Translations under genes and position numbers: made by a program
The notes under the pieces: model-generated
Databases searched by the model: none
What the model saw: only the letters and a program-made list of their open reading frames with translations
Told to the model about the DNA's origin: nothing
Shown: positions 1-64,000 of the stretch, in pieces
Position numbering within the stretch: position 1 is the first letter of the stretch
Layout of the letters: every line of letters begins with the position of its first letter
DNA from: Acidimicrobiia bacterium
Lineage (GTDB): Bacteria; Actinomycetota; Acidimicrobiia; Spongiisociales; ZC4RG35
Reading direction: 5' to 3'
NCBI GenBank assembly: GCA_028285585.1
Contig: JANQOU010000013.1
Coordinates: forward strand, 62,001 to 126,000
Length of the DNA stretch: 64,000 nt

Positions 1-1058
1 ACCTCGACGAACGTCTGCGGCAGATCGTCGCCGATGCTTCCGAGAACGAGAACCAAGACATCATCGCCGAGCTGCTGACCACGGTCCTCAAGCTGCACCG
101 GGACGGAGCGACCCGTGGCGATCTCAAGCTGATCAACACGGCGGTCAAGGAGATGCGATATTCGAACCTCGTGTTCTCCCGACACGAAGAGCCAAAGGTG
201 ACGATCTACGGATCGGCTCGCCTCAAAGAGGGGGACCCCGACTACCAGCTCACCGCGAGCTTCGCATCGCTCATGGCGGAGCACGGATGGGGAGTCATCA
301 CCGGAGCGGGCCCAGGAATCATGGAGGCCGGCAACCGGGGCGCCGGAGTGGACAACTCCTACGGTGTGAACATCCGGCTCCCGTTCGAGGCCAAGCCGAA
401 CGACTACCTATCCGGTGACCGAACCGTCAACTTCAAGTACTTCTTCACCCGCAAGCTGGGTTTCGTCAAGGAGTCACATGCCTTCGTGATCATGCCAGGC
501 GGGTTCGGAACCCTCGACGAGGCGTTCGAGCTTCTGACCCTCATCCAGACCGGGAAGAGCGATCTGCATCCGATCGTGCTGCTCGAGGCCGAAGAGACCG
601 AGTACTGGGGACCTGTGATGCGGTTCATCGAAGACACACAGTTGGCCAAAGGCCTGATCTCCGAGTCGGACCTCTCGCTGTTCTTCCACACGAACGACGC
701 CCAGCAGGCCTGCGACCACATCCTCGAGTTCTACACCAACTATCACTCACAGAGATACTCGTCAGGCCGCTTGATTCTCCGGCTCAGGCAAGCGCCCACC
801 GCTGAAGATCTGAGAGCACTCAACGAGGAGTTCTCGGACATCGTCGTCGAAGGCGAGATCGAGTCGACCCCGCCGACCCAAGCCGAGATCGAGGACGAAG
901 ACGCCCTTGACTGCGAGCGGATCTCCTTCGTCTTCGACAGACGCCATTTTGGCCGTCTCCGCCAGCTCATCGACCGCCTCAACGAGTCGGCAGGCCTCCC
1001 CGAGACGACCAAGATTCCCCAGCCGATGCGGGAAGAACAGGTCGAAAGGGCCTGGTAA
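1..1058 (+). CDS. LOG-family (TIGR00730-type) Rossmann-fold protein, 5' end cut by window
   Basis: The reading frame is open from base 3, so the N terminus lies outside the window; the first in-frame ATG (153) is internal to a helical region that reads as coding. The hallmark is PGGFGTLDE at bases 496-522, the PGGxGTxxE signature of the lysine-decarboxylase-like/LOG family, preceded by a GSAR segment and a GAGPGIMEAG nucleotide-binding loop. LOG enzymes are phosphoribohydrolases acting on nucleotide 5'-monophosphates. This longer form has N- and C-terminal extensions (the latter acidic), and its substrate is uncertain. It is followed by a gene with its own apparent leaderless promoter, so the two need not form an operon. 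Family assignment is confident; the precise reaction is not. Confidence 0.85.
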   Translation, partial: LDERLRQIVADASENENQDIIAELLTTVLKLHRDGATRGDLKLINTAVKEMRYSNLVFSRHEEPKVTIYGSARLKEGDPDYQLTASFASLMAEHGWGVITGAGPGIMEAGNRGAGVDNSYGVNIRLPFEAKPNDYLSGDRTVNFKYFFTRKLGFVKESHAFVIMPGGFGTLDEAFELLTLIQTGKSDLHPIVLLEAEETEYWGPVMRFIEDTQLAKGLISESDLSLFFHTNDAQQACDHILEFYTNYHSQRYSSGRLILRLRQAPTAEDLRALNEEFSDIVVEGEIESTPPTQAEIEDEDALDCERISFVFDRRHFGRLRQLIDRLNESAGLPETTKIPQPMREEQVERAW

Positions 1059-1096
1059 ACGACAATCTCTCTTGGGAATACAAAATCCTGCGCTAC

Positions 1097-1102
1097 TAGA
1101 AT
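1097..1102 (+). promoter_or_regulatory. -10 hexamer TAGAAT, leaderless promoter
   Basis: TAGAAT ends 6 nt before the GTG at 1109, so transcription would start at or next to the start codon. No Shine-Dalgarno sequence precedes that GTG. A -35 element is not recognisable. Confidence 0.5.
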
Positions 1103-1108
1103 TGGCTG

Positions 1109-1840
1109 GTGCGCGACATCCTTTCAGACCTCGTAGCCGAGCAGCAGTTCCTCGACCAATCGCTCCAGCGAATCCCGATCAAAGTCTGGGATAAGGTCAC
1201 GCCCAACAAACCTTGGACGGTCCGCGACACAATCGCCCACCTCGCCGGCTTCGAGGAGCTGGGCGCCGACTCGATCAGTGGCGGTGACAAGATCGCAGAG
1301 TGGCAGAACTCCTCCGATCTGGAGGCTTTGAAGAAGCGCGCCATCAAGAAAGGCCGTTCGATGAGACCACAAGATGTCATCGAGTGGTGGCGCGGCGGCA
1401 GGGCCAAGGTGGTGGAACCGCTGTCACACATGAGCGGCGAGGACCGCGTCGACTGGGTGGCCGGTGACATGAGCGCTCGCACCTTTGCCACCTTCAGGCT
1501 CATGGAGACCTGGATGCACGGGCTCAACATCTACGACACGCTCGGTCTCGAAGTCGAGGACACGCCACGGATTCGCCATGTGGCTTGGCTGGGATGGAAG
1601 ACACTCCCCTATGCCTTCAAGCAAGCAGGTGAGCACTATGAGCCGATCAGGGTCGAGGTGATCGGCCCCGGCTATGCGAAATGGGTTTACGGGCCAGACG
1701 ACACCGATCAGCTGATCAAAGGCTCGGCGTCCGACTGGGCTCGGATAGTCATCAGGCGAGTCAAGCCGAAAGACACCCGTCTCAAACTGACGGGCGAACA
1801 CGCCGAGAAGGCAGTCGAGGTAGCCAAGGCCTGGCTGTGA
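1109..1840 (+). CDS. TIGR03084-like DinB-fold, mycothiol-enzyme-like protein
   Basis: A 243-residue protein of the actinobacterial DinB/MDMPI-N superfamily (mycothiol-dependent maleylpyruvate isomerase-like). Visible signatures are the early WTVRDTIAHLAGFEE helix and the METWMHGLNIYDTLG helix; their histidines occupy the metal-ligand positions usual in this fold. The C-terminal part (from about residue 150) is the small domain typical of TIGR03084-like members. Substrate unknown; a mycothiol- or other thiol-dependent transfer is a family-based guess. The GTG start is supported by a -10 hexamer 6 nt upstream. Its stop overlaps the GTG of the next gene (GTGA), so the two are probably translationally coupled. 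Confidence 0.7.
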   Translation: MRDILSDLVAEQQFLDQSLQRIPIKVWDKVTPNKPWTVRDTIAHLAGFEELGADSISGGDKIAEWQNSSDLEALKKRAIKKGRSMRPQDVIEWWRGGRAKVVEPLSHMSGEDRVDWVAGDMSARTFATFRLMETWMHGLNIYDTLGLEVEDTPRIRHVAWLGWKTLPYAFKQAGEHYEPIRVEVIGPGYAKWVYGPDDTDQLIKGSASDWARIVIRRVKPKDTRLKLTGEHAEKAVEVAKAWL

Positions 1841-2628
1841 TCTCAGTTCCCCACTTGGTGGGGATGGTCCATCTGCTCCCACTTCCCGGGGCTCCTGCCT
1901 ATGGAGGCTCTATGACCGAGGTTGTAGAGACTGCGGTTCGCGATGCCCACGAGCTGACCACTGCCGGATTTCCGGCGTTGATGGTCGAGAATTTTGGTGA
2001 CATCCCGTTCTTTGCCGATTCCGTGCCCCCAGAGACGGTGGCGGCCATCACCGCAGCCGTCGAGGCGATCAGCCGGGAGACCGATGCGGTCATCGGCGTG
2101 AACGTGCTTCGCAACGACGTCCTCTCAGGTCTTGGCATCGCGGCTGCGACAGGAGCCGGCTTCGTTCGGGTCAACGTGCTGACCGGCACGATGTACACCG
2201 ACCAAGGGCCCATCGTCGGCAAGGCAGCTGAAGCGGCGCGGAAACGATCACACATGGCTCCTGATGTGGAGATCTGGGCTGACGTGATGGTCAAACACGC
2301 GGTCCCTCCACACGGGTTGAGCATCGCTCAAGCAGCCGCCGACACGATCGAGCGCGGCACGGCGGACGCACTGATCGTCTCCGGGCCTGGAACCGGTGCC
2401 GAGCCTGACATCAACGAGGCGACACGCTTGCGGGACTCAGTGCCGGGTTCAACGCGCGTCGTTGTGGGATCGGGTGCCACTCGTGACAATCTGGCGGGCC
2501 TTCTCGACGTCGTGGACAGCGTCATTGTGGGCTCTTCGATCAAAGTCGACGGCGACGCCAACAATCGCGTCGATCCCATCGCAGCGGCGGCATTCGTCGA
2601 AACGGCAAAGGAGCACGGCCTGGCATGA
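1837..2628 (+). CDS. BtpA/SgcQ-family TIM-barrel protein
   Basis: A 263-residue protein with the BtpA family features: an opening VGMVHLLPLPGAP, then VENFGDIPF and IGVNVLRND, and a C-terminal VGSGATRDNL phosphate-site-like loop ending in a VDSVIVGSSIK strand, as in (beta/alpha)8 barrels. BtpA was named for a role in cyanobacterial photosystem I stability, but the wider family is of unknown or sugar-related function, so no reaction is assigned. I chose the GTG at 1837, which overlaps the previous stop by 4 nt. The frame stays open further upstream, but that part is out-of-frame sequence of the preceding gene. The 3' end overlaps the crotonase start by ATGA. Confidence 0.8.
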   Translation: MISVPHLVGMVHLLPLPGAPAYGGSMTEVVETAVRDAHELTTAGFPALMVENFGDIPFFADSVPPETVAAITAAVEAISRETDAVIGVNVLRNDVLSGLGIAAATGAGFVRVNVLTGTMYTDQGPIVGKAAEAARKRSHMAPDVEIWADVMVKHAVPPHGLSIAQAAADTIERGTADALIVSGPGTGAEPDINEATRLRDSVPGSTRVVVGSGATRDNLAGLLDVVDSVIVGSSIKVDGDANNRVDPIAAAAFVETAKEHGLA

Positions 2629-3413
2629 GCCACGTAATCAGCAGAACAGAAGACGACGTCGTCGTAGTCACACTGAATCAACCCGAGATACGCAACGCCA
2701 TAACGGGTGAGGAGATGCTGGAAGAGCTTCTCGACGCGATACACGACGCCGAGACCGACCCATCAACGGCAGTCTTGGTCATCGACGCCGCCGGATCGGC
2801 GTTCTCTTCAGGCGGGAACGTCAAGGACATGGCCGACAAAACCGGCCTCTTCGGCGGATCCCCGTTTGAGTTGACCGAGAAGTACCGAGAGACCATCCAG
2901 CAGCTCACCAGGATGCTGGCCACTACCGACCTTGTCACCATCGCCGCGGTCAACGGGCCGGCCGTCGGAGCCGGGTTCGACCTCGTTCTCGGATGTGATC
3001 TCAGGCTCGGATCGTCGAGAGCGCGCTTTGCCCACACCTTCATCGAGATGGGGATCATCCCCGGCGATGGCGGTGCCTGGCTACTCCCGAGGGTCGTCGG
3101 CTGGCAACGTGCCACCGAGCTGGCACTGACCGCTCGCTTCGTAGACGCTGAAGAGGCTCTGAAACTTGGGATTTTGCTGGAGCTGGCTCCCGACAGCCAG
3201 CTGTCGATGCGTGCCATGGAGTTGGCGAAGACGATCGCAGCAAAACCGAGGCCGGCGGTGATCATGGCAAAGAGACTTCTCCGCCAAGCACGAACCATGG
3301 ATCTGGACGGCTTCCTCGAGTATTCGGCAGCGATGCAAGCGATAGCCCACTCGACTCCAGAGCACGACTCAGCGGTAAACGAGTACGTCGAGCAGCTCAA
3401 ATCACGAGAGTGA
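2625..3413 (+). CDS. enoyl-CoA hydratase/isomerase (crotonase) family protein
   Basis: A 262-residue crotonase-fold protein. It has an oxyanion-hole segment (FSSGGNVKDM, about residues 64-73), a second one (NGPAVGAGFDLVLGCD, about 108-123), and HTFIEMGIIPGDGGAWLLPR, whose Glu matches the first catalytic Glu of enoyl-CoA hydratase. These enzymes hydrate, isomerise or cleave acyl-CoA thioesters in the cytoplasm; the exact substrate cannot be read from sequence. The start ATG overlaps the preceding stop (ATGA), so it closes a three-gene coupled cluster beginning at 1109. A link of this cluster to a degradation pathway is plausible but unproven. Confidence 0.85.
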   Translation: MSHVISRTEDDVVVVTLNQPEIRNAITGEEMLEELLDAIHDAETDPSTAVLVIDAAGSAFSSGGNVKDMADKTGLFGGSPFELTEKYRETIQQLTRMLATTDLVTIAAVNGPAVGAGFDLVLGCDLRLGSSRARFAHTFIEMGIIPGDGGAWLLPRVVGWQRATELALTARFVDAEEALKLGILLELAPDSQLSMRAMELAKTIAAKPRPAVIMAKRLLRQARTMDLDGFLEYSAAMQAIAHSTPEHDSAVNEYVEQLKSRE

Positions 3414-3482
3414 GCTGAAACCGGCCCTTTCCACCTTTTGTTCAAGGCTGGCACAGAGACCTCCGACAATATGAGGTAACTG

Positions 3483-3611
3483 TTGGTGCGGAGGAAGGCC
3501 TCACTCGAGTCGGTAACAGGCCCAGCTGGGGATCGACCCCATTTGGGACGACCGACCCATGTATCGCCCATGCTCCGTGGCAAGACTTTGCGATCTGTGG
3601 AGATGCAATGA
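3483..3611 (+). CDS. possible 42-codon micro-ORF coupled to the HD-GYP gene
   Basis: The 194-base gap before the HD-GYP gene contains an open frame starting with TTG (3483) or GTG (3486). It has a GAGG Shine-Dalgarno-like sequence 6 nt before the TTG, and its TGA overlaps the downstream ATG (ATGA at 3608-3611). The predicted peptide is basic (many Arg/Lys) and matches no family I recognise. The same stretch also folds into short hairpins (3529-3543 and 3558-3572, for example), so it could instead be an RNA leader. The overlap geometry is the main argument for translation. Confidence 0.3.
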   Translation: MVRRKASLESVTGPAGDRPHLGRPTHVSPMLRGKTLRSVEMQ

Positions 3612-4183
3612 GGGAGATTCCCGGAGACATCTTGATCGAGGTCATGGAGGATGTGATCGAAGACCTCCACGGCCACGTTCATCGCGTCTCGAACCTCGCC
3701 GTCAACCTGGGCTCCGGTCTTGACCTGCCGTCCGAGGACCTGGATCGACTCGCCCTTGCAGGCATGCTCCACGATGTCGGCAAGATCCACCTCGATCCCG
3801 GGATCCTGGGAAAGCCCGGACCGCTCAGTGACGAAGAGCTCGAGCTGATGAGGCGTCACCCGGAGATGGGATTCGCCATGACCCGGAATCGCGTCGACCC
3901 GAAGATCGCCGAAGCCATCCTCTACCACCACGAGCGATACGACGGCCGGGGCTACCCGTTCGGGCTAGATGCGGACAACATCCCGATCATGAGCCGAATC
4001 GTCCTCGTTGCCGACGCATTCGACGCGATGACCTCGGTCAGGGCCTATCAGCCGGCTCTGCCCACCGAGTTTGCCGTCCAGGAGATCCGCAACAACGCAG
4101 GGACCCAGTTCGACCCCCAAGTAGTGGACATCTTTCTAGAGCTTGCCGAGGTCGACCGCCTTCCCCTGGAGCTCACCGCCTGA
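3608..4183 (+). CDS. stand-alone HD-GYP domain phosphodiesterase
   Basis: A 191-residue protein consisting almost only of an HD-GYP domain, the family that hydrolyses cyclic di-GMP. Metal ligands and signatures are visible: H21 in HGHVHR, H55-D56 in LHDVGKI, HPEMGF (about 84-89), HHERYDGRGYP (107-117, containing the GYP loop) and VADAFDAMTS (about 134-143). No receiver, PAS or membrane segment is present, so any input must come from a partner or from expression control. GGAG lies 5 nt before the ATG. The 5' leader is unusual (see the micro-ORF at 3483). Cytoplasmic c-di-GMP turnover is the likely role. Confidence 0.88.
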   Translation: MREIPGDILIEVMEDVIEDLHGHVHRVSNLAVNLGSGLDLPSEDLDRLALAGMLHDVGKIHLDPGILGKPGPLSDEELELMRRHPEMGFAMTRNRVDPKIAEAILYHHERYDGRGYPFGLDADNIPIMSRIVLVADAFDAMTSVRAYQPALPTEFAVQEIRNNAGTQFDPQVVDIFLELAEVDRLPLELTA

Positions 4184-4217
4184 GCATCTTCTTGCGGAAG
4201 TTGTCAGCCACCGCTGA

Positions 4218-4223
4218 TACCTT
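4218..4223 (+). promoter_or_regulatory. -10 hexamer TACCTT, leaderless promoter of lhr
   Basis: TACCTT ends 6 nt before the GTG at 4230, with no Shine-Dalgarno sequence, consistent with a leaderless mRNA. Confidence 0.45.
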
Positions 4224-4229
4224 CCCGGT

Positions 4230-7200
4230 GTGGACGCGCTAGACGGCTTCACCCCGGCGACCCGTACCTGGTTCCAGGCCTCTTTCGCCGAGCCAACCGA
4301 GGCTCAGAGCCGGGGATGGCCCGCCATCGCAGCCGGCGAGCACACACTCATACATGCTCCGACCGGCTCTGGGAAGACTCTTGCCGCCTTCCTGTGGACA
4401 CTCGATCGCCTGCTCACCGAGCCGGCACCAGAGCGAGACAAGCGGTGTCGTGTCCTCTACATCTCACCATTGAAGGCGTTGGCACACGACGTCGACCGCA
4501 ACCTGAGGGCACCACTGGCCGGCATCCGGCACGCCGCGGACCGACTCGGCGCGGCTTCTCTGCCGGAAGTGACCACCTTCTTGCGCACCGGTGACACCCC
4601 GCAGGAGGAGCGACGCCGGATGGAGCGTCATCCACCGGACATCCTCATCACAACCCCAGAGTCGCTCTACTTGATGCTCACCTCCGCGGTGAGATCCGTG
4701 CTGGAGAGCGTCCGCTGGGTGATCGTCGACGAGGTTCACGCCGTCGCCGGCTCGAAGCGCGGAGCCCATCTCTCGCTGTCCCTCGAGCGGCTCGAAGAGA
4801 TAGCCGCCGCGCCGCCGCAGCGAATCGGGCTGTCGGCGACCCAGCGGCCACTCGAGACCATCGCCGAGTTCCTCGGTGGCGGGATCATCGAAGACGACGT
4901 TTGGAGCCCGCGGCCGGTCACGATCATCGACATCGGTCACAAAAGGGAGATGGACCTCGAGATCGTGGTCCCGGTCGAAGACATGAACGAGCCTGGCGAG
5001 CCCGATCCCCTGGATCCCGACGCCACACCCACCCGGTCGATCTGGCCCGCCATCTACCCGGAGCTCGTCTCCGAGATCCGCAATCACAACAGCACCATCG
5101 TCTTTGCCAACTCCCGACGTCTGGCAGAGCGCATCTGCTCCGAAATCAACAATCTCGCCGGCGAAGAGCTGGCCCGCGCCCATCACGGGTCAGTCGCCAG
5201 GGAGCAACGACTCGAGATCGAGGAAGCGCTCAAGAATGGGACCCTGAAGGCCGTCGTGGCCACGTCGTCTCTGGAACTGGGCATCGACATGGGTGCGGTC
5301 GACTTAGTGCTTCAGATCGAGTCCCCAACCTCGGTGGCTTCTGGACTGCAAAGAGTCGGCAGATCCGGGCATCAAGTCGGTGGAGTGTCGAGAGCGAGGA
5401 TCTTCCCCAAGTATCGAGGAGACCTCCTGGTGTCAGCCGCCGTGGCCTCGCAGATGGCTCAGCGCCAGGTGGAGGCGACTCGGATCCCCAAGAACCCCAT
5501 CGACGTGCTAAGCCAGCAGATCGTGGCCCAGACGGTCTCGGCAGACACCACCGCCGACAAGCTGTTCGAGCTCACCCGCAGATCCACGCCATATGCCGAG
5601 CTGAGCCGCCAGGTCTTCGATGAGACGCTCGACATGCTCTCGGGCCGTTATCCGTCCGACCTGTTCGCCGAGTTGCGCCCTCGCATCAACTGGGATCGCG
5701 CAACCGGCGAGGTGACGGCGAGGCCTGGGGCCAGGCAGCTGGCCGTCACCAATCCGGGGACGATCCCCGACAGAGGCCTCTACCGAGTCGCACTACCGGA
5801 CGGGAGCCGGGTTGGCGAGTTGGACGAAGAGATGGTCTACGAATCACGTGAAGGCGACACCTTCTTGCTCGGCTCGTCGGCCTGGCGGATCACTCAGATA
5901 ACCCACGACAAGGTCGAGGTCGTCCCGGCACCAGGTGAGGTTTCGGCTCGGATGCCCTTTTGGCATGGGGACATGCAGGGCAGGCCGTTGGAAACAGGAA
6001 AGGCGGTCGGCCGCTTCATTCGGGAGACTGCGTCGTCGGATCCCGAGACGGCTTTGGCAACCCTCCACGACGTTCACGGCCTCGACGAGCTGGCTGCGAA
6101 GAACCTCGTCGCTTATCTCGAAGAAGAACGAGAGGCAACCGGCGTCCTGCCCACAGACCAGACCATCGTCGTCGAGCGATTCAGGGACGAGATCGGCGAC
6201 TGGAGAGTTGTCCTCCTCTCACCGCTCGGTGCTCGCGTGCACGCTCCCTGGGCTATGGCGTTACGCCATCAGTTCAGGGAGACGTATGGATCTGACGTGG
6301 ACGTGATCTGGTCAGACGACGGCATTGCCTTCCGATTCCCCGACTCTGACCATCCCCCAGACGCTGCCGACCTCATCCTGGATCCCGAGGATGTGGAGCC
6401 ACTGCTCGTCGATCATGTCGCCGACACGGCACTGTTCGCGGCCAGGTTCCGCGAGGCGGCGGGACGAGCATTGCTGCTCCCTCGTCGGCGACCCGGGGAG
6501 AGGACGCCGCTCTGGCTCCAACGGAGGAGGTCCGCCGACCTTCTCGGGGTAGCCCGGCAGTTCGGCTCGTTCCCGATCATGCTCGAGGTGTATCGCGAGA
6601 TCCTTCAGGACGACTTCGATGTCCCGTCTCTGAGAGATGTTCTCGGAGAAATCAGATCGCGGAAGATAAGAGTCGCCGAGGTTGACACCGCCAGCCCGTC
6701 GCCGTTCGCATCCTCTCTGCTCTTCTCCTTCGTGGCTGCATACCTGTACGAAGCCGATGCTCCTCTCGCCGAGCGGAGAGCCACTGCGCTGACCCTCGAC
6801 CGCGAGCTTCTGCGGGAGCTGCTCGGAGAAGGTGAGTTGAGGGAGTTGATCGACCCCGAAGTCGTGGCCGCGGTGGAACTGGAGCTCCAGCATCTCACCG
6901 ACTCGCGCCGGGCGAACTCCATCGATCGCCTCCACGACATGCTGCGCGACCTTGGTCCGCTAAACACAACTGATATCGAAGTACGGAGCACGGGCATCGA
7001 TGTCGAAACTTCAATCGAGGAACTGGCGGGGCAACGGAGAGTTGTGGCGGTGACAATCGGCGGCGACACCAAGTGGGCGGCAATCGAGGATGTGTCAAGG
7101 CTTCGCGACGGCTTGGGAGTGCAGCCTCCAGCAGGTGTTCCTCACGTCTTGCTCGAACCCGTGGAAGACCCGCTTGGAGACATCGTTGGCCGATTCGCCA

Positions 7201-8603
7201 GAACACATGGGCCGTTCACATCGAACGAAGCTGCAGGTGCGCTCGGGTTGCCACGAGGGGTGATCGAGACAGCACTGAAGCGTCTTCAGGCATCGGGGCG
7301 AGTCGTTGAGGGAGCTTTCAGGCCTGGTGGAGAAGGCAGAGAGTGGATAGACGACACCGTGCTGCGCCGGCTGAAGCGGAGATCTTTGGCTCTCCTCCGC
7401 AGTGAGATCGAGCCCGTAGCCCAAGAGCAGCTGGCCGCGTTCGAAGTCAGTTGGCAGGGCGTCTCGGCGGACCCACCAAGAGGCAAGAACGCCCTCGCCG
7501 ACACTCTTCGCCGCCTCACCGGAGCGTCGATGCCGGCGTCGGTCCTCGAGCGAGACATCTTGCCGCCCCGGGTGGCCGGGGCAGGCCAAGGCATCGATCA
7601 GATGCTCCTCTCGGGTGATCTCGTGTGGGTGGGAGCCGGCTCGCTCGGGAACAAAGATGGGCGAGTGGCCCTCTATCCCAGGGAGAGCCTGGAGACGTTC
7701 TGGACGGGGCCCGATCCCGAGTTTGCCCCGAGTCGCAAGGCCAGCGCCGTGATGGACCTACTCGAAAGCCGAGGAGCCAGCTTCTTCAGCGATATCTACC
7801 AGGAGACCGGAGGCGGCGACCCAGACGAGAGCCTCGATGCCCTTTGGGACCTGGTCTGGGCGGGTCTCGTCACCAACGACACCTTCGAGCCCGTCAGGGC
7901 ATTCACGGCGCGCCGCAAGAGCAGGTCTTCGGGACGAGCAGCACTCTCATCGCGGTTCCCCCCACACTCGGGTGGGAGATGGAGCGCCACGTCGTCGATC
8001 GTGAGAAGCCCCGTGTCCGAGACCGAACGACATGCTGCATGGGCGGAGCTCCTGTTGGAACGTCACGGCGTCATCACCAGGGCGACAGTGCTCGCCGAGG
8101 GCTACCCAGGTGGCTTCGCGGCGCTCTACCCGGTGTACCGGCAACTCGAAGAGATCGGGCGAATCCGCCGCGGGTACTTCGTCGAGGGCTTGGGCGGCTC
8201 ACAGTTCGCTCTCCCGGGTGCGGTGGATCGCCTGCGTGGAAACGGCAGCACCGGCCTCTGCGCGCTGGCGGCAACAGATCCGGCAAACCCGTACGGATCG
8301 ATCCTGCCCTGGCCGGACATCGAAGCCACCCGGCTCGCCCGGGACGCTGGTGCCTACGTGCTGCTCTCAGACGGCCGGCTTGTCGGCTACCTCGACAAGA
8401 GCCGCCGAGGCCTCACGCTGTTTGATACCGCGTTGGACGACCTCGGGGTGATCTCGAGGGCCCTGGCCGAGGTGGCAGACAGGCACAGGCGCTTGACTCT
8501 TGCGACTGTGAACGGAGAGCCCGCTTCCGCCTCTTCCCTTGCCGTGCCGCTGACCGAGTGGGGTTTTGCAACTGCACCACGCGGTCTCACCTATCGGGGT
8601 TAG
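4230..8603 (+). CDS. lhr: Lhr-type ATP-dependent DNA/RNA helicase, full length
   Basis: A 1457-residue superfamily 2 helicase with the length of full Lhr. Walker A is HAPTGSGKT (about residues 42-50), DEVH is at 167-170, the SAT motif at 202-204 and motif VI is QRVGRSGH. The winged-helix and Lhr-specific beta-sheet regions follow, then a long C-terminal extension (from about 870) typical of the actinobacterial/proteobacterial long form. Mycobacterial Lhr is a 3'-5' translocase linked to DNA repair and mitomycin resistance. The GTG start follows a TANNNT hexamer by 6 nt. The stop overlaps that of the convergent EamA gene at TTAG (8600-8603). Confidence 0.95.
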   Translation: MDALDGFTPATRTWFQASFAEPTEAQSRGWPAIAAGEHTLIHAPTGSGKTLAAFLWTLDRLLTEPAPERDKRCRVLYISPLKALAHDVDRNLRAPLAGIRHAADRLGAASLPEVTTFLRTGDTPQEERRRMERHPPDILITTPESLYLMLTSAVRSVLESVRWVIVDEVHAVAGSKRGAHLSLSLERLEEIAAAPPQRIGLSATQRPLETIAEFLGGGIIEDDVWSPRPVTIIDIGHKREMDLEIVVPVEDMNEPGEPDPLDPDATPTRSIWPAIYPELVSEIRNHNSTIVFANSRRLAERICSEINNLAGEELARAHHGSVAREQRLEIEEALKNGTLKAVVATSSLELGIDMGAVDLVLQIESPTSVASGLQRVGRSGHQVGGVSRARIFPKYRGDLLVSAAVASQMAQRQVEATRIPKNPIDVLSQQIVAQTVSADTTADKLFELTRRSTPYAELSRQVFDETLDMLSGRYPSDLFAELRPRINWDRATGEVTARPGARQLAVTNPGTIPDRGLYRVALPDGSRVGELDEEMVYESREGDTFLLGSSAWRITQITHDKVEVVPAPGEVSARMPFWHGDMQGRPLETGKAVGRFIRETASSDPETALATLHDVHGLDELAAKNLVAYLEEEREATGVLPTDQTIVVERFRDEIGDWRVVLLSPLGARVHAPWAMALRHQFRETYGSDVDVIWSDDGIAFRFPDSDHPPDAADLILDPEDVEPLLVDHVADTALFAARFREAAGRALLLPRRRPGERTPLWLQRRRSADLLGVARQFGSFPIMLEVYREILQDDFDVPSLRDVLGEIRSRKIRVAEVDTASPSPFASSLLFSFVAAYLYEADAPLAERRATALTLDRELLRELLGEGELRELIDPEVVAAVELELQHLTDSRRANSIDRLHDMLRDLGPLNTTDIEVRSTGIDVETSIEELAGQRRVVAVTIGGDTKWAAIEDVSRLRDGLGVQPPAGVPHVLLEPVEDPLGDIVGRFARTHGPFTSNEAAGALGLPRGVIETALKRLQASGRVVEGAFRPGGEGREWIDDTVLRRLKRRSLALLRSEIEPVAQEQLAAFEVSWQGVSADPPRGKNALADTLRRLTGASMPASVLERDILPPRVAGAGQGIDQMLLSGDLVWVGAGSLGNKDGRVALYPRESLETFWTGPDPEFAPSRKASAVMDLLESRGASFFSDIYQETGGGDPDESLDALWDLVWAGLVTNDTFEPVRAFTARRKSRSSGRAALSSRFPPHSGGRWSATSSIVRSPVSETERHAAWAELLLERHGVITRATVLAEGYPGGFAALYPVYRQLEEIGRIRRGYFVEGLGGSQFALPGAVDRLRGNGSTGLCALAATDPANPYGSILPWPDIEATRLARDAGAYVLLSDGRLVGYLDKSRRGLTLFDTALDDLGVISRALAEVADRHRRLTLATVNGEPASASSLAVPLTEWGFATAPRGLTYRG

Positions 8604-9523
8604 ACGGGCTCCAACTGCTTCACACCGAGCCCCTCGGGATCCCGGTTGCCGACCCTGCTCATCACCACGATCGTCACCGAGAGAAGGACGATGCCCGCCC
8701 ACTGAGACAGGCCGGGAGCGCTATCAAAGCGAATCCAGTTCACGAAGATGGCTGTGAGCGGGAAGGCCAACTCGGCAAGGGTGGCGTTCGACGCAGGCGT
8801 GGACTGAAGCCCTTTGTAGTAGATCATCAGCGCCGCAAGGCCTGGGATCAGCGCCAGCAGGACCAGGGCCCACACATCGCTCAACGTGATTTCGAGGGCC
8901 AACGAGGTCTCGTTGCGCGCGATCAAGATGATCAACGCGGTGGGCAAGCCAACCGCAAACCGAACCGCAGTCAACTCGTTGGGTGCGATCTTGCTTGTCA
9001 GATGGCGACCCAGGACTGTCCCCATCGCCCACAGGGCGGCAGCGCCAAGGGCGAGCAGAGCAGGTGTCGCCTCACTGACCGACACGTCAAACGGGCTGCG
9101 GAAAGAGATCAGCCAGCCACCGGCGACCGCTAACGCGAAGTACCACCAGTAGCGCGAAAGCAGCCGCTCACCGAGGAGCAGGTAGGCACCCAGCACGGCG
9201 ATGATCGGCTGCAACTTCTGGAGCAGCAGTGGCGTCGTCGGGTCGCCATAAGTGAAGGCTTGTGTGAACAAGATGGTGCCGACAGCCGAAGCCCCAGCTC
9301 CAACAAAGAGGATCGCCGCGAGATCCTTGCCGGTCAGTTGCGGCCGGTTGCGCAGGAACCGCACAAGCAAGGGGCTCGTGACCAGAACAAGAATGACATG
9401 CTCCCAGAAGACGACCACTGCGGCGGGCAGCTCGAAAGCAAGCGCCCAGCGGAACAGGGCGTCCGTGCCCCACAGCGCGGCTCCTGCGGCAACGAGCAGG
9501 AAACCAGTGCCGACTCTTCTCAT
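8600..9523 (-). CDS. EamA/DMT-superfamily transporter, ten membrane segments
   Basis: A 307-residue protein of two tandem EamA repeats, each about five hydrophobic helices. The first repeat ends near QKLQPIIAVLGAYLLLGERL, and the second carries the usual conserved end ASNATLAELAFPLTAIFVNWI. DMT permeases export or import small metabolites (amino acids, nucleotides and others); the substrate cannot be inferred. The start ATG has GAAAGG 7 nt upstream. It is convergent with lhr, sharing the TTAG stop overlap. Confidence 0.85.
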   Translation of the reverse strand: MRRVGTGFLLVAAGAALWGTDALFRWALAFELPAAVVVFWEHVILVLVTSPLLVRFLRNRPQLTGKDLAAILFVGAGASAVGTILFTQAFTYGDPTTPLLLQKLQPIIAVLGAYLLLGERLLSRYWWYFALAVAGGWLISFRSPFDVSVSEATPALLALGAAALWAMGTVLGRHLTSKIAPNELTAVRFAVGLPTALIILIARNETSLALEITLSDVWALVLLALIPGLAALMIYYKGLQSTPASNATLAELAFPLTAIFVNWIRFDSAPGLSQWAGIVLLSVTIVVMSRVGNRDPEGLGVKQLEPV

Positions 9524-9618
9524 TCAACGACCTTTCTCACGCATCGGACACCTGGCTCTTGAACATCCCAAACTCAAACCCTCACAACGAGACTCTTCTT
9601 CCAAGGACTGGTGCGGCC

Positions 9619-10116
9619 TCAGTGGCCGCCCCTCTTGACACCGCCGTATTTCATACGAGTGTCAGACATTGCGGCAGCCCTCTGTTCGTCGTCGTTGACC
9701 CCAGCGGCGGTCACTTCTCCAACAAAGAGGGTGTGGGTGCCGAAGTCGATCGAGTTTCGAACAGTGCAGTCCATCCACGCAATCGACTCATCGAAGATAG
9801 GAGCACCCGAAGGTGCGGGTGTCACGGAACGCCCGTTCAGGGTCAGCCCTTCTCTGGTGGCGGGCTTGGAGAACTTCACGAAGACCCTGGTGTCGTCGGA
9901 CGACCACAAGTTGACGGTGAAGGAACCGCCATCTGATATCAGTCGATGGGTCACCGCGCTGTTGTCGACTCCAACGCCAACCAACACCGGCTCCATGGAC
10001 AACTGCGTGATCCAGGAGGCGGTCATCCCATTCCACTCCTCCCCTGACGCCGACCCGATCAATGCGAGGGCGTTGGGGATCTTCCAAGTGACCTTGTTCA
10101 GCAGCTCGGCGTCCAG
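9619..10116 (-). CDS. flavin reductase-like FMN-binding protein, probable CTG start
   Basis: A flavin-reductase/split-barrel protein. Typical features are the GEEWNGMTASWITQ segment, with N-G-M-T-A in the FMN-binding strand, then PVLVGVGVDNS and FTVNLWSSDD. No ATG or GTG suits the family's N terminus; the first standard start codon in frame is a TTG at 10062, inside the first beta-strand region. The frame stays open upstream and encodes a fitting N terminus (LDAELLNKVTWKIPNALALIG). It begins with a CTG at 10114-10116 that has GAGGA 4 nt upstream and a TAATCT hexamer overlapping the cyclase stop. I therefore place the start at CTG (165 aa); TTG at 10062 (147 aa) is the alternative. Reaction unknown. 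Confidence 0.7.
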   Translation of the reverse strand: MDAELLNKVTWKIPNALALIGSASGEEWNGMTASWITQLSMEPVLVGVGVDNSAVTHRLISDGGSFTVNLWSSDDTRVFVKFSKPATREGLTLNGRSVTPAPSGAPIFDESIAWMDCTVRNSIDFGTHTLFVGEVTAAGVNDDEQRAAAMSDTRMKYGGVKRGGH

Positions 10117-10145
10117 GACTTCCTCACAGGTTGGGACCGGAGACC

Positions 10146-10151
10146 AGATTA
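10146..10151 (-). promoter_or_regulatory. -10 hexamer TAATCT formed from the cyclase stop codon
   Basis: The TAA stop of the cyclase gene (10149-10151) is the first half of TAATCT. A start site about 7 nt downstream would give the flavin-reductase gene a leader of some 20 nt containing the GAGGA sequence at 10121-10125. Confidence 0.35.
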
Positions 10152-11501
10152 GACCACGAGTACGTAGAGGCTGACAGGGTCAGAAACGTTCTTGAGCTCG
10201 TGCTGCCCGATTGACTTGGCTTCGAACCCTTCTTTGTTCTTGATGTTGTCGAAAACGACAGACGAGAAGCCGATCTGGCCAGGCTCCACGGCATCTTGTA
10301 TCCGCGAGGCGATGTTGACGCCGTCCCCGTGCACATCATGAGCCTCGACGACCACCTCGCCGAGGTGGATGCCGACCCGTAGCTGATAGCTCCCATCGGC
10401 CGCCACAGAGCGTTGCATGTCACGGGCTGCGCTGACCGCCTCGGAAGCTGAGTCGAACCGCGCCAGGGTGCCATCACCGAGCTTCTTGAGAAGCTGGCCA
10501 CCATGTGCGGCAAGAGAGCGGTGGTGGATGTCGTCATTCACCTCCATCAAGCGCATCGTCGCGTTCTCGTCGCCGGCCATGCGAGACGTGAAGTCGACGA
10601 TGTCTGAGAAGAGTATTGCCGCGAGGCGCCGTTCTCGACCCTGCCCGGATCCCGAGCGTATGGCTTCGTCCAGATAGTGGCGCTTCCCCCGCAATGCGCT
10701 TTGAAACTCCTCCGGCGAGAGGATGTTCTCGTCCAGCTCGAAGTCAGTTCGCAGCAGGTTGTCGACGAAGGCGACGAGACGAGCTTCGTCGCCCACCACC
10801 GCCTCGCGAATGAAATGGGTGTCGACATTGATGCAGACCGCGCCCACGAGCCCAAAGTCTTCTCTGAACACAGGGATCGTCGTGCACTTGAACTGACGCG
10901 ACCCAATATTCAACTCGTAGTTGACTTTGTCCTCACCGCGCTGTCGCCTGGTCTTGAGATCGAGAACGAGGTTGGTGGCCCCGCTTCCCACTGTCCGGCC
11001 TGTGACCTCGCCGTTTTCGATGGCCACCAACGACCGCGACGGGTTCACCAGGTTGTGAAGGAGAATCTCGATCCCTGTGCCGCGGAACGAGCGCCCGAGC
11101 TGACTGACTATGCGGCGATAGTTCTCGAGAAAGGCGTCGTTGTCCAGCACGACCTGGTCGCCGTCGTACATCTCATACAGCCTCTTGTACGCGTTCAGGT
11201 CCTCGGTCGCGAACCGCTCCCGAACCAGGTTCTGCTCACCGATGACTATCAGCTCCCGAGCTGCCCGCTCATTGGCCTCGCCCATGAAGTGATCAACGGC
11301 TTGACAAAAGGCCCCTGCGCTGAACTCGACGTGCCCATCGTCGTTCACCACGAACGGATAGAACGGGTACTCCTCTAGGCGCTTCAACTCCGAGCGTGTT
11401 GTCGGAGCGCTGTGACTGCGTCTCGACCCGAGCCACCAGTAGACGCCAAACCCGAATAGAACCGCGCCAATGACAAAACCGATAAGAAGCTGGGACAACA
11501 T
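10149..11501 (-). CDS. membrane class III adenylate/guanylate cyclase with YheO-like PAS region
   Basis: A 450-residue protein. Residues 4-23 form one N-terminal membrane helix. Residues about 110-230 resemble the YheO-like PAS domain: ILLHNLVNPSRSLVAIENG at 147-165, then VTGRTVG and a late VGAVCINVD strand. Residues about 290-450 are a class III cyclase catalytic domain, with ILFSDIVDFT (metal Asp about 300), LLKKLGDG (second metal Asp about 343) and GDGVNIASR (transition-state Asn/Arg about 396/400). It would make cAMP or cGMP from ATP or GTP at the membrane. I chose the ATG at 11501 (with GGAAGAG) because upstream sequence would overlap the divergent UspA gene. YheO-like PAS is normally joined to a DNA-binding domain, so this pairing is unusual. 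Confidence 0.85.
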   Translation of the reverse strand: MLSQLLIGFVIGAVLFGFGVYWWLGSRRSHSAPTTRSELKRLEEYPFYPFVVNDDGHVEFSAGAFCQAVDHFMGEANERAARELIVIGEQNLVRERFATEDLNAYKRLYEMYDGDQVVLDNDAFLENYRRIVSQLGRSFRGTGIEILLHNLVNPSRSLVAIENGEVTGRTVGSGATNLVLDLKTRRQRGEDKVNYELNIGSRQFKCTTIPVFREDFGLVGAVCINVDTHFIREAVVGDEARLVAFVDNLLRTDFELDENILSPEEFQSALRGKRHYLDEAIRSGSGQGRERRLAAILFSDIVDFTSRMAGDENATMRLMEVNDDIHHRSLAAHGGQLLKKLGDGTLARFDSASEAVSAARDMQRSVAADGSYQLRVGIHLGEVVVEAHDVHGDGVNIASRIQDAVEPGQIGFSSVVFDNIKNKEGFEAKSIGQHELKNVSDPVSLYVLVV

Positions 11502-11602
11502 CTCTTCCGCACGGAGGATAAGCGGTCTCAATGCCCTGCCGTTGCCGCAACGAGGCGACCTTCCCAGGCCATTCGCCAAGGGCACAAACTCACGACAGAA
11601 CC

Positions 11603-11608
11603 TAAGGT
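11603..11608 (+). promoter_or_regulatory. -10 hexamer TAAGGT, leaderless promoter
   Basis: TAAGGT ends 7 nt before the GTG of the UspA gene at 11616. The 114-base gap to the divergent cyclase start holds the promoters of both genes. Confidence 0.5.
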
Positions 11609-11615
11609 TCGTTCC

Positions 11616-12125
11616 GTGCGGATCCTCGTTGCCACGACCGGTGTGCTCCCCGCTGGCCCCGTGGCCGACTTCTGCAAGCAACTCATCGGCGACACACCTG
11701 ACGTCACTGTCATGACCGTCGTCCAGGTCCCCCATTCCTTTCTCGAGGCTCTTGACGATGAGGTTCGCCGCTCCTTTCTGGACGACGCTCCGGCGTCATC
11801 GGCTCGCGCGGAGGAGAAGGCGGCTGCATATCTCGAGGAAAGGGGTCGGCGCGCCGTCGACCCGATCTGTGCCGCTCTGGCTTCGGTCGAGATCGACTGC
11901 GACATCAGGTTCGTGGAAGGGGACGACGCCGCGGAGGCGATCATAAAGACAGCTCAGGATGTGAAGGCCGAGATGGTGATCATGGGTGCAACCCGGCGAT
12001 TATTCACAGAAGAAGCCTGGAAGAGTGTCTCCGCGAGAGTGATGGTGAACTCGCATCTTCCGGTGCTCTTGGTTCCCGGCCCGCGCCTCGAAGACACGAT
12101 GGAGATGCCGGCCGTCGAGCTCTGA
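11616..12125 (+). CDS. universal stress protein (UspA) family
   Basis: A 169-residue single UspA domain. It opens with a hydrophobic beta-strand (RILVATTG). The ATP-binding-type end has MGATRR followed by a serine-rich segment (WKSVSARVMVNSHLPVLLVPGP), corresponding to the Gx2Gx9G(S/T) region, though degenerate. Function is generic stress tolerance, possibly nucleotide-dependent. It is divergent from the cyclase gene; since several actinobacterial Usp proteins bind cAMP, a functional link is possible but is only inference. Confidence 0.8.
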   Translation: MRILVATTGVLPAGPVADFCKQLIGDTPDVTVMTVVQVPHSFLEALDDEVRRSFLDDAPASSARAEEKAAAYLEERGRRAVDPICAALASVEIDCDIRFVEGDDAAEAIIKTAQDVKAEMVIMGATRRLFTEEAWKSVSARVMVNSHLPVLLVPGPRLEDTMEMPAVEL

Positions 12126-12159
12126 GCTGTTCGACTCAGTTTCTGTCACACCCGACTCG

Positions 12160-12165
12160 TAGCGT
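12160..12165 (+). promoter_or_regulatory. -10 hexamer TAGCGT, leaderless promoter
   Basis: TAGCGT ends 7 nt before the ATG at 12173. This favours that ATG over an upstream in-frame GTG (12164) that lies inside the hexamer. Confidence 0.45.
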
Positions 12166-12172
12166 GTCGGAT

Positions 12173-12544
12173 ATGGAATTCAGAGCTGAGAGTGAATGTG
12201 ATCACAAGCCGGTGTGGGTCGGCCGCGTAGCTCTTGCCGGGTGCGACTCATGTCAGCGAATCGAATGGTTCTCAAACGCTGGGCCCATAGACCCCGCCGA
12301 GGCCATGGCTGCGTTGTTTGGCTCGTACGACCTGGTCGGAACGATGGATGCCCTTGGTGCCCCGACACCGGAAGTGCTGGTCTACAGGCCCCCGAACGGC
12401 CGCAAGCGCCGCAACTTGGACGCTGTCCCCAAGCACGTTTGGCTCAGGGCAGGCCCACATCTCTGGATGTCACACGACGGTGAGGTCTTGCTCCTGGCCC
12501 CAACTCAGGCTCTGCTCTTTGAGAATCTGACCCGCGGTGCTTAG
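12173..12544 (+). CDS. hypothetical protein with CxxC motif
   Basis: A 123-residue protein I do not recognise. Its N-terminal third has an ECDH and a CDSC motif flanking a VGRVALAG strand, a possible single metal-binding knuckle. The rest is mixed alpha/beta with no membrane segment. The start is set by the upstream hexamer at 12160. Its TAG stop overlaps the TAA of the convergent ABC exporter (TTAG, 12541-12544). Confidence 0.6.
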   Translation: MEFRAESECDHKPVWVGRVALAGCDSCQRIEWFSNAGPIDPAEAMAALFGSYDLVGTMDALGAPTPEVLVYRPPNGRKRRNLDAVPKHVWLRAGPHLWMSHDGEVLLLAPTQALLFENLTRGA

Positions 12545-14433
12545 GCGCCAGCTCTCTCAAACTGGGTCTCGTACAGCTCGGAGTAGAGACCACCCTGCTC
12601 GATCAGGCCTTCGTGAGTCCCTCGCTCAACGATACGTCCCTCGTCTAGAACGAGTATCTGATCGGCGCGACGCACCGTCGAGAGCCGATGGGCAATGACT
12701 ATCGATGTTCGCCCCTCGAGAAGAGTCTCCAATGCCTGCTGTATGAGAGCCTCCGACCTCGAGTCAAGATGTGACGTCGCCTCGTCGAGGATCAACACCT
12801 TCGGGTCCTTCAGCAACACCCGGGCAATGGCGATGCGCTGCTTCTCACCCCCGGACAGGCGGTAACCACGCTCACCGACGATGGTCTCGTAGCGGTCGGG
12901 CAGCTTGTCGATCATCTCATCGATGTTCGCCGCCCTGGCTGCTTCTTCGAGTTGCTTCTGAGTGGCGTCCGGCCGGGCATAGCGAAGGTTGGCCGCGATG
13001 GTGTCGTGGAAGAGATAAGTCTCCTGCGTCACCACCCCCACCGTGGCGGCGAGCTCCTCGAGATCCACTTCCCTGACGTCTTTGCCGTCAACTCTCACCG
13101 AGCCGGCGGTTACGTCGTAGAGCCTGGGAAGCAGGTAGGAAATGGTCGTCTTTCCGGCACCCGAAGGGCCGACCAGCGCCACCAGTGAGCCGGGCTCGGC
13201 ATTGAAGTCGATGTCATGAACCGCCCAATCACGAGTTGCCATGTGGCCGACCGAGGCAGTGTCGTCGGTCGTCCCACGCCAGCTGAATCGTTTCACCGCC
13301 TCCAAACCCTCGGGCTCGTCGGTCTGGTATCTGAACGAAACGTCGTCGAATTCCACACGACCAACCGCTGGCCCAAGCGGCAGTGGTTTCTCAGGCGCAG
13401 GGACATCGGTTTCGAGGTCGAGCACCTCGAAGACGCGCTCGAATGAGACCAGGGAAGTGGCGAACTCAACACGTGAGTTGGAGATGGCCGACAGGGGCCC
13501 GTAGAGCTGCGCCAACAGCGTGGAGAACATGACGAGAGCTCCCAGCGAAAGCACTCCGTCGATCACCATCAGCCCGCCGACCCAGAAGACAGTTGCCGTG
13601 CCTACGGCTGAAACGAGGCCCAACGCCGCAAAAAACCCCCGGCCCACCATCGCCCGCCTGATCCCATAGTCTCGGACAAGCGATGCCTGATCGCCGAACT
13701 TGTCACGCTCTTCCCGCCAGCGCCCGAAGAGCCTGATCAAAAGAGCACCGCTGACGTTGAACGCTTCCTGAAGAGTGCCCGACATCTTCGCCTCGTGCTC
13801 CATCTGCTGGGTTGTCACTCGGCGCAGCACCTTGGCGACTCGGCGCGCCGGGATGACAAACAGCGGCAAGGCGGCCACGGCGAGGAGTGTCAATCTCCAC
13901 TCTGTCTGGAGCATGACGACAAGGATCACCACAACCGAGACGACGTTGGAGACGATGGTGACGAACGTCCCCGTTATCGCCTGTTGCGCACCTACGACGT
14001 CGGAGTTGAGCCGGTTCATCAACTCTCCCGTCTTCGTCGCTGTGAAGAACCTCAACGACATCCGCTGAAGGTGAGCGAACAGCTCCTGGCGAAGGTCGAA
14101 GATGATCCCCTCTCCCACTCTCGATGAGAACCATCGCTGGACGACACCGACGATCGCGTTGACCAACGGGACCATGATCATCCCGACTCCGAGAACGGCG
14201 AGCAGACCCAGGTCGCCGCGGGGAAGAGCCTCGTCGACCAGCAACCGGATCAAGATCGCCGGCACCACGGAGAGCGTGGAGATCACGATGATGGTGGCAA
14301 GCATCCCCAGCAAGCCGCGCAGGTAGGGGCGCCCGTAACTCCACACTCGCCGGAGCAGATCGCCGTCTATGTCGGGCCGGTCTTGCTCCTCGTCATACTT
14401 GAGATAGCTCCACCAGCCTCCTGAGTGATAAAT
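12541..14433 (-). CDS. ABC exporter (fused membrane and ATPase domains), probable ATT start
   Basis: A half-transporter of the MsbA/LmrA-like multidrug or lipid exporter family. It has six membrane helices in the first ~330 residues, then an ATPase domain with Walker A GPSGAGKT (about 422-429), signature LSGGEKQR and Walker B VLILDEATS. About 30 extra residues sit between the first ATPase strand and the A-loop region. The first standard start in frame is a GTG at 14346, but the frame continues upstream with a family-like N terminus (GGWWSYLKYDEEQDRP). It begins at ATT (14431-14433), exactly 7 nt after a perfect AGGAGG. I take that ATT as the start (630 aa); GTG 14346 (601 aa) is the alternative. 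Substrate unknown. Confidence 0.9.
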   Translation of the reverse strand: MYHSGGWWSYLKYDEEQDRPDIDGDLLRRVWSYGRPYLRGLLGMLATIIVISTLSVVPAILIRLLVDEALPRGDLGLLAVLGVGMIMVPLVNAIVGVVQRWFSSRVGEGIIFDLRQELFAHLQRMSLRFFTATKTGELMNRLNSDVVGAQQAITGTFVTIVSNVVSVVVILVVMLQTEWRLTLLAVAALPLFVIPARRVAKVLRRVTTQQMEHEAKMSGTLQEAFNVSGALLIRLFGRWREERDKFGDQASLVRDYGIRRAMVGRGFFAALGLVSAVGTATVFWVGGLMVIDGVLSLGALVMFSTLLAQLYGPLSAISNSRVEFATSLVSFERVFEVLDLETDVPAPEKPLPLGPAVGRVEFDDVSFRYQTDEPEGLEAVKRFSWRGTTDDTASVGHMATRDWAVHDIDFNAEPGSLVALVGPSGAGKTTISYLLPRLYDVTAGSVRVDGKDVREVDLEELAATVGVVTQETYLFHDTIAANLRYARPDATQKQLEEAARAANIDEMIDKLPDRYETIVGERGYRLSGGEKQRIAIARVLLKDPKVLILDEATSHLDSRSEALIQQALETLLEGRTSIVIAHRLSTVRRADQILVLDEGRIVERGTHEGLIEQGGLYSELYETQFERAGA

Positions 14434-14440
14434 CTTCGAT

Positions 14441-14446
14441 CCTCCT
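14441..14446 (-). promoter_or_regulatory. Shine-Dalgarno AGGAGG deciding an ATT start
   Basis: AGGAGG on the minus strand lies 7 nt before ATT at 14433. No ATG, GTG or TTG in the exporter frame lies within ribosome-binding distance. Confidence 0.6.
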
Positions 14447-14538
14447 GGATATACATTGAAGGTTATCGATATGGGAGCCAGTTCTATTCCCGATCACACC
14501 TGACGGCCATCGCACGGCATCCCAGTTACCTAGCGACC

Positions 14539-15300
14539 CTACGACGGTGATGGGACAAGATCGGCCAAGGCAACCGAAGACGCCACCATGTCCCGCAGAG
14601 CATCTACCGAAACGAAAGCCCGGCCAAACAACTCGTATCTGTAGGCAGGATCGAACCACACCAGAGTGAGACCCTGATTGGAGCTGAGCGACCACACCGG
14701 CCTGTCATCCAACTCGAGGATCTCGCAGCCGACGGTTGTGGCGTCGGCGAAACGGGCACAAGACAAGTCTTCGGTCGAGTCGGCGATCTCCAGCGCGGTC
14801 TCCTGATCTGTCGACACTGTGAGCACAGCCATCTGAGCGACAGATCGTGACCTCGAGTAGGGCACAGCGGACCATATGCCGAATGCGGCACTCGGCTCAT
14901 CAGACAGCTCGCCCGAGTTCTCTATCACCAACTGCGACGAGACCCACTCGGCGCCGTTGGGAGCAGTCGCCGGAAACTGCACCCCGGGCAAGGCCACTGC
15001 TATCTCCGTCCTGCTCGCCTGGATGAACCGATCACCCTCACGGCGACCAAAGACTTCGCTCAACAACAGAGATTGCTCAGACAAGTTTTCAGTCACTATG
15101 TCGTCGTTCGACCACTGCAACTCGGCTACATCGATGGATGCCGGCAAGGTCACCACAACCGCTGCCGTCGTGGTGACCTCCGGTTCGTTGATCCAGTCGG
15201 AGCTGCGATCACCGAGAGCATCGAGCGGCGAATCACCACAGCCGGCGACAGCCAGGACGACGACAACAGCGAGCAGAGACCGCAATCTCAGTTGCGACAA
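14539..15300 (-). CDS. putative lipoprotein of unknown function
   Basis: A 253-residue secreted protein. It has a short basic N terminus, a hydrophobic stretch and a lipobox ending AVAGC with the lipidated Cys at residue 21. After a Thr-rich linker, the mature part is mixed beta with two or three further cysteines (the CARFADATTVGCEIL pair could form a disulphide). No family recognised. It starts with TTG; AAAGAGG lies immediately upstream. It is divergent from the AroQ-hydrolase gene. Confidence 0.7.
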   Translation of the reverse strand: MSQLRLRSLLAVVVVLAVAGCGDSPLDALGDRSSDWINEPEVTTTAAVVVTLPASIDVAELQWSNDDIVTENLSEQSLLLSEVFGRREGDRFIQASRTEIAVALPGVQFPATAPNGAEWVSSQLVIENSGELSDEPSAAFGIWSAVPYSRSRSVAQMAVLTVSTDQETALEIADSTEDLSCARFADATTVGCEILELDDRPVWSLSSNQGLTLVWFDPAYRYELFGRAFVSVDALRDMVASSVALADLVPSPS

Positions 15301-15395
15301 ACCTCTTTCCTTTCGCCCAGCTCCTGCGAGTCAACGAGAAGCGTCATGGCATCGTTCCTGGCTCCGCGATTCCACTGAGGACATTCTCGCCTACT

Positions 15396-15401
15396 TATCC
15401 T
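15396..15401 (+). promoter_or_regulatory. -10 hexamer TATCCT upstream of aroQ fusion gene
   Basis: TATCCT ends 7 nt before a GTG at 15409 that opens an 8-codon ORF running into the aroQ start. An alternative reading is a 24-nt leader for aroQ without a clear Shine-Dalgarno sequence. Confidence 0.4.
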
Positions 15402-15408
15402 GAAGATC

Positions 15409-15435
15409 GTGAGACATCTCCCCAGAGCCACATGA
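15409..15435 (+). CDS. possible leaderless 8-codon upstream ORF
   Basis: GTG at 15409 is followed by seven codons (peptide MRHLPRAT) and a TGA that overlaps the ATG of the AroQ fusion (ATGA, 15432-15435). The -10 hexamer 7 nt upstream would make this GTG the 5' end of the mRNA. It would then deliver ribosomes to a gene with no recognisable ribosome-binding site of its own. Confidence 0.3.
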   Translation: MRHLPRAT

Positions 15436-16520
15436 AGCTTCTCGTCATCAACGGCCCCAACCTGAACCTTCTGGGCAAGCGAGAGCCTGAGATCTACGGC
15501 AGTGAGACCCTCGAGGACCTCGAAGAGCGGCTGGAGCGTTGGGCAACCTCTCTCGACATCGAGCTGGAGGCGACTCAGACAAATCACGAGGGGGTGATCA
15601 TCGACCACATCCAGCGATCTGACCTGGACGGAATCGTGCTCAACGCCGGTGGGTACACGCACACCTCCCGCGCCATCGCCGACGCGATAGCGGCGGTCAG
15701 CACTCCAGTGGTCGAAGTGCACATCTCGAACATCAGGGATCGGGAGCCATGGAGGGCCATCTCGGTCATCGCAGACGTCTGCGTCTCCTCCATCTACGGC
15801 AGAGGCTTGACCGGATACCGGGACGCCATGCGTCATCTGGTCAACAGGGCGGCCGTGCCGTTCGAGACCGTTCGCTATGGGCCTGACGTCGACAACGTGG
15901 CAGACGTCCGCGTAGGTGGCGACGCCTTGGCCGTTCTGGTGCACGGCGGCTTCTGGCGGGATGAGTGGACGAGAGACACAATGGAATCACTTGCCGTCGA
16001 TCTAGCCCAGCACGACGTGACCTCGGTCAACGTCGAGTACAGGCGACTAGGGCAAGGCGGTGGTTGGCCGGCGACACCCGACGACGTGCTCAGCGCACTG
16101 GATCACATCCCCAACCTCGACCTGAGCCACCAAAGGCTGACACTGATTGGCCATTCGGCAGGCGGGCAACTGGCGATGTGGGCTTCCTGGCGATCGTCGA
16201 CGCCGGTCAATCAGGTGGTTGCGATGTCGCCGGTGGTCGACCTGGAGCGACATGCCCGGTCACGGATGTTTGGAGCCGCGGAAGCCCAGGCCCTGATCGA
16301 TCAGGGTGCGCCCAATCGCATCTCAGCAGGTGGGGTACCCACTCTCCTGGTTCATGGCGAGGATGACCGAGCAGTGCCGATTGGTCACTCAGCCGACCTG
16401 GCCCGTAGCGAAGGGCTGGAGCTCCTGACCACCTCCAGCGGCCATTTCGAGCTTCTCGATCCTCAGGAAGAGCACTGGCCGAAGGTGAGAGCACTGATCC
16501 TCGGCGAAACCTCCACCTGA
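15432..16520 (+). CDS. aroQ: type II 3-dehydroquinate dehydratase fused to an alpha/beta hydrolase
   Basis: A 362-residue two-domain protein. Residues 1-145 are a complete type II dehydroquinase: NGPNLNLLGKREPEIYG with catalytic Tyr22 and a nearby Arg, NAGGYTHTS (Asn71), EVHISN with catalytic His97, and Arg104/Arg108. This enzyme dehydrates 3-dehydroquinate to 3-dehydroshikimate in the shikimate pathway. Residues about 165-360 are an alpha/beta hydrolase: HGGFW oxyanion region at 171, nucleophile Ser242 in GHSAG, Asp311/312 in HGEDD and His338 in SSGHFE. This half resembles small esterases or formamidases. One continuous frame with no stop links the two, and I see no frameshift. The hydrolase substrate is unknown. 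Confidence 0.9.
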   Translation: MKLLVINGPNLNLLGKREPEIYGSETLEDLEERLERWATSLDIELEATQTNHEGVIIDHIQRSDLDGIVLNAGGYTHTSRAIADAIAAVSTPVVEVHISNIRDREPWRAISVIADVCVSSIYGRGLTGYRDAMRHLVNRAAVPFETVRYGPDVDNVADVRVGGDALAVLVHGGFWRDEWTRDTMESLAVDLAQHDVTSVNVEYRRLGQGGGWPATPDDVLSALDHIPNLDLSHQRLTLIGHSAGGQLAMWASWRSSTPVNQVVAMSPVVDLERHARSRMFGAAEAQALIDQGAPNRISAGGVPTLLVHGEDDRAVPIGHSADLARSEGLELLTTSSGHFELLDPQEEHWPKVRALILGETST

Positions 16521-16637
16521 CCGCCAACTGCCACCATGACGGCCAGGTCTGTGGATTCCCTTAGACATTGATTTCCACACTCGGGTAGGGTTTCTCCTCC
16601 CTGGGCGGGCGCTGGACCCGTCGCGGAGTCACCCTTG

Positions 16638-17258
16638 ATGCGTTCGAGACGTTTCTCGTTTCTATTGGTTTGGGCAGCAGTCGCCTTGCTTGCAGTCGCA
16701 GGCATCGCCGCCGTTGACAACCCTGGTCCCACACCGGAATCGGTGCGGGCCGAAGCTGCCGCTGCCTCGATGGGCCACACCTCCGGGGCATATGCCGGAG
16801 TTGCCTTTGCATACCTCACAGGAGGGCAGCCCAGTGCCGACCTCGGACCAACGGACGATCGCGAGCTGATCCCGCCGGCCACCGACGAGTTGGGCACAGT
16901 CAACACCCCGACGGAGGAAGAAGAGCCGAAGCAGTCACCGGGAACCATCATCTCTCCCGATGTCGGCTGGTTGTCCCAGGTCGAGGTGCGCGCCCTGGTC
17001 AGCCTCTTCTTCGAGGCCGAGGACGTCAACCAGGCCATCCGCGTCGCCTGGTGCGAATCACGCTTCAACCCGAGGTCGATCAACAACCGGACCGGGGGCG
17101 CCGGGCTGTTTCACCACTTGCCCCGATATTGGGAGGAGAGAGCCTCCAACGCCGGGTACCCCGGAGCCGACCAATTCGACGCCGAGGCTTCGGTGGCTGC
17201 CGCGGCCTGGGAGGTGTACAACGGTGGCGGATGGGAAGTCTTCGCCTGTAGGGGCTAG
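16638..17258 (+). CDS. secreted lysozyme-fold (SLT-like) protein
   Basis: A 206-residue protein with an N-terminal signal or anchor helix (about residues 10-27), an acidic Pro/Thr-rich linker (about 75-105) and a C-terminal lysozyme-like domain. CESRFNPRSINN carries the candidate catalytic Glu, followed by GGAGLFHHLPRYWEERA and a final VYNGGGWEVFACRG. The usual GLMQ is replaced by GLFH, a common actinobacterial variant. It would cleave or bind peptidoglycan outside the cell. ATG 16638 follows GGAG by 9 nt. Its stop overlaps that of dnaE2 at CTAG (17255-17258). Confidence 0.75.
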   Translation: MRSRRFSFLLVWAAVALLAVAGIAAVDNPGPTPESVRAEAAAASMGHTSGAYAGVAFAYLTGGQPSADLGPTDDRELIPPATDELGTVNTPTEEEEPKQSPGTIISPDVGWLSQVEVRALVSLFFEAEDVNQAIRVAWCESRFNPRSINNRTGGAGLFHHLPRYWEERASNAGYPGADQFDAEASVAAAAWEVYNGGGWEVFACRG

Positions 17259-20200
17259 CGAAAGTCCCGAGACGGAATCGTCCTGATCCCTATCGGCTCG
17301 AAGTCACGAGCCACGATGTTGGTAACACCGTCATGGAACTCGATGCGCCCATGGATCACCAAGGCGGGGCTCTTCCTCACCACATGACGGTGCTTGGCCC
17401 ATACATCGGGCATCACAACGATGTTGAGCAAACCGGTCTCGTCTTCGAGATTGAGGAAGTAGACACCTTTGGCGGTCCCCGGCCGTTGACGATGTGTGAT
17501 CACCCCGGCCACCCTTATCGCCGTTTTGTTGGCGTGAACCTCGAGGGCTTCAGCCGCCGTGAGACAACCGGCAAGCTGCTCTCGGACAAAGTTCATCGGG
17601 TGGGCACTCGACATCGACGTCGCCCACAAGTCAGCCCGATGCTCTTCTTCAACAGTCATCTCAGGAAGAGCAGGCGGGTCGACCCCCGGCGAAAGAGCGA
17701 GACGCTCTGGATCGATCTCGGCCAAGGCCCCAGCCGCCCACATCGCCTCCCTCCTCCCCAGCCCGATCGACTTCAAGGCACCGGCTCCGGCCAGACCCTC
17801 GAGAGCCTCCACATCGAGGCCGGTGCGGGAAGCGAAGTCTTCAGGTGAGGTGAACTCGCCGCCCACTATGCGAGCCGCCTCGATCCGCGTGATCTCCACC
17901 TCGCCGAGGTTGCGCACATACCGGAGACCCAGCCTCACCGCCACAGCCGGCCTGATCGGGTCGTCGACATGGCCTCTCCCCCGGCGCCACACCTGGCCCA
18001 AGTAGGCAACGAGATCATCAGGGTCGGCATCGAGCGGCTCCATCGTGCAGTCGTGCCAGGAGGAGTTGATGTCCGGCGCCAAAACCACCACACCATGACG
18101 CTGAGCATCCTGTGTCAGGGAATTCGGGCTGTAGAACCCCATGGGCTGGGCATTGAGAAGACCGGCCAGATACTCAGCCGGATAGTGGAATCGAAGCCAA
18201 GCCGACATGTAGACGATGTAGGCAAAGCTGACTGAGTGGCTTTCAGGAAACCCGAAGCTGGCGAACCCTTGCAGCTTCTCCCAGATCTCATCGGCGGCCG
18301 AGCCCGTGATCTCCTTCTCTGCCATGCCGGCATAGACCTCTTCGCGTAGACGACCCATGGCCTCCTCCGATCGCTTGTGGGTCATCGCCTGACGAAGCCG
18401 ATCTGCCTGCGAGCCGTTGAAGCCCGCGCAAATGCGAGCCATCTCCATCAGTTGCTCTTGGAACACCGGCACGCCAAGGGTCTTCTTCAGGATCTTCTCC
18501 GTCGAAGGATGGGGGTATCGAACCGGCTCCTCGCCGTTGCGGCGGCGCAGATATGGGTGGACCGAATGACCCTGAATGGGCCCCGGCCGGATCAGGGCAA
18601 CCTCAACGGCCAGGTCATAGAAGGTCTTGGGCTTCATTTTGGGGAGGGTGGCCATTTGCGCCCTCGACTCGATCTGGAACAACCCCACCGTGTCGGCCTT
18701 CGTGATCGATTCGTAGATGCCGGGCTCTTGCGGGATGAGAGCCAAATCGATGTCCACTCCGTGGGTGTCTTCGATCAGGTCGGCAGTGAGATGAACGGCA
18801 TTGAGCATGCCCAGGCCGAGAAGATCGAACTTGACGATCCCGACGGCAGCCGAATCGTCTTTGTCCCACTGGATGACGGTCCGGCCCTCCAGTCGCCCCC
18901 ACTCCATCGGCACCACTTGCCACAAGGGCCGATCGGCGATCACCATCCCACCTGAGTGAATGCCGAGATGTCTCGGATACCCGTCGAGACGCCAGCAGAT
19001 GTCGTAGATCATCTCGCTGGTCATCCCTTCGGGCAGCGATGTGTCCATGTTCCGCAGTTGAGCGGGGTCACGTGTGTCCACGTACTTGGAGAGACCGTCG
19101 ACCTGCGCCTGGGTGAAGCCAAAGGTCTTGGCTACGTCACGCAGCACCGATTTCGCCCGATAGGTGATGACGTTGGCCACCATCGCTGCGCGCTCCCGAC
19201 CGTATTTGCGATAGCAATATTGGATGACCTCCTCTCGGCGGTCCGCCTCGAAGTCGACATCGATGTCGGGAGGCTTGCCCCGCTCCTCGGAGAGAAACCG
19301 CTCGAACGGGAGTTGAAGGCGTATCGGGTCGACTCTGGTCAATCCGATGCAGCGGCAGACCGCCGAGTCGGCACCCGATCCCCTGATCTGGCAGTAGATG
19401 TCCTGACTCCGGGCATAATCGACCAGGTCTTTCACCACCAGAAAGTAGCCGGGGAAGCCGAGACGCTCGATGATCCCCAGCTCATGCTCAAGTCTGCGTC
19501 GCGCCTCCGGGTCCACTCCGTCGTCCGGGCCCGGGTAGACGGCCCGAGCCCCCTCCCATGTGAGATGCCTCAGATAATCCATCTCGTCGCGAAACTGCCT
19601 GGGCATGGCGAAGTCCGGCAGTTGCGGGGCAACCAACCCCAAATCAAAAGCCAGCCATTGGCCGAGATCGGCAGCGCTTTGCACGACACCGGGGTATCTG
19701 ACAAACCTCCCCGCCATCTCACCAGGATGCTTCAGGTAGCGCTCGTCTGAGGCAGGACGAAACCCATCTGCCTCGCCCAGGGTGCGACGACCGCCAATCG
19801 CAGCAAGCACCTCTGACAGATACGCATCCCTTTGGTCGTGATAGTGAACCTGGTTCGTGGCTACCGCGGAGAGACTCAGTTTCTGGGCCACCTCCCACAT
19901 CAGATCGTTGCGTGAGTCGTCTTCGGGCATGCCGTGATGCCACATCTCCATGTGGAGTCGAGACCCGAACAGCTCGCGAAGCCGCGAGGCCTCGCTGATG
20001 GTGGCGGCCAGGTCTCCAGCCAGGGCTGCCTTTGGGACGGCACCGGAGTGACAGCCAGTGAGAGCGTGGATGTCACTATTGGTGGCAGCAACCGCCAGGT
20101 CGTCCCATGAGTAGACCGGGTGGCCTTTCTCCCCGCGCATCTGGGCTTTGGTCACGAGATGGGAAAGGGTGCGATATCCCTCCGGTGACCCTGCGAGCAA

Positions 20201-20584
20201 CACCAGGTGATCGGTCTCGGGGAGATCGGTGGGCTTGGCCCCATGAGCCCTCACCGACCTTCCCCTGCGCAGGCGGCCTTGCCCACCTTTGACTCGCGAG
20301 TGACGGGCCTGATCCCATTCCTCTGCTCTGGCAATCGGATCAGAGACTCCACCAGAGTCCGCTTCGAGGCCTATCTCCACTCCGTAGATCACGGGAAGAC
20401 CGGTGGCTTTGGCGGCCTGCCAGAGACGAGAGGTCCCATAGAAGCCGTTGTGATCGGTCACGGCCAGGGCCTCGTAGTCGAGGTCGATTGCTCGTAGAAC
20501 CAGATCCTCTGGATGCGAGGCCCCATCCAGAAACGAGAAATTGGTGTGACAGTGCAACTCGGCATATCTGGGGCGAAATGACAT
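17255..20584 (-). CDS. dnaE2: error-prone DNA polymerase III alpha subunit DnaE2 (ImuC)
   Basis: A 1109-residue C-family polymerase lacking the C-terminal extras of replicative DnaE1. The PHP domain opens with AELHCHTNFSFLDGAS and carries a basic insertion (about residues 95-120). The polymerase core has PPDIDVDFEADRR with catalytic aspartates, and an OB fold lies near the C terminus. DnaE2 performs translesion synthesis with ImuA and ImuB in the SOS response. I chose ATG 20584: a TAAGCT -10 lies 7 nt upstream and directly abuts a perfect LexA box. An ATG at 20605 in the same frame lies inside the LexA box and would precede the transcription start. Its partners imuA-imuB lie about 17 kb away. 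Confidence 0.95.
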   Translation of the reverse strand: MSFRPRYAELHCHTNFSFLDGASHPEDLVLRAIDLDYEALAVTDHNGFYGTSRLWQAAKATGLPVIYGVEIGLEADSGGVSDPIARAEEWDQARHSRVKGGQGRLRRGRSVRAHGAKPTDLPETDHLVLLAGSPEGYRTLSHLVTKAQMRGEKGHPVYSWDDLAVAATNSDIHALTGCHSGAVPKAALAGDLAATISEASRLRELFGSRLHMEMWHHGMPEDDSRNDLMWEVAQKLSLSAVATNQVHYHDQRDAYLSEVLAAIGGRRTLGEADGFRPASDERYLKHPGEMAGRFVRYPGVVQSAADLGQWLAFDLGLVAPQLPDFAMPRQFRDEMDYLRHLTWEGARAVYPGPDDGVDPEARRRLEHELGIIERLGFPGYFLVVKDLVDYARSQDIYCQIRGSGADSAVCRCIGLTRVDPIRLQLPFERFLSEERGKPPDIDVDFEADRREEVIQYCYRKYGRERAAMVANVITYRAKSVLRDVAKTFGFTQAQVDGLSKYVDTRDPAQLRNMDTSLPEGMTSEMIYDICWRLDGYPRHLGIHSGGMVIADRPLWQVVPMEWGRLEGRTVIQWDKDDSAAVGIVKFDLLGLGMLNAVHLTADLIEDTHGVDIDLALIPQEPGIYESITKADTVGLFQIESRAQMATLPKMKPKTFYDLAVEVALIRPGPIQGHSVHPYLRRRNGEEPVRYPHPSTEKILKKTLGVPVFQEQLMEMARICAGFNGSQADRLRQAMTHKRSEEAMGRLREEVYAGMAEKEITGSAADEIWEKLQGFASFGFPESHSVSFAYIVYMSAWLRFHYPAEYLAGLLNAQPMGFYSPNSLTQDAQRHGVVVLAPDINSSWHDCTMEPLDADPDDLVAYLGQVWRRGRGHVDDPIRPAVAVRLGLRYVRNLGEVEITRIEAARIVGGEFTSPEDFASRTGLDVEALEGLAGAGALKSIGLGRREAMWAAGALAEIDPERLALSPGVDPPALPEMTVEEEHRADLWATSMSSAHPMNFVREQLAGCLTAAEALEVHANKTAIRVAGVITHRQRPGTAKGVYFLNLEDETGLLNIVVMPDVWAKHRHVVRKSPALVIHGRIEFHDGVTNIVARDFEPIGIRTIPSRDFR

Positions 20585-20591
20585 CAGGCTC

Positions 20592-20597
20592 AGCTTA
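20592..20597 (-). promoter_or_regulatory. -10 hexamer TAAGCT of dnaE2
   Basis: TAAGCT ends 7 nt before the dnaE2 ATG and touches the LexA box on its upstream side, so bound LexA would cover the promoter. Confidence 0.55.
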
Positions 20598-20613
20598 TCG
20601 AACATACGTTCGA
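20598..20613. promoter_or_regulatory. LexA box (SOS operator) of dnaE2
   Basis: TCGAACATACGTTCGA has two perfect TCGAAC/GTTCGA half sites with a 4-base spacer, the actinobacterial LexA consensus. It lies between dnaE2 and the divergent dodecin gene, 14 bp from the dnaE2 start and 41 bp from the dodecin start. Confidence 0.92.
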
Positions 20614-20642
20614 TGAACTGAGGGGCCGAGGCTGAGGCCAGC

Positions 20643-20648
20643 TACGGT
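20643..20648 (+). promoter_or_regulatory. -10 hexamer TACGGT, leaderless promoter of dodecin gene
   Basis: TACGGT ends 6 nt before the ATG at 20655. The LexA box lies about 30 bp further upstream. Confidence 0.5.
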
Positions 20649-20654
20649 TTCGCC

Positions 20655-20879
20655 ATGTCCTCCATCACCAAGACCATCCGCCTCTCCGGCAAGGCCGGCG
20701 GCGGCATCGAAGACGCGGTGCGCACCGTTCTGGCACGCGCCGCTGCCACCATCGCCGACATCCAGGAGTTCACCATCGTCAAAGTCGGCGGTGAGGTCGA
20801 CTCGTCGGGAGCTCCCACAGTGTTCACGGTGACTCTCGACGTCACGTTTGGCATCAAGGACACAGTCGAGCACGGCTGA
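20655..20879 (+). CDS. dodecin family flavin-binding protein
   Basis: A 74-residue protein with the dodecin pattern: an N-terminal strand, the helix GIEDAVRTVLARAAATI, then two antiparallel strands (QEFTIVKVGGEV and VFTVTLDVTFGI). Dodecins assemble as hollow dodecamers that store riboflavin or FMN/FAD and buffer it against photochemistry. The aromatic residue of the family's flavin-stacking strand appears as Phe rather than Trp. It is followed 12 nt later by an MBL hydrolase, likely in one transcript. It diverges from dnaE2 across the LexA box. Confidence 0.8.
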   Translation: MSSITKTIRLSGKAGGGIEDAVRTVLARAAATIADIQEFTIVKVGGEVDSSGAPTVFTVTLDVTFGIKDTVEHG

Positions 20880-20891
20880 ACCCGACGCTCC

Positions 20892-21872
20892 ATGAAGACG
20901 ACCGTTCCGCCACCCCGGTCTCTCGGGGACGGGATCCACATGATCCCGGTGCCGCTGCCTTTCCGAGCCCCGCCTTGGGTCAACACCTACGTCGTCGAGA
21001 CCGGTGAAGGATTGTTGCTCATCGACTGCGGCACCGATTGGGCCACTGGCCGTGAGGCCTTGACCAACGGATTCGTTGAACTCGGCTTGTCCGAGGACAA
21101 CGTGCACACCCTCCTTGTCTCCCACCTCCACCCCGACCACGTCGGCATGGCCAGCCGCTTGATGTCTGAATGGGGATGCCGATTCGTGATGCATCAGCGA
21201 GCTTCAAAGCTCGTCGATTACTACAACGACACCCAGGGTTACTACGAACGATTTCGGCAGCTCGCCGCAACTCACGGGATGCCTGACTCGGTAACGGCCG
21301 AGACCACCTCCTACGAGCGGCCCGACTACATCCCGACGATCGACCGGCCCGATCACACCGTCACCGACGGCGACCTCATCGACCTTGGCGGAGGACGTTC
21401 ACTCGAAATCGTGCACACCCCAGGGCATGAGCCCGCTCACATCTGCGCCAGAGACACACTCACCGGCATCCTCTTCTCTGGTGACCATGTGCTCCCCCGC
21501 ATCTCCCCTGTTGTGATGTATGAAACCTATCTCGAAGATCCGCTAGGTGACTACCTCGACTCTTTGCAGAGGTTGATCGCCATGGAGATCGACTTGACCT
21601 ATCCGGCTCACGGTTCGATCATCGCCCAGGGCGACGAGCGAGCCCGGCAAATCGTGCTCCACCACGACCGCAGGCTCCTCGACATGGTCGAGCTGGTGAC
21701 AGCAGACGAAACCACTGCGTGGGCCGTGACGCTCAAGTCGTTCCGACCCAATCTCGACCCAATCTCGACACGGATGGCGTTTTTGGAAACCATCTCTCAC
21801 CTCGAGCACTTGCGGCTGACCGGCAGGATTCGAGACGAAAACCATGACGGCCAGACCAGCTACCTCGCCTGA
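20892..21872 (+). CDS. MBL-fold metallo-hydrolase
   Basis: A 326-residue metallo-beta-lactamase-fold protein with all metal-binding motifs: SHLHPDHVG (HxHxDH, about residues 77-85), HTPGHE, FSGDHVLP and PAHG. A C-terminal helical region of about 70 residues resembles the winged helix of LACTB2-like hydrolases. These bind two zinc or iron ions and hydrolyse thioesters, lactones or phosphodiesters; the substrate cannot be read. It is probably co-transcribed with the dodecin gene, as the gap is only 12 nt and shows no promoter. Confidence 0.85.
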   Translation: MKTTVPPPRSLGDGIHMIPVPLPFRAPPWVNTYVVETGEGLLLIDCGTDWATGREALTNGFVELGLSEDNVHTLLVSHLHPDHVGMASRLMSEWGCRFVMHQRASKLVDYYNDTQGYYERFRQLAATHGMPDSVTAETTSYERPDYIPTIDRPDHTVTDGDLIDLGGGRSLEIVHTPGHEPAHICARDTLTGILFSGDHVLPRISPVVMYETYLEDPLGDYLDSLQRLIAMEIDLTYPAHGSIIAQGDERARQIVLHHDRRLLDMVELVTADETTAWAVTLKSFRPNLDPISTRMAFLETISHLEHLRLTGRIRDENHDGQTSYLA

Positions 21873-21950
21873 TTGGTTGGCATCAACCGAGACATGTAGG
21901 AACATGGGACATCGGCGGCTCGCCCGCCGACTCTGTGGAGGGAGTGTTAG

Positions 21951-22136
21951 ATGATCTTTGCCTACCTGGATGCCGGGTCGGGAAGCCTGATTCTTCAGGC
22001 ATTGCTCGGAGGTCTGGCCGGCATCGCCGTGGCCTTCAAGGCCTGGAAGGCACGGCTAGTCGGGAAACGAGCCGTGTCTGAAGCCGAGCATGAGCTTTCG
22101 GGCACCGAAGAGCCCGCAGCCAACTCCGAATCCTGA
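21951..22136 (+). CDS. small membrane protein (YLDAGSGS family)
   Basis: A 61-residue protein with an N-terminal YLDAGSGSLILQALLGGLAGIAVAFKAW. It combines a glycine-rich, weakly hydrophobic helix with a basic stop-transfer segment and an acidic soluble tail. A strong GGAGGGAG precedes the ATG by 6 nt. It is followed 5 nt later by a methyltransferase, and the sulfatase gene is convergent beyond. I have seen this small family near methyltransferase/sulfatase pairs in other genomes; its function is unknown. Confidence 0.7.
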   Translation: MIFAYLDAGSGSLILQALLGGLAGIAVAFKAWKARLVGKRAVSEAEHELSGTEEPAANSES

Positions 22137-22141
22137 CAAGG

Positions 22142-23509
22142 ATGCCCTCGCCGGACCCGGGGTCGTTCCGCGATCCATCGTCTCGAGTCGTCTTCGACGG
22201 CGACCGCGTGCTCCGTTTACTCGATGATCGCGGGCTCCGGTCGTGGCAGGATCTGACATCTTCCGATTTCTTCGGGCGCGCCACGGCCGACGGACGACTG
22301 ATCGAAGCGCATGAGACCGAGAACCCTGGAGAGGGTGCGGTCGGAGCATTGGAGCACCCCCGACTCCCCTTCATCTCGTACCCGTACGAGTGGACCTTCT
22401 CCATGCTCAAAAACGCGGCTCTGCTCCAGCTCGGGTTGCTCGAGGAGGCACTTGGCGAGGGCCTGACGATCAAAGACGCCACCCCGTTCAACATCCAGTT
22501 TCTCGACGGGCACCCGATCTTCATCGACATCGGCAGCTTCGAGAGATACCAGCCAGGAGAGCCTTGGATTGGGTACCGACAGTTCACTCGCCAATTCCTC
22601 TTCCCCCTGATGCTGCGCTCGTGGGCCGGCCTCCCCTTTCACCCTTGGCTGCGTGGTGACATGGAAGGCCCATCCGCTGCCGATATGAAGCGGATCCTCT
22701 CGCGCGGTCAGCGGATGAAGCCTGCAGCCATGATGCATGTGACGTTGCAGGCCCGCATGGAGGAACGTATGTCAGGAGAGGCGGTGCGGTCGAACCTGAG
22801 AGAAGCAGGCTTCTCTTCCGATCTCATCGTGGCCAACGTCGGGAAACTCCGCTCCCTGGTGGAATCGCTCCACTGGGAGCAGGAAGATGCGGGGTGGTCG
22901 GGATACCACTCATTCGACCACGTCGCCCGAGACCGGGACGACAAAGCCGGGTTTTTGAGGGAGAGCCTTCAGGCACGTCAACCCGGCCGGGTGCTCGATC
23001 TTGGGGCCAACGACGGCCACTTCAGCGCGATCGCCGCCGAGCACGGTGCCCTGGCCATAGCCGTTGATGGCCATGAGCCGGTTCTCGACTCCTTGTACAA
23101 GCAATCGGCGGGCAGCTCCATCGCCGTCGTGGTCAGCGACCTCACCAACCCATCACCGTCACAGGGCTGGGCTGGGACCGAGAGGCCATCTCTGATGGAA
23201 CGCGCCAACCCCGACCTGATTGTCGCATACGGGGTGATCCATCACCTCATGTACACCGCGAGCATTCCGCCGAGGTCCATCCTGAAGTGGCTCCGTGATT
23301 TCGAGGCACCGGTTGTTCTGGAGTTCGTGTCACCGGAGGATCCGATGGTGGACAAGCTCACCGCCAACAAGCTGGAATCGGAATTGCATGCCGGACGCGA
23401 CGAGCCAGCCTTCAGACAGCTGCTCGCCGCGCACTTCGAGATCAGAAGAGAAAAGGTGCTGGAGGGCTCGACCAGGATTCTCTTCGACCTGGTGCCTAGC
23501 GGGCGATGA
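22142..23509 (+). CDS. class I SAM-dependent methyltransferase with kinase-like N-terminal half
   Basis: A 455-residue protein. The C-terminal half has the SAM-binding motif I VLDLGANDGHFS (about residues 279-290), a following acidic strand end (AIAVDGHEP), and a motif IV region containing IVAYGVIHHL. The N-terminal half (to about 200) contains DATPFNIQFLDGHPIFIDIGSFE, which recalls the catalytic and metal-binding loops of kinase-fold proteins (D-x-x-P-x-N and D-I-G). This may be a degenerate kinase-like domain; that is an inference. The substrate is unknown, perhaps a cell-surface glycan given its neighbours. The 3' end overlaps the convergent sulfatase by 14 bp. Confidence 0.75.
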   Translation: MPSPDPGSFRDPSSRVVFDGDRVLRLLDDRGLRSWQDLTSSDFFGRATADGRLIEAHETENPGEGAVGALEHPRLPFISYPYEWTFSMLKNAALLQLGLLEEALGEGLTIKDATPFNIQFLDGHPIFIDIGSFERYQPGEPWIGYRQFTRQFLFPLMLRSWAGLPFHPWLRGDMEGPSAADMKRILSRGQRMKPAAMMHVTLQARMEERMSGEAVRSNLREAGFSSDLIVANVGKLRSLVESLHWEQEDAGWSGYHSFDHVARDRDDKAGFLRESLQARQPGRVLDLGANDGHFSAIAAEHGALAIAVDGHEPVLDSLYKQSAGSSIAVVVSDLTNPSPSQGWAGTERPSLMERANPDLIVAYGVIHHLMYTASIPPRSILKWLRDFEAPVVLEFVSPEDPMVDKLTANKLESELHAGRDEPAFRQLLAAHFEIRREKVLEGSTRILFDLVPSGR

Positions 23510-25955
23510 GTCTCACCTGATCGGCTACCGCCGTACCGTCGAACTCGGCGACAACCGTGACCTGCTCCACACCAATCGGGAGCTGCTCGGCGTCAAACAC
23601 AAGCTCGAAACCCGACTCGAGCAAGTCGTCCGAGTCGAACCATGCCACGACATTGCCATTCTCCAGATTGGGAGGGCTCGAGACGATCAGCTCGGCACCT
23701 ACGTACACATAGATGTGATCCGGGACCAGCTTCCGCGCTACGTCGGCAGCCCATCCAACCAACTCCCAGCCTGACTCCGTCGCACTGACTTTGTCGACCT
23801 GCACACGCTTCGCTCCCTCGGTGCCCACGTCGAGCTCTCTCCCGTCTTCGGTGACATAGGTGATCGAAAGAACGCTGCTTGTGCCCGACAACCAGCCACG
23901 ACCGTCGGGGTTGGCGACGAGGACATCCAATGTGTTCAATCCGTCCGCAATCAGTTCTTCGGCAAGCAGGCCTCGCAACGTGCCGGCGTTTGCTGAGTCT
24001 CGAACGACGAACCCAACACCAGCAACGGTTTCGTTCACGATGAGCAACAGCTCCGAGCCTGCTCCGGCGGGCAGTTCAACTCTGCCGGTGAGCAGCGTCT
24101 GGACGATCCCAGAGTCGAAGTCCGCCTCGACGAGGTCGGCTCCCCGATCCAATGACCAGGTGAAGGCCTCGCTCTCCGCGACCGGCAACCCGTCGACTCC
24201 CATGCCCAACAGCCCCTCAGCGGAGCCGGCGGCGGCCACACCCAACCAGCTGGTCTGATCGGGTATCCAGGTGTGGTTGCGCTCGACCTGTTCGAAGAGC
24301 ACATCGAGATCGGTGCTGGCCGGGGCGCCGCTGCAACACCAGCGAATGGGCTCATGGGGCCGGTCAGTGCCCTCGACATCCAGAAGCGAGATCCCGTCGA
24401 ACTCCCAGTCGATGTCGATCCCAAGGGCGTCGACGATTGTGGGAAGAACGTCATGCCCGAATGCCGGCTCGTCAACCACAGCCCCTCGATCCTGGCCGGG
24501 ATACTTGATCAGTAGCGGCACCCGGTACAGGTCATCGCGGTTGTTGTCACGTGGCCAACGGCGATGCTCACCAGGCACGAACGAAGCGCCATGGTCCGCG
24601 AGCACGATCACCATCGTGTCGTCCCACTGACCTGTCTCGTCGAGTCTCTCGAGCAGTCTCCCGAGCATCTTGTCGAGGAATCCGAGCTGATACACATGAC
24701 GCTGATAGGCGAGCAGCGATTGCCTCGGGTCAAGAGTCCAGTAGCCGCCCTCCACGCCCTCTACCTCGTTGTAGTCCTCGGGCCGGTCGTAGTGAGTGCC
24801 TGAAGGGTTGGTGACCCACGGGACGTGGGGAGCCTCGAGATGGGCGTAGCTGAGGGTGATTCCCATGTTGTTGTCGAGCCCGTTGGCGATGCGTTCCACC
24901 CAGTCGGCCCATTCGACGCGTTTGGGCGGTGGAGGAACCGGGACTCCGTCGATTTCGACGCTGGTGCCTGTTGGTGTGCTCGCTTGGCCCAGGAACCCTT
25001 TCCAAGCATTGTCGATGCTTGGAAGGCCCTCGCGCGCCGACGGAGGCAGAGTCAGATGCCCATACACCACGAAGAGATCGGTCACCAACGACGTGAAGCG
25101 GGCAGGCGCTCGACCGGCATAGTCGGGGCATATGTCTTCGACGCAGAGAGCCGCCACCCATTCGATGACATGCATCTCGTGTGAGTCGGCGAGCAGAGTG
25201 AAGAGATTGTTGGGATGATCTGCCGCCGTTGGGCTCAAGCCTCTCTCGACTCGAGTTCCGGTGAGGATCGAGGGGACGCTTTGCGTTGTGGCTATTGAGT
25301 CCGAGAGAGCATTGCGGTACCAGGTGCCCTCGTCAGCCAAGCGGGCGAAGTTGGGAAACAGCGAATCGTTGATCGAACCGGACGGCTCCATCAGCGACGC
25401 CAGCGGCAACTCGTCGAGTTGCACGAACACAATCGACGCAGGCGCTTCGATCGCCACCGCGCCTGGTGGTGGCTCTGGATCGACCCATATCAGACGGGAA
25501 GTGTCAGAAACGGTGAGGAAAACCAGTAGGAGCACCGGGAGCGCGGCGGCCGCCCATACGAACAGATAGTCGACTCTCCGGGCCAGAAACCACACAACTC
25601 CGGCCACTGCTGCCGCCAGGACCAAGGCCACAACGTCGCCGTCTGGAACGATCTGTCTGCTGACCACCAATCCGGCGGCAAGAGAGAGCAGCCCAACTAT
25701 GACATAAAAGCACGCTTCGTATGCGCTCTCGCTGAGGGAGCTCGCCAGCCCGAGGACCAACGTGAAGACCACCGGCACCGCGAGTGCTGCAATCAAGGCG
25801 AATACGACCATCTCCAGCGAGCTGGCCTTGTTGGCGACAAACACTTCTGGATTCCTGCCATAGATGTCCAGCAACGGTGCTGTGACAGCAACGGAGCTCA
25901 AGCCGCAAACAATGAGGATTCGTCGCCAAAACCGGCGATTCGAGGATTGGGTCAC
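23496..25955 (-). CDS. membrane-anchored sulfatase/phosphoethanolamine-transferase-like hydrolase
   Basis: An 819-residue protein of the alkaline-phosphatase superfamily. The first ~155 residues hold about five membrane helices. The catalytic domain begins at ASIVFVQLDELP (metal Asp), continues with SIATTQSVPSILTGTR (nucleophile Ser/Thr region) and closes with VIVLADHGASFVPGEHRR (metal Asp-His). About 250 further residues form a beta-rich C-terminal region. Family members hydrolyse sulfate esters or transfer phospho-head groups to surface polymers. GTG start; the shared upstream gap with the SRPBCC gene is short. With the methyltransferase and the small membrane protein it likely forms a cell-envelope modification cassette. 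Confidence 0.8.
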   Translation of the reverse strand: MTQSSNRRFWRRILIVCGLSSVAVTAPLLDIYGRNPEVFVANKASSLEMVVFALIAALAVPVVFTLVLGLASSLSESAYEACFYVIVGLLSLAAGLVVSRQIVPDGDVVALVLAAAVAGVVWFLARRVDYLFVWAAAALPVLLLVFLTVSDTSRLIWVDPEPPPGAVAIEAPASIVFVQLDELPLASLMEPSGSINDSLFPNFARLADEGTWYRNALSDSIATTQSVPSILTGTRVERGLSPTAADHPNNLFTLLADSHEMHVIEWVAALCVEDICPDYAGRAPARFTSLVTDLFVVYGHLTLPPSAREGLPSIDNAWKGFLGQASTPTGTSVEIDGVPVPPPPKRVEWADWVERIANGLDNNMGITLSYAHLEAPHVPWVTNPSGTHYDRPEDYNEVEGVEGGYWTLDPRQSLLAYQRHVYQLGFLDKMLGRLLERLDETGQWDDTMVIVLADHGASFVPGEHRRWPRDNNRDDLYRVPLLIKYPGQDRGAVVDEPAFGHDVLPTIVDALGIDIDWEFDGISLLDVEGTDRPHEPIRWCCSGAPASTDLDVLFEQVERNHTWIPDQTSWLGVAAAGSAEGLLGMGVDGLPVAESEAFTWSLDRGADLVEADFDSGIVQTLLTGRVELPAGAGSELLLIVNETVAGVGFVVRDSANAGTLRGLLAEELIADGLNTLDVLVANPDGRGWLSGTSSVLSITYVTEDGRELDVGTEGAKRVQVDKVSATESGWELVGWAADVARKLVPDHIYVYVGAELIVSSPPNLENGNVVAWFDSDDLLESGFELVFDAEQLPIGVEQVTVVAEFDGTAVADQVRLIAR

Positions 25956-25999
25956 TTGCAGGCTTGAGGTTATTGCGACGTGAGAGAAACTCGAATGCC

Positions 26000-26005
26000 T
26001 ACCGT
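26000..26005 (+). promoter_or_regulatory. -10 hexamer TACCGT, leaderless promoter
   Basis: TACCGT ends 6 nt before the ATG at 26012, which favours that ATG over an upstream in-frame start at 25964. Confidence 0.5.
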
Positions 26006-26011
26006 TCAGTC

Positions 26012-26482
26012 ATGGACATGAGGGTCACAAGAGACATCGACCGGCCAGCTCGGGAGGTGTTCGAGTTCTTCAGCGACGCTTCAAACAACCCGGACTGGCA
26101 AACCGGCATGGTCAGCTGTGAGTGGACAACGCCCCCGCCCGTCGGAGTCGGTTCCACCTACGAGCAGAAGGCCCAGTTCATGGGTCGGGACATCGTGTCG
26201 ATCTTTGAGGTCACTAGGTACGAGCCAGGTCGTCTACTCGCCATCGCCACCATCGAGTCCACCTTCCCGATCCAGGTTGTGCGAACCGTCGAGCCCCTGA
26301 GTCAAGACAAGTGCCGGGTCTCGGCGGAGATCACCGGAGGCCCACAAGGTCGAGTGGCCAGGTTGTTCGAGCCGGTGATGGCGCGATCGGCCCTCAAGTC
26401 GGTGAATCGCGACTACGACCGCCTGGTTCAGCTGCTCGAGTCCGCCAACTCCGCCACGACCGAGAACTCTCCTTCCGAGTAA
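26012..26482 (+). CDS. SRPBCC family (polyketide cyclase/START-like) protein
   Basis: A 156-residue helix-grip protein. It has the standard opening of the family (a VTRDIDRPAREVFEFFSDASNNPDWQ-like beginning), a central beta-sheet with a GSTYEQK turn, and a long C-terminal helix. SRPBCC proteins bind hydrophobic ligands; no ligand can be deduced. The start ATG 26012 is set by a -10 hexamer 6 nt upstream. Its last 55 bases overlap the 3' end of the convergent valS. Confidence 0.8.
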   Translation: MDMRVTRDIDRPAREVFEFFSDASNNPDWQTGMVSCEWTTPPPVGVGSTYEQKAQFMGRDIVSIFEVTRYEPGRLLAIATIESTFPIQVVRTVEPLSQDKCRVSAEITGGPQGRVARLFEPVMARSALKSVNRDYDRLVQLLESANSATTENSPSE

Positions 26483-28962
26483 TCGGCCTCGGCGGCTCGT
26501 GCCGCCTCCAGGAGGTCGAGCTCGCCTTCCTTTATCAGCGCGATCTGGTCAGCTGGAGCAGTCACCGACACTCTTTCGACCTCTGCCCGCATCGACACCT
26601 TGGCGTCGGACTTGACTCGACGCACCGCGGTCAGGACCTGGCTGACCAAGTCGGCCACCTGAGCCTCGCCGGTGAGTCCCTCGAACTCGTCGGCCGATGG
26701 CCATGACTCGCGATGAACCGAGCCCTGCCGCCACCAACTCCACACCTCTTCGGTGACGAAAGGAAGGAATGGTGCGAAAAGCCGCAAGTAGACCGACAAC
26801 GCAAGTTGTAGAGCTGCATGGGCCGAGTCGGCACCGGGCCCATCCCCGTAAGCCCTTGCTTTGACCAACTCGACGTAATCGTCGGTCCATCCCCAGAACG
26901 ACCGCTCGGCGGCCTCCAGAGCGCGCGTGTAGTCGTAGCTCTCAAAGGCTTGGGTGGCGTTGGCGACCGCTTCGGCAAGACCAGCCAGCATCGAGCGATC
27001 CAAAGGGTTGGTGATCGCCGACGCTTCGACATCGGAGTCCGTGAAACCGAGCGCAAATCGGCTGGCATTGAGGATCTTGATCGCCAGGCGACGGCCGATC
27101 TTCATCACACCGAAATCCACTGCCGTGTCCACGCCTGGCCGCCCGTTGCAGGCCCAATAACGAACCGCCTCGGAGCCATACTCTTCGATCAGCGGGAGCG
27201 GTGTGACGACATTGCCCAGTGACTTCGACATCTTCTTCCGGTCCGGGTCGAGGATCCATCCGTTGATCGTCGCTGTGTGCCAGGGAAGGACATCGTGCTC
27301 ATAGTGGGCGCGCACCGTCGTCGAAAACAGCCATGTGCGGATGATCTCCGGGCCCTGGGGCCTGATGTCCATCGGGAACACCCTCTCCCAAAGATCCGGG
27401 TCATCAACCCAATGGCCGGCGATTTGGGGTGACAGCGACGATGTCGCCCAGGTGTCCATGATGTCCGTGTCGCCGGTGAAGCCACCCGGCTGGCCGCGTT
27501 GGCTCTCGTCGTACCCCGGAGGAACATCGGAGAACGGGTCGAGCGGGAGCATGTCCGCAGGGGGGACTATCGGGTTGTCGAAGTCGGGCTCCGCCGCGTC
27601 ATCCAACGGATACCAGAGTGGGATGGGGACGCCAAAGAACCGTTGTCTCGAGATGAGCCAGTCGCCGTTGAGCCCCTCTACCCAGTCCTGGTATCGAGTC
27701 CCCATAAAGCCGGGCACCCAGCGCAACTCCTCCCCTCGCCCAACAAAGGTCTTGCGAAGCTCATCGTCGCGGCCACCGTTGCGTATGTACCACTGCCGGC
27801 TGGTGACGATCTCAAGAGGCCTGTCACCTTTCTCATAGAACTTGACCGGATGCATGATCTGCTTGGGCTCACCATCCATGTCACCCGACTCTGCGAGCAG
27901 CTCGGCCATTCGCCGTCTTGCCTGGTTGGGGAACAAACCTGCCAACTCTGCGTAGAAGGCTCCTCCCTCGGAGTCGAGCCAATCGGGCGTTTCCTCTTGG
28001 AACCGGCCGTCGTGCTGAATCACCGCCCTGGTGGGCAACTCCAGCTCTCGCCACCAAGTGACGTCGGTCGTGTCGCCGAAGGTGCAGATCATGGCGACGC
28101 CGGTGCCTCTGTCCGGTTCGGCCAGCGGGTGAGCGACCACCGGCACTTCAACTCCGAACAACGGCGAGGTCACAGTCGAACCGACGAGATCTGAGTACCG
28201 AGCGTCTTCGGGGTGGGCAACCAGTGCGACACAGGAGCAGATCAGCTCTGGTCGGCTGGTCTCGATGTATATCGGCTCACCGCCGGGCTTGCGGAAAGCG
28301 ACCTTGTGGTAGGCCCCGCCCTTCTCCCTGTCTTCGAGCTCGGCTTGAGCGACCGGGGTCTGAAAGTCGACATCCCACAGAACCGGCGCTTCTTGGGAGT
28401 AAGCCTCCCCTCGAGCCAGGTTGTTGAGAAACGCCACCTGCGACGTTCTCCGGCTGTGATCGTCGATGGTGGCGTAAGTCTGAGTCCAGTCGACGGACAA
28501 GCCGAGAGTCCTCCAGAGCTGCTCAAAGACCTTCTCGTCCTCGAGAGTGAGAATGTGGCACAAGTCGATGAAGTTGCGCCGACTGATCAGGACTGGGGGG
28601 TCGTGCGGCTCCTCCGGAGGGGCCAAGTCCGGGTCATACGGCAAGGAGGCGTCGCCACGAACGCCGTAGTAATTCTGGACTCGCCGCTCGGTGGGAAGCC
28701 CGTTGTCGTCCCAGCCCATCGGGTAGAACACCTCGCTCCCGGCCATGCGGCGGTAGCGAGCATGAGCATCGGTCTGGACGTAGCCAAACACCGAGCCCAT
28801 GTGAAGCGATCCCGACACGGTCGGCGGAGGGGTGTCTATCGAGAAGATCTCATCTCGTGTCTTGGCGCGATCGAACAGATAGGTGCCGTCGCTCTCCCAC
28901 CGCTCATCCCACTTCGCTTCGAGACCGTCCAGAGTCGGCTTGTCAGGGACGTTTCGTGTCAT
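26428..28962 (-). CDS. valS: valyl-tRNA synthetase, short archaeal-like subtype
   Basis: An 844-residue class I synthetase that charges tRNA-Val. The HIGH-type motif is SGSLHMGS, the KMSKS motif is DRKKMSKSLGN, and an editing domain lies between them (for example IETSRPELICSC). The YPMGWDDNGLPTERRVQN segment is characteristic of the archaeal-like bacterial subtype. The C terminus is short, lacking a long coiled-coil arm. I use ATG 28962; a TTG four codons upstream is possible. It is convergent with the SRPBCC gene (55-bp overlap). Confidence 0.95.
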   Translation of the reverse strand: MTRNVPDKPTLDGLEAKWDERWESDGTYLFDRAKTRDEIFSIDTPPPTVSGSLHMGSVFGYVQTDAHARYRRMAGSEVFYPMGWDDNGLPTERRVQNYYGVRGDASLPYDPDLAPPEEPHDPPVLISRRNFIDLCHILTLEDEKVFEQLWRTLGLSVDWTQTYATIDDHSRRTSQVAFLNNLARGEAYSQEAPVLWDVDFQTPVAQAELEDREKGGAYHKVAFRKPGGEPIYIETSRPELICSCVALVAHPEDARYSDLVGSTVTSPLFGVEVPVVAHPLAEPDRGTGVAMICTFGDTTDVTWWRELELPTRAVIQHDGRFQEETPDWLDSEGGAFYAELAGLFPNQARRRMAELLAESGDMDGEPKQIMHPVKFYEKGDRPLEIVTSRQWYIRNGGRDDELRKTFVGRGEELRWVPGFMGTRYQDWVEGLNGDWLISRQRFFGVPIPLWYPLDDAAEPDFDNPIVPPADMLPLDPFSDVPPGYDESQRGQPGGFTGDTDIMDTWATSSLSPQIAGHWVDDPDLWERVFPMDIRPQGPEIIRTWLFSTTVRAHYEHDVLPWHTATINGWILDPDRKKMSKSLGNVVTPLPLIEEYGSEAVRYWACNGRPGVDTAVDFGVMKIGRRLAIKILNASRFALGFTDSDVEASAITNPLDRSMLAGLAEAVANATQAFESYDYTRALEAAERSFWGWTDDYVELVKARAYGDGPGADSAHAALQLALSVYLRLFAPFLPFVTEEVWSWWRQGSVHRESWPSADEFEGLTGEAQVADLVSQVLTAVRRVKSDAKVSMRAEVERVSVTAPADQIALIKEGELDLLEAARAAEADYSEGEFSVVAELADSSS

Positions 28963-29041
28963 TTGGAGCGGCAAGGCTAATTCGCCCTCCAGCGCTATCC
29001 CCTACGCCTAGCGGACAGATCGGCGCCGCCCGGCGCCGACT

Positions 29042-32000
29042 TCACATGTTGCGGCGGTACTGGCCACCTACGTCGTAGAGCGCCCGGCTCATCTGACCCA
29101 GGGACGCCACCTTGGCGGTCTCCATCAGCTGGGCGAACAGGTTCTCGCCATGAACGGCGGCCCGTTGCAGGTCGGCAAGAGCCTGCTCCGCTGCCTCCGC
29201 ATTCCGATCCTGGAATGCGCGGAGATTGGAGATCTGGCGATCTTTGTCCTCATCGGTGGACCGAATGAGCTCCGTGGGGACTTCGAAAGGCGACCCCTCG
29301 CTCGAGAGGAATGTGTTGACACCCACGATCGGGTACTCCCCCGATTCCTTCCGCTGCTCGTAGTACAGCGACTCCTCCTGGATCTTGGTCCGCTGGTATT
29401 GACGCTCCATCGCCCCCAGGACGCCGCCCCTGCTGTTGATGCGATCAAACTCCATCAGCACCGCCTCTTCGACGAGGTCGGTCAGCTCTTGGATTACGAA
29501 GCTCCCTTGAAGAGGGTTCTCGTTCTTGTTGAGGCCCAGCTCGGCGTTGACTATCAGCTGAATCGCCAAGGCACGGCGGACCGACTCCTCGGTGGGAGTC
29601 GTGACGGCCTCGTCATACGCGTTGGTGTGGAGGCTGTTGGCGTTGTCGTAGAGGGCGTACAGCGCCTGAAGAGTCGTTCGAATGTCGTTGAAGCTGATCT
29701 CCTGGGCGTGCAAGGACCGGCCGGACGTCTGAACGTGGTACTTCAACTTCTGTGACCGCTCGTTGCCGCCGTAACGACGCTTGATCGCCTTTGCCCATAT
29801 CCGCCTCGCCACCCTCCCGATGACTGCGTACTCCGCGTCGAGCCCGTTCGAGAAGAAATACGAGAGGTTCGGTGCGAAGTCATCGATGTGCATCCCTCGC
29901 GCCAGGTAGTTCTCCACGTAGGTGAACCCGTTGGCGAGAGTGAAAGCGAGCTGGCTGATCGGGTTGGCCCCGGCCTCGGCCATGTGATACCCGGAGATAG
30001 AAACCGAGTAGAAGTTCTGGACGTCGTTGTCGACAAAGTACTGCTGGATGTCACCCATCATCCTCAGGGCAAACTCGGTGGAGAAGATGCACGTGTTCTG
30101 GGCCTGGTCTTCTTTGAGAATGTCTGCTTGGACCGTGCCGCGGACCCGACTCAGCGTCTTCGCCTTGATCTCGTCATAAACGCTGCCTGGCAACACTTGA
30201 TCACCACTGACACCCAGCAGGCGCAACCCCCGGCCGTCAGAGCCCTCGGGCAGCTCGCCCGCATACATCGGACGGCCCGACTCTCCATGCAGTTCACCAA
30301 GCTTGGCCTCGACATCACTCCAAAGGTCGTTCTCGGTGATGTAGGCCTCGCACGCCTGATCGATAGCGGCGTTCATGAAGAAGGCGAGGATCATCGGCGC
30401 CGGCCCGTTGATCGTCATCGAGACGGAAGTGGTCGGATCGGAGAGATCGAACCCGGAGTAGAGCTTCTTGGCGTCGTCAACTGTCGCGATGGACACTCCT
30501 GAGTTGCCCACTTTCCCATATATGTCGGGGCGCTCGTGAGGGTCTTCCCCGTAGAGGGTCACCGAGTCGAACGCCGTGCTCAGCCGCTTCGCCGGCATCC
30601 CTTGAGCCAGGTAGTGAAAACGTGCGTTGGTCTGCTCCGGTGGGCCCTCACCGGCGAACATCCGCGCCGGGTCCTCCTCCGTTCGCCTGAAGGGGAACAC
30701 TCCTGCGGCGTAGGGGAACTCACCGGGAACGTTCTCCTGGAGCAGCCATTCGAGACGGTCTCCCCACGACCTGTACCTGGGAAGAGCAACCTTTGAGACC
30801 TTGGTGTGCGAGAGAGTCTCGTACTTAAGAGGGACCTCGATCTCCTTGCCGCGGACCTGATAGGTGAAGGTGTCGGCGGCGTACTCTGCGACCATGTCAT
30901 CCCAACGCTCCAGTCCCTTCAGGCTGTCGGCGGTCAATTGCTCTCGAGCCTCGGTGATGGCCGATTGGAGATCAGCGTCGCTGGCCTCCATGGCTCCCTC
31001 CAGCCGATAGAGCTGCTCGGCGACCTCCGCTTGTCCCGTTGCCCAGGTGTTGTAACGACGGACCTCCTCGACGATTTCGGCCAGATAGCGAGACCGCTCC
31101 GGCGGCACGACATGCTGCTTTGCCTCATCAGCTGTCGGAAGCTCTGCATGAGACTCATAGCTCAATGCGGCAGAGAGTGCCTTGTACACCCGATTCGTGC
31201 CTGGATCGTTGAAGTCTGACGCCGTGCTCAGGTAAACGGGGAGGTCGGCGTCATCCGCCTCGAACAACTGACTGTTTCGCTTGTACTGTTTGCGGACATC
31301 TCTCAGAGCGTCGAGTGAGCCTTCCTTGTCGGCCTTGTTGATGACCACCAGGTCGGCGTAGTCGAGCATGTCGATCTTCTCGAGCTGCGTGGCCGCGCCG
31401 TAGTCCGCAGTCATCACGTACACCGACAGATCCGAGTAGTCGACGATCTCGGTGTCCGATTGGCCGATGCCCGAAGTCTCCAGGATCACAAGGTCGAAGC
31501 CGGCTGCCTTGACGACGTTCACCGCCTGGTGGATGTGTGGCGACATCGCGAGGTTCGGCTGGCGCGTCGCCAGAGACCGCATGTAGACCCGCGGATGCGG
31601 AAGAGAGTTCATGCGAATTCTGTCCCCCAGCAGCGCCCCGCCAGAGCGGCGCTTGGAGGGATCCACGGAGATCACCGCAACCCGAAGGTCGCCAAAGTCG
31701 GCGAGCAGTCTCCGCACCATCTCATCTACCAGACTCGACTTGCCAGACCCGCCTGTGCCGGTGATGCCGACGACGGGCGCCGTTGATCTCTCCGCCCTCC
31801 GCTCAACCTCGTCGAAGATGTCCTCGTACTTGTCGCCATAGTTCTCCGCAGCGGAGATGAGTGTGGCCAGAGCTCCTCGGTTGTCCGGGGTGACCGAGTC
31901 GATGTCGAAGTCGTCGCTCAGCTCACCAGCGGGAAAGTCCGCATTGGCAAGCATGTCGGAGACCATCCCCTGGAGGCCCATGACCCGACCGTCGTCTGGC

Positions 32001-32374
32001 GAGTAGATGCGGGTTATCCCGTACTCCTGAAGGTCATCCCCTTCTTCGGGGAGGATGGTTCCCCCACCGCCTCCGAATATGCGGATGTGGCCGGCATCCC
32101 TCTCGACGAGAAGATCGCGGAGATATCTGTAGAACTCGAGATGCCCGCCTTGATAGGAGGTGACTGCGATGGCGTGAGCGTCCTCGTCGACGGCTGCCTC
32201 GACGATGTCCAGGCCGCTTCGGTTATGACCCAGGTGGATCACCTCGGCGCCACTTGCCTGGAGAATTCGCCTGAAAATGTTGATGGACGCGTCGTGCCCG
32301 TCAAAAAGCGTGGTCGCAGTCACAAACCGGGCTTTGTTGCTCAATTCGTATGCTTGACCTGGTGTTTCGGGCAG
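29042..32374 (-). CDS. icmF: fused isobutyryl-CoA mutase IcmF, probable CTG start
   Basis: A 1110-residue fusion of a B12-binding domain (FDGHDASIN with the cobalamin-ligand His27, to about 145), a MeaI/MeaB-like GTPase chaperone (P-loop GTGGSGKSS about 205-213) and a mutase catalytic domain (about 560-1110). IcmF interconverts isobutyryl-CoA and n-butyryl-CoA using adenosylcobalamin; related fusions also act on pivalyl- or isovaleryl-CoA. The CTG at 32374 has GGAGG 6 nt upstream, a TACAGT -10 at 32398-32403, and gives the family's usual N-terminal length. A GTG at 32431 lies upstream of that promoter; TTG 32344 lacks a good ribosome site. Confidence 0.92.
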
Positions 32375-32380
32375 TTCTGA

Positions 32381-32385
32381 CCTCC
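32381..32385 (-). promoter_or_regulatory. Shine-Dalgarno GGAGG deciding a CTG start
   Basis: GGAGG on the minus strand lies 6 nt before CTG at 32374 in the icmF frame. Confidence 0.5.
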
Positions 32386-32397
32386 GAGAACGACACC

Positions 32398-32403
32398 ACT
32401 GTA
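32398..32403 (-). promoter_or_regulatory. -10 hexamer TACAGT of icmF
   Basis: TACAGT would start transcription near base 32390 and give a leader of about 16 nt that contains GGAGG. It lies downstream of the in-frame GTG at 32431. Confidence 0.4.
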
Positions 32404-32464
32404 CCCCCGGCCAGAAGACTCCCCACGACACGCTGTGGATAACTCAGCTAAGTTCAGATGTGCT

Positions 32465-32773
32465 ATGCCTCAATACACCGGGAGGCTTCAGGGATCCGAT
32501 CTCGAGCCCACCACAGTGTTGGTGGACATCAGCGACGGCCGCTTCCGCATCTCGGCGGGCCGGCTCCACATCGGATCTTGGCGAATCGATGACATCAACG
32601 CCGAGCGGACATCCATCTATCGATTCGACCTGAACATCGACGGAGACCACTTCAACTTCTTCCCCGATGACCCTTCGGCTTTCTCCCACTCCGTGGGTGC
32701 CGTAGTTGATCTCACAGAGTCCACGGGGCGATTTGGCCTGAAAGCCCGGATCGAAAGAGCCGCCCAAGGCTGA
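32465..32773 (+). CDS. small protein of a domain family of unknown function (copy A)
   Basis: A 102-residue soluble, beta-rich protein. The segment DISDGRFRISAG, then GSWRIDDI, then a FDLNIDGDHFNFFPDD stretch aligns by eye with the first 85 residues of the membrane protein at 43418-44134, so both carry one domain. I recognise no named family. The ATG at 32465 is preferred over an upstream GTG at 32435, which is only 4 bases from the far end of the icmF open frame. It is divergent from icmF and followed 30 bases later by an SGNH hydrolase. Confidence 0.65.
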   Translation: MPQYTGRLQGSDLEPTTVLVDISDGRFRISAGRLHIGSWRIDDINAERTSIYRFDLNIDGDHFNFFPDDPSAFSHSVGAVVDLTESTGRFGLKARIERAAQG

Positions 32774-32803
32774 CATCCTCGGGTTTGGTGCCAAACTGAG
32801 TTG

Positions 32804-33550
32804 ATGGTGCGTCGCCTCCTCAAGAACGGAATGATCACAGGTGCGACCGTGCTCGGCCTCGAGGCGGCATATGCAGTTCTGCGGCCCGCCCCTGACCTGC
32901 CCGACTTCGATCCTTCCGGCGAGTTCGGCGACCCGGCCAACCCGACACTCAAAGTTGTCGTGCTCGGAGACTCCTCTGTCACTGCTCCCGGAGTAGACGG
33001 CCCGGAGCAGATTTGGATAAGCCTCGTCTGTGAGCGGCTCGCCGCGGATTACCACGTCGTGCTCGAGTCACTCGCAATCGGTGGATCAATGGCCCACAAC
33101 GTCATCGACAACCAGTTGGAAGAGGCAATCCTCTTCCGCCCCGACCTGGTGTTCGTCTCGGTTGGCGCCAACGACGTGATCAAGGGAGTTCCGCGGCGTC
33201 GATTTGCGAGGAACCTCGACCACCTGGTGGGCGAGCTGGCAAAGACCGGAGCAAACGTCATCCAGAGCGGTGTCGGCGAGTTGGGCTCGATCCCCAGGCT
33301 TCACCCGCCACTGAGCCAGCTCATGTCGAGGAGGGCTCGCCGATTCGACGAAGTCCATTGGAAAGTGGCGCGAACTCACAACACCGAGGTGGTTCATCAG
33401 AGGTCAGACGACATCAAGCTCTGGTATCAGGATCGAGATCTTTGGGCCGCCGACCTCTTCCATGTGAGCGCCGCGGGCCACGCAAGATGGGCCGAGGTCG
33501 CCTGGAAGACGGTTGGCCCCCTTGTCTACGGTGACGATGGACCGCGATGA
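32804..33550 (+). CDS. SGNH/GDSL hydrolase family protein
   Basis: A 248-residue esterase-fold protein. Block I is VVLGDSSVTAPG (nucleophile Ser), block II resembles SLAIGGSMAHNV (oxyanion Gly), block III is VGANDVIKG (Asn) and block V is DLFHVSAAGH (Asp/His). All four conserved positions are present, so it is probably active on an ester or acyl group. An N-terminal hydrophobic helix (about residues 10-25) may anchor it to the membrane. It overlaps the next gene's start by 14 bp. Confidence 0.85.
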   Translation: MVRRLLKNGMITGATVLGLEAAYAVLRPAPDLPDFDPSGEFGDPANPTLKVVVLGDSSVTAPGVDGPEQIWISLVCERLAADYHVVLESLAIGGSMAHNVIDNQLEEAILFRPDLVFVSVGANDVIKGVPRRRFARNLDHLVGELAKTGANVIQSGVGELGSIPRLHPPLSQLMSRRARRFDEVHWKVARTHNTEVVHQRSDDIKLWYQDRDLWAADLFHVSAAGHARWAEVAWKTVGPLVYGDDGPR

Positions 33551-33950
33551 GGCTCTGCGTCGCCTGACCGGCTCGCGATCGGCCAGATTGGCGACCGTCA
33601 GACCTGACTCGACACCACACGTTGTGCCGATCGTCTTTGCTGTCATCGGCGGCGACATCGTCACGATGATCGACCACAAGCCGAAGACGACTCAGAACTT
33701 GCAGCGTCTTCGCAACCTCGAAGCCAACCCGCGTGCCTCCGTGCTGGTCGACCACTACGGTGAAGACTGGGAGCAGTTGTGGTGGGTGAGAGTGGACGGC
33801 GACGCCAGGGTGATCGGCGACGGACCGGAGCATGAGAGAGCTGCGGCAGCGCTGGCCGGGAAGTACGGCCAATACCTGGACCGCCCGCCGACCGGCCCCG
33901 CGATCATCATCCCCATGGGGCATGTCAGCTGGTGGGTGAGCAGCGTCTGA
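33537..33950 (+). CDS. PPOX-class F420-dependent oxidoreductase (TIGR03668-like)
   Basis: A 137-residue split-barrel protein. Its opening (RDEALRRLTGSRSARLATVRPDSTPHVVPIVFAV) and a later RLRNLEANPRASVLVDHY match the Rv0121-like F420-binding group. Such proteins use reduced deazaflavin F420 to reduce small molecules; the substrate is unknown. It overlaps the SGNH gene by 14 bp, so it is likely co-translated. The last 26 bases overlap the convergent cyclo-ligase gene. Confidence 0.8.
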   Translation: MDRDEALRRLTGSRSARLATVRPDSTPHVVPIVFAVIGGDIVTMIDHKPKTTQNLQRLRNLEANPRASVLVDHYGEDWEQLWWVRVDGDARVIGDGPEHERAAAALAGKYGQYLDRPPTGPAIIIPMGHVSWWVSSV

Positions 33951-34470
33951 CACCCGACTCGGTTGCCAGCCACTCGACCCTCTGGTCGTAGGCGAGCATC
34001 GGAACCGTCGGAACCACCCGAGACTCGACTGTGACACCTACAGCATCGGTCAGGGACCGACGCTCGGCGAGAATCCGGTCATAGAAGCCGCCACCCCGCC
34101 CGAGACGGCCGCCGCCTTCGTCGAAGGCAAGCCCCGGAGTCAGGAAGACATCTATCTCATGGACTGGCACCACCGGGCCCTGATCCGACGGCTGCTCCAT
34201 CCCGAAGCGATGCACCTCTCGGCCGACTTCACGGTCTCGGAAAGTGAGGCTCCCGTCGGGCTCCACGCGCGGCAGCACCCACCTCCATCCCGGAAGTCTC
34301 TCGAACAGGGAGCTCAAATCGACCTCGTCGGGCATGGCAAGAAACGCTGACACGGTGCCGGGCAGCTTGCGTGACAGCCATACGAAGAGGCCGGAAACCA
34401 CTAGAAGACCGGCTCCCGGGTCAAGCGGGCCGGCTGACCGGATCCTGCCGCGCATCTCACTCTTGTCCAC
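33925..34470 (-). CDS. 5-formyltetrahydrofolate cyclo-ligase family protein
   Basis: A 181-residue protein. The family core FLTPGLAFDEGGGRLGRGGGFYDRIL (in parts: PGLAFD, then GRLGRGGGFYD) forms the ATP/phosphate and folate-binding loop, preceded by a PRVEPDGSL strand. The enzyme converts 5-formyl-THF to 5,10-methenyl-THF using ATP, in folate one-carbon metabolism. The GTG at 34470 is 6 nt after a TACGCT hexamer, so leaderless. The N terminus (about 30 residues) is less typical of the family. Confidence 0.85.
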   Translation of the reverse strand: MDKSEMRGRIRSAGPLDPGAGLLVVSGLFVWLSRKLPGTVSAFLAMPDEVDLSSLFERLPGWRWVLPRVEPDGSLTFRDREVGREVHRFGMEQPSDQGPVVPVHEIDVFLTPGLAFDEGGGRLGRGGGFYDRILAERRSLTDAVGVTVESRVVPTVPMLAYDQRVEWLATESGVRRCSPTS

Positions 34471-34476
34471 CTGGGG

Positions 34477-34482
34477 AGCGTA
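34477..34482 (-). promoter_or_regulatory. -10 hexamer TACGCT, leaderless promoter of cyclo-ligase gene
   Basis: TACGCT ends 6 nt before GTG 34470. The divergent plsC promoter lies 26 bp away, so the two promoters share one short control region. Confidence 0.5.
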
Positions 34483-34508
34483 TAGCGTTCGGGGCGGGAG
34501 GCCTCGTC

Positions 34509-34514
34509 TACGCT
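34509..34514 (+). promoter_or_regulatory. -10 hexamer TACGCT, leaderless promoter of plsC-like gene
   Basis: TACGCT ends 8 nt before GTG 34523. The same hexamer serves the divergent gene at 34477-34482. Confidence 0.4.
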
Positions 34515-34522
34515 CGCATACC

Positions 34523-35269
34523 GTGCATTGGATTGCGATTGTGCTGAAGACGGCACTCACCTGGACGGTGGGAGTGCTGATCACCATCGTTTGCGCGCTA
34601 TCCGTCATGGCCATAGCTCTCGTGAAGGACACTGCTCCTGCGATCGACAAGATCATTCTCTTCTGGAGCAAGACCTGGCTCGTGACCTCAGGCACGAAGC
34701 TCACCGTGGAAGGCGCAGAGCACATCGACCACGAGGTGTCCTACATAGTCGTTGCCAACCATCTGTCGACACTCGACATCATGGTGTGCTTTCTCGCCAC
34801 CCGTCTGCCGATCCGCTACTTGGCGAAGAAAGAGCTGTTCCAGATTCCGATCCTGGCTCAGGGGATGAGAGCGGTCGGAATCATCGAAGTCGACCGCCAG
34901 GCCAGGGGTTCCATCCATGCGACGGTGAACCGGCAGGCGAAACAGCTCATCGAGAACCGCCGGTCGCTCATCATCTACCCCGAAGGAACCCGCCCCCGAG
35001 ACGGTGTCATGAAGCAGTTCAAGAAGGGGGCTTTCACGATGGCCATCGCAGGAGGACTGCCGATCCTTCCCATGTCGATTCACGGAACCTACGAAGCCGC
35101 TACCCCGGGGCGGCCCTGGTTCAGAGGCGGGGCGGTGAAGGTCGTCATCGATCCTCCGATCTCGACGAGTGACATGACGCCGGCCGATACCAGCGCTCTC
35201 CGTGACCAGGCGCGCTCGATCATCGCCGAACGAGTGGCCGACATGGGTGGAGACGTAGGTAGGCACTGA
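34523..35269 (+). CDS. plsC: 1-acyl-sn-glycerol-3-phosphate acyltransferase (PlsC family)
   Basis: A 248-residue membrane-bound acyltransferase with an N-terminal hydrophobic helix (about residues 5-30). It has the catalytic NHLSTLD (HX4D) motif and the YPEGTRPRDG (EGTR) motif, and a later LPILPMSIHGTYE block. It transfers an acyl chain to lysophosphatidic acid to make phosphatidic acid, the substrate of CdsA. The GTG start is set by a -10 hexamer. The stop abuts the GTG of the next gene directly (TGAGTG). Confidence 0.88.
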   Translation: MHWIAIVLKTALTWTVGVLITIVCALSVMAIALVKDTAPAIDKIILFWSKTWLVTSGTKLTVEGAEHIDHEVSYIVVANHLSTLDIMVCFLATRLPIRYLAKKELFQIPILAQGMRAVGIIEVDRQARGSIHATVNRQAKQLIENRRSLIIYPEGTRPRDGVMKQFKKGAFTMAIAGGLPILPMSIHGTYEAATPGRPWFRGGAVKVVIDPPISTSDMTPADTSALRDQARSIIAERVADMGGDVGRH

Positions 35270-36442
35270 GTGACCGACTACGACATCCTGATAGTCGGCG
35301 GTGGTGTGATGGGCTCCTCAACCGCATATCACCTGCGTCGTGCCGACCCGGCGGCGTCGGTGGCAGTTGTGGAGAGAGACTCGACCTACCAGAGAGCGTC
35401 CACAGTGCTCAGCGATGGCAACGTCAGAGTCCAGTTCAACCTCGAGGAGAACATCCTCATCTCACAGCACACTCTGGAGGTGTTGGAGACATTCGCCACC
35501 GACATGGCAACGAGCACCTACCAACCTGATCCTGGGGTCAAGAGGCAGGGAAATCTCTTCACCGTGACCCGAGACGGCGAACCCTGGGCGATCAAAGGGC
35601 TCGAAACACAGGTCGCCCTTGGTTGCAGGGTGGAATGGCTCGACGGCCAAGAGATCTCCAACAGATTCCCCAGATACGAGAACGCCGGTCTCGTCGGAGG
35701 CACTCTTGGGGATGACGACGGCTCCGTGGATCCGACAGCAGTTCTCCGCGGTTATCGGTCCAAAGCCATCGAGTTGGGCGCAGTCTTCATCAAGTCCGAA
35801 GTCGCCGCATTGAGCATGGAGGCCAATGGCGTTGCCGGAGCGTCGACTACATCCGGCGAGTCCATCAGCGCCAGGCAGGTTCTGGTGGCAGCTGGAGCGT
35901 GGTCTACGAGACTGCTCGGAGACGCCGGAATCACCATCCCGGTTTTGCCTTACATGCGCACCGTCTATGTGGTGAGCACACCATTCGAAGTTACAGGGCT
36001 GCCTTCGATCTTCCTCCCCAACGGGGTCTACCTGATCGGCGAGTCGGAGAACATGTGGCTGATGGGCCTATCTCAACCCGACGACCCGATCGGATTCGAT
36101 TTCACACCGGCCTCTCGGGAGAGATTCGAAGAGCGAATCTGGCCGGGCTTGGTGAAGCATCTTCCCCAATTCGACAAGCTGACCATCGAGCGCTCATGGG
36201 CAGGTCTCTACGCGGTCAACGGGCTCGACCACAACGCCATCATCGGGAGATGGCCCTCCACCGAGAACCTCTACCTCGCCACCGGTTTCTCGGGCCACGG
36301 GTTCCAGCAAGCCCCAGCTGTTGGCCGCTATCTGTCCGAGCTGTTACTGGGTCAGCCCCACGTCCTAGACCTCTCCCGCCTGGGACCCCAGCGAATCGTC
36401 GACAACCGGCCACTTCATGAGCATCCGGGCCGTGTGATCTAA
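35270..36442 (+). CDS. FAD-dependent oxidoreductase (DAO/sarcosine oxidase-like)
   Basis: A 390-residue D-amino-acid-oxidase-fold enzyme. The ILIVGGGVMGSSTAYHL Rossmann motif binds FAD (about residues 6-22), then VVERD (the acidic end of strand 2). A late LYLATGFSGHGFQQAPAVG segment is the second FAD contact. Family members oxidise amines such as sarcosine, glycine or N-methyl amino acids. The substrate is unknown. The GTG start follows the plsC stop directly, so probably coupled. Confidence 0.85.
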   Translation: MTDYDILIVGGGVMGSSTAYHLRRADPAASVAVVERDSTYQRASTVLSDGNVRVQFNLEENILISQHTLEVLETFATDMATSTYQPDPGVKRQGNLFTVTRDGEPWAIKGLETQVALGCRVEWLDGQEISNRFPRYENAGLVGGTLGDDDGSVDPTAVLRGYRSKAIELGAVFIKSEVAALSMEANGVAGASTTSGESISARQVLVAAGAWSTRLLGDAGITIPVLPYMRTVYVVSTPFEVTGLPSIFLPNGVYLIGESENMWLMGLSQPDDPIGFDFTPASRERFEERIWPGLVKHLPQFDKLTIERSWAGLYAVNGLDHNAIIGRWPSTENLYLATGFSGHGFQQAPAVGRYLSELLLGQPHVLDLSRLGPQRIVDNRPLHEHPGRVI

Positions 36443-36445
36443 GGT
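36440..36445 (+). promoter_or_regulatory. -10 hexamer TAAGGT formed from the oxidoreductase stop codon
   Basis: The TAA stop (36440-36442) of the FAD oxidoreductase is the first half of TAAGGT, which ends 6 nt before the ATG of the next gene. One triplet would terminate translation and open a leaderless promoter. Confidence 0.45.
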
Positions 36446-36451
36446 CGGCTG

Positions 36452-37336
36452 ATGGACATCGGCTCAGTTGGTCTCTGGACCTTCATACTCGACAATCACC
36501 CGACAGATGTTGTTCGCGACATCGCCCGTGATGTGGAGCAGATGGGATGGCCGACGCTGTGGCGCCCAGAATCAAGAGGCAGGGACGCCCTGATCTCGTC
36601 AGCCGTTGTCCTCGAGGCAACCACCAGCCTCAACATGGCCACGGGCATAGCCATCACCTACGCACGACACCCCATGACAGCCTCTGCGGCGCAGAAGAGC
36701 CTCAATGAGGCCTACGACAACCGATTCTTGCTCGGTCTCGGAGTCAGTCATGCTCCGTCGATCGAAGGCGTCCGGAAGATGGACTACAGCACCCCCTACT
36801 CGGACATGGTGGCCTACTTGAAGGCAATGGTCGACGCTCCATACGGTGCCCCTGAGCCATCAGAGCCGCCCAAGACCGTGCTCGCCGCTCTCGGCCCTCG
36901 GATGCTTGAGCTGTCAGCCAAGGCAGCTGATGGTGCCCACCCCTACTTCACACCAGTCGAGCACACTGGCCTTGCCCGGGAGATCATGGGCGAGGGGCCT
37001 CTGCTCGCCCCAGAGATCATGGTGTCGATCGATGACGACGTCGATGCTGCCCGTGACTTGGCACGGCCGACCATGCAGCGATACCTGAGCCTGCCCAACT
37101 ACAAGAACAACCTGATCCGGCTGGGCTACCACGAAGCAGATCTGGACGACCTGACCGACGAAGTCGTGGATGCCATCGTGGCATGCGGCCCGTTGAGCAA
37201 GACGGTGGAGAGGGTTCAGGAACACCAAGACGCCGGAGCGGATCATGTCTGCATCCAGGTCCTGGTCCCAGATGGCGACCTGGACCTCAGCCTCACACGC
37301 TGGCGTGAGATCGCCGAGGCTTTCGGTCTGAGTTGA
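36452..37336 (+). CDS. F420-dependent LLM-class oxidoreductase (TIGR03620-like)
   Basis: A 294-residue bacterial-luciferase-like TIM barrel. It has an MGWPTLWRPES strand, a GIAITYARHPM segment near the cofactor, and FLLGLGVSHAPSIEG, which resemble TIGR03620 members of the F420-binding luciferase-like monooxygenases. A late VQEHQDAGADHVCIQV strand is also typical. Likely a hydride-transfer enzyme with reduced F420; the substrate is unknown. Confidence 0.85.
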   Translation: MDIGSVGLWTFILDNHPTDVVRDIARDVEQMGWPTLWRPESRGRDALISSAVVLEATTSLNMATGIAITYARHPMTASAAQKSLNEAYDNRFLLGLGVSHAPSIEGVRKMDYSTPYSDMVAYLKAMVDAPYGAPEPSEPPKTVLAALGPRMLELSAKAADGAHPYFTPVEHTGLAREIMGEGPLLAPEIMVSIDDDVDAARDLARPTMQRYLSLPNYKNNLIRLGYHEADLDDLTDEVVDAIVACGPLSKTVERVQEHQDAGADHVCIQVLVPDGDLDLSLTRWREIAEAFGLS

Positions 37337-37353
37337 CGGGACCGGCCTAGCCG

Positions 37354-38841
37354 TCAGTCATAGACGGCTGCGAGGAAGGACCTGTCACCCGACACCACTA
37401 TGAGGAAGGCCCCGACCGACGTCACCAGTTGGTAACGATCGGCGGTCTCCTCCCCATCCCACCATCTCCCACTCAGCCGCCAAGGCCCGCTCCAGGTGAG
37501 CACAGGCTCCCATCTGGCTCCCAACCGCATCCGCACCGGCAAGCCGCCATCCCACTCCACTTCTATCGGCCGAAGGCGAGGTGGGACCAAAGCCGGGCTG
37601 GGAGAAGGTGTGGCGCCAGGCCATGGCGCCCGCGGGTCACGCTCCACTTTGGTCTCGGGCTCTCCCCAACGCGACCAGGCCACCCTTTCCGAAGGCATAC
37701 GCCCACCCTGTCTTCGCCCCTGGACGACACCGTCGGGGCCAAGCAGGGCTTGCGCTCGTGCCAAGGCTCGCTCGGCTTCGATCATCGAAGACTCGTCGGT
37801 GAGGAGCCCCAGCTGCCGGCCTTCGCCTGAGAGGTCGCTGGGCTCGATGGCCAGTGATGTGATGCCACCGGGAACACCGGCTGTCTCCACCCAGGCCCTC
37901 AATTGCCACCAAACTCGATCAGCAAGAGCCTTTTCGGTGAAGGGGTCAGATGACCTCCATACACGCTCCCGACCCGGGCCATGCAGCGCACCTGCCTTGA
38001 TCGTCACCGTATGTGGCGCGACACCCGTCTCTCTCAGGCCTTTGAGCAGTCGCTCGGACAAGACTCTGCCGGCAAACCCAACCGCATCCAGGCTCTCCAA
38101 GGGCTCTTCGAACTCCATGCCCACCTTCAGCTCTGGGGGAATCCCACGCGGGTCGACGAGACGGTCGTCGCCACTGGCGAGACGGTGAGCCAGGGCACCC
38201 GGGTTGCCGAATCGTGAGGCAAGGGTGTCACGGGGAAGACGCGCCAGATCACCAAGGGTCATGATCCCCAGCCAGCGGAACGTGCCGATCATCTCCTCCC
38301 CGCCCATCGCCTCGCGGAGAACACCCAGGTCGAGACGGGAGAGGAACCCGATCGTATCGTCGACGATCATGGGCGCACCTACGTTGGCTGTTGCTGCCGC
38401 CCAACGTGCGGCAAAAGGCCCATCGGCGACCCCGATCAAGGCATGACCGCCACGACGTGATCCGGTCAGCACATCGAGCTCCTTGGCAACTCGTTCGGCA
38501 AGAGACTCCTCGCTCCCGTAGAACTTGACGGCGCCGGCGATGGGCACGAGCAAGAGGCCGGGCGAGACGACCTCCACCCTGGGCACCAAATCTTCGACCG
38601 CTTCGATGATGGGCTCGAAACGCCGGGTCTCATCACCGACATCCCGAGGGAGAACGGTGGCGAAAGGCACGAGCACCTCGGCCTCGCGTCTTGGCATGCC
38701 AAGAGCCACACCAGCGTCGAGAACGTCGTCGGTGGCTCCGGTGACCCGGTCGTCGGCAACTAGAAGGGGCTCATCCAACGGTGCGTCTGGCCTGGTCAGC
38801 GACCACATCGGAAACCACACGCACAACGTCCGTACCTTCAT
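37354..38841 (-). CDS. imuB: ImuB, catalytically dead Y-family polymerase of the mutasome
   Basis: A 495-residue Y-family homologue. It starts with VRTLCVWFPMWSL, the usual ImuB opening, and lacks the SxDE catalytic pair: the corresponding segment reads VVSPGLLLVPIAG. ImuB bridges DnaE2 and the beta clamp and brings ImuA into the mutasome. The ATG at 38841 has GGTGGAAG just upstream and overlaps the end of imuA by 71 bp. The upstream part of the open frame, to 38931, is antisense-like shadow inside imuA. Regulated with imuA by the LexA box at 39486-39501. Confidence 0.9.
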   Translation of the reverse strand: MKVRTLCVWFPMWSLTRPDAPLDEPLLVADDRVTGATDDVLDAGVALGMPRREAEVLVPFATVLPRDVGDETRRFEPIIEAVEDLVPRVEVVSPGLLLVPIAGAVKFYGSEESLAERVAKELDVLTGSRRGGHALIGVADGPFAARWAAATANVGAPMIVDDTIGFLSRLDLGVLREAMGGEEMIGTFRWLGIMTLGDLARLPRDTLASRFGNPGALAHRLASGDDRLVDPRGIPPELKVGMEFEEPLESLDAVGFAGRVLSERLLKGLRETGVAPHTVTIKAGALHGPGRERVWRSSDPFTEKALADRVWWQLRAWVETAGVPGGITSLAIEPSDLSGEGRQLGLLTDESSMIEAERALARAQALLGPDGVVQGRRQGGRMPSERVAWSRWGEPETKVERDPRAPWPGATPSPSPALVPPRLRPIEVEWDGGLPVRMRLGARWEPVLTWSGPWRLSGRWWDGEETADRYQLVTSVGAFLIVVSGDRSFLAAVYD

Positions 38842-39445
38842 CTTCCACCTCGAAACGACGGGTGACACCAGCGGCACCCTTCCCGGACGCCTCCAGCATG
38901 AGACGTCGTCTCCTGAGCTGCCCATGCCCACGGTCGGCGCCCTCCCAGGTCACACCTATGGCCCTCAGCCGGAGATGAGCAATGCCGATCGGAAGTCCCT
39001 TGCCCGTTGATCGCATCGCGATCGCCACTCTCCTGGCCCTGGCGAGAGCAGTCAGCCGACGCAAATCTCGATCCCTGACCCGGGCGGGAACTTCGATGTA
39101 GGCCGCCCTCACCCCCTCGAGAAGGGCAGCTGCGACCTTTGGCCAGAGAGTCACGTCATCACAACGGACGACTACCAGCCGCTCGGGCACGACCCCTGTT
39201 TCCCAGGCGGCTTCAGGTGAGATCCACCCTCGGGTGTCGAGCACGACAACATGAGAGCGCTTCGAGTGCTCGGCAAGAAGCTTGAGCCCCAGCCGGGTCA
39301 ACCCGGTCCCGGGCACGCCAACCAACTCGGTGACCCTGCCTGGTTGAAGCTGAAGGCTCCTGTAGTCACCGACAAAGCTCTCGGCCTGTAGCTCAGGGAG
39401 AGCCCGCCTCCCTCTCAGGTCATCAACAGAGCCAACATTGTTCAT
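38771..39445 (-). CDS. imuA: ImuA-like RecA-fold mutasome protein
   Basis: A 224-residue RecA-like protein. The P-loop region reads VGVPGTGLTR, so the Walker A Lys-Thr is missing, as in the mycobacterial ImuA' group. A following HVVVLDTRG strand and a VAIAMRSTGKG turn keep the RecA fold. It assists ImuB-DnaE2 in SOS mutagenesis. I use ATG 39445, 40 bp after the LexA box. An ATG at 39493 in the same frame lies inside the operator, upstream of the expected transcription start. Confidence 0.82.
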   Translation of the reverse strand: MNNVGSVDDLRGRRALPELQAESFVGDYRSLQLQPGRVTELVGVPGTGLTRLGLKLLAEHSKRSHVVVLDTRGWISPEAAWETGVVPERLVVVRCDDVTLWPKVAAALLEGVRAAYIEVPARVRDRDLRRLTALARARRVAIAMRSTGKGLPIGIAHLRLRAIGVTWEGADRGHGQLRRRRLMLEASGKGAAGVTRRFEVEDEGTDVVRVVSDVVADQARRTVG

Positions 39446-39479
39446 CCATCGCCCGATCGCAGCGCTCGTTGGCTGATCA

Positions 39480-39485
39480 ATGATA
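39480..39485 (-). promoter_or_regulatory. -10 hexamer TATCAT of imuA
   Basis: TATCAT abuts the LexA box, in the same arrangement as TAAGCT at dnaE2. The transcript would start near 39473 and carry a short leader before ATG 39445. Confidence 0.5.
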
Positions 39486-39501
39486 TCGAACATATGTTCG
39501 A
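39486..39501. promoter_or_regulatory. LexA box (SOS operator) of imuA-imuB
   Basis: TCGAACATATGTTCGA is a perfect actinobacterial SOS box. It is the centre of a longer perfect palindrome of 24 bp, 39482-39505, flanked by GATA and TATC. It lies 40 bp before the imuA ATG. Confidence 0.93.
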
Positions 39502-39593
39502 TATCAAGAGGCCCTGCAAAAGACGCCTTCTCTGCATACGGCAGGTGTCGCTTGACGGGTTGACAACACCAAGAATCTGCGCTGGATGCCCCT

Positions 39594-39599
39594 TACAAT
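39594..39599 (+). promoter_or_regulatory. -10 hexamer TACAAT, leaderless promoter of the TA pair
   Basis: TACAAT ends 6 nt before GTG 39606. TTGACA at 39560-39565 is 28 bp upstream, too far for a canonical -35 spacing. Confidence 0.5.
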
Positions 39600-39605
39600 G
39601 AACAC

Positions 39606-40295
39606 GTGGTTGAGACTTCCCATGACGGTGGCCTTGACGTGCGTGAGATGCCGCCGCGGGGCTACTACCTAGCTGCCGAAGTTGGGCAACTAGCCGGGGT
39701 CTCCGGCAACACCATCGGACAGTGGAAACGTCGCGGCTACATACAGGCGTCCCAATCTGCTGACGACTATCCACACATCTATGCCTATCAGGACGTGGCT
39801 GAAGCCATGGTCGTCCATGACCTGCTCGACCACTCCGTTCCCCTTCGCCGAATCAAGCGGCTGATTGCAAGGCTCAGGGAAGAGAACGGGAGAGGTTGGC
39901 CTCTCCAGGCCGAGAGGTTGTATGTCCCAGATGGACCATCGTCTAAGAACCCGGTCTACTTGAAGAAGGACAAAAAGTTGGTAGACCCCGACGCCCTGAC
40001 GCCGTGGCATTACGTGATAGAGGCTGGCAATCTCCAACTCATTGCCGAACAGCTCCATCGGGGTGGATGGGTTGTTCGTGCCCTTCCGAACTTGCAGCAC
40101 ATAGAGGTGGACCCAGACAAGATGTCGGGCAAACCCTCAATCCGGGGGCTACGCATTGCGGCGGAGGATGTCGCAATCATCGCTGAGGAATCCGGACACA
40201 ACGTGTTGATGACTGAATTCGGGCTTAACTCTCGGCAGATACGCGACGCTGTCGAGTGGTGGGGTGCCGTGAGGGAGTTCGAGGAGGCCGCATAA
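39606..40295 (+). CDS. vapB45: VapB45-like antitoxin (HTH plus DUF433)
   Basis: A 229-residue protein. Residues about 18-75 form a MerR-like HTH (AAEVGQLAGVSGNTIGQWKRRGY, in parts), and residues about 165-225 form a DUF433 domain (GKPSIRGLRIAAEDV, then LNSRQIRDAVEWW). This layout and size match the mycobacterial VapB45 antitoxin (Rv2018, about 239 aa). It would bind and neutralise the downstream PIN-like toxin and repress its own promoter. The GTG start is leaderless by the hexamer. It lies divergent from imuA across 160 bp. Confidence 0.78.
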   Translation: MVETSHDGGLDVREMPPRGYYLAAEVGQLAGVSGNTIGQWKRRGYIQASQSADDYPHIYAYQDVAEAMVVHDLLDHSVPLRRIKRLIARLREENGRGWPLQAERLYVPDGPSSKNPVYLKKDKKLVDPDALTPWHYVIEAGNLQLIAEQLHRGGWVVRALPNLQHIEVDPDKMSGKPSIRGLRIAAEDVAIIAEESGHNVLMTEFGLNSRQIRDAVEWWGAVREFEEAA

Positions 40296-40296
40296 C

Positions 40297-40689
40297 TTGT
40301 ATCCACCGCGGACATTGGTAATTGACGCCGATATGCCCGCGCGGACTCGCACCGAAATCTGGCATCGAGGTCGCAATGTCCAACGTGTCCAGCACTACGG
40401 CCTCAAGAAGAGCAAAGACCCCCAGCTACTTCCCGACCTCGATGCGCTGCTCGATGACTGGATCTTGATTACCGGCGACGACAAGATGCCGTTCGCGCAT
40501 GCCGAAACGATCAAAAAGGTAGGGGCGACCATCGCCACAATTGACCCACGACGCCCACCAGGAATCAAGCTCGTCGAATGGCGGCTAGAGGTGGTGCATC
40601 GCTGGATACACAAAATGCACGAACAGGAGACCGGCGAGGTACGTCGGTACAATCACAAGACGCACCGAGTCTGGACACCTCTGAAGTGA
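40297..40689 (+). CDS. vapC45: VapC45-like PIN-like toxin
   Basis: A 130-residue PIN-like protein. An N-terminal VIDADMP (acidic metal site), a central LLDDWILITGDDKMPF (second acidic site, D-D) and an ATIDPRRPP strand fit the VapC45/DUF5615-like ribonuclease fold. The size matches Rv2019 (138 aa). Expected activity is RNA cleavage when not bound by the antitoxin. The TTG start has GAGGAGG 9 nt upstream, inside the antitoxin gene, and only one base lies between the antitoxin stop and this TTG. Confidence 0.75.
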   Translation: MYPPRTLVIDADMPARTRTEIWHRGRNVQRVQHYGLKKSKDPQLLPDLDALLDDWILITGDDKMPFAHAETIKKVGATIATIDPRRPPGIKLVEWRLEVVHRWIHKMHEQETGEVRRYNHKTHRVWTPLK

Positions 40690-40914
40690 GCGACGAGCCA
40701 ACTCAGAAGCTACAAAGTGCGCCGTTCAGTTTGCGCGCGAAATCGCAGCCGCGGCACTTTTGTGTCCACAACACGAACACTACGCAGCAGAGATTCTCCC
40801 GTGTTGGTCATCGGCACAGAACTGGCCAAGCAACCGTGAGCCTTCTCACAAAGCAGAGGCCAGCCGTCCTATCCCTCGCCAACGGCAACGATGCTACCCC
40901 GAAGGCGCTCAACC

Positions 40915-42516
40915 TCAGCTCAGCCAGCCCTCACCTTCACGAACGGTGATGACCGTTGGCCGGTCGGAGCCGAAAGCCCCGAGAACCGCTCCCGTCAGCT
41001 CGTCTTTGGATGAAGCTCGAACACCGTACGCCCCCATGGCCTGGGCCATGGCAATGAAGTCCGGGCTCAATCCGTCGACACCAATCGGCGGGATTCCGGA
41101 TGCTCTCATGTCGTCCCGGATCTGCTTGTACCCGTCGTTGTCCCACACGATCACAGGGATAGGTAACCCAAGCTCGGACGCCGTCATCAACTCCTGGATG
41201 GTGAACATCACACCCCCGTCCCCCACCAGGCAGATGACATCCCGATCGGGCAGGGCGAGCTTCGCTCCGATCGCATCGGGAAGACCGCAACCGAGTGTGC
41301 AGAAGCCTGCCGGGTAGTGCCAGGTGCGCGGGAGACGAGCGTCGTAGGCGAAGGCACCTGTGTACACCACCTGGCAGATGTCACCCATCACCACTGCGTC
41401 TTCCGCCACGATCTCCCGCAGATGACGGAGCAGCCGGACATGACGCTGCTGCGAAAGGTCCAGGTTGGCCGAGATCTCCTCTCTGGCGGTCGCCACGTCA
41501 GCCTCGAGATCCGAGCGGTTGGCTGCTGGGCTGACATCCACCAGCCGTTCGTTCATGGCTTCTATCGCCAAAGCCGCATCGGCGACGATCCCCACGGCTG
41601 CCGGGTAGTAGTCGCCGATCTTGGACGGGTCGATGTCGACCCGGATCAGGTTGTCGGGCAGCGGCAGCCGCTCGACAAAGCTGTCCGTCTCCGCCAGCTC
41701 CGTGCCGATGGCCATCACGACATCGGCTTTCTCCAGATGGTCTCTGACCTCGAGGCGAATGGTTCCAGCGCTGAGACTCACCGGCGAGTCGTCAGGGACC
41801 ACGCCCTTCCCCGCGGCAGAGGCGATCACGCTTGCGCCCAGCGTCGCCACGAGCTCTCTGATCGGTGTCGCGGCCCCGGTAGCCCCACCACCGATCATCA
41901 CCAACGGCCGCTTCGCCGCAACAAGCAACTGAACTGCGCGGTTGATCTCATCGTCGTCAGGGCTTGGAGGCGACGGAAGCTCCTCGGGGCTCCATTCGCT
42001 TTCTACAGCCTGGGCTTGAACGTCAATGGGTATCGAGATGTGCACCGGACGCGGGCGCTCCGAAGCGAAGACAGAGAAGGCGCGGTGGATCAGCCGAGGG
42101 ACCTCGTCTGGAGAGCCGGCACGTGCCGAGAACGCCGTTAGCGGCGATGTGACCGCAGGCTGATCCGGGATCTCATGAAGCGCTCCCCATCCCTTGCCGT
42201 GAGTGTGAGTTGCGGTCTCCGCCGACAACAACAGCACCGGCACAGAGTCCGCCCATGCCTGTCCGATGGCGGTGAGGGCGTTGGTGACACCAGGGCCCGA
42301 AATGACAACTGCCACACCGGGGCGCCCACTGGCCCGGGCATAGCCATCGGCCATGAACCCGGCGCCTTGCTCGTTGCGTGCTTGAACATGACGAATGGCA
42401 CCACTGGCCAGACCGCGATACATCTCGAGGGTATGAACTCCGGGGATGCCGAACACGGTCTCGACTCCATACTCAGCGAGCAGGCCGATAGCCGCCTCTC
42501 CAACTGTTGCCTGCAT
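40915..42516 (-). CDS. thiamine-diphosphate enzyme, AruI-like/acetolactate synthase fold
   Basis: A 533-residue ThDP-dependent enzyme. Catalytic Glu lies in ARNEQGAGFMADGYAR (about residue 47); the ThDP/Mg site is GDGGVMFTIQEL with a downstream Asn (VWDNDGYKQI). The opening GVETVFGIPGVHTLEMYRGL is close to 5-guanidino-2-oxopentanoate decarboxylase (AruI), which decarboxylates a 2-oxo acid of arginine transamination. AHAS or other 2-oxo-acid roles are possible. The ATG overlaps the Fpg stop by one base (TGATG) and has GGAGGAGG upstream, so it is co-translated with Fpg. The 225 bases downstream, up to the toxin gene, contain nothing I recognise. Confidence 0.85.
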   Translation of the reverse strand: MQATVGEAAIGLLAEYGVETVFGIPGVHTLEMYRGLASGAIRHVQARNEQGAGFMADGYARASGRPGVAVVISGPGVTNALTAIGQAWADSVPVLLLSAETATHTHGKGWGALHEIPDQPAVTSPLTAFSARAGSPDEVPRLIHRAFSVFASERPRPVHISIPIDVQAQAVESEWSPEELPSPPSPDDDEINRAVQLLVAAKRPLVMIGGGATGAATPIRELVATLGASVIASAAGKGVVPDDSPVSLSAGTIRLEVRDHLEKADVVMAIGTELAETDSFVERLPLPDNLIRVDIDPSKIGDYYPAAVGIVADAALAIEAMNERLVDVSPAANRSDLEADVATAREEISANLDLSQQRHVRLLRHLREIVAEDAVVMGDICQVVYTGAFAYDARLPRTWHYPAGFCTLGCGLPDAIGAKLALPDRDVICLVGDGGVMFTIQELMTASELGLPIPVIVWDNDGYKQIRDDMRASGIPPIGVDGLSPDFIAMAQAMGAYGVRASSKDELTGAVLGAFGSDRPTVITVREGEGWLS

Positions 42517-43406
42517 CAGGCCTCCTCCAACTCTTCCAACGTCTTGGGCCAATCGTCCTTGAGCAACCGAGAAAGAGACCTGTCGGCAAGGAGTTTCCCT
42601 TCCGTCTGACAGGTGGCGCAGTAGTTCGTCTCGTTCGACGCGTAGACGATCCTCTGCACAGGGCTGCCACAGCGCGGACAGGCCTCCCCGTACTTGCCGT
42701 GAACGGCCATGTCTGGGCGGAATGCCGTGACCTTCTTCGGCCACTCACCTTCCAACTCATCCCGCATCCGGTCGGTCCACTCTTGAAGCGACTCAATGAC
42801 TGCGCGGCGCAAGCGAGTCACCTCGTCATCAGTCAACTGTGCCGTGCGCTTCACCGGCGACAGCTGCGCCTTCCACAAGATCTCGTCCGAGTAGGAGTTG
42901 CCGATGCCGGAGAAGATGCGCGGATCGGTGAGGGCTCGCTTCAACGTCCGGTTCTCTCGTCGTATCACGTCTGCGAATTCGGCCTCAGAGGCTTCCAGAG
43001 GCTCCACTCCGCCCCGATCCAGCCCGGCGACGCCGTCCCAACTGGAGAAAAGCCAGATGCCTGCTCTCTTGTGCGTGCCCTGCTCGGTGAGTATCAGCGA
43101 CCCTTCATCGAAGTCGAGAGCCGCCAGCCCGACCTTCTTGGGTATCGGCTTCCTGGGTGGCTCCCATCGAAGACGGCCGGCCACCATGAGGTGAATCACC
43201 ATGTACATCTCGGGATCGAACTCGAAGACGATCCGCTTCCCGACACGATGCAGATCCTCGACGGTGGACCCGGCCGGAGCGTCGTAGGGCGGGTCGAAAG
43301 TGCGCAACACCGAAGGTGAGGAGACCCGGACACCGCTCAGTGCCCGTCCGCGCACACGAGCCGACAGGGCTTCGAGGTAAACGACGATGTCCGGCAGTTC
43401 GGGCAC
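42516..43406 (-). CDS. Fpg/Nei-family DNA glycosylase
   Basis: A 296-residue protein with N-terminal PELPDI (catalytic Pro and Glu after Met removal; the fifth residue is Asp, not the usual Glu). It has an H2TH segment GIGNSYSDEILWKA and a C-terminal zinc finger CPRCGSPVQ...NYCATC. It excises oxidised bases such as 8-oxoguanine and nicks the abasic site. Its TAGCGT -10 overlaps the stop of the upstream membrane gene, and the GTG start is leaderless. Whether it is MutM or a Nei-type paralogue cannot be decided from this sequence alone. Confidence 0.88.
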   Translation of the reverse strand: MPELPDIVVYLEALSARVRGRALSGVRVSSPSVLRTFDPPYDAPAGSTVEDLHRVGKRIVFEFDPEMYMVIHLMVAGRLRWEPPRKPIPKKVGLAALDFDEGSLILTEQGTHKRAGIWLFSSWDGVAGLDRGGVEPLEASEAEFADVIRRENRTLKRALTDPRIFSGIGNSYSDEILWKAQLSPVKRTAQLTDDEVTRLRRAVIESLQEWTDRMRDELEGEWPKKVTAFRPDMAVHGKYGEACPRCGSPVQRIVYASNETNYCATCQTEGKLLADRSLSRLLKDDWPKTLEELEEA

Positions 43407-43414
43407 TCGACGAG

Positions 43415-43420
43415 ACGCTA
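43415..43420 (-). promoter_or_regulatory. -10 hexamer TAGCGT formed from a stop codon
   Basis: The TAG stop of the upstream membrane-protein gene (43418-43420) is the first half of TAGCGT, which ends 8 nt before the GTG of the Fpg/Nei gene. Confidence 0.4.
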
Positions 43421-44134
43421 CTCTGACTCTCTAGTCGGCCTGCCAAACAGGACTGCGACACCCACGACCAACCCTCCGGAGATGAAAACGTAAGCAGTCA
43501 GATGCCTTGTGTCACCGTCGGCTCGGCTTATCAGCAACCCGAGAAGCAAAACCACAGCAGCGACAACGACCAGAGCCAACGTCTGGGCACCCCGTCGCGC
43601 AGTCGCCATCAGATAGGCAATGGCGACCATCAACCCTCCCATGACCAAGAACAACAGCCAGGGCTCGACTCCTCCGAGGAAGGGAACCCCCTCAGCAGAC
43701 GGGAATGTCTCCTGACCCAGCCTGAGGAAGCTGCCGCCAAGCAGCACCAACCCACCGCCAAGAGCGAAGGCGATCGCAAGGATGTTCGACTTTGGCTCGG
43801 CAACGGCGTCGACACTTGGCTCCGACTCCGGCTCGGGCGGATTGCCCAAAGCGGCCACTTTCCGAGCCATACGCGGAGATGCAGCAGCAAGCCCAAGCTC
43901 CTCGGCAAGCCGGGCATCTTCAGAGACCCTGAGAATGAGCTCCTCGCCCTCGGCCCTGATTGCGAAGGAGTCGTGAAGGGCCGTGATGCCGATGTCACGA
44001 ATCGCCCAGTCGCCGACCACCTGATCGCCTGAAAGCAACCGGATACGATCGTCGTCCACGGTGACGCTCACGGGCAGGCTGGAGCCATCAGCCTCCCCGC
44101 GCATTCTGAGCGTCCCTTGGGTCTCGATGGCCAT
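43418..44134 (-). CDS. membrane protein with N-terminal domain of unknown function (copy B)
   Basis: A 238-residue protein. Residues 1-85 resemble the small protein at 32465: TVDDDRIRLLSG, GDWAIRDI, then a FAIRAEGEELILRV stretch and an acidic SEDARLAEEL. A Pro/Glu-rich linker follows to about residue 120. The C-terminal half holds four hydrophobic helices. The domain would face the cytoplasm if the helices act as an anchor. No named family. The ATG at 44134 is preceded by an in-frame TTG one codon upstream. Confidence 0.65.
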   Translation of the reverse strand: MAIETQGTLRMRGEADGSSLPVSVTVDDDRIRLLSGDQVVGDWAIRDIGITALHDSFAIRAEGEELILRVSEDARLAEELGLAAASPRMARKVAALGNPPEPESEPSVDAVAEPKSNILAIAFALGGGLVLLGGSFLRLGQETFPSAEGVPFLGGVEPWLLFLVMGGLMVAIAYLMATARRGAQTLALVVVAAVVLLLGLLISRADGDTRHLTAYVFISGGLVVGVAVLFGRPTRESE

Positions 44135-44171
44135 CAAGGCACTCCATACGACAACCCGGTGATTCTACGAG

Positions 44172-44201
44172 AAAGGGGACGACCAGATGGTCGTCCCCTT
44201 T
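44172..44201 (-). terminator. intrinsic terminator downstream of pnp
   Basis: A perfect 13-bp stem (AAAGGGGACGACC) with a 4-base loop, followed on the minus strand by a short T-rich stretch. It lies 24 bases after the pnp stop and before the next gene. The stem ends in runs of A and T on both sides, so it could work in both directions. Confidence 0.8.
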
Positions 44202-44225
44202 CCTTTCACTTGGATATGAGCTGGG

Positions 44226-46634
44226 TTATTCGTCGCCCATCTTCTCGAAGGCTTCGTCGAAGCTCACTGCGGCACGGCGTCGGCTGCCATTTCCTCCGCC
44301 ATCACGGCTGCTACCGCCATCACCCTTCTCGTGACGGCCTTTGTCGCGGTTTCGGTCGCCACCGCGGTCACGACCTCTGTCGCGGTCGCGGTTTCCACGA
44401 TCCTGACGGTTACGGCCGCCATCGCGGCTGCCGCCGCCTCCGCCACCACCGGCAGGACCATCGCCGCTTGGCAGCGTGGCGCCTTCGAGGGCATCGACAA
44501 GCTCGAGACTGACTTTGCCTCGGTCGATCTCGCGCACCCGGACCTTGATCTCGTCTCCTTCGGAGAGATAGTCCTCGACACGCTCAACTCGCTTGGACCC
44601 GTCGAGTCTCGAGATGTGAAGCAGTCCGTCGCGTCCCGGCAGGATGTTGACGAACGCACCGAACTTGGTGATGTTCACGACCTTCCCGTCATACTCGCCA
44701 CCGATCTCGGCTTCGGGCGGGAACGCGATCTGCGTGACTCTCTCCTTGGCCGCTGCCAGCGCTTCTCCATCGTTGGAGGCGATCCGGACGATTCCGACAC
44801 CGTCCGTCTCCTCGATCTCGATGTTGGCCCCGGTCTCCTCCTCGAGCTCGCGGATGACTGCACCCTTCGGCCCGATGACCTCACCGATCTTGTCCTTGGG
44901 AATCTCGACCGACTCGATCCTGGGAGCCCACTTGTTCATCTCCTCACGTGGAGAGTCGATCACGTCGCTCATCGCGTTGAGAATGAACAGACGAGCCTCT
45001 CTCGCCTGATCGAGGGCACCCTTCAGCACCTCAGACGGGAGACCCTGGATCTTGGTGTCGAGTTGAAGAGCCGTGATCACATCGGCAGTTCCCGCGACCT
45101 TGAAGTCCATGTCCCCAAGCGCGTCTTCCGCACCCAGGATGTCCGTGAGTGTCACGTACTTGCCGTCCTGATGAATCAGGCCCATGGCGATACCCGCCAC
45201 GGGAGCACTGATCGGGACACCTGCATCCATCATCGAGAGACTCGATGCGCACACGGACGCCATCGAAGACGAGCCGTTGGACGCAAGAACCTCAGACACC
45301 AGACGAAGCGCGTACGGGAAGTCGTCGCTGGTGGGCACCACCGGAAGCAGAGCCTTCTCGGCGAGCGCGCCGTGACCTATCTCACGCCGCTTGGGCCCGC
45401 GCATGAACCCGGCTTCACCAGTGGAAAACGGCGGGAAGTTGTAGTGATGCATGTAACGCTTCGACTCGGCCAAGTCGAGCGTGTCCAGCATCTGCTCCAT
45501 CTTGAGCATCCCAAGGGTCGTCAGGTTGAGAACCTGAGTTTCACCCCTCTGGAACAGAGCGGAGCCGTGCGTGCGCTCCACCGCTCCAACCTCGATGCTG
45601 AGAGCACGGATGTCCGTCGCTCCGCGACCATCCATCCGCACGCCCTCATCGACAACGCGCTGACGCGCCATCTTCTTGAAGACGCTGCCAAAGGCACGCT
45701 TCGCCTCGGTCAGAGCATCCTCGTCATCTTCGGTGATCCCCAACTCTGCAAGCACAGCCTCACGAGCCTCGGCTTGAGCATCCTGCCGCTCGTGCTTCCC
45801 GGCGATCTCCAAGACAGGAGCCAGCTTCGGTGCGGCCGCAGCCTCCACCTTGGAAAGCATCTCGTCGCTGTAATCAACCGCCAGAGGCCACTCGACCGAG
45901 GACACCTCGACCTGACCGGCAAGCTCTAACTGGAGGTCGATCATCCCGGCGATGTACGTCTTGGACTCCTCGAGCCCCGCAGCAACGGCCTCCTCGTCGG
46001 AAGGGCGATCCCCTTCAGCGACGAGCCTGATGCCGTTTTCTGTGGCACCCGCCTCGACCATCGTTATGTCGATCTCACCGTCTTCGTTGCGACGACCCGC
46101 CACAACCAGCTCGAAAACCGACTCACCCAGGTCTTCCTCCGTCGGGAACGGGACCCACTCACCCTTCTTGAGAGCAAGCCGAACAGCGCCGATCGGCCCC
46201 TCAAACGGGATCGGGCTGACGGTCAATGCCGCCGAGGCCCCGTTGAGGGCGACGACATCGAACGGGTTCTCCTGATCGACGGCCAGCGACGTCACGACAA
46301 TGTGTGTCTCGTTCCGATAGCCGTCCTTGAAGGACGGGCGCAACGGCCGGTCGATCAAACGGCAAGTCAGAATTGCCTGCTCGGAAGGACGACCCTCCCT
46401 GCGGAAGAACGAACCAGGGATCCGTCCAACTGAATACATGCGCTCCTCGAAATCAACCGTGAGAGGAAAGAAATCGATGCCCTCACGCATCTTTCGGTTA
46501 GCGGTGGCAGTCACCAACATTTCGGTGCCGCCAAGTGTGGCTACTACGGCTCCGTCCGCCTGACCGGCCATCTTGCCGGTGCTCAGGACGAACTCTTTAT
46601 CGCCGATAGTGCCCCGGACAACTGTCTCGGGCAC
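44226..46634 (-). CDS. pnp: polynucleotide phosphorylase with Arg/Gly/Asp-rich tail
   Basis: An 802-residue PNPase. Two RNase PH domains (the second with SMASVCASSLSMMDAG and the catalytic Asp region), a KH domain (GAVIRELEEETGANIEIEE) and an S1 domain (GGEYDGKVVNITKFGAFVNILPG, in parts). About 85 residues follow, rich in Gly, Arg, Asp and Asn. It degrades RNA 3'-5' by phosphorolysis and can add tails. The start is GTG with GGAG 5 nt upstream. A long hairpin precedes it (see 46671-46713), and rpsO lies upstream. Confidence 0.97.
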   Translation of the reverse strand: MPETVVRGTIGDKEFVLSTGKMAGQADGAVVATLGGTEMLVTATANRKMREGIDFFPLTVDFEERMYSVGRIPGSFFRREGRPSEQAILTCRLIDRPLRPSFKDGYRNETHIVVTSLAVDQENPFDVVALNGASAALTVSPIPFEGPIGAVRLALKKGEWVPFPTEEDLGESVFELVVAGRRNEDGEIDITMVEAGATENGIRLVAEGDRPSDEEAVAAGLEESKTYIAGMIDLQLELAGQVEVSSVEWPLAVDYSDEMLSKVEAAAAPKLAPVLEIAGKHERQDAQAEAREAVLAELGITEDDEDALTEAKRAFGSVFKKMARQRVVDEGVRMDGRGATDIRALSIEVGAVERTHGSALFQRGETQVLNLTTLGMLKMEQMLDTLDLAESKRYMHHYNFPPFSTGEAGFMRGPKRREIGHGALAEKALLPVVPTSDDFPYALRLVSEVLASNGSSSMASVCASSLSMMDAGVPISAPVAGIAMGLIHQDGKYVTLTDILGAEDALGDMDFKVAGTADVITALQLDTKIQGLPSEVLKGALDQAREARLFILNAMSDVIDSPREEMNKWAPRIESVEIPKDKIGEVIGPKGAVIRELEEETGANIEIEETDGVGIVRIASNDGEALAAAKERVTQIAFPPEAEIGGEYDGKVVNITKFGAFVNILPGRDGLLHISRLDGSKRVERVEDYLSEGDEIKVRVREIDRGKVSLELVDALEGATLPSGDGPAGGGGGGGSRDGGRNRQDRGNRDRDRGRDRGGDRNRDKGRHEKGDGGSSRDGGGNGSRRRAAVSFDEAFEKMGDE

Positions 46635-46670
46635 ATTCGCTCCTTTGTCTAAATGGGAGCCGTGCCTGTT

Positions 46671-46713
46671 GGCAGTGGCAACGTCTCGGCTTCATCGAGA
46701 GGTTGCCACTGTC
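46671..46713 (-). promoter_or_regulatory. rpsO-pnp intergenic stem-loop (probable RNase III site)
   Basis: Two 18-base arms (46671-46688 and 46696-46713) pair with one G-G mismatch and one G-U, with a 7-base loop. In E. coli and Streptomyces a stem-loop at this same place is cut by RNase III and is used in PNPase autoregulation. The same role here is inferred from position and structure. Confidence 0.7.
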
Positions 46714-46802
46714 AACCGACCTGGCTCTTTCTGTTCGAGTGAGGCTATATCGACCTCACATGATCAACGTGGATCGTCCACCGACCCACGAAGAACCCTT
46801 GG

Positions 46803-47060
46803 CTAGCGGCGCAAGCCCAGCTTGGCGATGAGACTCCTGTACCGCTCCACGTCCTCACGACGGAGATAGTCCAGAAGCCGGCGGCGCTTGCCGACCATCA
46901 GCAACAGGCCACGACGGCTGTGGTGGTCGTGCTTGTGGTCACGTAGATGTTCTGTGAGGTGGTTGATCCGCTCGGTGAGCAGTGCAACCTGAACCTCTGG
47001 AGAGCCTGTGTCGCTCTCGTGTGTGCCGTACTCGGCAACGATCTCAGTAGTTGTCTTCAT
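46803..47060 (-). CDS. rpsO: 30S ribosomal protein S15
   Basis: An 85-residue S15 with the family core [21 protein letters not shown] and the [21 protein letters not shown] segment that binds 16S rRNA helices. Length is close to the usual 88-89. The order rpsO-pnp is widely conserved. The ribosome-binding site is weak, and a TAGAGT hexamer (47103-47108 region) may be its promoter. Confidence 0.97.
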
Positions 47061-47120
47061 TGCGCGTGAAACCTGAAATGAATCGGGGGAATCGACCTCA
47101 ACTCTAACAGCTGCGGACAG

Positions 47121-48050
47121 TCAAACCACATTTGGCTCTACAGACGACAGCAGAGCCCTGGCCGTCGCCACGTCGTCGTGCATTCTCGCGATGAGGTCAT
47201 CGATGTCACTGAACTCGAGCTCGGGTCGGAGGAACTCCACGAACTCAAGAGTCAGGTCGCGGCCATAGATCTCCTCGTCGAAGTCGAAGATGAAAGCTTC
47301 GATCAACCTCTCACCTGCTCCAAAGGTCGGCCGCACTCCGACGTTGACTGCAGCCTGATGACTCTCACCATCGAGAATGGCAAATGCGGCGTAGACACCG
47401 TCCCCGGGGATCACCTTCCGCGGTGGAAGCCGCAGGTTGGCCGTGGGAAAGCCCAGGTCGCGCCCCCTCTTGTCACCGGCGACAACCTGGGACGTGAGTC
47501 GAAACCTGGAGCCGAGGGCAGCTGAAGCCTCTCCGACGGCACCAGACTCGATCAGGAGCCTGATCCGGCTCGACGAATAAACACCGCCCTCATCGCCGAC
47601 GAGGTCGACGATCTCGGTCTTGAAGTCATGATCTGCTCCCATCCTGCTCAGGAGTGCCGTGTCTCCACTGCGGTCACGACCGAACTTGAAGTCAGGTCCC
47701 ACGACGACCCGCCTGGCGTTGAGCTTGGTGACGAGAACGTCTTCGACAAACCGGTCAGGTGGGAAGTCTTTGATCTCGCCCAGGTCGAGCACACCCGCCA
47801 AACCGACACCTGCCCCCTCAAAGAGAGCAAGCCTCTCGTCGATAGTGGTGATCAGCCGGGGATCCGAGCCGGGGCGGAGCACTTCCACAGGGTGCGGGTC
47901 GAAAGTGAGCACGGTCGGCGTCAAGCTCGTGTCGAGCCGAGACAGCAGCTCACGGTGACCCAGATGCAGACCGTCGAGAACGCCGATGGTCACCTCCGAC
48001 GGTGCCTCTTGAGCCTCCCACCCGAGAACCGGACCTGACAACACCCTCAT
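47121..48050 (-). CDS. ribF: bifunctional riboflavin kinase/FAD synthetase
   Basis: A 309-residue RibF. The N-terminal FAD synthetase has GVLDGLHLGH (the usual GxFDGxHxGH with Leu) and VGPDFKFGRDRSGD, then SSSRIR. The C-terminal riboflavin kinase has GFPTANL and NVGVRPTF. It phosphorylates riboflavin to FMN and then adenylylates FMN to FAD. Its ATG overlaps the truB stop (ATGA). It is in the usual actinobacterial order truB-ribF-rpsO. Confidence 0.95.
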   Translation of the reverse strand: MRVLSGPVLGWEAQEAPSEVTIGVLDGLHLGHRELLSRLDTSLTPTVLTFDPHPVEVLRPGSDPRLITTIDERLALFEGAGVGLAGVLDLGEIKDFPPDRFVEDVLVTKLNARRVVVGPDFKFGRDRSGDTALLSRMGADHDFKTEIVDLVGDEGGVYSSSRIRLLIESGAVGEASAALGSRFRLTSQVVAGDKRGRDLGFPTANLRLPPRKVIPGDGVYAAFAILDGESHQAAVNVGVRPTFGAGERLIEAFIFDFDEEIYGRDLTLEFVEFLRPELEFSDIDDLIARMHDDVATARALLSSVEPNVV

Positions 48051-48922
48051 ACCGGAAGGACCACCTCTGGGACCGCTTGGTCGCCGTCGCGGCGATACAC
48101 CGCTATCAGCTCCCCTGTCTTGTCGAGGACACCAACCGGCACCGCCTCCGGGATCTCGATCAACTCACCGCCGACGAATCTCATCCCATGACTGACGGCC
48201 TCAGCCGTCTGTGAAGTGACTTTCACTTGGGCGAGATCCTCCAATGCCCGAGCGGGGCTGAGGAGATGATCCTCCCACGCTTCGAGGTCGTCCAAGCGGA
48301 CACCATCTTCAGCCCTCAGACAGCCGACCCGGGTGCGCCGGAGAGCCGTGAGGTGCGCCTGCCCGCCCAAGGCCGCAGCGAGATCGTCTGCCAACGAGCG
48401 CACATAGGTGCCTTTGCCGCAAACGACCCGGAACTCGACGACTGGATAAGGCCCCGGGCTCACGGAGACAAACTCCAAGTCGTGTATCTCAACGGGGCGC
48501 GACTCACGCTCGACCACCTTGCCCTCGCGAGCCAACTCGTGGAGCCTGCGGCCATCCTTCTTCAACGCCGAGACCATGGGGGGCACCTGCTGGATCACAC
48601 CAGTGAAACGCGGGCGCAGCTTCTCCAGGTCTTCGACCTCGAATTCCATCGGCTCTCGGGAGAGAACAGCACCGTCGGCATCCAGCGTGTCGGTGGAAAC
48701 GCCGAACTGCGCCTGTGCCAGATACTCCTTGGGTTGATCCTGGATGAAGCGAATCAGCCGAGTCACCTTCCCCACTCCAACGACAAGAGTGCCCGTGGCC
48801 ATGGGGTCCAACGTCCCGGCGTGACCGACCTTCTTGATCCCGGTCGCCTTCTTGACCTTGCCGACCACGGCGTTCGATGTCAGCCCGCCAGGCTTGTCGA
48901 CGATCAAGAATCCTCTGGTCAT
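48047..48922 (-). CDS. truB: tRNA pseudouridine-55 synthase
   Basis: A 291-residue TruB with GFLIVDKPGGLTS, GHAGTLDPMATGTLVVGVG (catalytic Asp in the LDP motif) and GVSTDTLDADG. It makes pseudouridine 55 in the T loop of tRNAs. The ATG overlaps the upstream DHH gene stop (ATGA), and its own stop overlaps the ribF ATG (ATGA). Confidence 0.96.
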   Translation of the reverse strand: MTRGFLIVDKPGGLTSNAVVGKVKKATGIKKVGHAGTLDPMATGTLVVGVGKVTRLIRFIQDQPKEYLAQAQFGVSTDTLDADGAVLSREPMEFEVEDLEKLRPRFTGVIQQVPPMVSALKKDGRRLHELAREGKVVERESRPVEIHDLEFVSVSPGPYPVVEFRVVCGKGTYVRSLADDLAAALGGQAHLTALRRTRVGCLRAEDGVRLDDLEAWEDHLLSPARALEDLAQVKVTSQTAEAVSHGMRFVGGELIEIPEAVPVGVLDKTGELIAVYRRDGDQAVPEVVLPV

Positions 48923-49890
48923 CGGTGACTCGTCAGCCTCGACATCACCTGTGCGAGCACATCGCCTAGCTCAGCTTCGATGGTGAAGCCGGCCGCAAGA
49001 CGATGGCCTCCCCCGCCCAACTCGGCGGCAAGTGAGCCGACGTCGGTCCTGCCTCGAGACCGCATGCTCGCCTTCACTCGCCCGTCGGAGTGCTGCTTGA
49101 GGAGCACCGCCGTGTCGGCTTCACGAGCCAGCCTCAGCGTGTCGATCAAACCGTCGATGTCGGCCCACCCGATCCCGGAAGCCGAAAGGTCATCTTCGGT
49201 GACGTGTGACGACACCACGCTCATATCGACATCGAGATGAGCCCTGCCCAAGACGGCCGCCGCCGCTTGCAGGTACCCAAAAGGGACCTCCTCGTACACG
49301 TGCTGGCCGATACGGGCCGGCTCCGCACCGGCAGCGATCAGCTCGGAGGCGATCTCAAGCGTGCGCGGCGTGGTGTTCGAATACTGGAACCTGCCGGTGT
49401 CCGTGACCAAAGCGGTGTGGAGGCTGGTGGCGATCTGAGGCGTGATCGGCCAGTCCAGGAGCAGCAGGATGTCGTAGACGATCTCGCCCGTGGCCGCAGC
49501 ACCGGGGTCGACGACCGCTATGTCTCCGAACCCTTCGTTGGTCACGTGGTGATCGAGCACCAGGACTTTGTCGGCGGCTTTTGCGTTGGCCGCGAGCTCG
49601 CCTATCCGGTCGGGGGATCCTGCGTCCAAGAGCACCATCAGCTCAGGGCTCTCATCAAAGTCGCCGGGAGGAACTAGATGACTGACAGGCAAGAAGCTCA
49701 GGTTGTCCTGGATGACGAAAGGCGAACCAAAGCTGGCCTGGACTTCCTTCCCATGGCTTGCCGCCGCCTCGGCGAGCGCAAGCATCGATCCCAGGGCGTC
49801 GCCGTCCGGCCCGACATGACAAACGAGACTGATCTTCGACGCCTCCTCGATGGCGCGTGCTGCCTCCTGCTTCGAGCTCACATCACTCAT
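48919..49890 (-). CDS. DHH-family phosphoesterase (NrnA-like)
   Basis: A 323-residue DHH/DHHA1 protein. HVGPDGDALGS and VLDHHVTNEGFGD carry the metal-binding Asp and His residues. LVTDTGRFQYSNT and the DHHA1 end GGGGHRLAAGF complete the fold. NrnA degrades nano-RNA and hydrolyses pAp in bacteria that lack Orn; that function is inferred by family and by its place between rbfA and truB. The ATG at 49890 overlaps rbfA's end by 8 nt; the open frame beyond that is a shadow. Confidence 0.88.
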   Translation of the reverse strand: MSDVSSKQEAARAIEEASKISLVCHVGPDGDALGSMLALAEAAASHGKEVQASFGSPFVIQDNLSFLPVSHLVPPGDFDESPELMVLLDAGSPDRIGELAANAKAADKVLVLDHHVTNEGFGDIAVVDPGAAATGEIVYDILLLLDWPITPQIATSLHTALVTDTGRFQYSNTTPRTLEIASELIAAGAEPARIGQHVYEEVPFGYLQAAAAVLGRAHLDVDMSVVSSHVTEDDLSASGIGWADIDGLIDTLRLAREADTAVLLKQHSDGRVKASMRSRGRTDVGSLAAELGGGGHRLAAGFTIEAELGDVLAQVMSRLTSHR

Positions 49891-50233
49891 CGGTGTCAGC
49901 CCCCGACTCGATCGACCGCAGGATCTTCTCGATCCGATTCCCACCGACCACACCGGGATCCATCGAGAACTCGAGCGTTGGGGTGTACTTGAGCCGGACT
50001 TGGCCGGCGATCGAAGACTGAAGTCGGCGCGCGGCACCGCGCAGCGCTGCAAGCGCATCCGACTGAGCGTCTTCGCCGAGCACGTCTATGTACACAACGG
50101 CATGACGCAAGTTTGGGGCGGTGTCCACCCCGGTGATCGAGACCATCTCGAGACGGCTGTCGTTCATGCGCTCCACCTCTTCTGCGACCACTTCTTTCAG
50201 GGTGGAGTTGACCTTCAGCATCCTGTCGCTCAT
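49883..50233 (-). CDS. rbfA: 30S ribosome-binding factor A
   Basis: A 116-residue KH-fold protein with VNSTLKEVVAEEVERMNDSRL, a VYIDVLGED strand and GQVRLKYTPTLEFSMD, characteristic of RbfA. It assists 16S rRNA 5'-end maturation and 30S assembly. The ATG overlaps the DUF503 gene stop (ATGA). Confidence 0.92.
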   Translation of the reverse strand: MSDRMLKVNSTLKEVVAEEVERMNDSRLEMVSITGVDTAPNLRHAVVYIDVLGEDAQSDALAALRGAARRLQSSIAGQVRLKYTPTLEFSMDPGVVGGNRIEKILRSIESGADTDE

Positions 50234-50522
50234 TCCGGCTTCTCCATCTCCGCAACGAAGACATCGAGAACTTCTATCTCCAGACGTGAGTCAAGGTAGT
50301 TGCGGATCTTGTTGATGTGCATGTTGAGGCTCGTCCCGTCCGGGGCGACGATGGCGATCCCGATGGTGGCCAGCTGCCAATCGTCATGGTGCCCGACCTC
50401 GGCCACGCTGTAAGACCCCATCTTCTTCAGGCCTTCCACCGCAGGCCGCAGAGACGCTCTCTTCTCTTTGAGCGACTGGGGATTGGGCAAGTGCAGCTCG
50501 ACCCTGAGGGCCGCGACACGCA

Positions 50523-50523
<1 letters not shown>
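50230..50523 (-). CDS. DUF503 (YlxP-like) protein
   Basis: A 97-residue DUF503 protein (AALRVELHLPNPQSLKEKRASLRPAVEGLKK, in parts), typical of the small gene between infB and rbfA in many Gram-positives. Function unknown; a role in translation or ribosome biogenesis is suggested only by location. Its ATG shares one base with the infB stop (TGATG) and its stop overlaps rbfA (ATGA). Confidence 0.9.
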
Positions 50524-52579
<2,056 letters not shown>

Positions 52580-52583
<4 letters not shown>

Positions 52584-53707
52584 TCCGCCTCACTCTCGTC
52601 TTCTGAGGCGGCCGGAACCGCGTCTTCATCGTCAGCAACTGTCGGCGTCTCGGAGACGACCTCTTCTGCGGCTGTGTCTGTGGCAGGCGTGTCACTCTCG
52701 ACGGCCTCTTCCTCGGCTTCACCTTCTGCTGTGCCGGGCTCCACGTCGCTGCGGATATCCACCTTGTACCCGGAGAGCCGGGCGGCAAGCCGGGCGTTCT
52801 GGCCCTCTTTCCCGATAGCAAGGGAGAGCTGATGCTCGGAGACGACGACATCGGCCGTCTTCTCCTCCTCGTCGATGTGCACCTCTTTGACCTTCGCCGG
52901 GCCGAGTGCCTCGGCGATGAACTGGCCCACGTCGTCGCGCCACTGGACCACATCGACCTTCTCGCCACGCAACTCGTTGACGACTTGTCTAACCCTGGAC
53001 CCGCGCGCACCCACACATGCACCCTTCGGGTCGACATTGGGGTCGTGCGAGATCACGGCGATCTTGGTGCGGTGCCCGGGCTCGCGGGCGATGTTGACGA
53101 TCTCTACCGTGCCATCGGTGAGCTCGGGGACTTCGAGCTCTAGAAGCCGCCGAACCAGGTCAGGATGTGAGCGGGAGACGACGATCTGGGCACCCTTGGT
53201 CTCGTTGCGAACCTCGAGAATCAGCGCCTTGACCCTGTTGCCTCGGTCCAGTCGCTCGAACGGAATGCGCTCGCTGCCGGGAAGGATCGCCTCTGCGTCG
53301 CCGAGGTCGAGGATGACCGACCTGTAGTCGACTTGTTGGACGATGCCGGTGACCAGGTCACCTTCGCGACCCTCGTACATCTCGTAGACCTTCTCGCGCT
53401 TCGCCTCGCGAAGCTTGAACTGCATGACCTGCTTGAAGGACTGCGCGGCAATGCGCCCGAACGCCTCGCCTTCGGGCGTGTCCTCCCATTCGTCGATGAC
53501 GTTGCCGTCCTCGTCGAGCTCCTGGGCGTAGACGGTCACCTCACCGGATGCCGGGTCGATAGTCACGCGCGCCTCCTCGGCGGCGCCGGGACTTCGCTTG
53601 TATGCCGCTACCAGGGCGTTGGCGAAGGCATCGAGAATCGCCTCAACAGGAACATCGCGTTCCTTGGCGAGCACCTCGATGGCCTCCATCATCGTGTCGA
53701 GCTTCAT
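52580..53707 (-). CDS. nusA: transcription termination/antitermination factor NusA
   Basis: A 375-residue NusA with the N-terminal RNAP-binding domain, an S1 domain (GDLVTGIVQQVDYRSVILDLG), and tandem KH domains ending GACVGARGSRVRQVVNELRGEKVDVV and SLAIGKEGQNARLAARLSGYKVDI (in parts). A Glu/Thr/Asp-rich C-terminal tail (about 50 residues) replaces the AR repeats of E. coli. ATG 53707 has AGGAG 4 nt upstream. It follows rimP by 8 bases. Confidence 0.96.
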
Positions 53708-53715
53708 GTTTCTCC

Positions 53716-54186
53716 TTAGTGACCCGGCTTGGGTGCCTTCTCCCACTTGAAAACTGTCTTCGCCGTGACGACATCGTCGTAACCGACATCGTGTGCCCCG
53801 TCCTCGGCTGTCACGGTGAATGAGGCTTCACCGGCGTCTGCGATGACGCCTCTCACGGTCTTGTTGACACCTTCAGATGTGAACTTGGTGACAACTTCGC
53901 GGCCCACCGACTTCTGAAAATGCGCCGGGCGCTTCAGCTTGCGCTCGAGACCTGGTGAACTCACCTCTAGCTGGTACTGCTCGTCCAGATCGGACTCGTT
54001 GTCCAGGAGACGCGACAGGTTGCGCGACAAGTCGGCCAGCCTGTCGATGGTGATCTCGTCCCCGTCCACGATGACGCGCAGAGTTCGCCCTCTCCCCTGG
54101 CCGTTCAGCTCGAGATCATCCAATTCGAGTCGTTCGGCCGCCAAGTAGGGCTCAACCACATCCCAGATGTCGGTTACCTGCGTCAT
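53716..54186 (-). CDS. rimP: ribosome maturation factor RimP
   Basis: A 156-residue RimP. The N-terminal alpha/beta domain has LRVIVDGDEITIDRLADLSRNLSRLLD and the EVSSPGLERKLKRP signature; the C-terminal SH3-like domain follows. It aids 30S assembly. The ATG at 54186 is preferred: the open frame further up crosses a hairpin and reads as non-coding. It is the first gene of the rimP-nusA-infB-DUF503-rbfA-nrnA-like-truB-ribF operon. Confidence 0.94.
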   Translation of the reverse strand: MTQVTDIWDVVEPYLAAERLELDDLELNGQGRGRTLRVIVDGDEITIDRLADLSRNLSRLLDNESDLDEQYQLEVSSPGLERKLKRPAHFQKSVGREVVTKFTSEGVNKTVRGVIADAGEASFTVTAEDGAHDVGYDDVVTAKTVFKWEKAPKPGH

Positions 54187-54257
54187 TCCGCTTCGCCGTC
54201 TCCATCGGTCATCGTCACAGTTCTGCACACACAACAGACTCTCTCCACACAACAAAC

Positions 54258-54284
54258 CAGGTGGGTGCCAGAGGCGCCCACCTG
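54258..54284 (-). terminator. stem-loop between proS and rimP
   Basis: A 12-bp stem with one G-U pair and a 3-base loop, in the 146-base gap after the proS stop. The T-run that follows (GTTTGTTGTG) is weak, so a terminator is likely but an attenuator or processing site is possible. Confidence 0.5.
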
Positions 54285-54332
54285 ACCGAAAAGCGTCCTG
54301 TTGTCCGGCCCAGATTATAGGGCGGGCCAGAT

Positions 54333-56057
54333 TCAGCCGGAAATGATCTCCAAGGCCTCGTCGAGCTTCGATTTCATCGAGATCGCGGCCGACTCGAGAG
54401 CCAGTTCCTCTTTGTGCATGCCGTCTCTGACCGTCAGCTCGAACATCCCGGACTCGACGCCACGCGGTCCCACCGTGACCCGGAACGGGATCCCGATGAG
54501 CTCGGCATCGGCGAACTTGACTCCCGGCCGCTCCACTCGGTCGTCGATGAGCGTGTCCACCCCCAACGAGCGCAATCCGTCATAAAGCCGCTCGGCAGCA
54601 GCCAACGTCTCCGAATCATCGGACCGCACAACAGTGATCAGCACCTCGTAGGGAGCCACTGACAACGGCCACACGATCCCGTTTTCGTCATGACTGGCCT
54701 CGACAATGGCCGCCATCCCACGCTCGATGCCGATGCCGTAGGAGCCCATGATGATCGGGTGACTCGACCCGTCGGGATCTTGGACATAGGCGCCGAACTC
54801 CTCGGAGTACATGGTGCCGAGCTTGAAGATGTGCCCCACCTCGATGCCTTTCCACATCTCCAGCGTTCCGCCATCGACAGAGCAGGACTCGCCATTCTTG
54901 ACTTCTCTCAAGTCGACGTAGGCGGTGACCGTCATGTCCCGAGCAATATTCACGCCCTTGTAGTGCCAATCGTCCTCATTGGCCCCTGTGGCCAGGTTGT
55001 GCCGGCCCTCCAGGGCGAGGTCGACCAGGACGGTCATTCCCTCGACACCAACACCGCCGAGGCTCCCCGGATCTGCACCAAGCAATTCTCTGATCTCCTC
55101 GACTTTTGCGGGCCTCGCCTCCGACGCCGCGGTGGCGTCGAGGAGCTTCTGCTCTTGGAGATCATGATCACCGCGGAGCAAGGCGAGCACCGGCTCGTCG
55201 TCTGCGAAATAGACCAGAGTCTTGATCGACTTCTCGGCACCTGCGATATCAGGATGGGCTTCGGCGAGGGCCTTGATCGTGCGAAGACCAGGCGTGGCGA
55301 ATCGCTCCAGATCTGCGGGCTCCCCATCGTCGAGCGGCTCCAAAGCCGAAGTCGCCTTCTCCAAGTTGGCGCGGTAGTCACACTTGTCACATGTGACGAT
55401 CCAGTCCTCACCGGCATCACTTCGCTGGATGAACTCGATGGACTCCGTCCCACCCATCGCCCCCGAAGAGGCCTGGACGTCGACTGCACTCATCCCGAGC
55501 CGCTTGAAGATTCTCTTGTACGCCTCGTGATGCTTGACGAAGCCGGCGTCGAGACCCGAGGAGTCGATGTCGAGTGTGTACGAGTCCTTCATCGTGAACT
55601 CTCTGACTCTGAGCAACCCGGACTTCGGCCTGGGCTCGTCGCGGAACTTGGTGTGGATCTGATACCAGATCTGAGGCAGGTCTCGATAGGAGGACAGCTC
55701 GCTGGCAAGCATGCCGAAGATCTCCTCTTCGGTCATCCCCAGCACCAGATCTCCATCTTTGCGGTCTTGGAGCCTGAAGAGGTTCTCGCCCATGAGGCCG
55801 TCTCGCCCGGACCGCTCCCAGATCTCCGCCGGGTGCAGCGTGGGGAGAATCATCTCCTGGCCTCCGATGGCGTCGATCTCCTTGCGGACAATGTCGATCA
55901 CCTTGAGCCGGACCCGCTGACCGAGCGGCAACATCGAGTAGGAGCCGGCGGAAAGCTGCCGAATGAAACCGCCTCTAACCAGCAGTTTGTGACTGATCGC
56001 TTCCGCATCCGCAGGTGCGTCGCGCAAGGTCGGTATGTGTGCTTCGGTCCAGCGCAT
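54333..56057 (-). CDS. proS: prolyl-tRNA synthetase, bacterial type with INS domain
   Basis: A 574-residue class II synthetase. It opens with a short N terminus and motif 1 (GQEMILPTLHPAEIWERSGR), motif 2 (FRDEPRPKSGLLRVREFTMKDSY, in parts), an editing INS insertion around residues 230-400, motif 3 (GSYGIGIERGMAAI) and a C-terminal anticodon-binding domain. It charges tRNA-Pro. The TAGCCT hexamer (56067-56072) lies 9 nt before the ATG, so the leader is at most a few bases. It diverges from the kinase-like gene at 56114. Confidence 0.97.
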   Translation of the reverse strand: MRWTEAHIPTLRDAPADAEAISHKLLVRGGFIRQLSAGSYSMLPLGQRVRLKVIDIVRKEIDAIGGQEMILPTLHPAEIWERSGRDGLMGENLFRLQDRKDGDLVLGMTEEEIFGMLASELSSYRDLPQIWYQIHTKFRDEPRPKSGLLRVREFTMKDSYTLDIDSSGLDAGFVKHHEAYKRIFKRLGMSAVDVQASSGAMGGTESIEFIQRSDAGEDWIVTCDKCDYRANLEKATSALEPLDDGEPADLERFATPGLRTIKALAEAHPDIAGAEKSIKTLVYFADDEPVLALLRGDHDLQEQKLLDATAASEARPAKVEEIRELLGADPGSLGGVGVEGMTVLVDLALEGRHNLATGANEDDWHYKGVNIARDMTVTAYVDLREVKNGESCSVDGGTLEMWKGIEVGHIFKLGTMYSEEFGAYVQDPDGSSHPIIMGSYGIGIERGMAAIVEASHDENGIVWPLSVAPYEVLITVVRSDDSETLAAAERLYDGLRSLGVDTLIDDRVERPGVKFADAELIGIPFRVTVGPRGVESGMFELTVRDGMHKEELALESAAISMKSKLDEALEIISG

Positions 56058-56101
56058 GAAGGCGGCAGGCTAGCGGTGGCCTGGGTTCAGCCTGTTTTGA
56101 T

Positions 56102-56107
56102 TAGCTT
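56102..56107 (+). promoter_or_regulatory. -10 hexamer TAGCTT, leaderless promoter
   Basis: TAGCTT ends 6 nt before GTG 56114. The 56-bp gap to the divergent proS start holds both promoters. Confidence 0.45.
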
Positions 56108-56113
56108 GCGGTC

Positions 56114-56623
56114 GTGCCCAACCCGACAACGCTGTTCATAATCTGCGGTCTGCCGGGGTCCGGAAAGACGACCCATAGTTATTCGATACTCGCCGTTCAC
56201 CAAGCGATCCTTCTTTCGCCTGACGAGTGGCTGCAAGAGCTTGGACTCGACCTCTGGGATGAGGAAGCGCGAGCAGGCGTCGAGAGTCTTCAGTGGTCGG
56301 TCGCCAAACAGATTCTCGGAGCTGGTCAGTCTGTGATCATCGATTGGGGCACATGGACCCGAGAAGAAAGAGAGAACCTGCGCTCCGAGGCCCAGTCGTT
56401 AGGTGTACGAGTCGAGTTGCATTGGTTGGATCAGGATGTTGACGTTCTCTGGGATCGGATTTCGAGAAGGGCAGCGGAGAGCCCTCCAATCACGTTGGAG
56501 CAAATCGAAACCTGGGCAGCGCAGTTCGAGGTTCCCGATCAGGGCGAAGTCGAGTTCTATGACGGGTTCTTCGTTGGTGGAGCGGCTGCTGACAAGCGGA
56601 GCGGGGGCAAACGCCCTAGGTAG
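56114..56623 (+). CDS. P-loop kinase-like (AAA_33/zeta-toxin-like) protein
   Basis: A 169-residue single-domain P-loop protein with Walker A GLPGSGKT (about residues 12-19), a downstream LLSPDEW (acidic substrate-side residue) and a VIIDWGTW strand. This is the fold of small nucleotide or antibiotic kinases and zeta toxins. I see no antitoxin partner gene, so a toxin role is unlikely. The substrate is unknown. Its last 8 bases overlap the HNH gene's end. Confidence 0.72.
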   Translation: MPNPTTLFIICGLPGSGKTTHSYSILAVHQAILLSPDEWLQELGLDLWDEEARAGVESLQWSVAKQILGAGQSVIIDWGTWTREERENLRSEAQSLGVRVELHWLDQDVDVLWDRISRRAAESPPITLEQIETWAAQFEVPDQGEVEFYDGFFVGGAAADKRSGGKRPR

Positions 56624-57671
56624 ATCGTCGTCGCAGCCGGATGCGTCCGTGTTCGGGGTCGGCAAAAGGCTCGAAACCACGACCGTGGATCACACGGTGA
56701 TGATGGAACCAGCAAACCAAGATCATCTCGTCCTGGTTGGTGGCACCACCTTCAGACCAAGGCACGAGATGGTGGGCTTCTAGCCGGTGCCGGCCGTCGC
56801 ATCCGTCTATCGCGCAACGGTGCCCGTACTTGTGAAGAAGTGCCCGCTTGAGTGCGGGGGGCACAGTTCGGCTCTTTCGGCCGTAGTCGAGATAGCGGCC
56901 ATCTTCGGTTCGTGCGATCACTTCGGTGTTGCCGTCACATAGAACAGCTTCCAGAGCGTGTCGCCCGGCTTTCACTCCTGAACTGAGAACCACACCGGCT
57001 TCGCCGTGGGCCTCAGCAGCTACTTTCGCGTCGACGAAGACCGTGATCTGAGCCGGGGGTGCATCTTCGGACACGCAGAGCTCTGTCAGAGCGACCGCCT
57101 TTCGCCAACCCGCATCGCCTTTCGAACCGTCAGGCATCGAAGGGAGCTCATCTGCTCTCTCTGACAAGACTTTGTCCACGAGGGCGCCGCTGGGCCCATC
57201 CAGACCACCCCAGAACTTCCACCAGGATTCGTCGAGCGTCGGCTGCATGACCACGAACTGGTCTCTGGATGTTCGGAACTCCGCATCGGCTTCCATTCGT
57301 GCGCGATTGGACGCCTCGCGGCGTACCCCGGCGATGTCCGTGTGCTGCATGTGTCCCGAATCCTCGCCAAGCCGAGATAGGGCTTCGACGCGATCGAGAG
57401 TAAGGACACCCTCTCCCATGGCCGAGCGCAGATCAGGCCTGCTACTTGTCCGACGCATTGTCCTCACCAAAGTGCGTGACGTGTCCAGCCCGATGTCGAG
57501 ACGAGCCGCCGTCCACTCCGCCAACGATCGGGAGCCGTCAGCGGTAACGACCTGTCGCTCATCCAGGACTTCCAGAATCTCGATGTCCTCGGCGTCTAGC
57601 CGGGACCGCAGTTCCCTATTCGACAGAAGCTGTTGCTCCAGCTCATCGGTGGTGAGTCTCTCCCACTCCAT
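56616..57671 (-). CDS. DUF222/HNH endonuclease-type protein
   Basis: A 351-residue protein of the actinobacterial DUF222-HNH family. The N-terminal helical DUF222 part runs to about residue 240; a C-terminal HNH motif (GHRCAIDGCDGRHRLEAHHLVPWSEGG, ending FHHHRVIHG, in parts) follows. This widespread family is multicopy in many Actinomycetota and usually of unknown function. I use ATG 57671; a TTG four codons upstream is possible. No repeats or mobile-element ends are visible beside it. Confidence 0.85.
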   Translation of the reverse strand: MEWERLTTDELEQQLLSNRELRSRLDAEDIEILEVLDERQVVTADGSRSLAEWTAARLDIGLDTSRTLVRTMRRTSSRPDLRSAMGEGVLTLDRVEALSRLGEDSGHMQHTDIAGVRREASNRARMEADAEFRTSRDQFVVMQPTLDESWWKFWGGLDGPSGALVDKVLSERADELPSMPDGSKGDAGWRKAVALTELCVSEDAPPAQITVFVDAKVAAEAHGEAGVVLSSGVKAGRHALEAVLCDGNTEVIARTEDGRYLDYGRKSRTVPPALKRALLHKYGHRCAIDGCDGRHRLEAHHLVPWSEGGATNQDEMILVCWFHHHRVIHGRGFEPFADPEHGRIRLRRRST

Positions 57672-57750
57672 GTCTCCATCCAACAGATGGGGTGGGACAG
57701 ATTTGGGTTTGGAAAGGCCGATTCTCGAAGAAAATCGAAGATGAGGACGA

Positions 57751-58962
57751 TCAGTCCTGGCCGGCTACCTCGGCGACCTTGGCCTTCCGCTCAGCATTGC
57801 GATTGGCGTCGCCCTGGATCTCGATCAGCTGGCGACGCTCCTCTGCCGCGATCTCGGCGGCGTTGGCCTCCGCATGAGCCAGCCTCGCCTCCAAGCCCTC
57901 GTCGACAAGCTTCTGCGCCTCGTCCAGAAGCGCCTCCACCATCTCGTCCTCAGGGACGACCCTCACCACCTGTCCCTTGATGAAGAGATGCCCTCTCCCC
58001 CGGCCCGCAGCTATGCCGATGTCGGCCTCGCGAGCCTCGCCAGGACCATTGACCACACAACCCATCACAGCGACCTGAATCGGCAGGTTCGCCTCCTCGA
58101 GCGCCTTCTGCGCGTTGGTCGCAACCTCGATCACATCGACCTCTGCCCTGCCACAAGACGGGCAGGCGATGAGGTCGAGCCCTTTGCGCTCGCGCAGGCC
58201 GAGGCTCTCGAGAAGCTGGCGGCCGGCTTTGGCCTCCTCCACCGGATCAGCCGTCAGCGAGTAGCGGATGGTGTCGCCGATACCTTCGTTGAGGAGGGTC
58301 GCGATCCCGGCGGTCGACTTGATCAGGCCACCCGGCGGCGGGCCCGCTTCGGTGACGCCGAGGTGGAGCGGGTAGTCAATCGTGTCCGCCAGCAGCCGGT
58401 ATGACTCAACCATCAGAGGCACGTTGGAGTGCTTCACCGAGATCTTGATGTCGTCGAAGTCGACCTCCTGCAAATATCGAATCTCGATTTGCGCCGACTC
58501 GACCAGAGCCTCGGGAACAGCCGACCCGTACTTCTCCATCAGTGTCTTGTCGAGTGACCCGGCGTTGACGCCAACTCGGATGGGCAACCCACGGTCTTTG
58601 GCCTCGCGGGCCACCGTCTTGATGTGATCTTCCTTACGAATGTTCCCGGGGTTGAGACGCAAACCCTGAACACCGGCCTCCATGGCGGCTAGAGCGAGCC
58701 GGTATTGGTAGTGAATGTCAGCAATGATCGGAACCGGGCTGCGCGGTGTGATCTCAGCGAGGCCCTCTGCCGCCTCCACCTCGTTGCATGTGATCCGGAC
58801 AATGTCGGCCCCTGCCCCGGCAAGGGCATAGACCTGGGCCAAGGTGCCGTCGACATCAGCAGTCTTCGTGGTGGTCATCGACTGCACAGAGATGGGTGCT
58901 CTCCCACCAACGGCAACGGAGCCAACCTGAAGTTGGCGGGTCTCACGTCGAGCGAACGTCAC
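57751..58962 (-). CDS. ispG: 4-hydroxy-3-methylbut-2-enyl diphosphate synthase IspG (GcpE)
   Basis: A 403-residue IspG with a TIM-barrel N half (VQSMTTTKTADVDGT, then GLRLNPGNI and RVGVNAGSLD) and a C-terminal 4Fe-4S part: CPSCGRAEVD gives two Cys, and MGCVVNGPGEARE the third plus its Glu. It converts MEcPP to HMBPP in the MEP isoprenoid pathway, downstream of Dxr, which is encoded nearby. The GTG start at 58962 is 7 nt after a TACCGT hexamer with no Shine-Dalgarno sequence, so the mRNA is probably leaderless. The long open frame upstream of that (to 59313) is a shadow of the next gene. Confidence 0.95.
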   Translation of the reverse strand: MTFARRETRQLQVGSVAVGGRAPISVQSMTTTKTADVDGTLAQVYALAGAGADIVRITCNEVEAAEGLAEITPRSPVPIIADIHYQYRLALAAMEAGVQGLRLNPGNIRKEDHIKTVAREAKDRGLPIRVGVNAGSLDKTLMEKYGSAVPEALVESAQIEIRYLQEVDFDDIKISVKHSNVPLMVESYRLLADTIDYPLHLGVTEAGPPPGGLIKSTAGIATLLNEGIGDTIRYSLTADPVEEAKAGRQLLESLGLRERKGLDLIACPSCGRAEVDVIEVATNAQKALEEANLPIQVAVMGCVVNGPGEAREADIGIAAGRGRGHLFIKGQVVRVVPEDEMVEALLDEAQKLVDEGLEARLAHAEANAAEIAAEERRQLIEIQGDANRNAERKAKVAEVAGQD

Positions 58963-58969
58963 GGCGGTA

Positions 58970-58975
58970 ACGGTA
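58970..58975 (-). promoter_or_regulatory. -10 hexamer TACCGT, leaderless promoter of ispG
   Basis: TACCGT ends 7 nt before GTG 58962. It lies in the 80-base gap after the pilin-like gene. Confidence 0.5.
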
Positions 58976-59042
58976 ACTGCTGGGAGGAGATGAGCTTCGA
59001 AAGACCCTGGGGTGGACCCAGATTCCAAAGGGCGACTACTGG

Positions 59043-59579
59043 CTACTTGGTGGCCTGGTACTCGGCCTTGGCATCTGCTTTGGCCTTGTTGGCTGTGCTG
59101 ACGCTGGCCTTGTAAGTCTGATTGGCAGCCTTCTTGGCTGCGTTGAACTCCTTCTTCGCAGCCTTGTTGGCCTTCTTCTTCTGAGCTTTGGGCAGAGACT
59201 TGTTCTCGTTGAGGGCGCTCTGGTAGGTCTTCTTGGCGGCGGCGATGTTCGCTGCCTTCTGAGCCTTCGCATCTTTGATGGCCTGCTTGTGGTCCTGGAT
59301 CGCCTTGTCCCACTTCTCTTTCGGCGTGGGCTCAGTCTTGACCTCTTCCTCCGCCTTGGCATCTTCCTCCGCTTGAGTCTCCTCTTCGGCCTTCACCTCT
59401 GAGGTAACTGTGCTCCCGTCGCCGGCGACCGTGGAGCCGACCGATTCGAAAGAGTCCGAGGTCTTGCCACCAACGGCAGTGAGACTCACCGTGCCCACCA
59501 CCGCGACGAAAAGAACGACCAACGCATAGCCGACAAGGGCGACGCCGCGGTCATCCTCTGTGCCGAATTCCCATCTCAT
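59043..59579 (-). CDS. Flp-pilin-like membrane protein with Lys/Ala-rich tail
   Basis: A 178-residue protein. Residues 9-40 (DDRGVALVGYALVVLFVAVVG, in parts) resemble the N-terminal helix of Flp/Fap-type IVb pilins: small charged start, one long hydrophobic helix, then Gly-Gly and a Ser-rich segment. An acidic Glu/Ala-rich segment follows, and the last ~90 residues are rich in Lys, Ala and Gln with a repeated alpha-helical pattern, like histone H1 or coiled-coil tails. A pilin function is not proved, as no prepilin peptidase or assembly genes are in this window. The ATG at 59579 is preferred over a TTG one codon upstream. Confidence 0.6.
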   Translation of the reverse strand: MRWEFGTEDDRGVALVGYALVVLFVAVVGTVSLTAVGGKTSDSFESVGSTVAGDGSTVTSEVKAEEETQAEEDAKAEEEVKTEPTPKEKWDKAIQDHKQAIKDAKAQKAANIAAAKKTYQSALNENKSLPKAQKKKANKAAKKEFNAAKKAANQTYKASVSTANKAKADAKAEYQATK

Positions 59580-59658
59580 CAACTGAATACATCGGCAGAA
59601 ACGGCCAAAACCTTATGGGGCCAGGAGATTTAGGCCCCCCGACCCATCCGTTGGGTAT

Positions 59659-60762
59659 CTACAGGCTGATCGGGTTGGCCACGTCGAGGATGATGGCGAC
59701 GAAGCCGAGGAAGACGAACAAGCCGATGACGGCCGCAGCAACTGGCACCAGACGCCGGATGTCAGCCTCCCGGCCGGTCACCTTCTCGTAGAGAGCCACC
59801 GCGAAGTGTCCACCGTCGAGCGGGAACAGCGGAAGGAAGTTGATGGTGGCCAAGATCACGTTGACCTGGGCCAGGATGAAGACGAAAAAGGCGGCCGATT
59901 CGGCCTGACTGCCTATGGAAACAATGCCGATCGGGCTGACCGGGCGAATCTCGTCGTCCACATCGGTGTCGCCGGTGAACACTGCGAGATACTGTGACAA
60001 GGAGGACGGGCTCAGCATGGTGCCCAGCGACCGGAACGTGTTGACGATGCCTTCACCGACGAGCTGTCCGGCAAGCCCGATACCTTCGAAGAAGCCCACG
60101 TCGCGCTGATCGATGTCTGGCGAAACCCCGAGAAAGCCGGCACCAGGGACGGTCTGGCTCTCTGCGAGATTCACATCCAAGCCGACCACCCCGCCGCCTC
60201 GAGATACCGTCAGCCGTGCCTCGCCGGGGCCGGCCTCGGTCAGGGCCGAGGTGACTTCCTCCCACTCGGAGACGGGAGTCCCGTTGACCTCGACAATGCG
60301 GTCGCCCGGCTCGATGCCGGCCTGCTCTGCAGGAGATCCGGAGACCACACCCGAAACAACCGGGAGCAGGCGAACGTTGCCCTCTGAGTCCAGCTCGGGG
60401 ACACCGGTGGCCAGGACGAAGCCAAACAGCATGATGAACGCGATCAAGAAGTTCATACCGACACCGGCGAGAACGACCACGCTCTTCTCCCAGAACTTCT
60501 TCTCTCGGTAGGTGCGGCCCATGTCTTCGGGCGCCACTTCCTCGAGCGGATTCATGCCGATGATCCGGACATAGCCACCGAGCGGGATCCATTTGAACCC
60601 GTACTCGGTCTCGCCTCGCTGTGTAGACCAGATCTTGGGACCGAAACCGAAGAAGAATTGCGTCGCCTTCATCCCCACTGCTTTGGCCGCGAAGAAGTGC
60701 CCGGCTTCGTGGGCGGTCACGAAGAGGACGATGGCGAACGCAGCTGCGAGACCGCCGAGCAT
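59659..60762 (-). CDS. rseP: RIP-type site-2 metalloprotease (RseP/M50)
   Basis: A 367-residue intramembrane protease. The HEAGH zinc motif is at about residues 18-22, a PDZ domain spans about 130-215, and the LDGGHF (second metal Asp) motif lies near residue 322 in the last third. Four membrane segments are visible. Such proteases cleave anti-sigma factors or signal-peptide remnants in the membrane. The ATG at 60762 follows a TAGCCT hexamer by 6 nt. The gene keeps the widely conserved order cdsA-dxr-rseP but seems to have its own promoter in addition. Confidence 0.94.
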   Translation of the reverse strand: MLGGLAAAFAIVLFVTAHEAGHFFAAKAVGMKATQFFFGFGPKIWSTQRGETEYGFKWIPLGGYVRIIGMNPLEEVAPEDMGRTYREKKFWEKSVVVLAGVGMNFLIAFIMLFGFVLATGVPELDSEGNVRLLPVVSGVVSGSPAEQAGIEPGDRIVEVNGTPVSEWEEVTSALTEAGPGEARLTVSRGGGVVGLDVNLAESQTVPGAGFLGVSPDIDQRDVGFFEGIGLAGQLVGEGIVNTFRSLGTMLSPSSLSQYLAVFTGDTDVDDEIRPVSPIGIVSIGSQAESAAFFVFILAQVNVILATINFLPLFPLDGGHFAVALYEKVTGREADIRRLVPVAAAVIGLFVFLGFVAIILDVANPISL

Positions 60763-60768
60763 GCGAGA

Positions 60769-60774
60769 AGGCTA
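60769..60774 (-). promoter_or_regulatory. -10 hexamer TAGCCT, leaderless promoter of rseP
   Basis: TAGCCT ends 6 nt before the rseP ATG and lies 17 bases after the dxr stop. rseP may thus be transcribed both with and without dxr. Confidence 0.45.
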
Positions 60775-60791
60775 ACCAGCGTCGCCGGGTA

Positions 60792-61934
60792 TCAACAGGC
60801 GCCGGAAATCAGCGATGCGGCGACGCCCCTTGCCTCTGAATCAGCCGTCACCACATCTTCGACCGTCACCAGTTCCCGCCATTCCACGAGATCGATTGTC
60901 TCAGCAACAACTCGTGCGATCCCGGTGAACCCGAGGCGCCCCTGCAAGAAGGCTTCAACCGCCACCTCGTCTGCCGCGTTGAGCACTGCCGGCGCCGAGC
61001 CACCGGCTCGGCCTGCCTCGAATGCGATATCAATAGCCCGGAACGCCTCACGATCAGCGTCCTCGAATTCGAGACTGAGGCCTGCCAGCGAGAAGGGCTT
61101 CGCCGGTGACGGCTGTCGCCCGGGCGCGGTCAGGGCGTACTGGATCGGTATCCGCATGTCCGGATGACCCACGTGCGCCTTCAGCGAGCCATCGACGTAC
61201 TCAACCAGAGAGTGGACGATGGACTGAGGGTGAATGACGACCTCGATCCGGTCATATGGCATGTCAAAGAGAAAATGCGCTTCGATGATCTCGAGCCCCT
61301 TGTTGAACATGGTCGCCGAGTCGATCGTGATGCGCCGTCCCATGTCCCACGTCGGGTGGTTCAGTGCCTCTTCGGGGGTGACCTCCGCCAGCTCGTCGGC
61401 TGTCTTTCCCCTGAACGGGCCCCCAGACGCCGTCAAAATCAAGCGTTCGACGGAGTCCATCGGCTCTCCGAGAAGACACTGATACAACGCTGAGTGCTCG
61501 GAGTCGACGGGGATGATCTCGCCACCTGAGGCAAGGGCGCTCTTTACCACCGGCCCACCCGCCACGAGACTCTCTTTGTTGGCCAGAGCAAGCCGGTTGC
61601 CGGCCTCGAGACATGCGACCGACGACATCAGGCCGGCCGCTCCGACAATTCCGTTGACGACGGTGACATCAGGTGTGGCAGAGAGCTGTACAACCGCTTC
61701 GGTGCCGAAGCTGCAACGGTCGCCCACAGTGGCCTTGAAGTGGTCCCGGTCACCGGTCGAGCCACCGGCCACCGCTATCTGTGCATCTGGGAAGAGCTTG
61801 GCTGTCGCTGCGAACTCGTCGGTGGGGCGGCGGGCGGCAAGACCAACCACCTCTAGGCCGAGATTCTCCGCGACTTCGAGTGTTTGAGTGCCGATGGAGC
61901 CCGTCGCGCCAAGGACGACGACAGGTCGGCTCAC
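60792..61934 (-). CDS. dxr: 1-deoxy-D-xylulose 5-phosphate reductoisomerase
   Basis: A 380-residue Dxr. The NADPH-binding GATGSIGTQTLEV, the substrate/metal-binding VDSEHSALYQCL (Asp and Glu ligands), LTASGGPFRG and the HPTWDMGRRITIDSATMFNKGLE segment (in parts) are all typical. It reduces and rearranges DXP to MEP, the first committed step of the MEP isoprenoid pathway. Its ATG overlaps the cdsA stop (ATGA). Confidence 0.96.
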   Translation of the reverse strand: MSRPVVVLGATGSIGTQTLEVAENLGLEVVGLAARRPTDEFAATAKLFPDAQIAVAGGSTGDRDHFKATVGDRCSFGTEAVVQLSATPDVTVVNGIVGAAGLMSSVACLEAGNRLALANKESLVAGGPVVKSALASGGEIIPVDSEHSALYQCLLGEPMDSVERLILTASGGPFRGKTADELAEVTPEEALNHPTWDMGRRITIDSATMFNKGLEIIEAHFLFDMPYDRIEVVIHPQSIVHSLVEYVDGSLKAHVGHPDMRIPIQYALTAPGRQPSPAKPFSLAGLSLEFEDADREAFRAIDIAFEAGRAGGSAPAVLNAADEVAVEAFLQGRLGFTGIARVVAETIDLVEWRELVTVEDVVTADSEARGVAASLISGAC

Positions 61935-63271
61935 AGCAGTTCGAACGCCCTGAACAGGATGTAGACGGCGGGGATCGCAAACAGAAAGCCATCGATCCTG
62001 TCGAGCATGCCGCCATGCCCCGGAAGGACCGAACCCATGTCCTTGACGTTGATCGACCTCTTGACCATGGACTCAGCGATGTCTCCCAGAGGAGCGAGGA
62101 CACCGATCACAGCAGCTGCGGCAAGCCCCTTCGACAAGCCGATTGACTCCCACGCCGGGAAGGTCACCAACACGGAGGCACCGATGGCGGCGACGATGAA
62201 GCCGCCGATGAAGCCTTCGATGGTCTTACCGGGCGAAAGGTTGGCGGCCAGTCTCCGGCGGCCAAACGCCCTGCCGACGAAATAGGCGCCCATGTCGTTC
62301 AAAGCGACGAGAAGCACCAAGAACAAGATGTTTGCGATCGGGTTTGGCCCCGCCGCGATCGGGATGGCAAAGGCAAGCATCCCGACCCAAACCATGCCCA
62401 GAACCGTCACGGCCAGGTTCTCCAGCGGGTTTCGGCGTGGAGTCACCGCAAAGAAGAGGACTGTCAGACCCACGGCAACAGCTGCCCATCCGCCGATCGC
62501 GGCCGGGCCCCAATTGTGAGCGCCGACTCCCATCATGACCACGCCGATGAGGCCGAAGAGGGCCACCGGGCGGTACCCATGGGTGCGGACCGTGGCATAG
62601 AGCTCGCCGGTGGCCACGACCATCACGAGGATCACAAAAATCGAGAACCACCAGCCGCCGAGGATGAGACTGCCCAAAAAGAGGCCGAAAATCCCTACCG
62701 CCGACCCCATGCGGAGCGTGAGGTCCGAAGAGGCCGCTTGCTCCATCGCCTCGTAGGACTCCTCCGAGCCCGTGGCCTCAGCACCCACATCCTCGAATCC
62801 GACCAGGCCGCTCTCCACACCAGGCAGAGACGCAGCGACCGCCTGCTGCTCCCACTCCGTCTCAGCCGTCTTGCTCACCTCTTCGGCGAGTCCTTGGTAC
62901 TCCTGTGTCGTTGCCGACAGGTACTCCTCGGACGTGAAGTCGTCTAGAGCGCTGGGGCCATCAGCCATCGCCTCCCAGTCGGGATCTGTCAGCTTTGGCT
63001 CAGGCGAATCGCCGAACTCCTCGGCCACAACAAAAACATCTCCACCGTCATCAGCGACCACAGCAGGCTCATCGACAGCGGCCACCGGCTTCTCTTCCTC
63101 GACAGAGTCATCGAAGGAGAGCGAGAACTCCTCCTGGGACGTCCCGGGCTCGTCAACGCCAGGAAGCCGGACCACGTCGGCCGTCTCCTCGTGGGTCTCG
63201 GCTTGCTCGTCTGCCTCCCAGGGACGCTGGAAGCTTCGATCGTCGGGATCGCGGGGGCCCTGGTCAGTCAT
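61931..63271 (-). CDS. cdsA: phosphatidate cytidylyltransferase with acidic N-terminal extension
   Basis: A 446-residue protein. The C-terminal ~260 residues are a CdsA-type multi-helix enzyme with the signature SMVKRSINVKDMGSVLPGHGGMLDRIDGF (in parts), which makes CDP-diacylglycerol from phosphatidic acid and CTP. The first ~185 residues are hydrophilic and very acidic (Asp/Glu/Ser/Pro) and appear disordered, a long extension for this family. The ATG shares a base with the frr stop (TGATG), and its own stop overlaps dxr (ATGA). Confidence 0.93.
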   Translation of the reverse strand: MTDQGPRDPDDRSFQRPWEADEQAETHEETADVVRLPGVDEPGTSQEEFSLSFDDSVEEEKPVAAVDEPAVVADDGGDVFVVAEEFGDSPEPKLTDPDWEAMADGPSALDDFTSEEYLSATTQEYQGLAEEVSKTAETEWEQQAVAASLPGVESGLVGFEDVGAEATGSEESYEAMEQAASSDLTLRMGSAVGIFGLFLGSLILGGWWFSIFVILVMVVATGELYATVRTHGYRPVALFGLIGVVMMGVGAHNWGPAAIGGWAAVAVGLTVLFFAVTPRRNPLENLAVTVLGMVWVGMLAFAIPIAAGPNPIANILFLVLLVALNDMGAYFVGRAFGRRRLAANLSPGKTIEGFIGGFIVAAIGASVLVTFPAWESIGLSKGLAAAAVIGVLAPLGDIAESMVKRSINVKDMGSVLPGHGGMLDRIDGFLFAIPAVYILFRAFELL

Positions 63272-63822
63272 CAGACTTCCAGCAGCTCCTCTTCTTTGTT
63301 GCCCATCAGCGTGTCGATGCGCTCGACCCAGTGGTCGGTCAGCTTCTGAAGCTCATCCTCGCCCCGGCGGATGTCGTCGTCCGATATCTCACCATGGAGT
63401 GCCTCCATGTCCGTCTTGGAGTGACGGCGGACATTTCGCACCGAGACCCTGCCGTCCTCGGCCATGCGATGGACGACTCTGATCAACTCCTTGCGCCGCT
63501 CCTCCGTCAGCGGGGGGAAGGCGATCCGGATGACAGTCCCGTCGTTGGTCGGGTTGAGGCCCAGGTCCGAGTTCTGGATCGAGCGCTCGATGTCGTTGAC
63601 TGTCGACTTGTCGAAAGGCTGCACCACCAGAAGGCGTGGCTCGGGGACGGCGATCGATGCGAGCTGTTGCAGCGGGGTTGGCGTGCCGTAGTAGTCAACA
63701 GTGATGCGGTGGAGAAGCTGCGGGTTGGCGCGACCGGTGCGAACCGTCGAGAACTCCCCGGCGACATGATCCACTGCCTGCTCCATCTTGTGCTCGGCCT
63801 CGGCCAAGAGATCGCTGATCAT
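63271..63822 (-). CDS. frr: ribosome recycling factor
   Basis: A 183-residue RRF. VRTGRANPQLLHRITVDYYGTPTPLQQLASI is the family signature; DKSTVNDIERSIQNSDLGLNP and the RRKELIRVVHRMAEDGRVSVRNVRR helix (in parts) follow. It splits post-termination ribosomes with EF-G. It follows the pyrH stop by 12 bases, with GAGGAG and GAGGAG-like sequence before the ATG. Confidence 0.97.
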   Translation of the reverse strand: MISDLLAEAEHKMEQAVDHVAGEFSTVRTGRANPQLLHRITVDYYGTPTPLQQLASIAVPEPRLLVVQPFDKSTVNDIERSIQNSDLGLNPTNDGTVIRIAFPPLTEERRKELIRVVHRMAEDGRVSVRNVRRHSKTDMEALHGEISDDDIRRGEDELQKLTDHWVERIDTLMGNKEEELLEV

Positions 63823-63834
63823 GCTCCTCGCTCC

Positions 63835-64000
63835 TCAGTGGACCACAGTGCCGATCTGATCGCCTCGAACCGCCTTGACGATGTTGCCAGGGACGGTCAT
63901 GTCGAAGACATGGATCGGGACTTCGTGCTCTTTGCACATCGTAACGGCGGTGGTGTCCATCACCCGGAGTTCCCCGGCTATGAACTGCATGTACGAAAGC
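63835..64000 (-). CDS. pyrH: uridylate kinase, C-terminal end, cut by window
   Basis: The last 54 codons and the stop of PyrH: LRVMDTTAVTMCKEHEVPIHVFD and a final GNIVKAVRGDQIGT match the C terminus of UMP kinase. UMP kinase makes UDP from UMP and ATP. The start lies beyond the right edge. It is upstream of frr as in most bacteria. Confidence 0.93.
   Translation of the reverse strand, partial: LSYMQFIAGELRVMDTTAVTMCKEHEVPIHVFDMTVPGNIVKAVRGDQIGTVVH

Follow-up and report, generated by a model that had tools for sequence, protein, structure and literature searches.

Organization of the Fused Gene

The window analyzed here is a 64,000-nucleotide stretch (G000:C10:62001-126000) of a 2.59-Mb genome, G000, which is 97% complete. 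Positions 15432-16520 of its forward strand form a single open reading frame of 362 amino acids, running from ATG to TGA without an internal stop, in which a type II 3-dehydroquinate dehydratase (AroQ) is joined to an α/β-hydrolase (Table 1). The protein has two Pfam matches, DHquinase_II over residues 2-136 and α/β-hydrolase families over approximately residues 166-355. The fusion had been noticed in a preliminary description of the sequence and is borne out by the reading frame, by Pfam and by the NCBIfam model TIGR01088. The catalytic residues listed in that description (Y22, H97, R104, R108, S242, D312 and H338) are right, with the exception that D311, offered there as a second choice for the catalytic acid, is variable and the acid is D312. 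Residue conservation was counted over 69 rows of fused orthologues. AroQ is a classic stand-alone enzyme, studied as an inhibitor target, and assembles as a dodecamer; a literature search covering papers outside subscription returned no account of the fusion, nor of any pseudo-dehydroquinase.

Table 1. Coordinates of the fused gene, its domains and conserved residues, and its syntenic neighbors in the window
Feature	Position	Strand	Basis
Fused gene, type II 3-dehydroquinate dehydratase (AroQ) plus α/β-hydrolase, 362 aa	15432..16520	+	Single ORF; Pfam and NCBIfam; fusion in about 100 of 138 order genomes
AroQ domain, residues 1-142	15432..15857	+	PF01220, E 6.7e-54; sole dehydroquinase of G000; model match 1gqo
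AroQ active-site lid, R17 (15480-15482) to catalytic Y22 (15495-15497)	15480..15497	+	Both in 99% of 69 fused rows
AroQ catalytic/substrate residues H97 (15720-15722), R104 (15741-15743), R108 (15753-15755)	15720..15755	+	69/69 fused rows
AroQ GRG motif and C-terminal helix, residues 123-142	15798..15857	+	Helix 127-141 in model; retained in pseudo-AroQ domains
α/β-Hydrolase domain, residues 143-362, kynurenine-formamidase-like subfamily	15858..16517	+	Pfam; 4e11 profile match; homologues in TDO-kynureninase operons
R160, at domain junction	15909..15911	+	Invariant in 69/69 active fusions
Oxyanion-hole motif HGGFW (HGGxW), residues 171-175	15942..15956	+	G172, G173, W175 in 69/69
Nucleophile S242 (GHSAGG)	16155..16157	+	91% of 69 rows; Gly in 5/5 sampled g53 rows
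Catalytic acid D312	16365..16367	+	97% of 69 rows
Catalytic H338	16443..16445	+	97% of 69 rows
Divergent neighbor, lipoprotein-like (CGDxPLxALGxRSSDWL), syntenic block around aroQ	14539..15300	-	Conserved beside aroQ across order
ABC transporter, membrane and ATPase, syntenic block around aroQ	12541..14346	-	PF00664, PF00005

The AlphaFold2 (AF2) model of the fused protein, built from an eight-sequence alignment (pLDDT 73, pTM 0.64), is too weak for the domain interface or R160 to be read. It places hydrolase strands 144-149 and 155-160 directly after the AroQ helix, indicating that there is no flexible linker. The AroQ half of the model superposes on the solved AroQ chain (PDB code 1gqo) with a Z score of 21.8 and an rmsd of 1.5 over 137 aligned residues, and the hydrolase half superposes on thioesterase, feruloyl esterase and lipase chains with Z scores of about 20-21. 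The absence of a kynurenine formamidase chain from the best 50 VIA-align matches listed is uninformative either way. Scans of viral contigs returned a few AroQ and distant hydrolases, whose sole use was to add depth to the structure alignment.

The AroQ Half Has a Complete Catalytic Set

The AroQ half passes both PF01220 (181.8 bits against a cut-off of 23.3) and the aroQ equivalog TIGR01088 (175.9 against 169.85 bits). The fold of residues 1-142 is that of the known type II enzymes, with the same lid and the same active-site residues Y22, N71, H77, D84, E95, H97, R104 and R108. In addition to the invariant residues given in Table 1, N71, H77, D84 and E95 and the GRG motif (residues 123-125) are invariant over the 69 fused rows. 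The known enzymes are stand-alone proteins of about 145 amino acids, whereas the fused AroQ carries the hydrolase at its C terminus. In G000 the fused copy is the only class II dehydroquinase (PF01220 match), and a class I dehydroquinase (PF01487) was not found. Because the catalytic residues are complete and fully conserved and no other dehydroquinase is present, the N-terminal half is predicted to be a working type II dehydroquinase that provides the only 3-dehydroquinate dehydratase step of the cell.

Distribution and Evolution of the Fusion

The family to which the window genome belongs is represented by 34 genomes from 18 genera, and the fusion is present in 32 of them, the exceptions being G012 and G022; some of these fusions are cut by contig ends, and full-length matches have identities of 42-61%. 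Across the order, which is made up of uncultured actinobacteria, it occurs in about 100 of the 138 genomes, in families f1, f2, f3, f5 and f7 and in most of f8. Stand-alone AroQ within the order is seen in f6, the f4 genomes with a match, genus g43 and part of g60, and in the rest of the class the other families have stand-alone AroQ, except for f46. No class II dehydroquinase at all was found in G012 or in G022 (98% complete). Most of the genomes compared are incomplete drafts and absences are accordingly soft.

The preliminary description had allowed that the fusion might stem from a sequencing error, with the orthologues being two separate genes. This explanation is rejected by the orthologues, which have the same single reading frame, and the wider proposition that two genes have been read as one through an artefact of assembly or annotation has a negligible probability. 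Nothing in the window speaks for it, and its one point of support is an in-frame TAA inside the AroQ half of G017, against which stand the uninterrupted frames of about 100 independent genomes.

The genomic surroundings are the same for fused and unfused AroQ, with an ABC transporter, the lipoprotein-like gene, a lipoyl-ligase-family gene (PF21948), aroQ and a class I/II aminotransferase; an orthologue of the lipoprotein-like neighbor has no Pfam family. As the locus is syntenic whether or not AroQ is fused, gain or loss of the hydrolase occurred at the locus itself. In a phylogeny of AroQ, the fused sequences and most of the stand-alone AroQ from within the order form one group (support 82) that is separate from most other stand-alone sequences (97). 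One stand-alone AroQ of g60 nests among fused ones (98) and represents a secondary loss of the hydrolase. The fused AroQ of G630, a genome of family f84 that does not belong to the class, is placed with two f1 sequences (98), which suggests a transfer of the fusion gene between lineages. When all fusions are kept in one group, the resulting hydrolase tree passes the AU test (p-AU 0.54) and exceeds the unconstrained search by 4.25 log units; with the backbone of this tree poorly resolved, a single origin is not rejected and not proven either. A hydrolase without an AroQ part in G585 (L215:1824-2468) branches inside the f1-type fused group and is a possible secondary loss of AroQ.

Family and Predicted Substrate of the Hydrolase Half

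In Pfam, the hydrolase half matches BD-FAE best (E 8.1e-14), followed by Abhydrolase_1 (E 1.4e-10). The H171-G-G-F-W175 motif and the S242-D312-H338 triad are present as in the α/β-type kynurenine formamidases, and the sequence belongs to an actinobacterial subfamily defined by the motifs HGGxW and EYRRxGxGGGWP. An alignment (A2) shows the HGGFW, EYRR and GGGWP motifs to be common to the fused hydrolase and its Streptomyces relatives. The A2 profile matches the solved kynurenine formamidase of the animal AFMID kind (PDB code 4e11) with E 2.7e-8 over profile positions 2-209 of 214, and it also matches many esterases, some of them better, the best being a carboxylesterase (PDB code 9x6a) with E 5.9e-48. 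The fused hydrolase shares the HGGxW oxyanion motif and the Ser-Asp-His triad with 4e11, but it is distant in sequence, is joined to AroQ and often occurs where no tryptophan 2,3-dioxygenase (TDO) is found, its formamidase activity being putative. The carboxylesterase 9x6a, BD-FAE and the feruloyl esterases have the same fold and triad without AroQ, and their function was assigned in other work.

In a search of the phylum with A2 the hydrolase was found in 59 of 396 genomes, and many lineages have it without any AroQ domain, so that AroQ is not required for the hydrolase fold. Two stand-alone members of the subfamily (L196:4465-5490 and L178:1468-2643) have twin-arginine lipoprotein-like N termini, and such relatives may be exported. 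The cyclase-type bacterial kynurenine formamidase KynB (TIGR03035), which belongs to a different fold family from the fused hydrolase, scores above the cut-off in none of the 138 order genomes, with the best match in G000 at 31 against 223 bits.

From the subfamily, the HGGxW motif and the gene context of relatives, the hydrolase half is predicted to be a serine hydrolase of the N-formylkynurenine-formamidase type, as opposed to a quinate or shikimate esterase, and N-formyl compounds are its best-supported substrate class. It may instead be a carboxylesterase of the BD-FAE/HSL-like type, general or acting on xenobiotics, without a fixed connection to kynurenine, in a fusion that became established once by chance in an ancestor and persisted as AroQ is essential. 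This alternative is possible but rather unlikely; BD-FAE as the best family, 9x6a as the closest solved sequence and the many fusion-bearing genomes without TDO agree with it, whereas the conservation of the triad and HGGxW across very divergent fusions and the repeated location of relatives beside TDO, kynureninase and aminobenzoyl-CoA-type clusters do not. It also leaves unexplained the retention of degenerate AroQ domains in genomes where AroQ is redundant (see below).

Relatives of the Hydrolase in Tryptophan and Kynurenine Gene Clusters

Two stand-alone relatives from Streptomyces, found by genome scan, are 40 and 36% identical to the fused hydrolase, and in both loci the hydrolase is the third gene after TDO and a kynureninase, the latter confirmed by TIGR01814. 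The same operon is present in two more Streptomyces-like genomes (L182 and L200). The third gene of this operon (L047, L048 and L182, 36-40% identity) is alike over the whole hydrolase and has EYRRxGxGGGWP and HGGFW in common with the fusion, but it has no AroQ domain and sits in a catabolic operon, whereas the fusion sits at the aroQ locus. In G740 a kynureninase adjoins the hydrolase relative. For these relatives the genomic link to TDO and kynureninase is seen in Streptomyces, in G503 and in f94, and there is an indirect one in f91.

In G503 the gene order is as in Streptomyces, with a TDO (PF03301, E 3.4e-100), then a kynureninase-like gene and, directly after it, a hydrolase that carries a degenerate AroQ-like (pseudo-AroQ) domain. 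In f91 the pseudo-AroQ-hydrolase is the last gene of a cluster encoding a salicylyl-/aminobenzoyl-CoA-type monooxygenase (of the salicylyl-CoA hydroxylase family), an acyl-CoA dehydrogenase, an SDR, an enoyl-CoA hydratase and RidA, a gene set that presumably corresponds to the 2-aminobenzoyl-CoA route of anthranilate breakdown. Its enoyl-CoA hydratase and RidA are 66 and 46% identical, respectively, to their counterparts in the G000 TDO cluster. An acyl-CoA dehydrogenase gene abuts the pseudo-AroQ-hydrolase in f46 and in f98 (G649).

The TDO cluster of G000 (L121, G000:C4:176500-190000) comprises a benzoate-CoA-ligase-family gene, an SDR, TDO, a class V aminotransferase-like gene, a RidA-like gene and an enoyl-CoA hydratase; the aminotransferase-like gene, for which there is no NCBIfam match, is read as kynureninase-like. 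A ParB-like gene also lies inside the cluster. Two kynureninases scoring above the cut-off are encoded outside it, and the fused gene is not adjacent to it. No formamidase gene was seen in the cluster and, as the order also lacks a KynB above the cut-off, the fused hydrolase is a candidate for the missing formamidase step in genomes like G000.

TDO is present in 36 of the 138 order genomes, 30 of the 102 that bear the fusion and 6 of the 36 that do not, and with genomes counted as independent and phylogeny ignored there is no association (Fisher p 0.19). A universal role of the fusion in tryptophan catabolism is excluded as a general rule by the 72 of 102 fusion genomes in which TDO is absent, and formamidase action is thus not its conserved role everywhere, at least with tryptophan dioxygenase as the source; the substrate of the hydrolase may have drifted. 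Short TDO-family proteins of about 240 amino acids, matching PF03301 in two pieces, occur in G050, G052, G057, G058, G111, G021 and G022, and differ from family f1 TDO, which is full-length.

The gene contexts also bear on the suggestion in the preliminary description that the hydrolase acts on an ester of quinate or shikimate and passes the product to AroQ. The observation made there that the neighborhood contains no further shikimate gene is borne out over the 18 main ORFs scanned (0-44 kb). Chlorogenic acid esterases match the hydrolase half weakly in sequence, and both these and cinnamoyl/feruloyl esterases turn up in the sequence and fold comparisons, which speaks for such a channel. Against it, no quinate or shikimate gene was found among the inspected neighbors of the fused, pseudo-fused and stand-alone homologues, the gene neighbors of the relatives point to tryptophan, kynurenine and anthranilate breakdown, those relatives that lack AroQ are encoded in kynurenine operons, and a channeled product would be useless to a dead AroQ. 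The channel, lacking supporting gene context, is rejected as very improbable.

Probable Loss of Either Activity within the Fusion

In f46, f91, f69 (g315) and f98 the hydrolase is preceded in the same ORF by the pseudo-AroQ domain. Most of these domains are recognized by the fused-AroQ profile with E values from 7e-10 to 0.01, those of G562 and G572 being identified by position and motif only, while the Pfam model gives E 0.0054 (L213) and 0.28 (L183), both below the cut-off. With hhalign the score of a profile of nine pseudo-AroQ domains is 62 with stand-alone AroQ (E 6e-10) and 108 with fused AroQ (E 4e-18), compared with at most 15.8 for column shuffles. Each of the four subfamilies is significant alone, and the match persists without the GRG helix. 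The lid with R17 and Y22 is deleted, and H97, R104, R108 and the other residues are never kept as a complete catalytic set, indicating that these domains, unlike the known AroQ enzymes, are probably catalytically dead. The GRG motif and the C-terminal helix are kept. The domain in G503 is intermediate, with His and Arg still at the H97 and R104 sites. Shrunken N-terminal remnants of about 100 residues precede the hydrolase in G562 (L192:261-1427) and G649 (L193:4789-5817), at the far end of the decay series.

The dN/dS values of the pseudo-AroQ domains are 0.35-0.57, indicating that they are maintained under purifying selection. A separate intact AroQ is present in 10 of the 12 genomes with such a domain (G285, G474, G683, G675, G744, G737, G730, G562, G649 and G503) and was not found in the remaining two, G301 and G572, both of which are incomplete. 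G620 and G630, from outside the order, have an intact fused AroQ and no other. G017 is the only order genome with a separate second AroQ, which is of a foreign type, and its fused AroQ has the in-frame TAA at the position of E53 (loci L091:5329-6930 and L068:5775-6305), which could be an assembly error rather than real decay.

The reverse loss is seen in genus g53 (G115-G119), where GHG or GCG replaces GHS and the Asp and His of the triad are kept. The five sampled fusions (L037, L038, L044, L103 and L104) account for the true exceptions at S242, the others being incomplete rows. No TDO match was found in this genus. The domain lacking the serine is under purifying selection, with dN/dS values around 0.1-0.3 that resemble those of other genera (NG86 estimates, rough at high GC), and the g53 protein appears to be a pseudo-hydrolase on an intact AroQ. 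Either activity can thus go without the two domains being separated, in agreement with AroQ having a structural role.

This also bears on a metabolic coupling in which AroQ, acting toward chorismate, anthranilate and tryptophan, and a formamidase, acting in the conversion of tryptophan through kynurenine to anthranilate, are fused so that synthesis and breakdown are cross-regulated. Both halves would belong to aromatic amino acid metabolism if the formamidase reading holds, and G000 has TDO, kynureninase and the benzoate-CoA-ligase-family gene. The separate loss of each activity from a fusion that stays, in the pseudo-AroQ families and at S242 in g53, the frequent absence of TDO and the lack of any visible regulatory domain make this an improbable explanation.

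Discussion

The protein is best explained as a bifunctional enzyme composed of AroQ and a formamidase-type hydrolase, in which the AroQ half doubles as the structural assembly domain of the hydrolase, a reading to which we assign a probability of about 0.5. The N-terminal half would supply the only 3-dehydroquinate dehydratase step of the cell and, with the hydrolase joined directly to the last AroQ helix, each AroQ oligomer would carry hydrolases. AroQ would in this way have a second, structural role, that of keeping the hydrolase in an oligomeric assembly. In cells where the reaction is catalyzed by another AroQ, selection would act on this structural role alone and the fused AroQ would decay to a dead but retained domain. 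The same structural role would also account for the retention of a hydrolase domain that has lost its serine. The preliminary description had named as its other option an unrelated substrate, with AroQ used as a scaffold; this is favored over the ester channel by the purifying selection on dead AroQ domains kept beside a second AroQ, the scaffold itself being a putative function.

In evolutionary terms, we put at roughly even odds that a kynurenine-formamidase-type hydrolase has recruited a type II dehydroquinase as its assembly domain, with the steps visible in living genomes. The series would begin with the bifunctional protein as sole AroQ, as in the order of the window genome and in f84, and proceed through a copy damaged after the arrival of a foreign AroQ (G017) to dead but retained domains (f46, f91, f69 and f98) and to the remnant of about 100 residues (G562 and G649).

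Together, a bifunctional AroQ present across a clade and a graded series leading to dead domains would constitute a natural case of an essential enzyme turning into a structural part. The findings also propose an α/β-type formamidase for tryptophan breakdown in actinobacteria in which no KynB is found.
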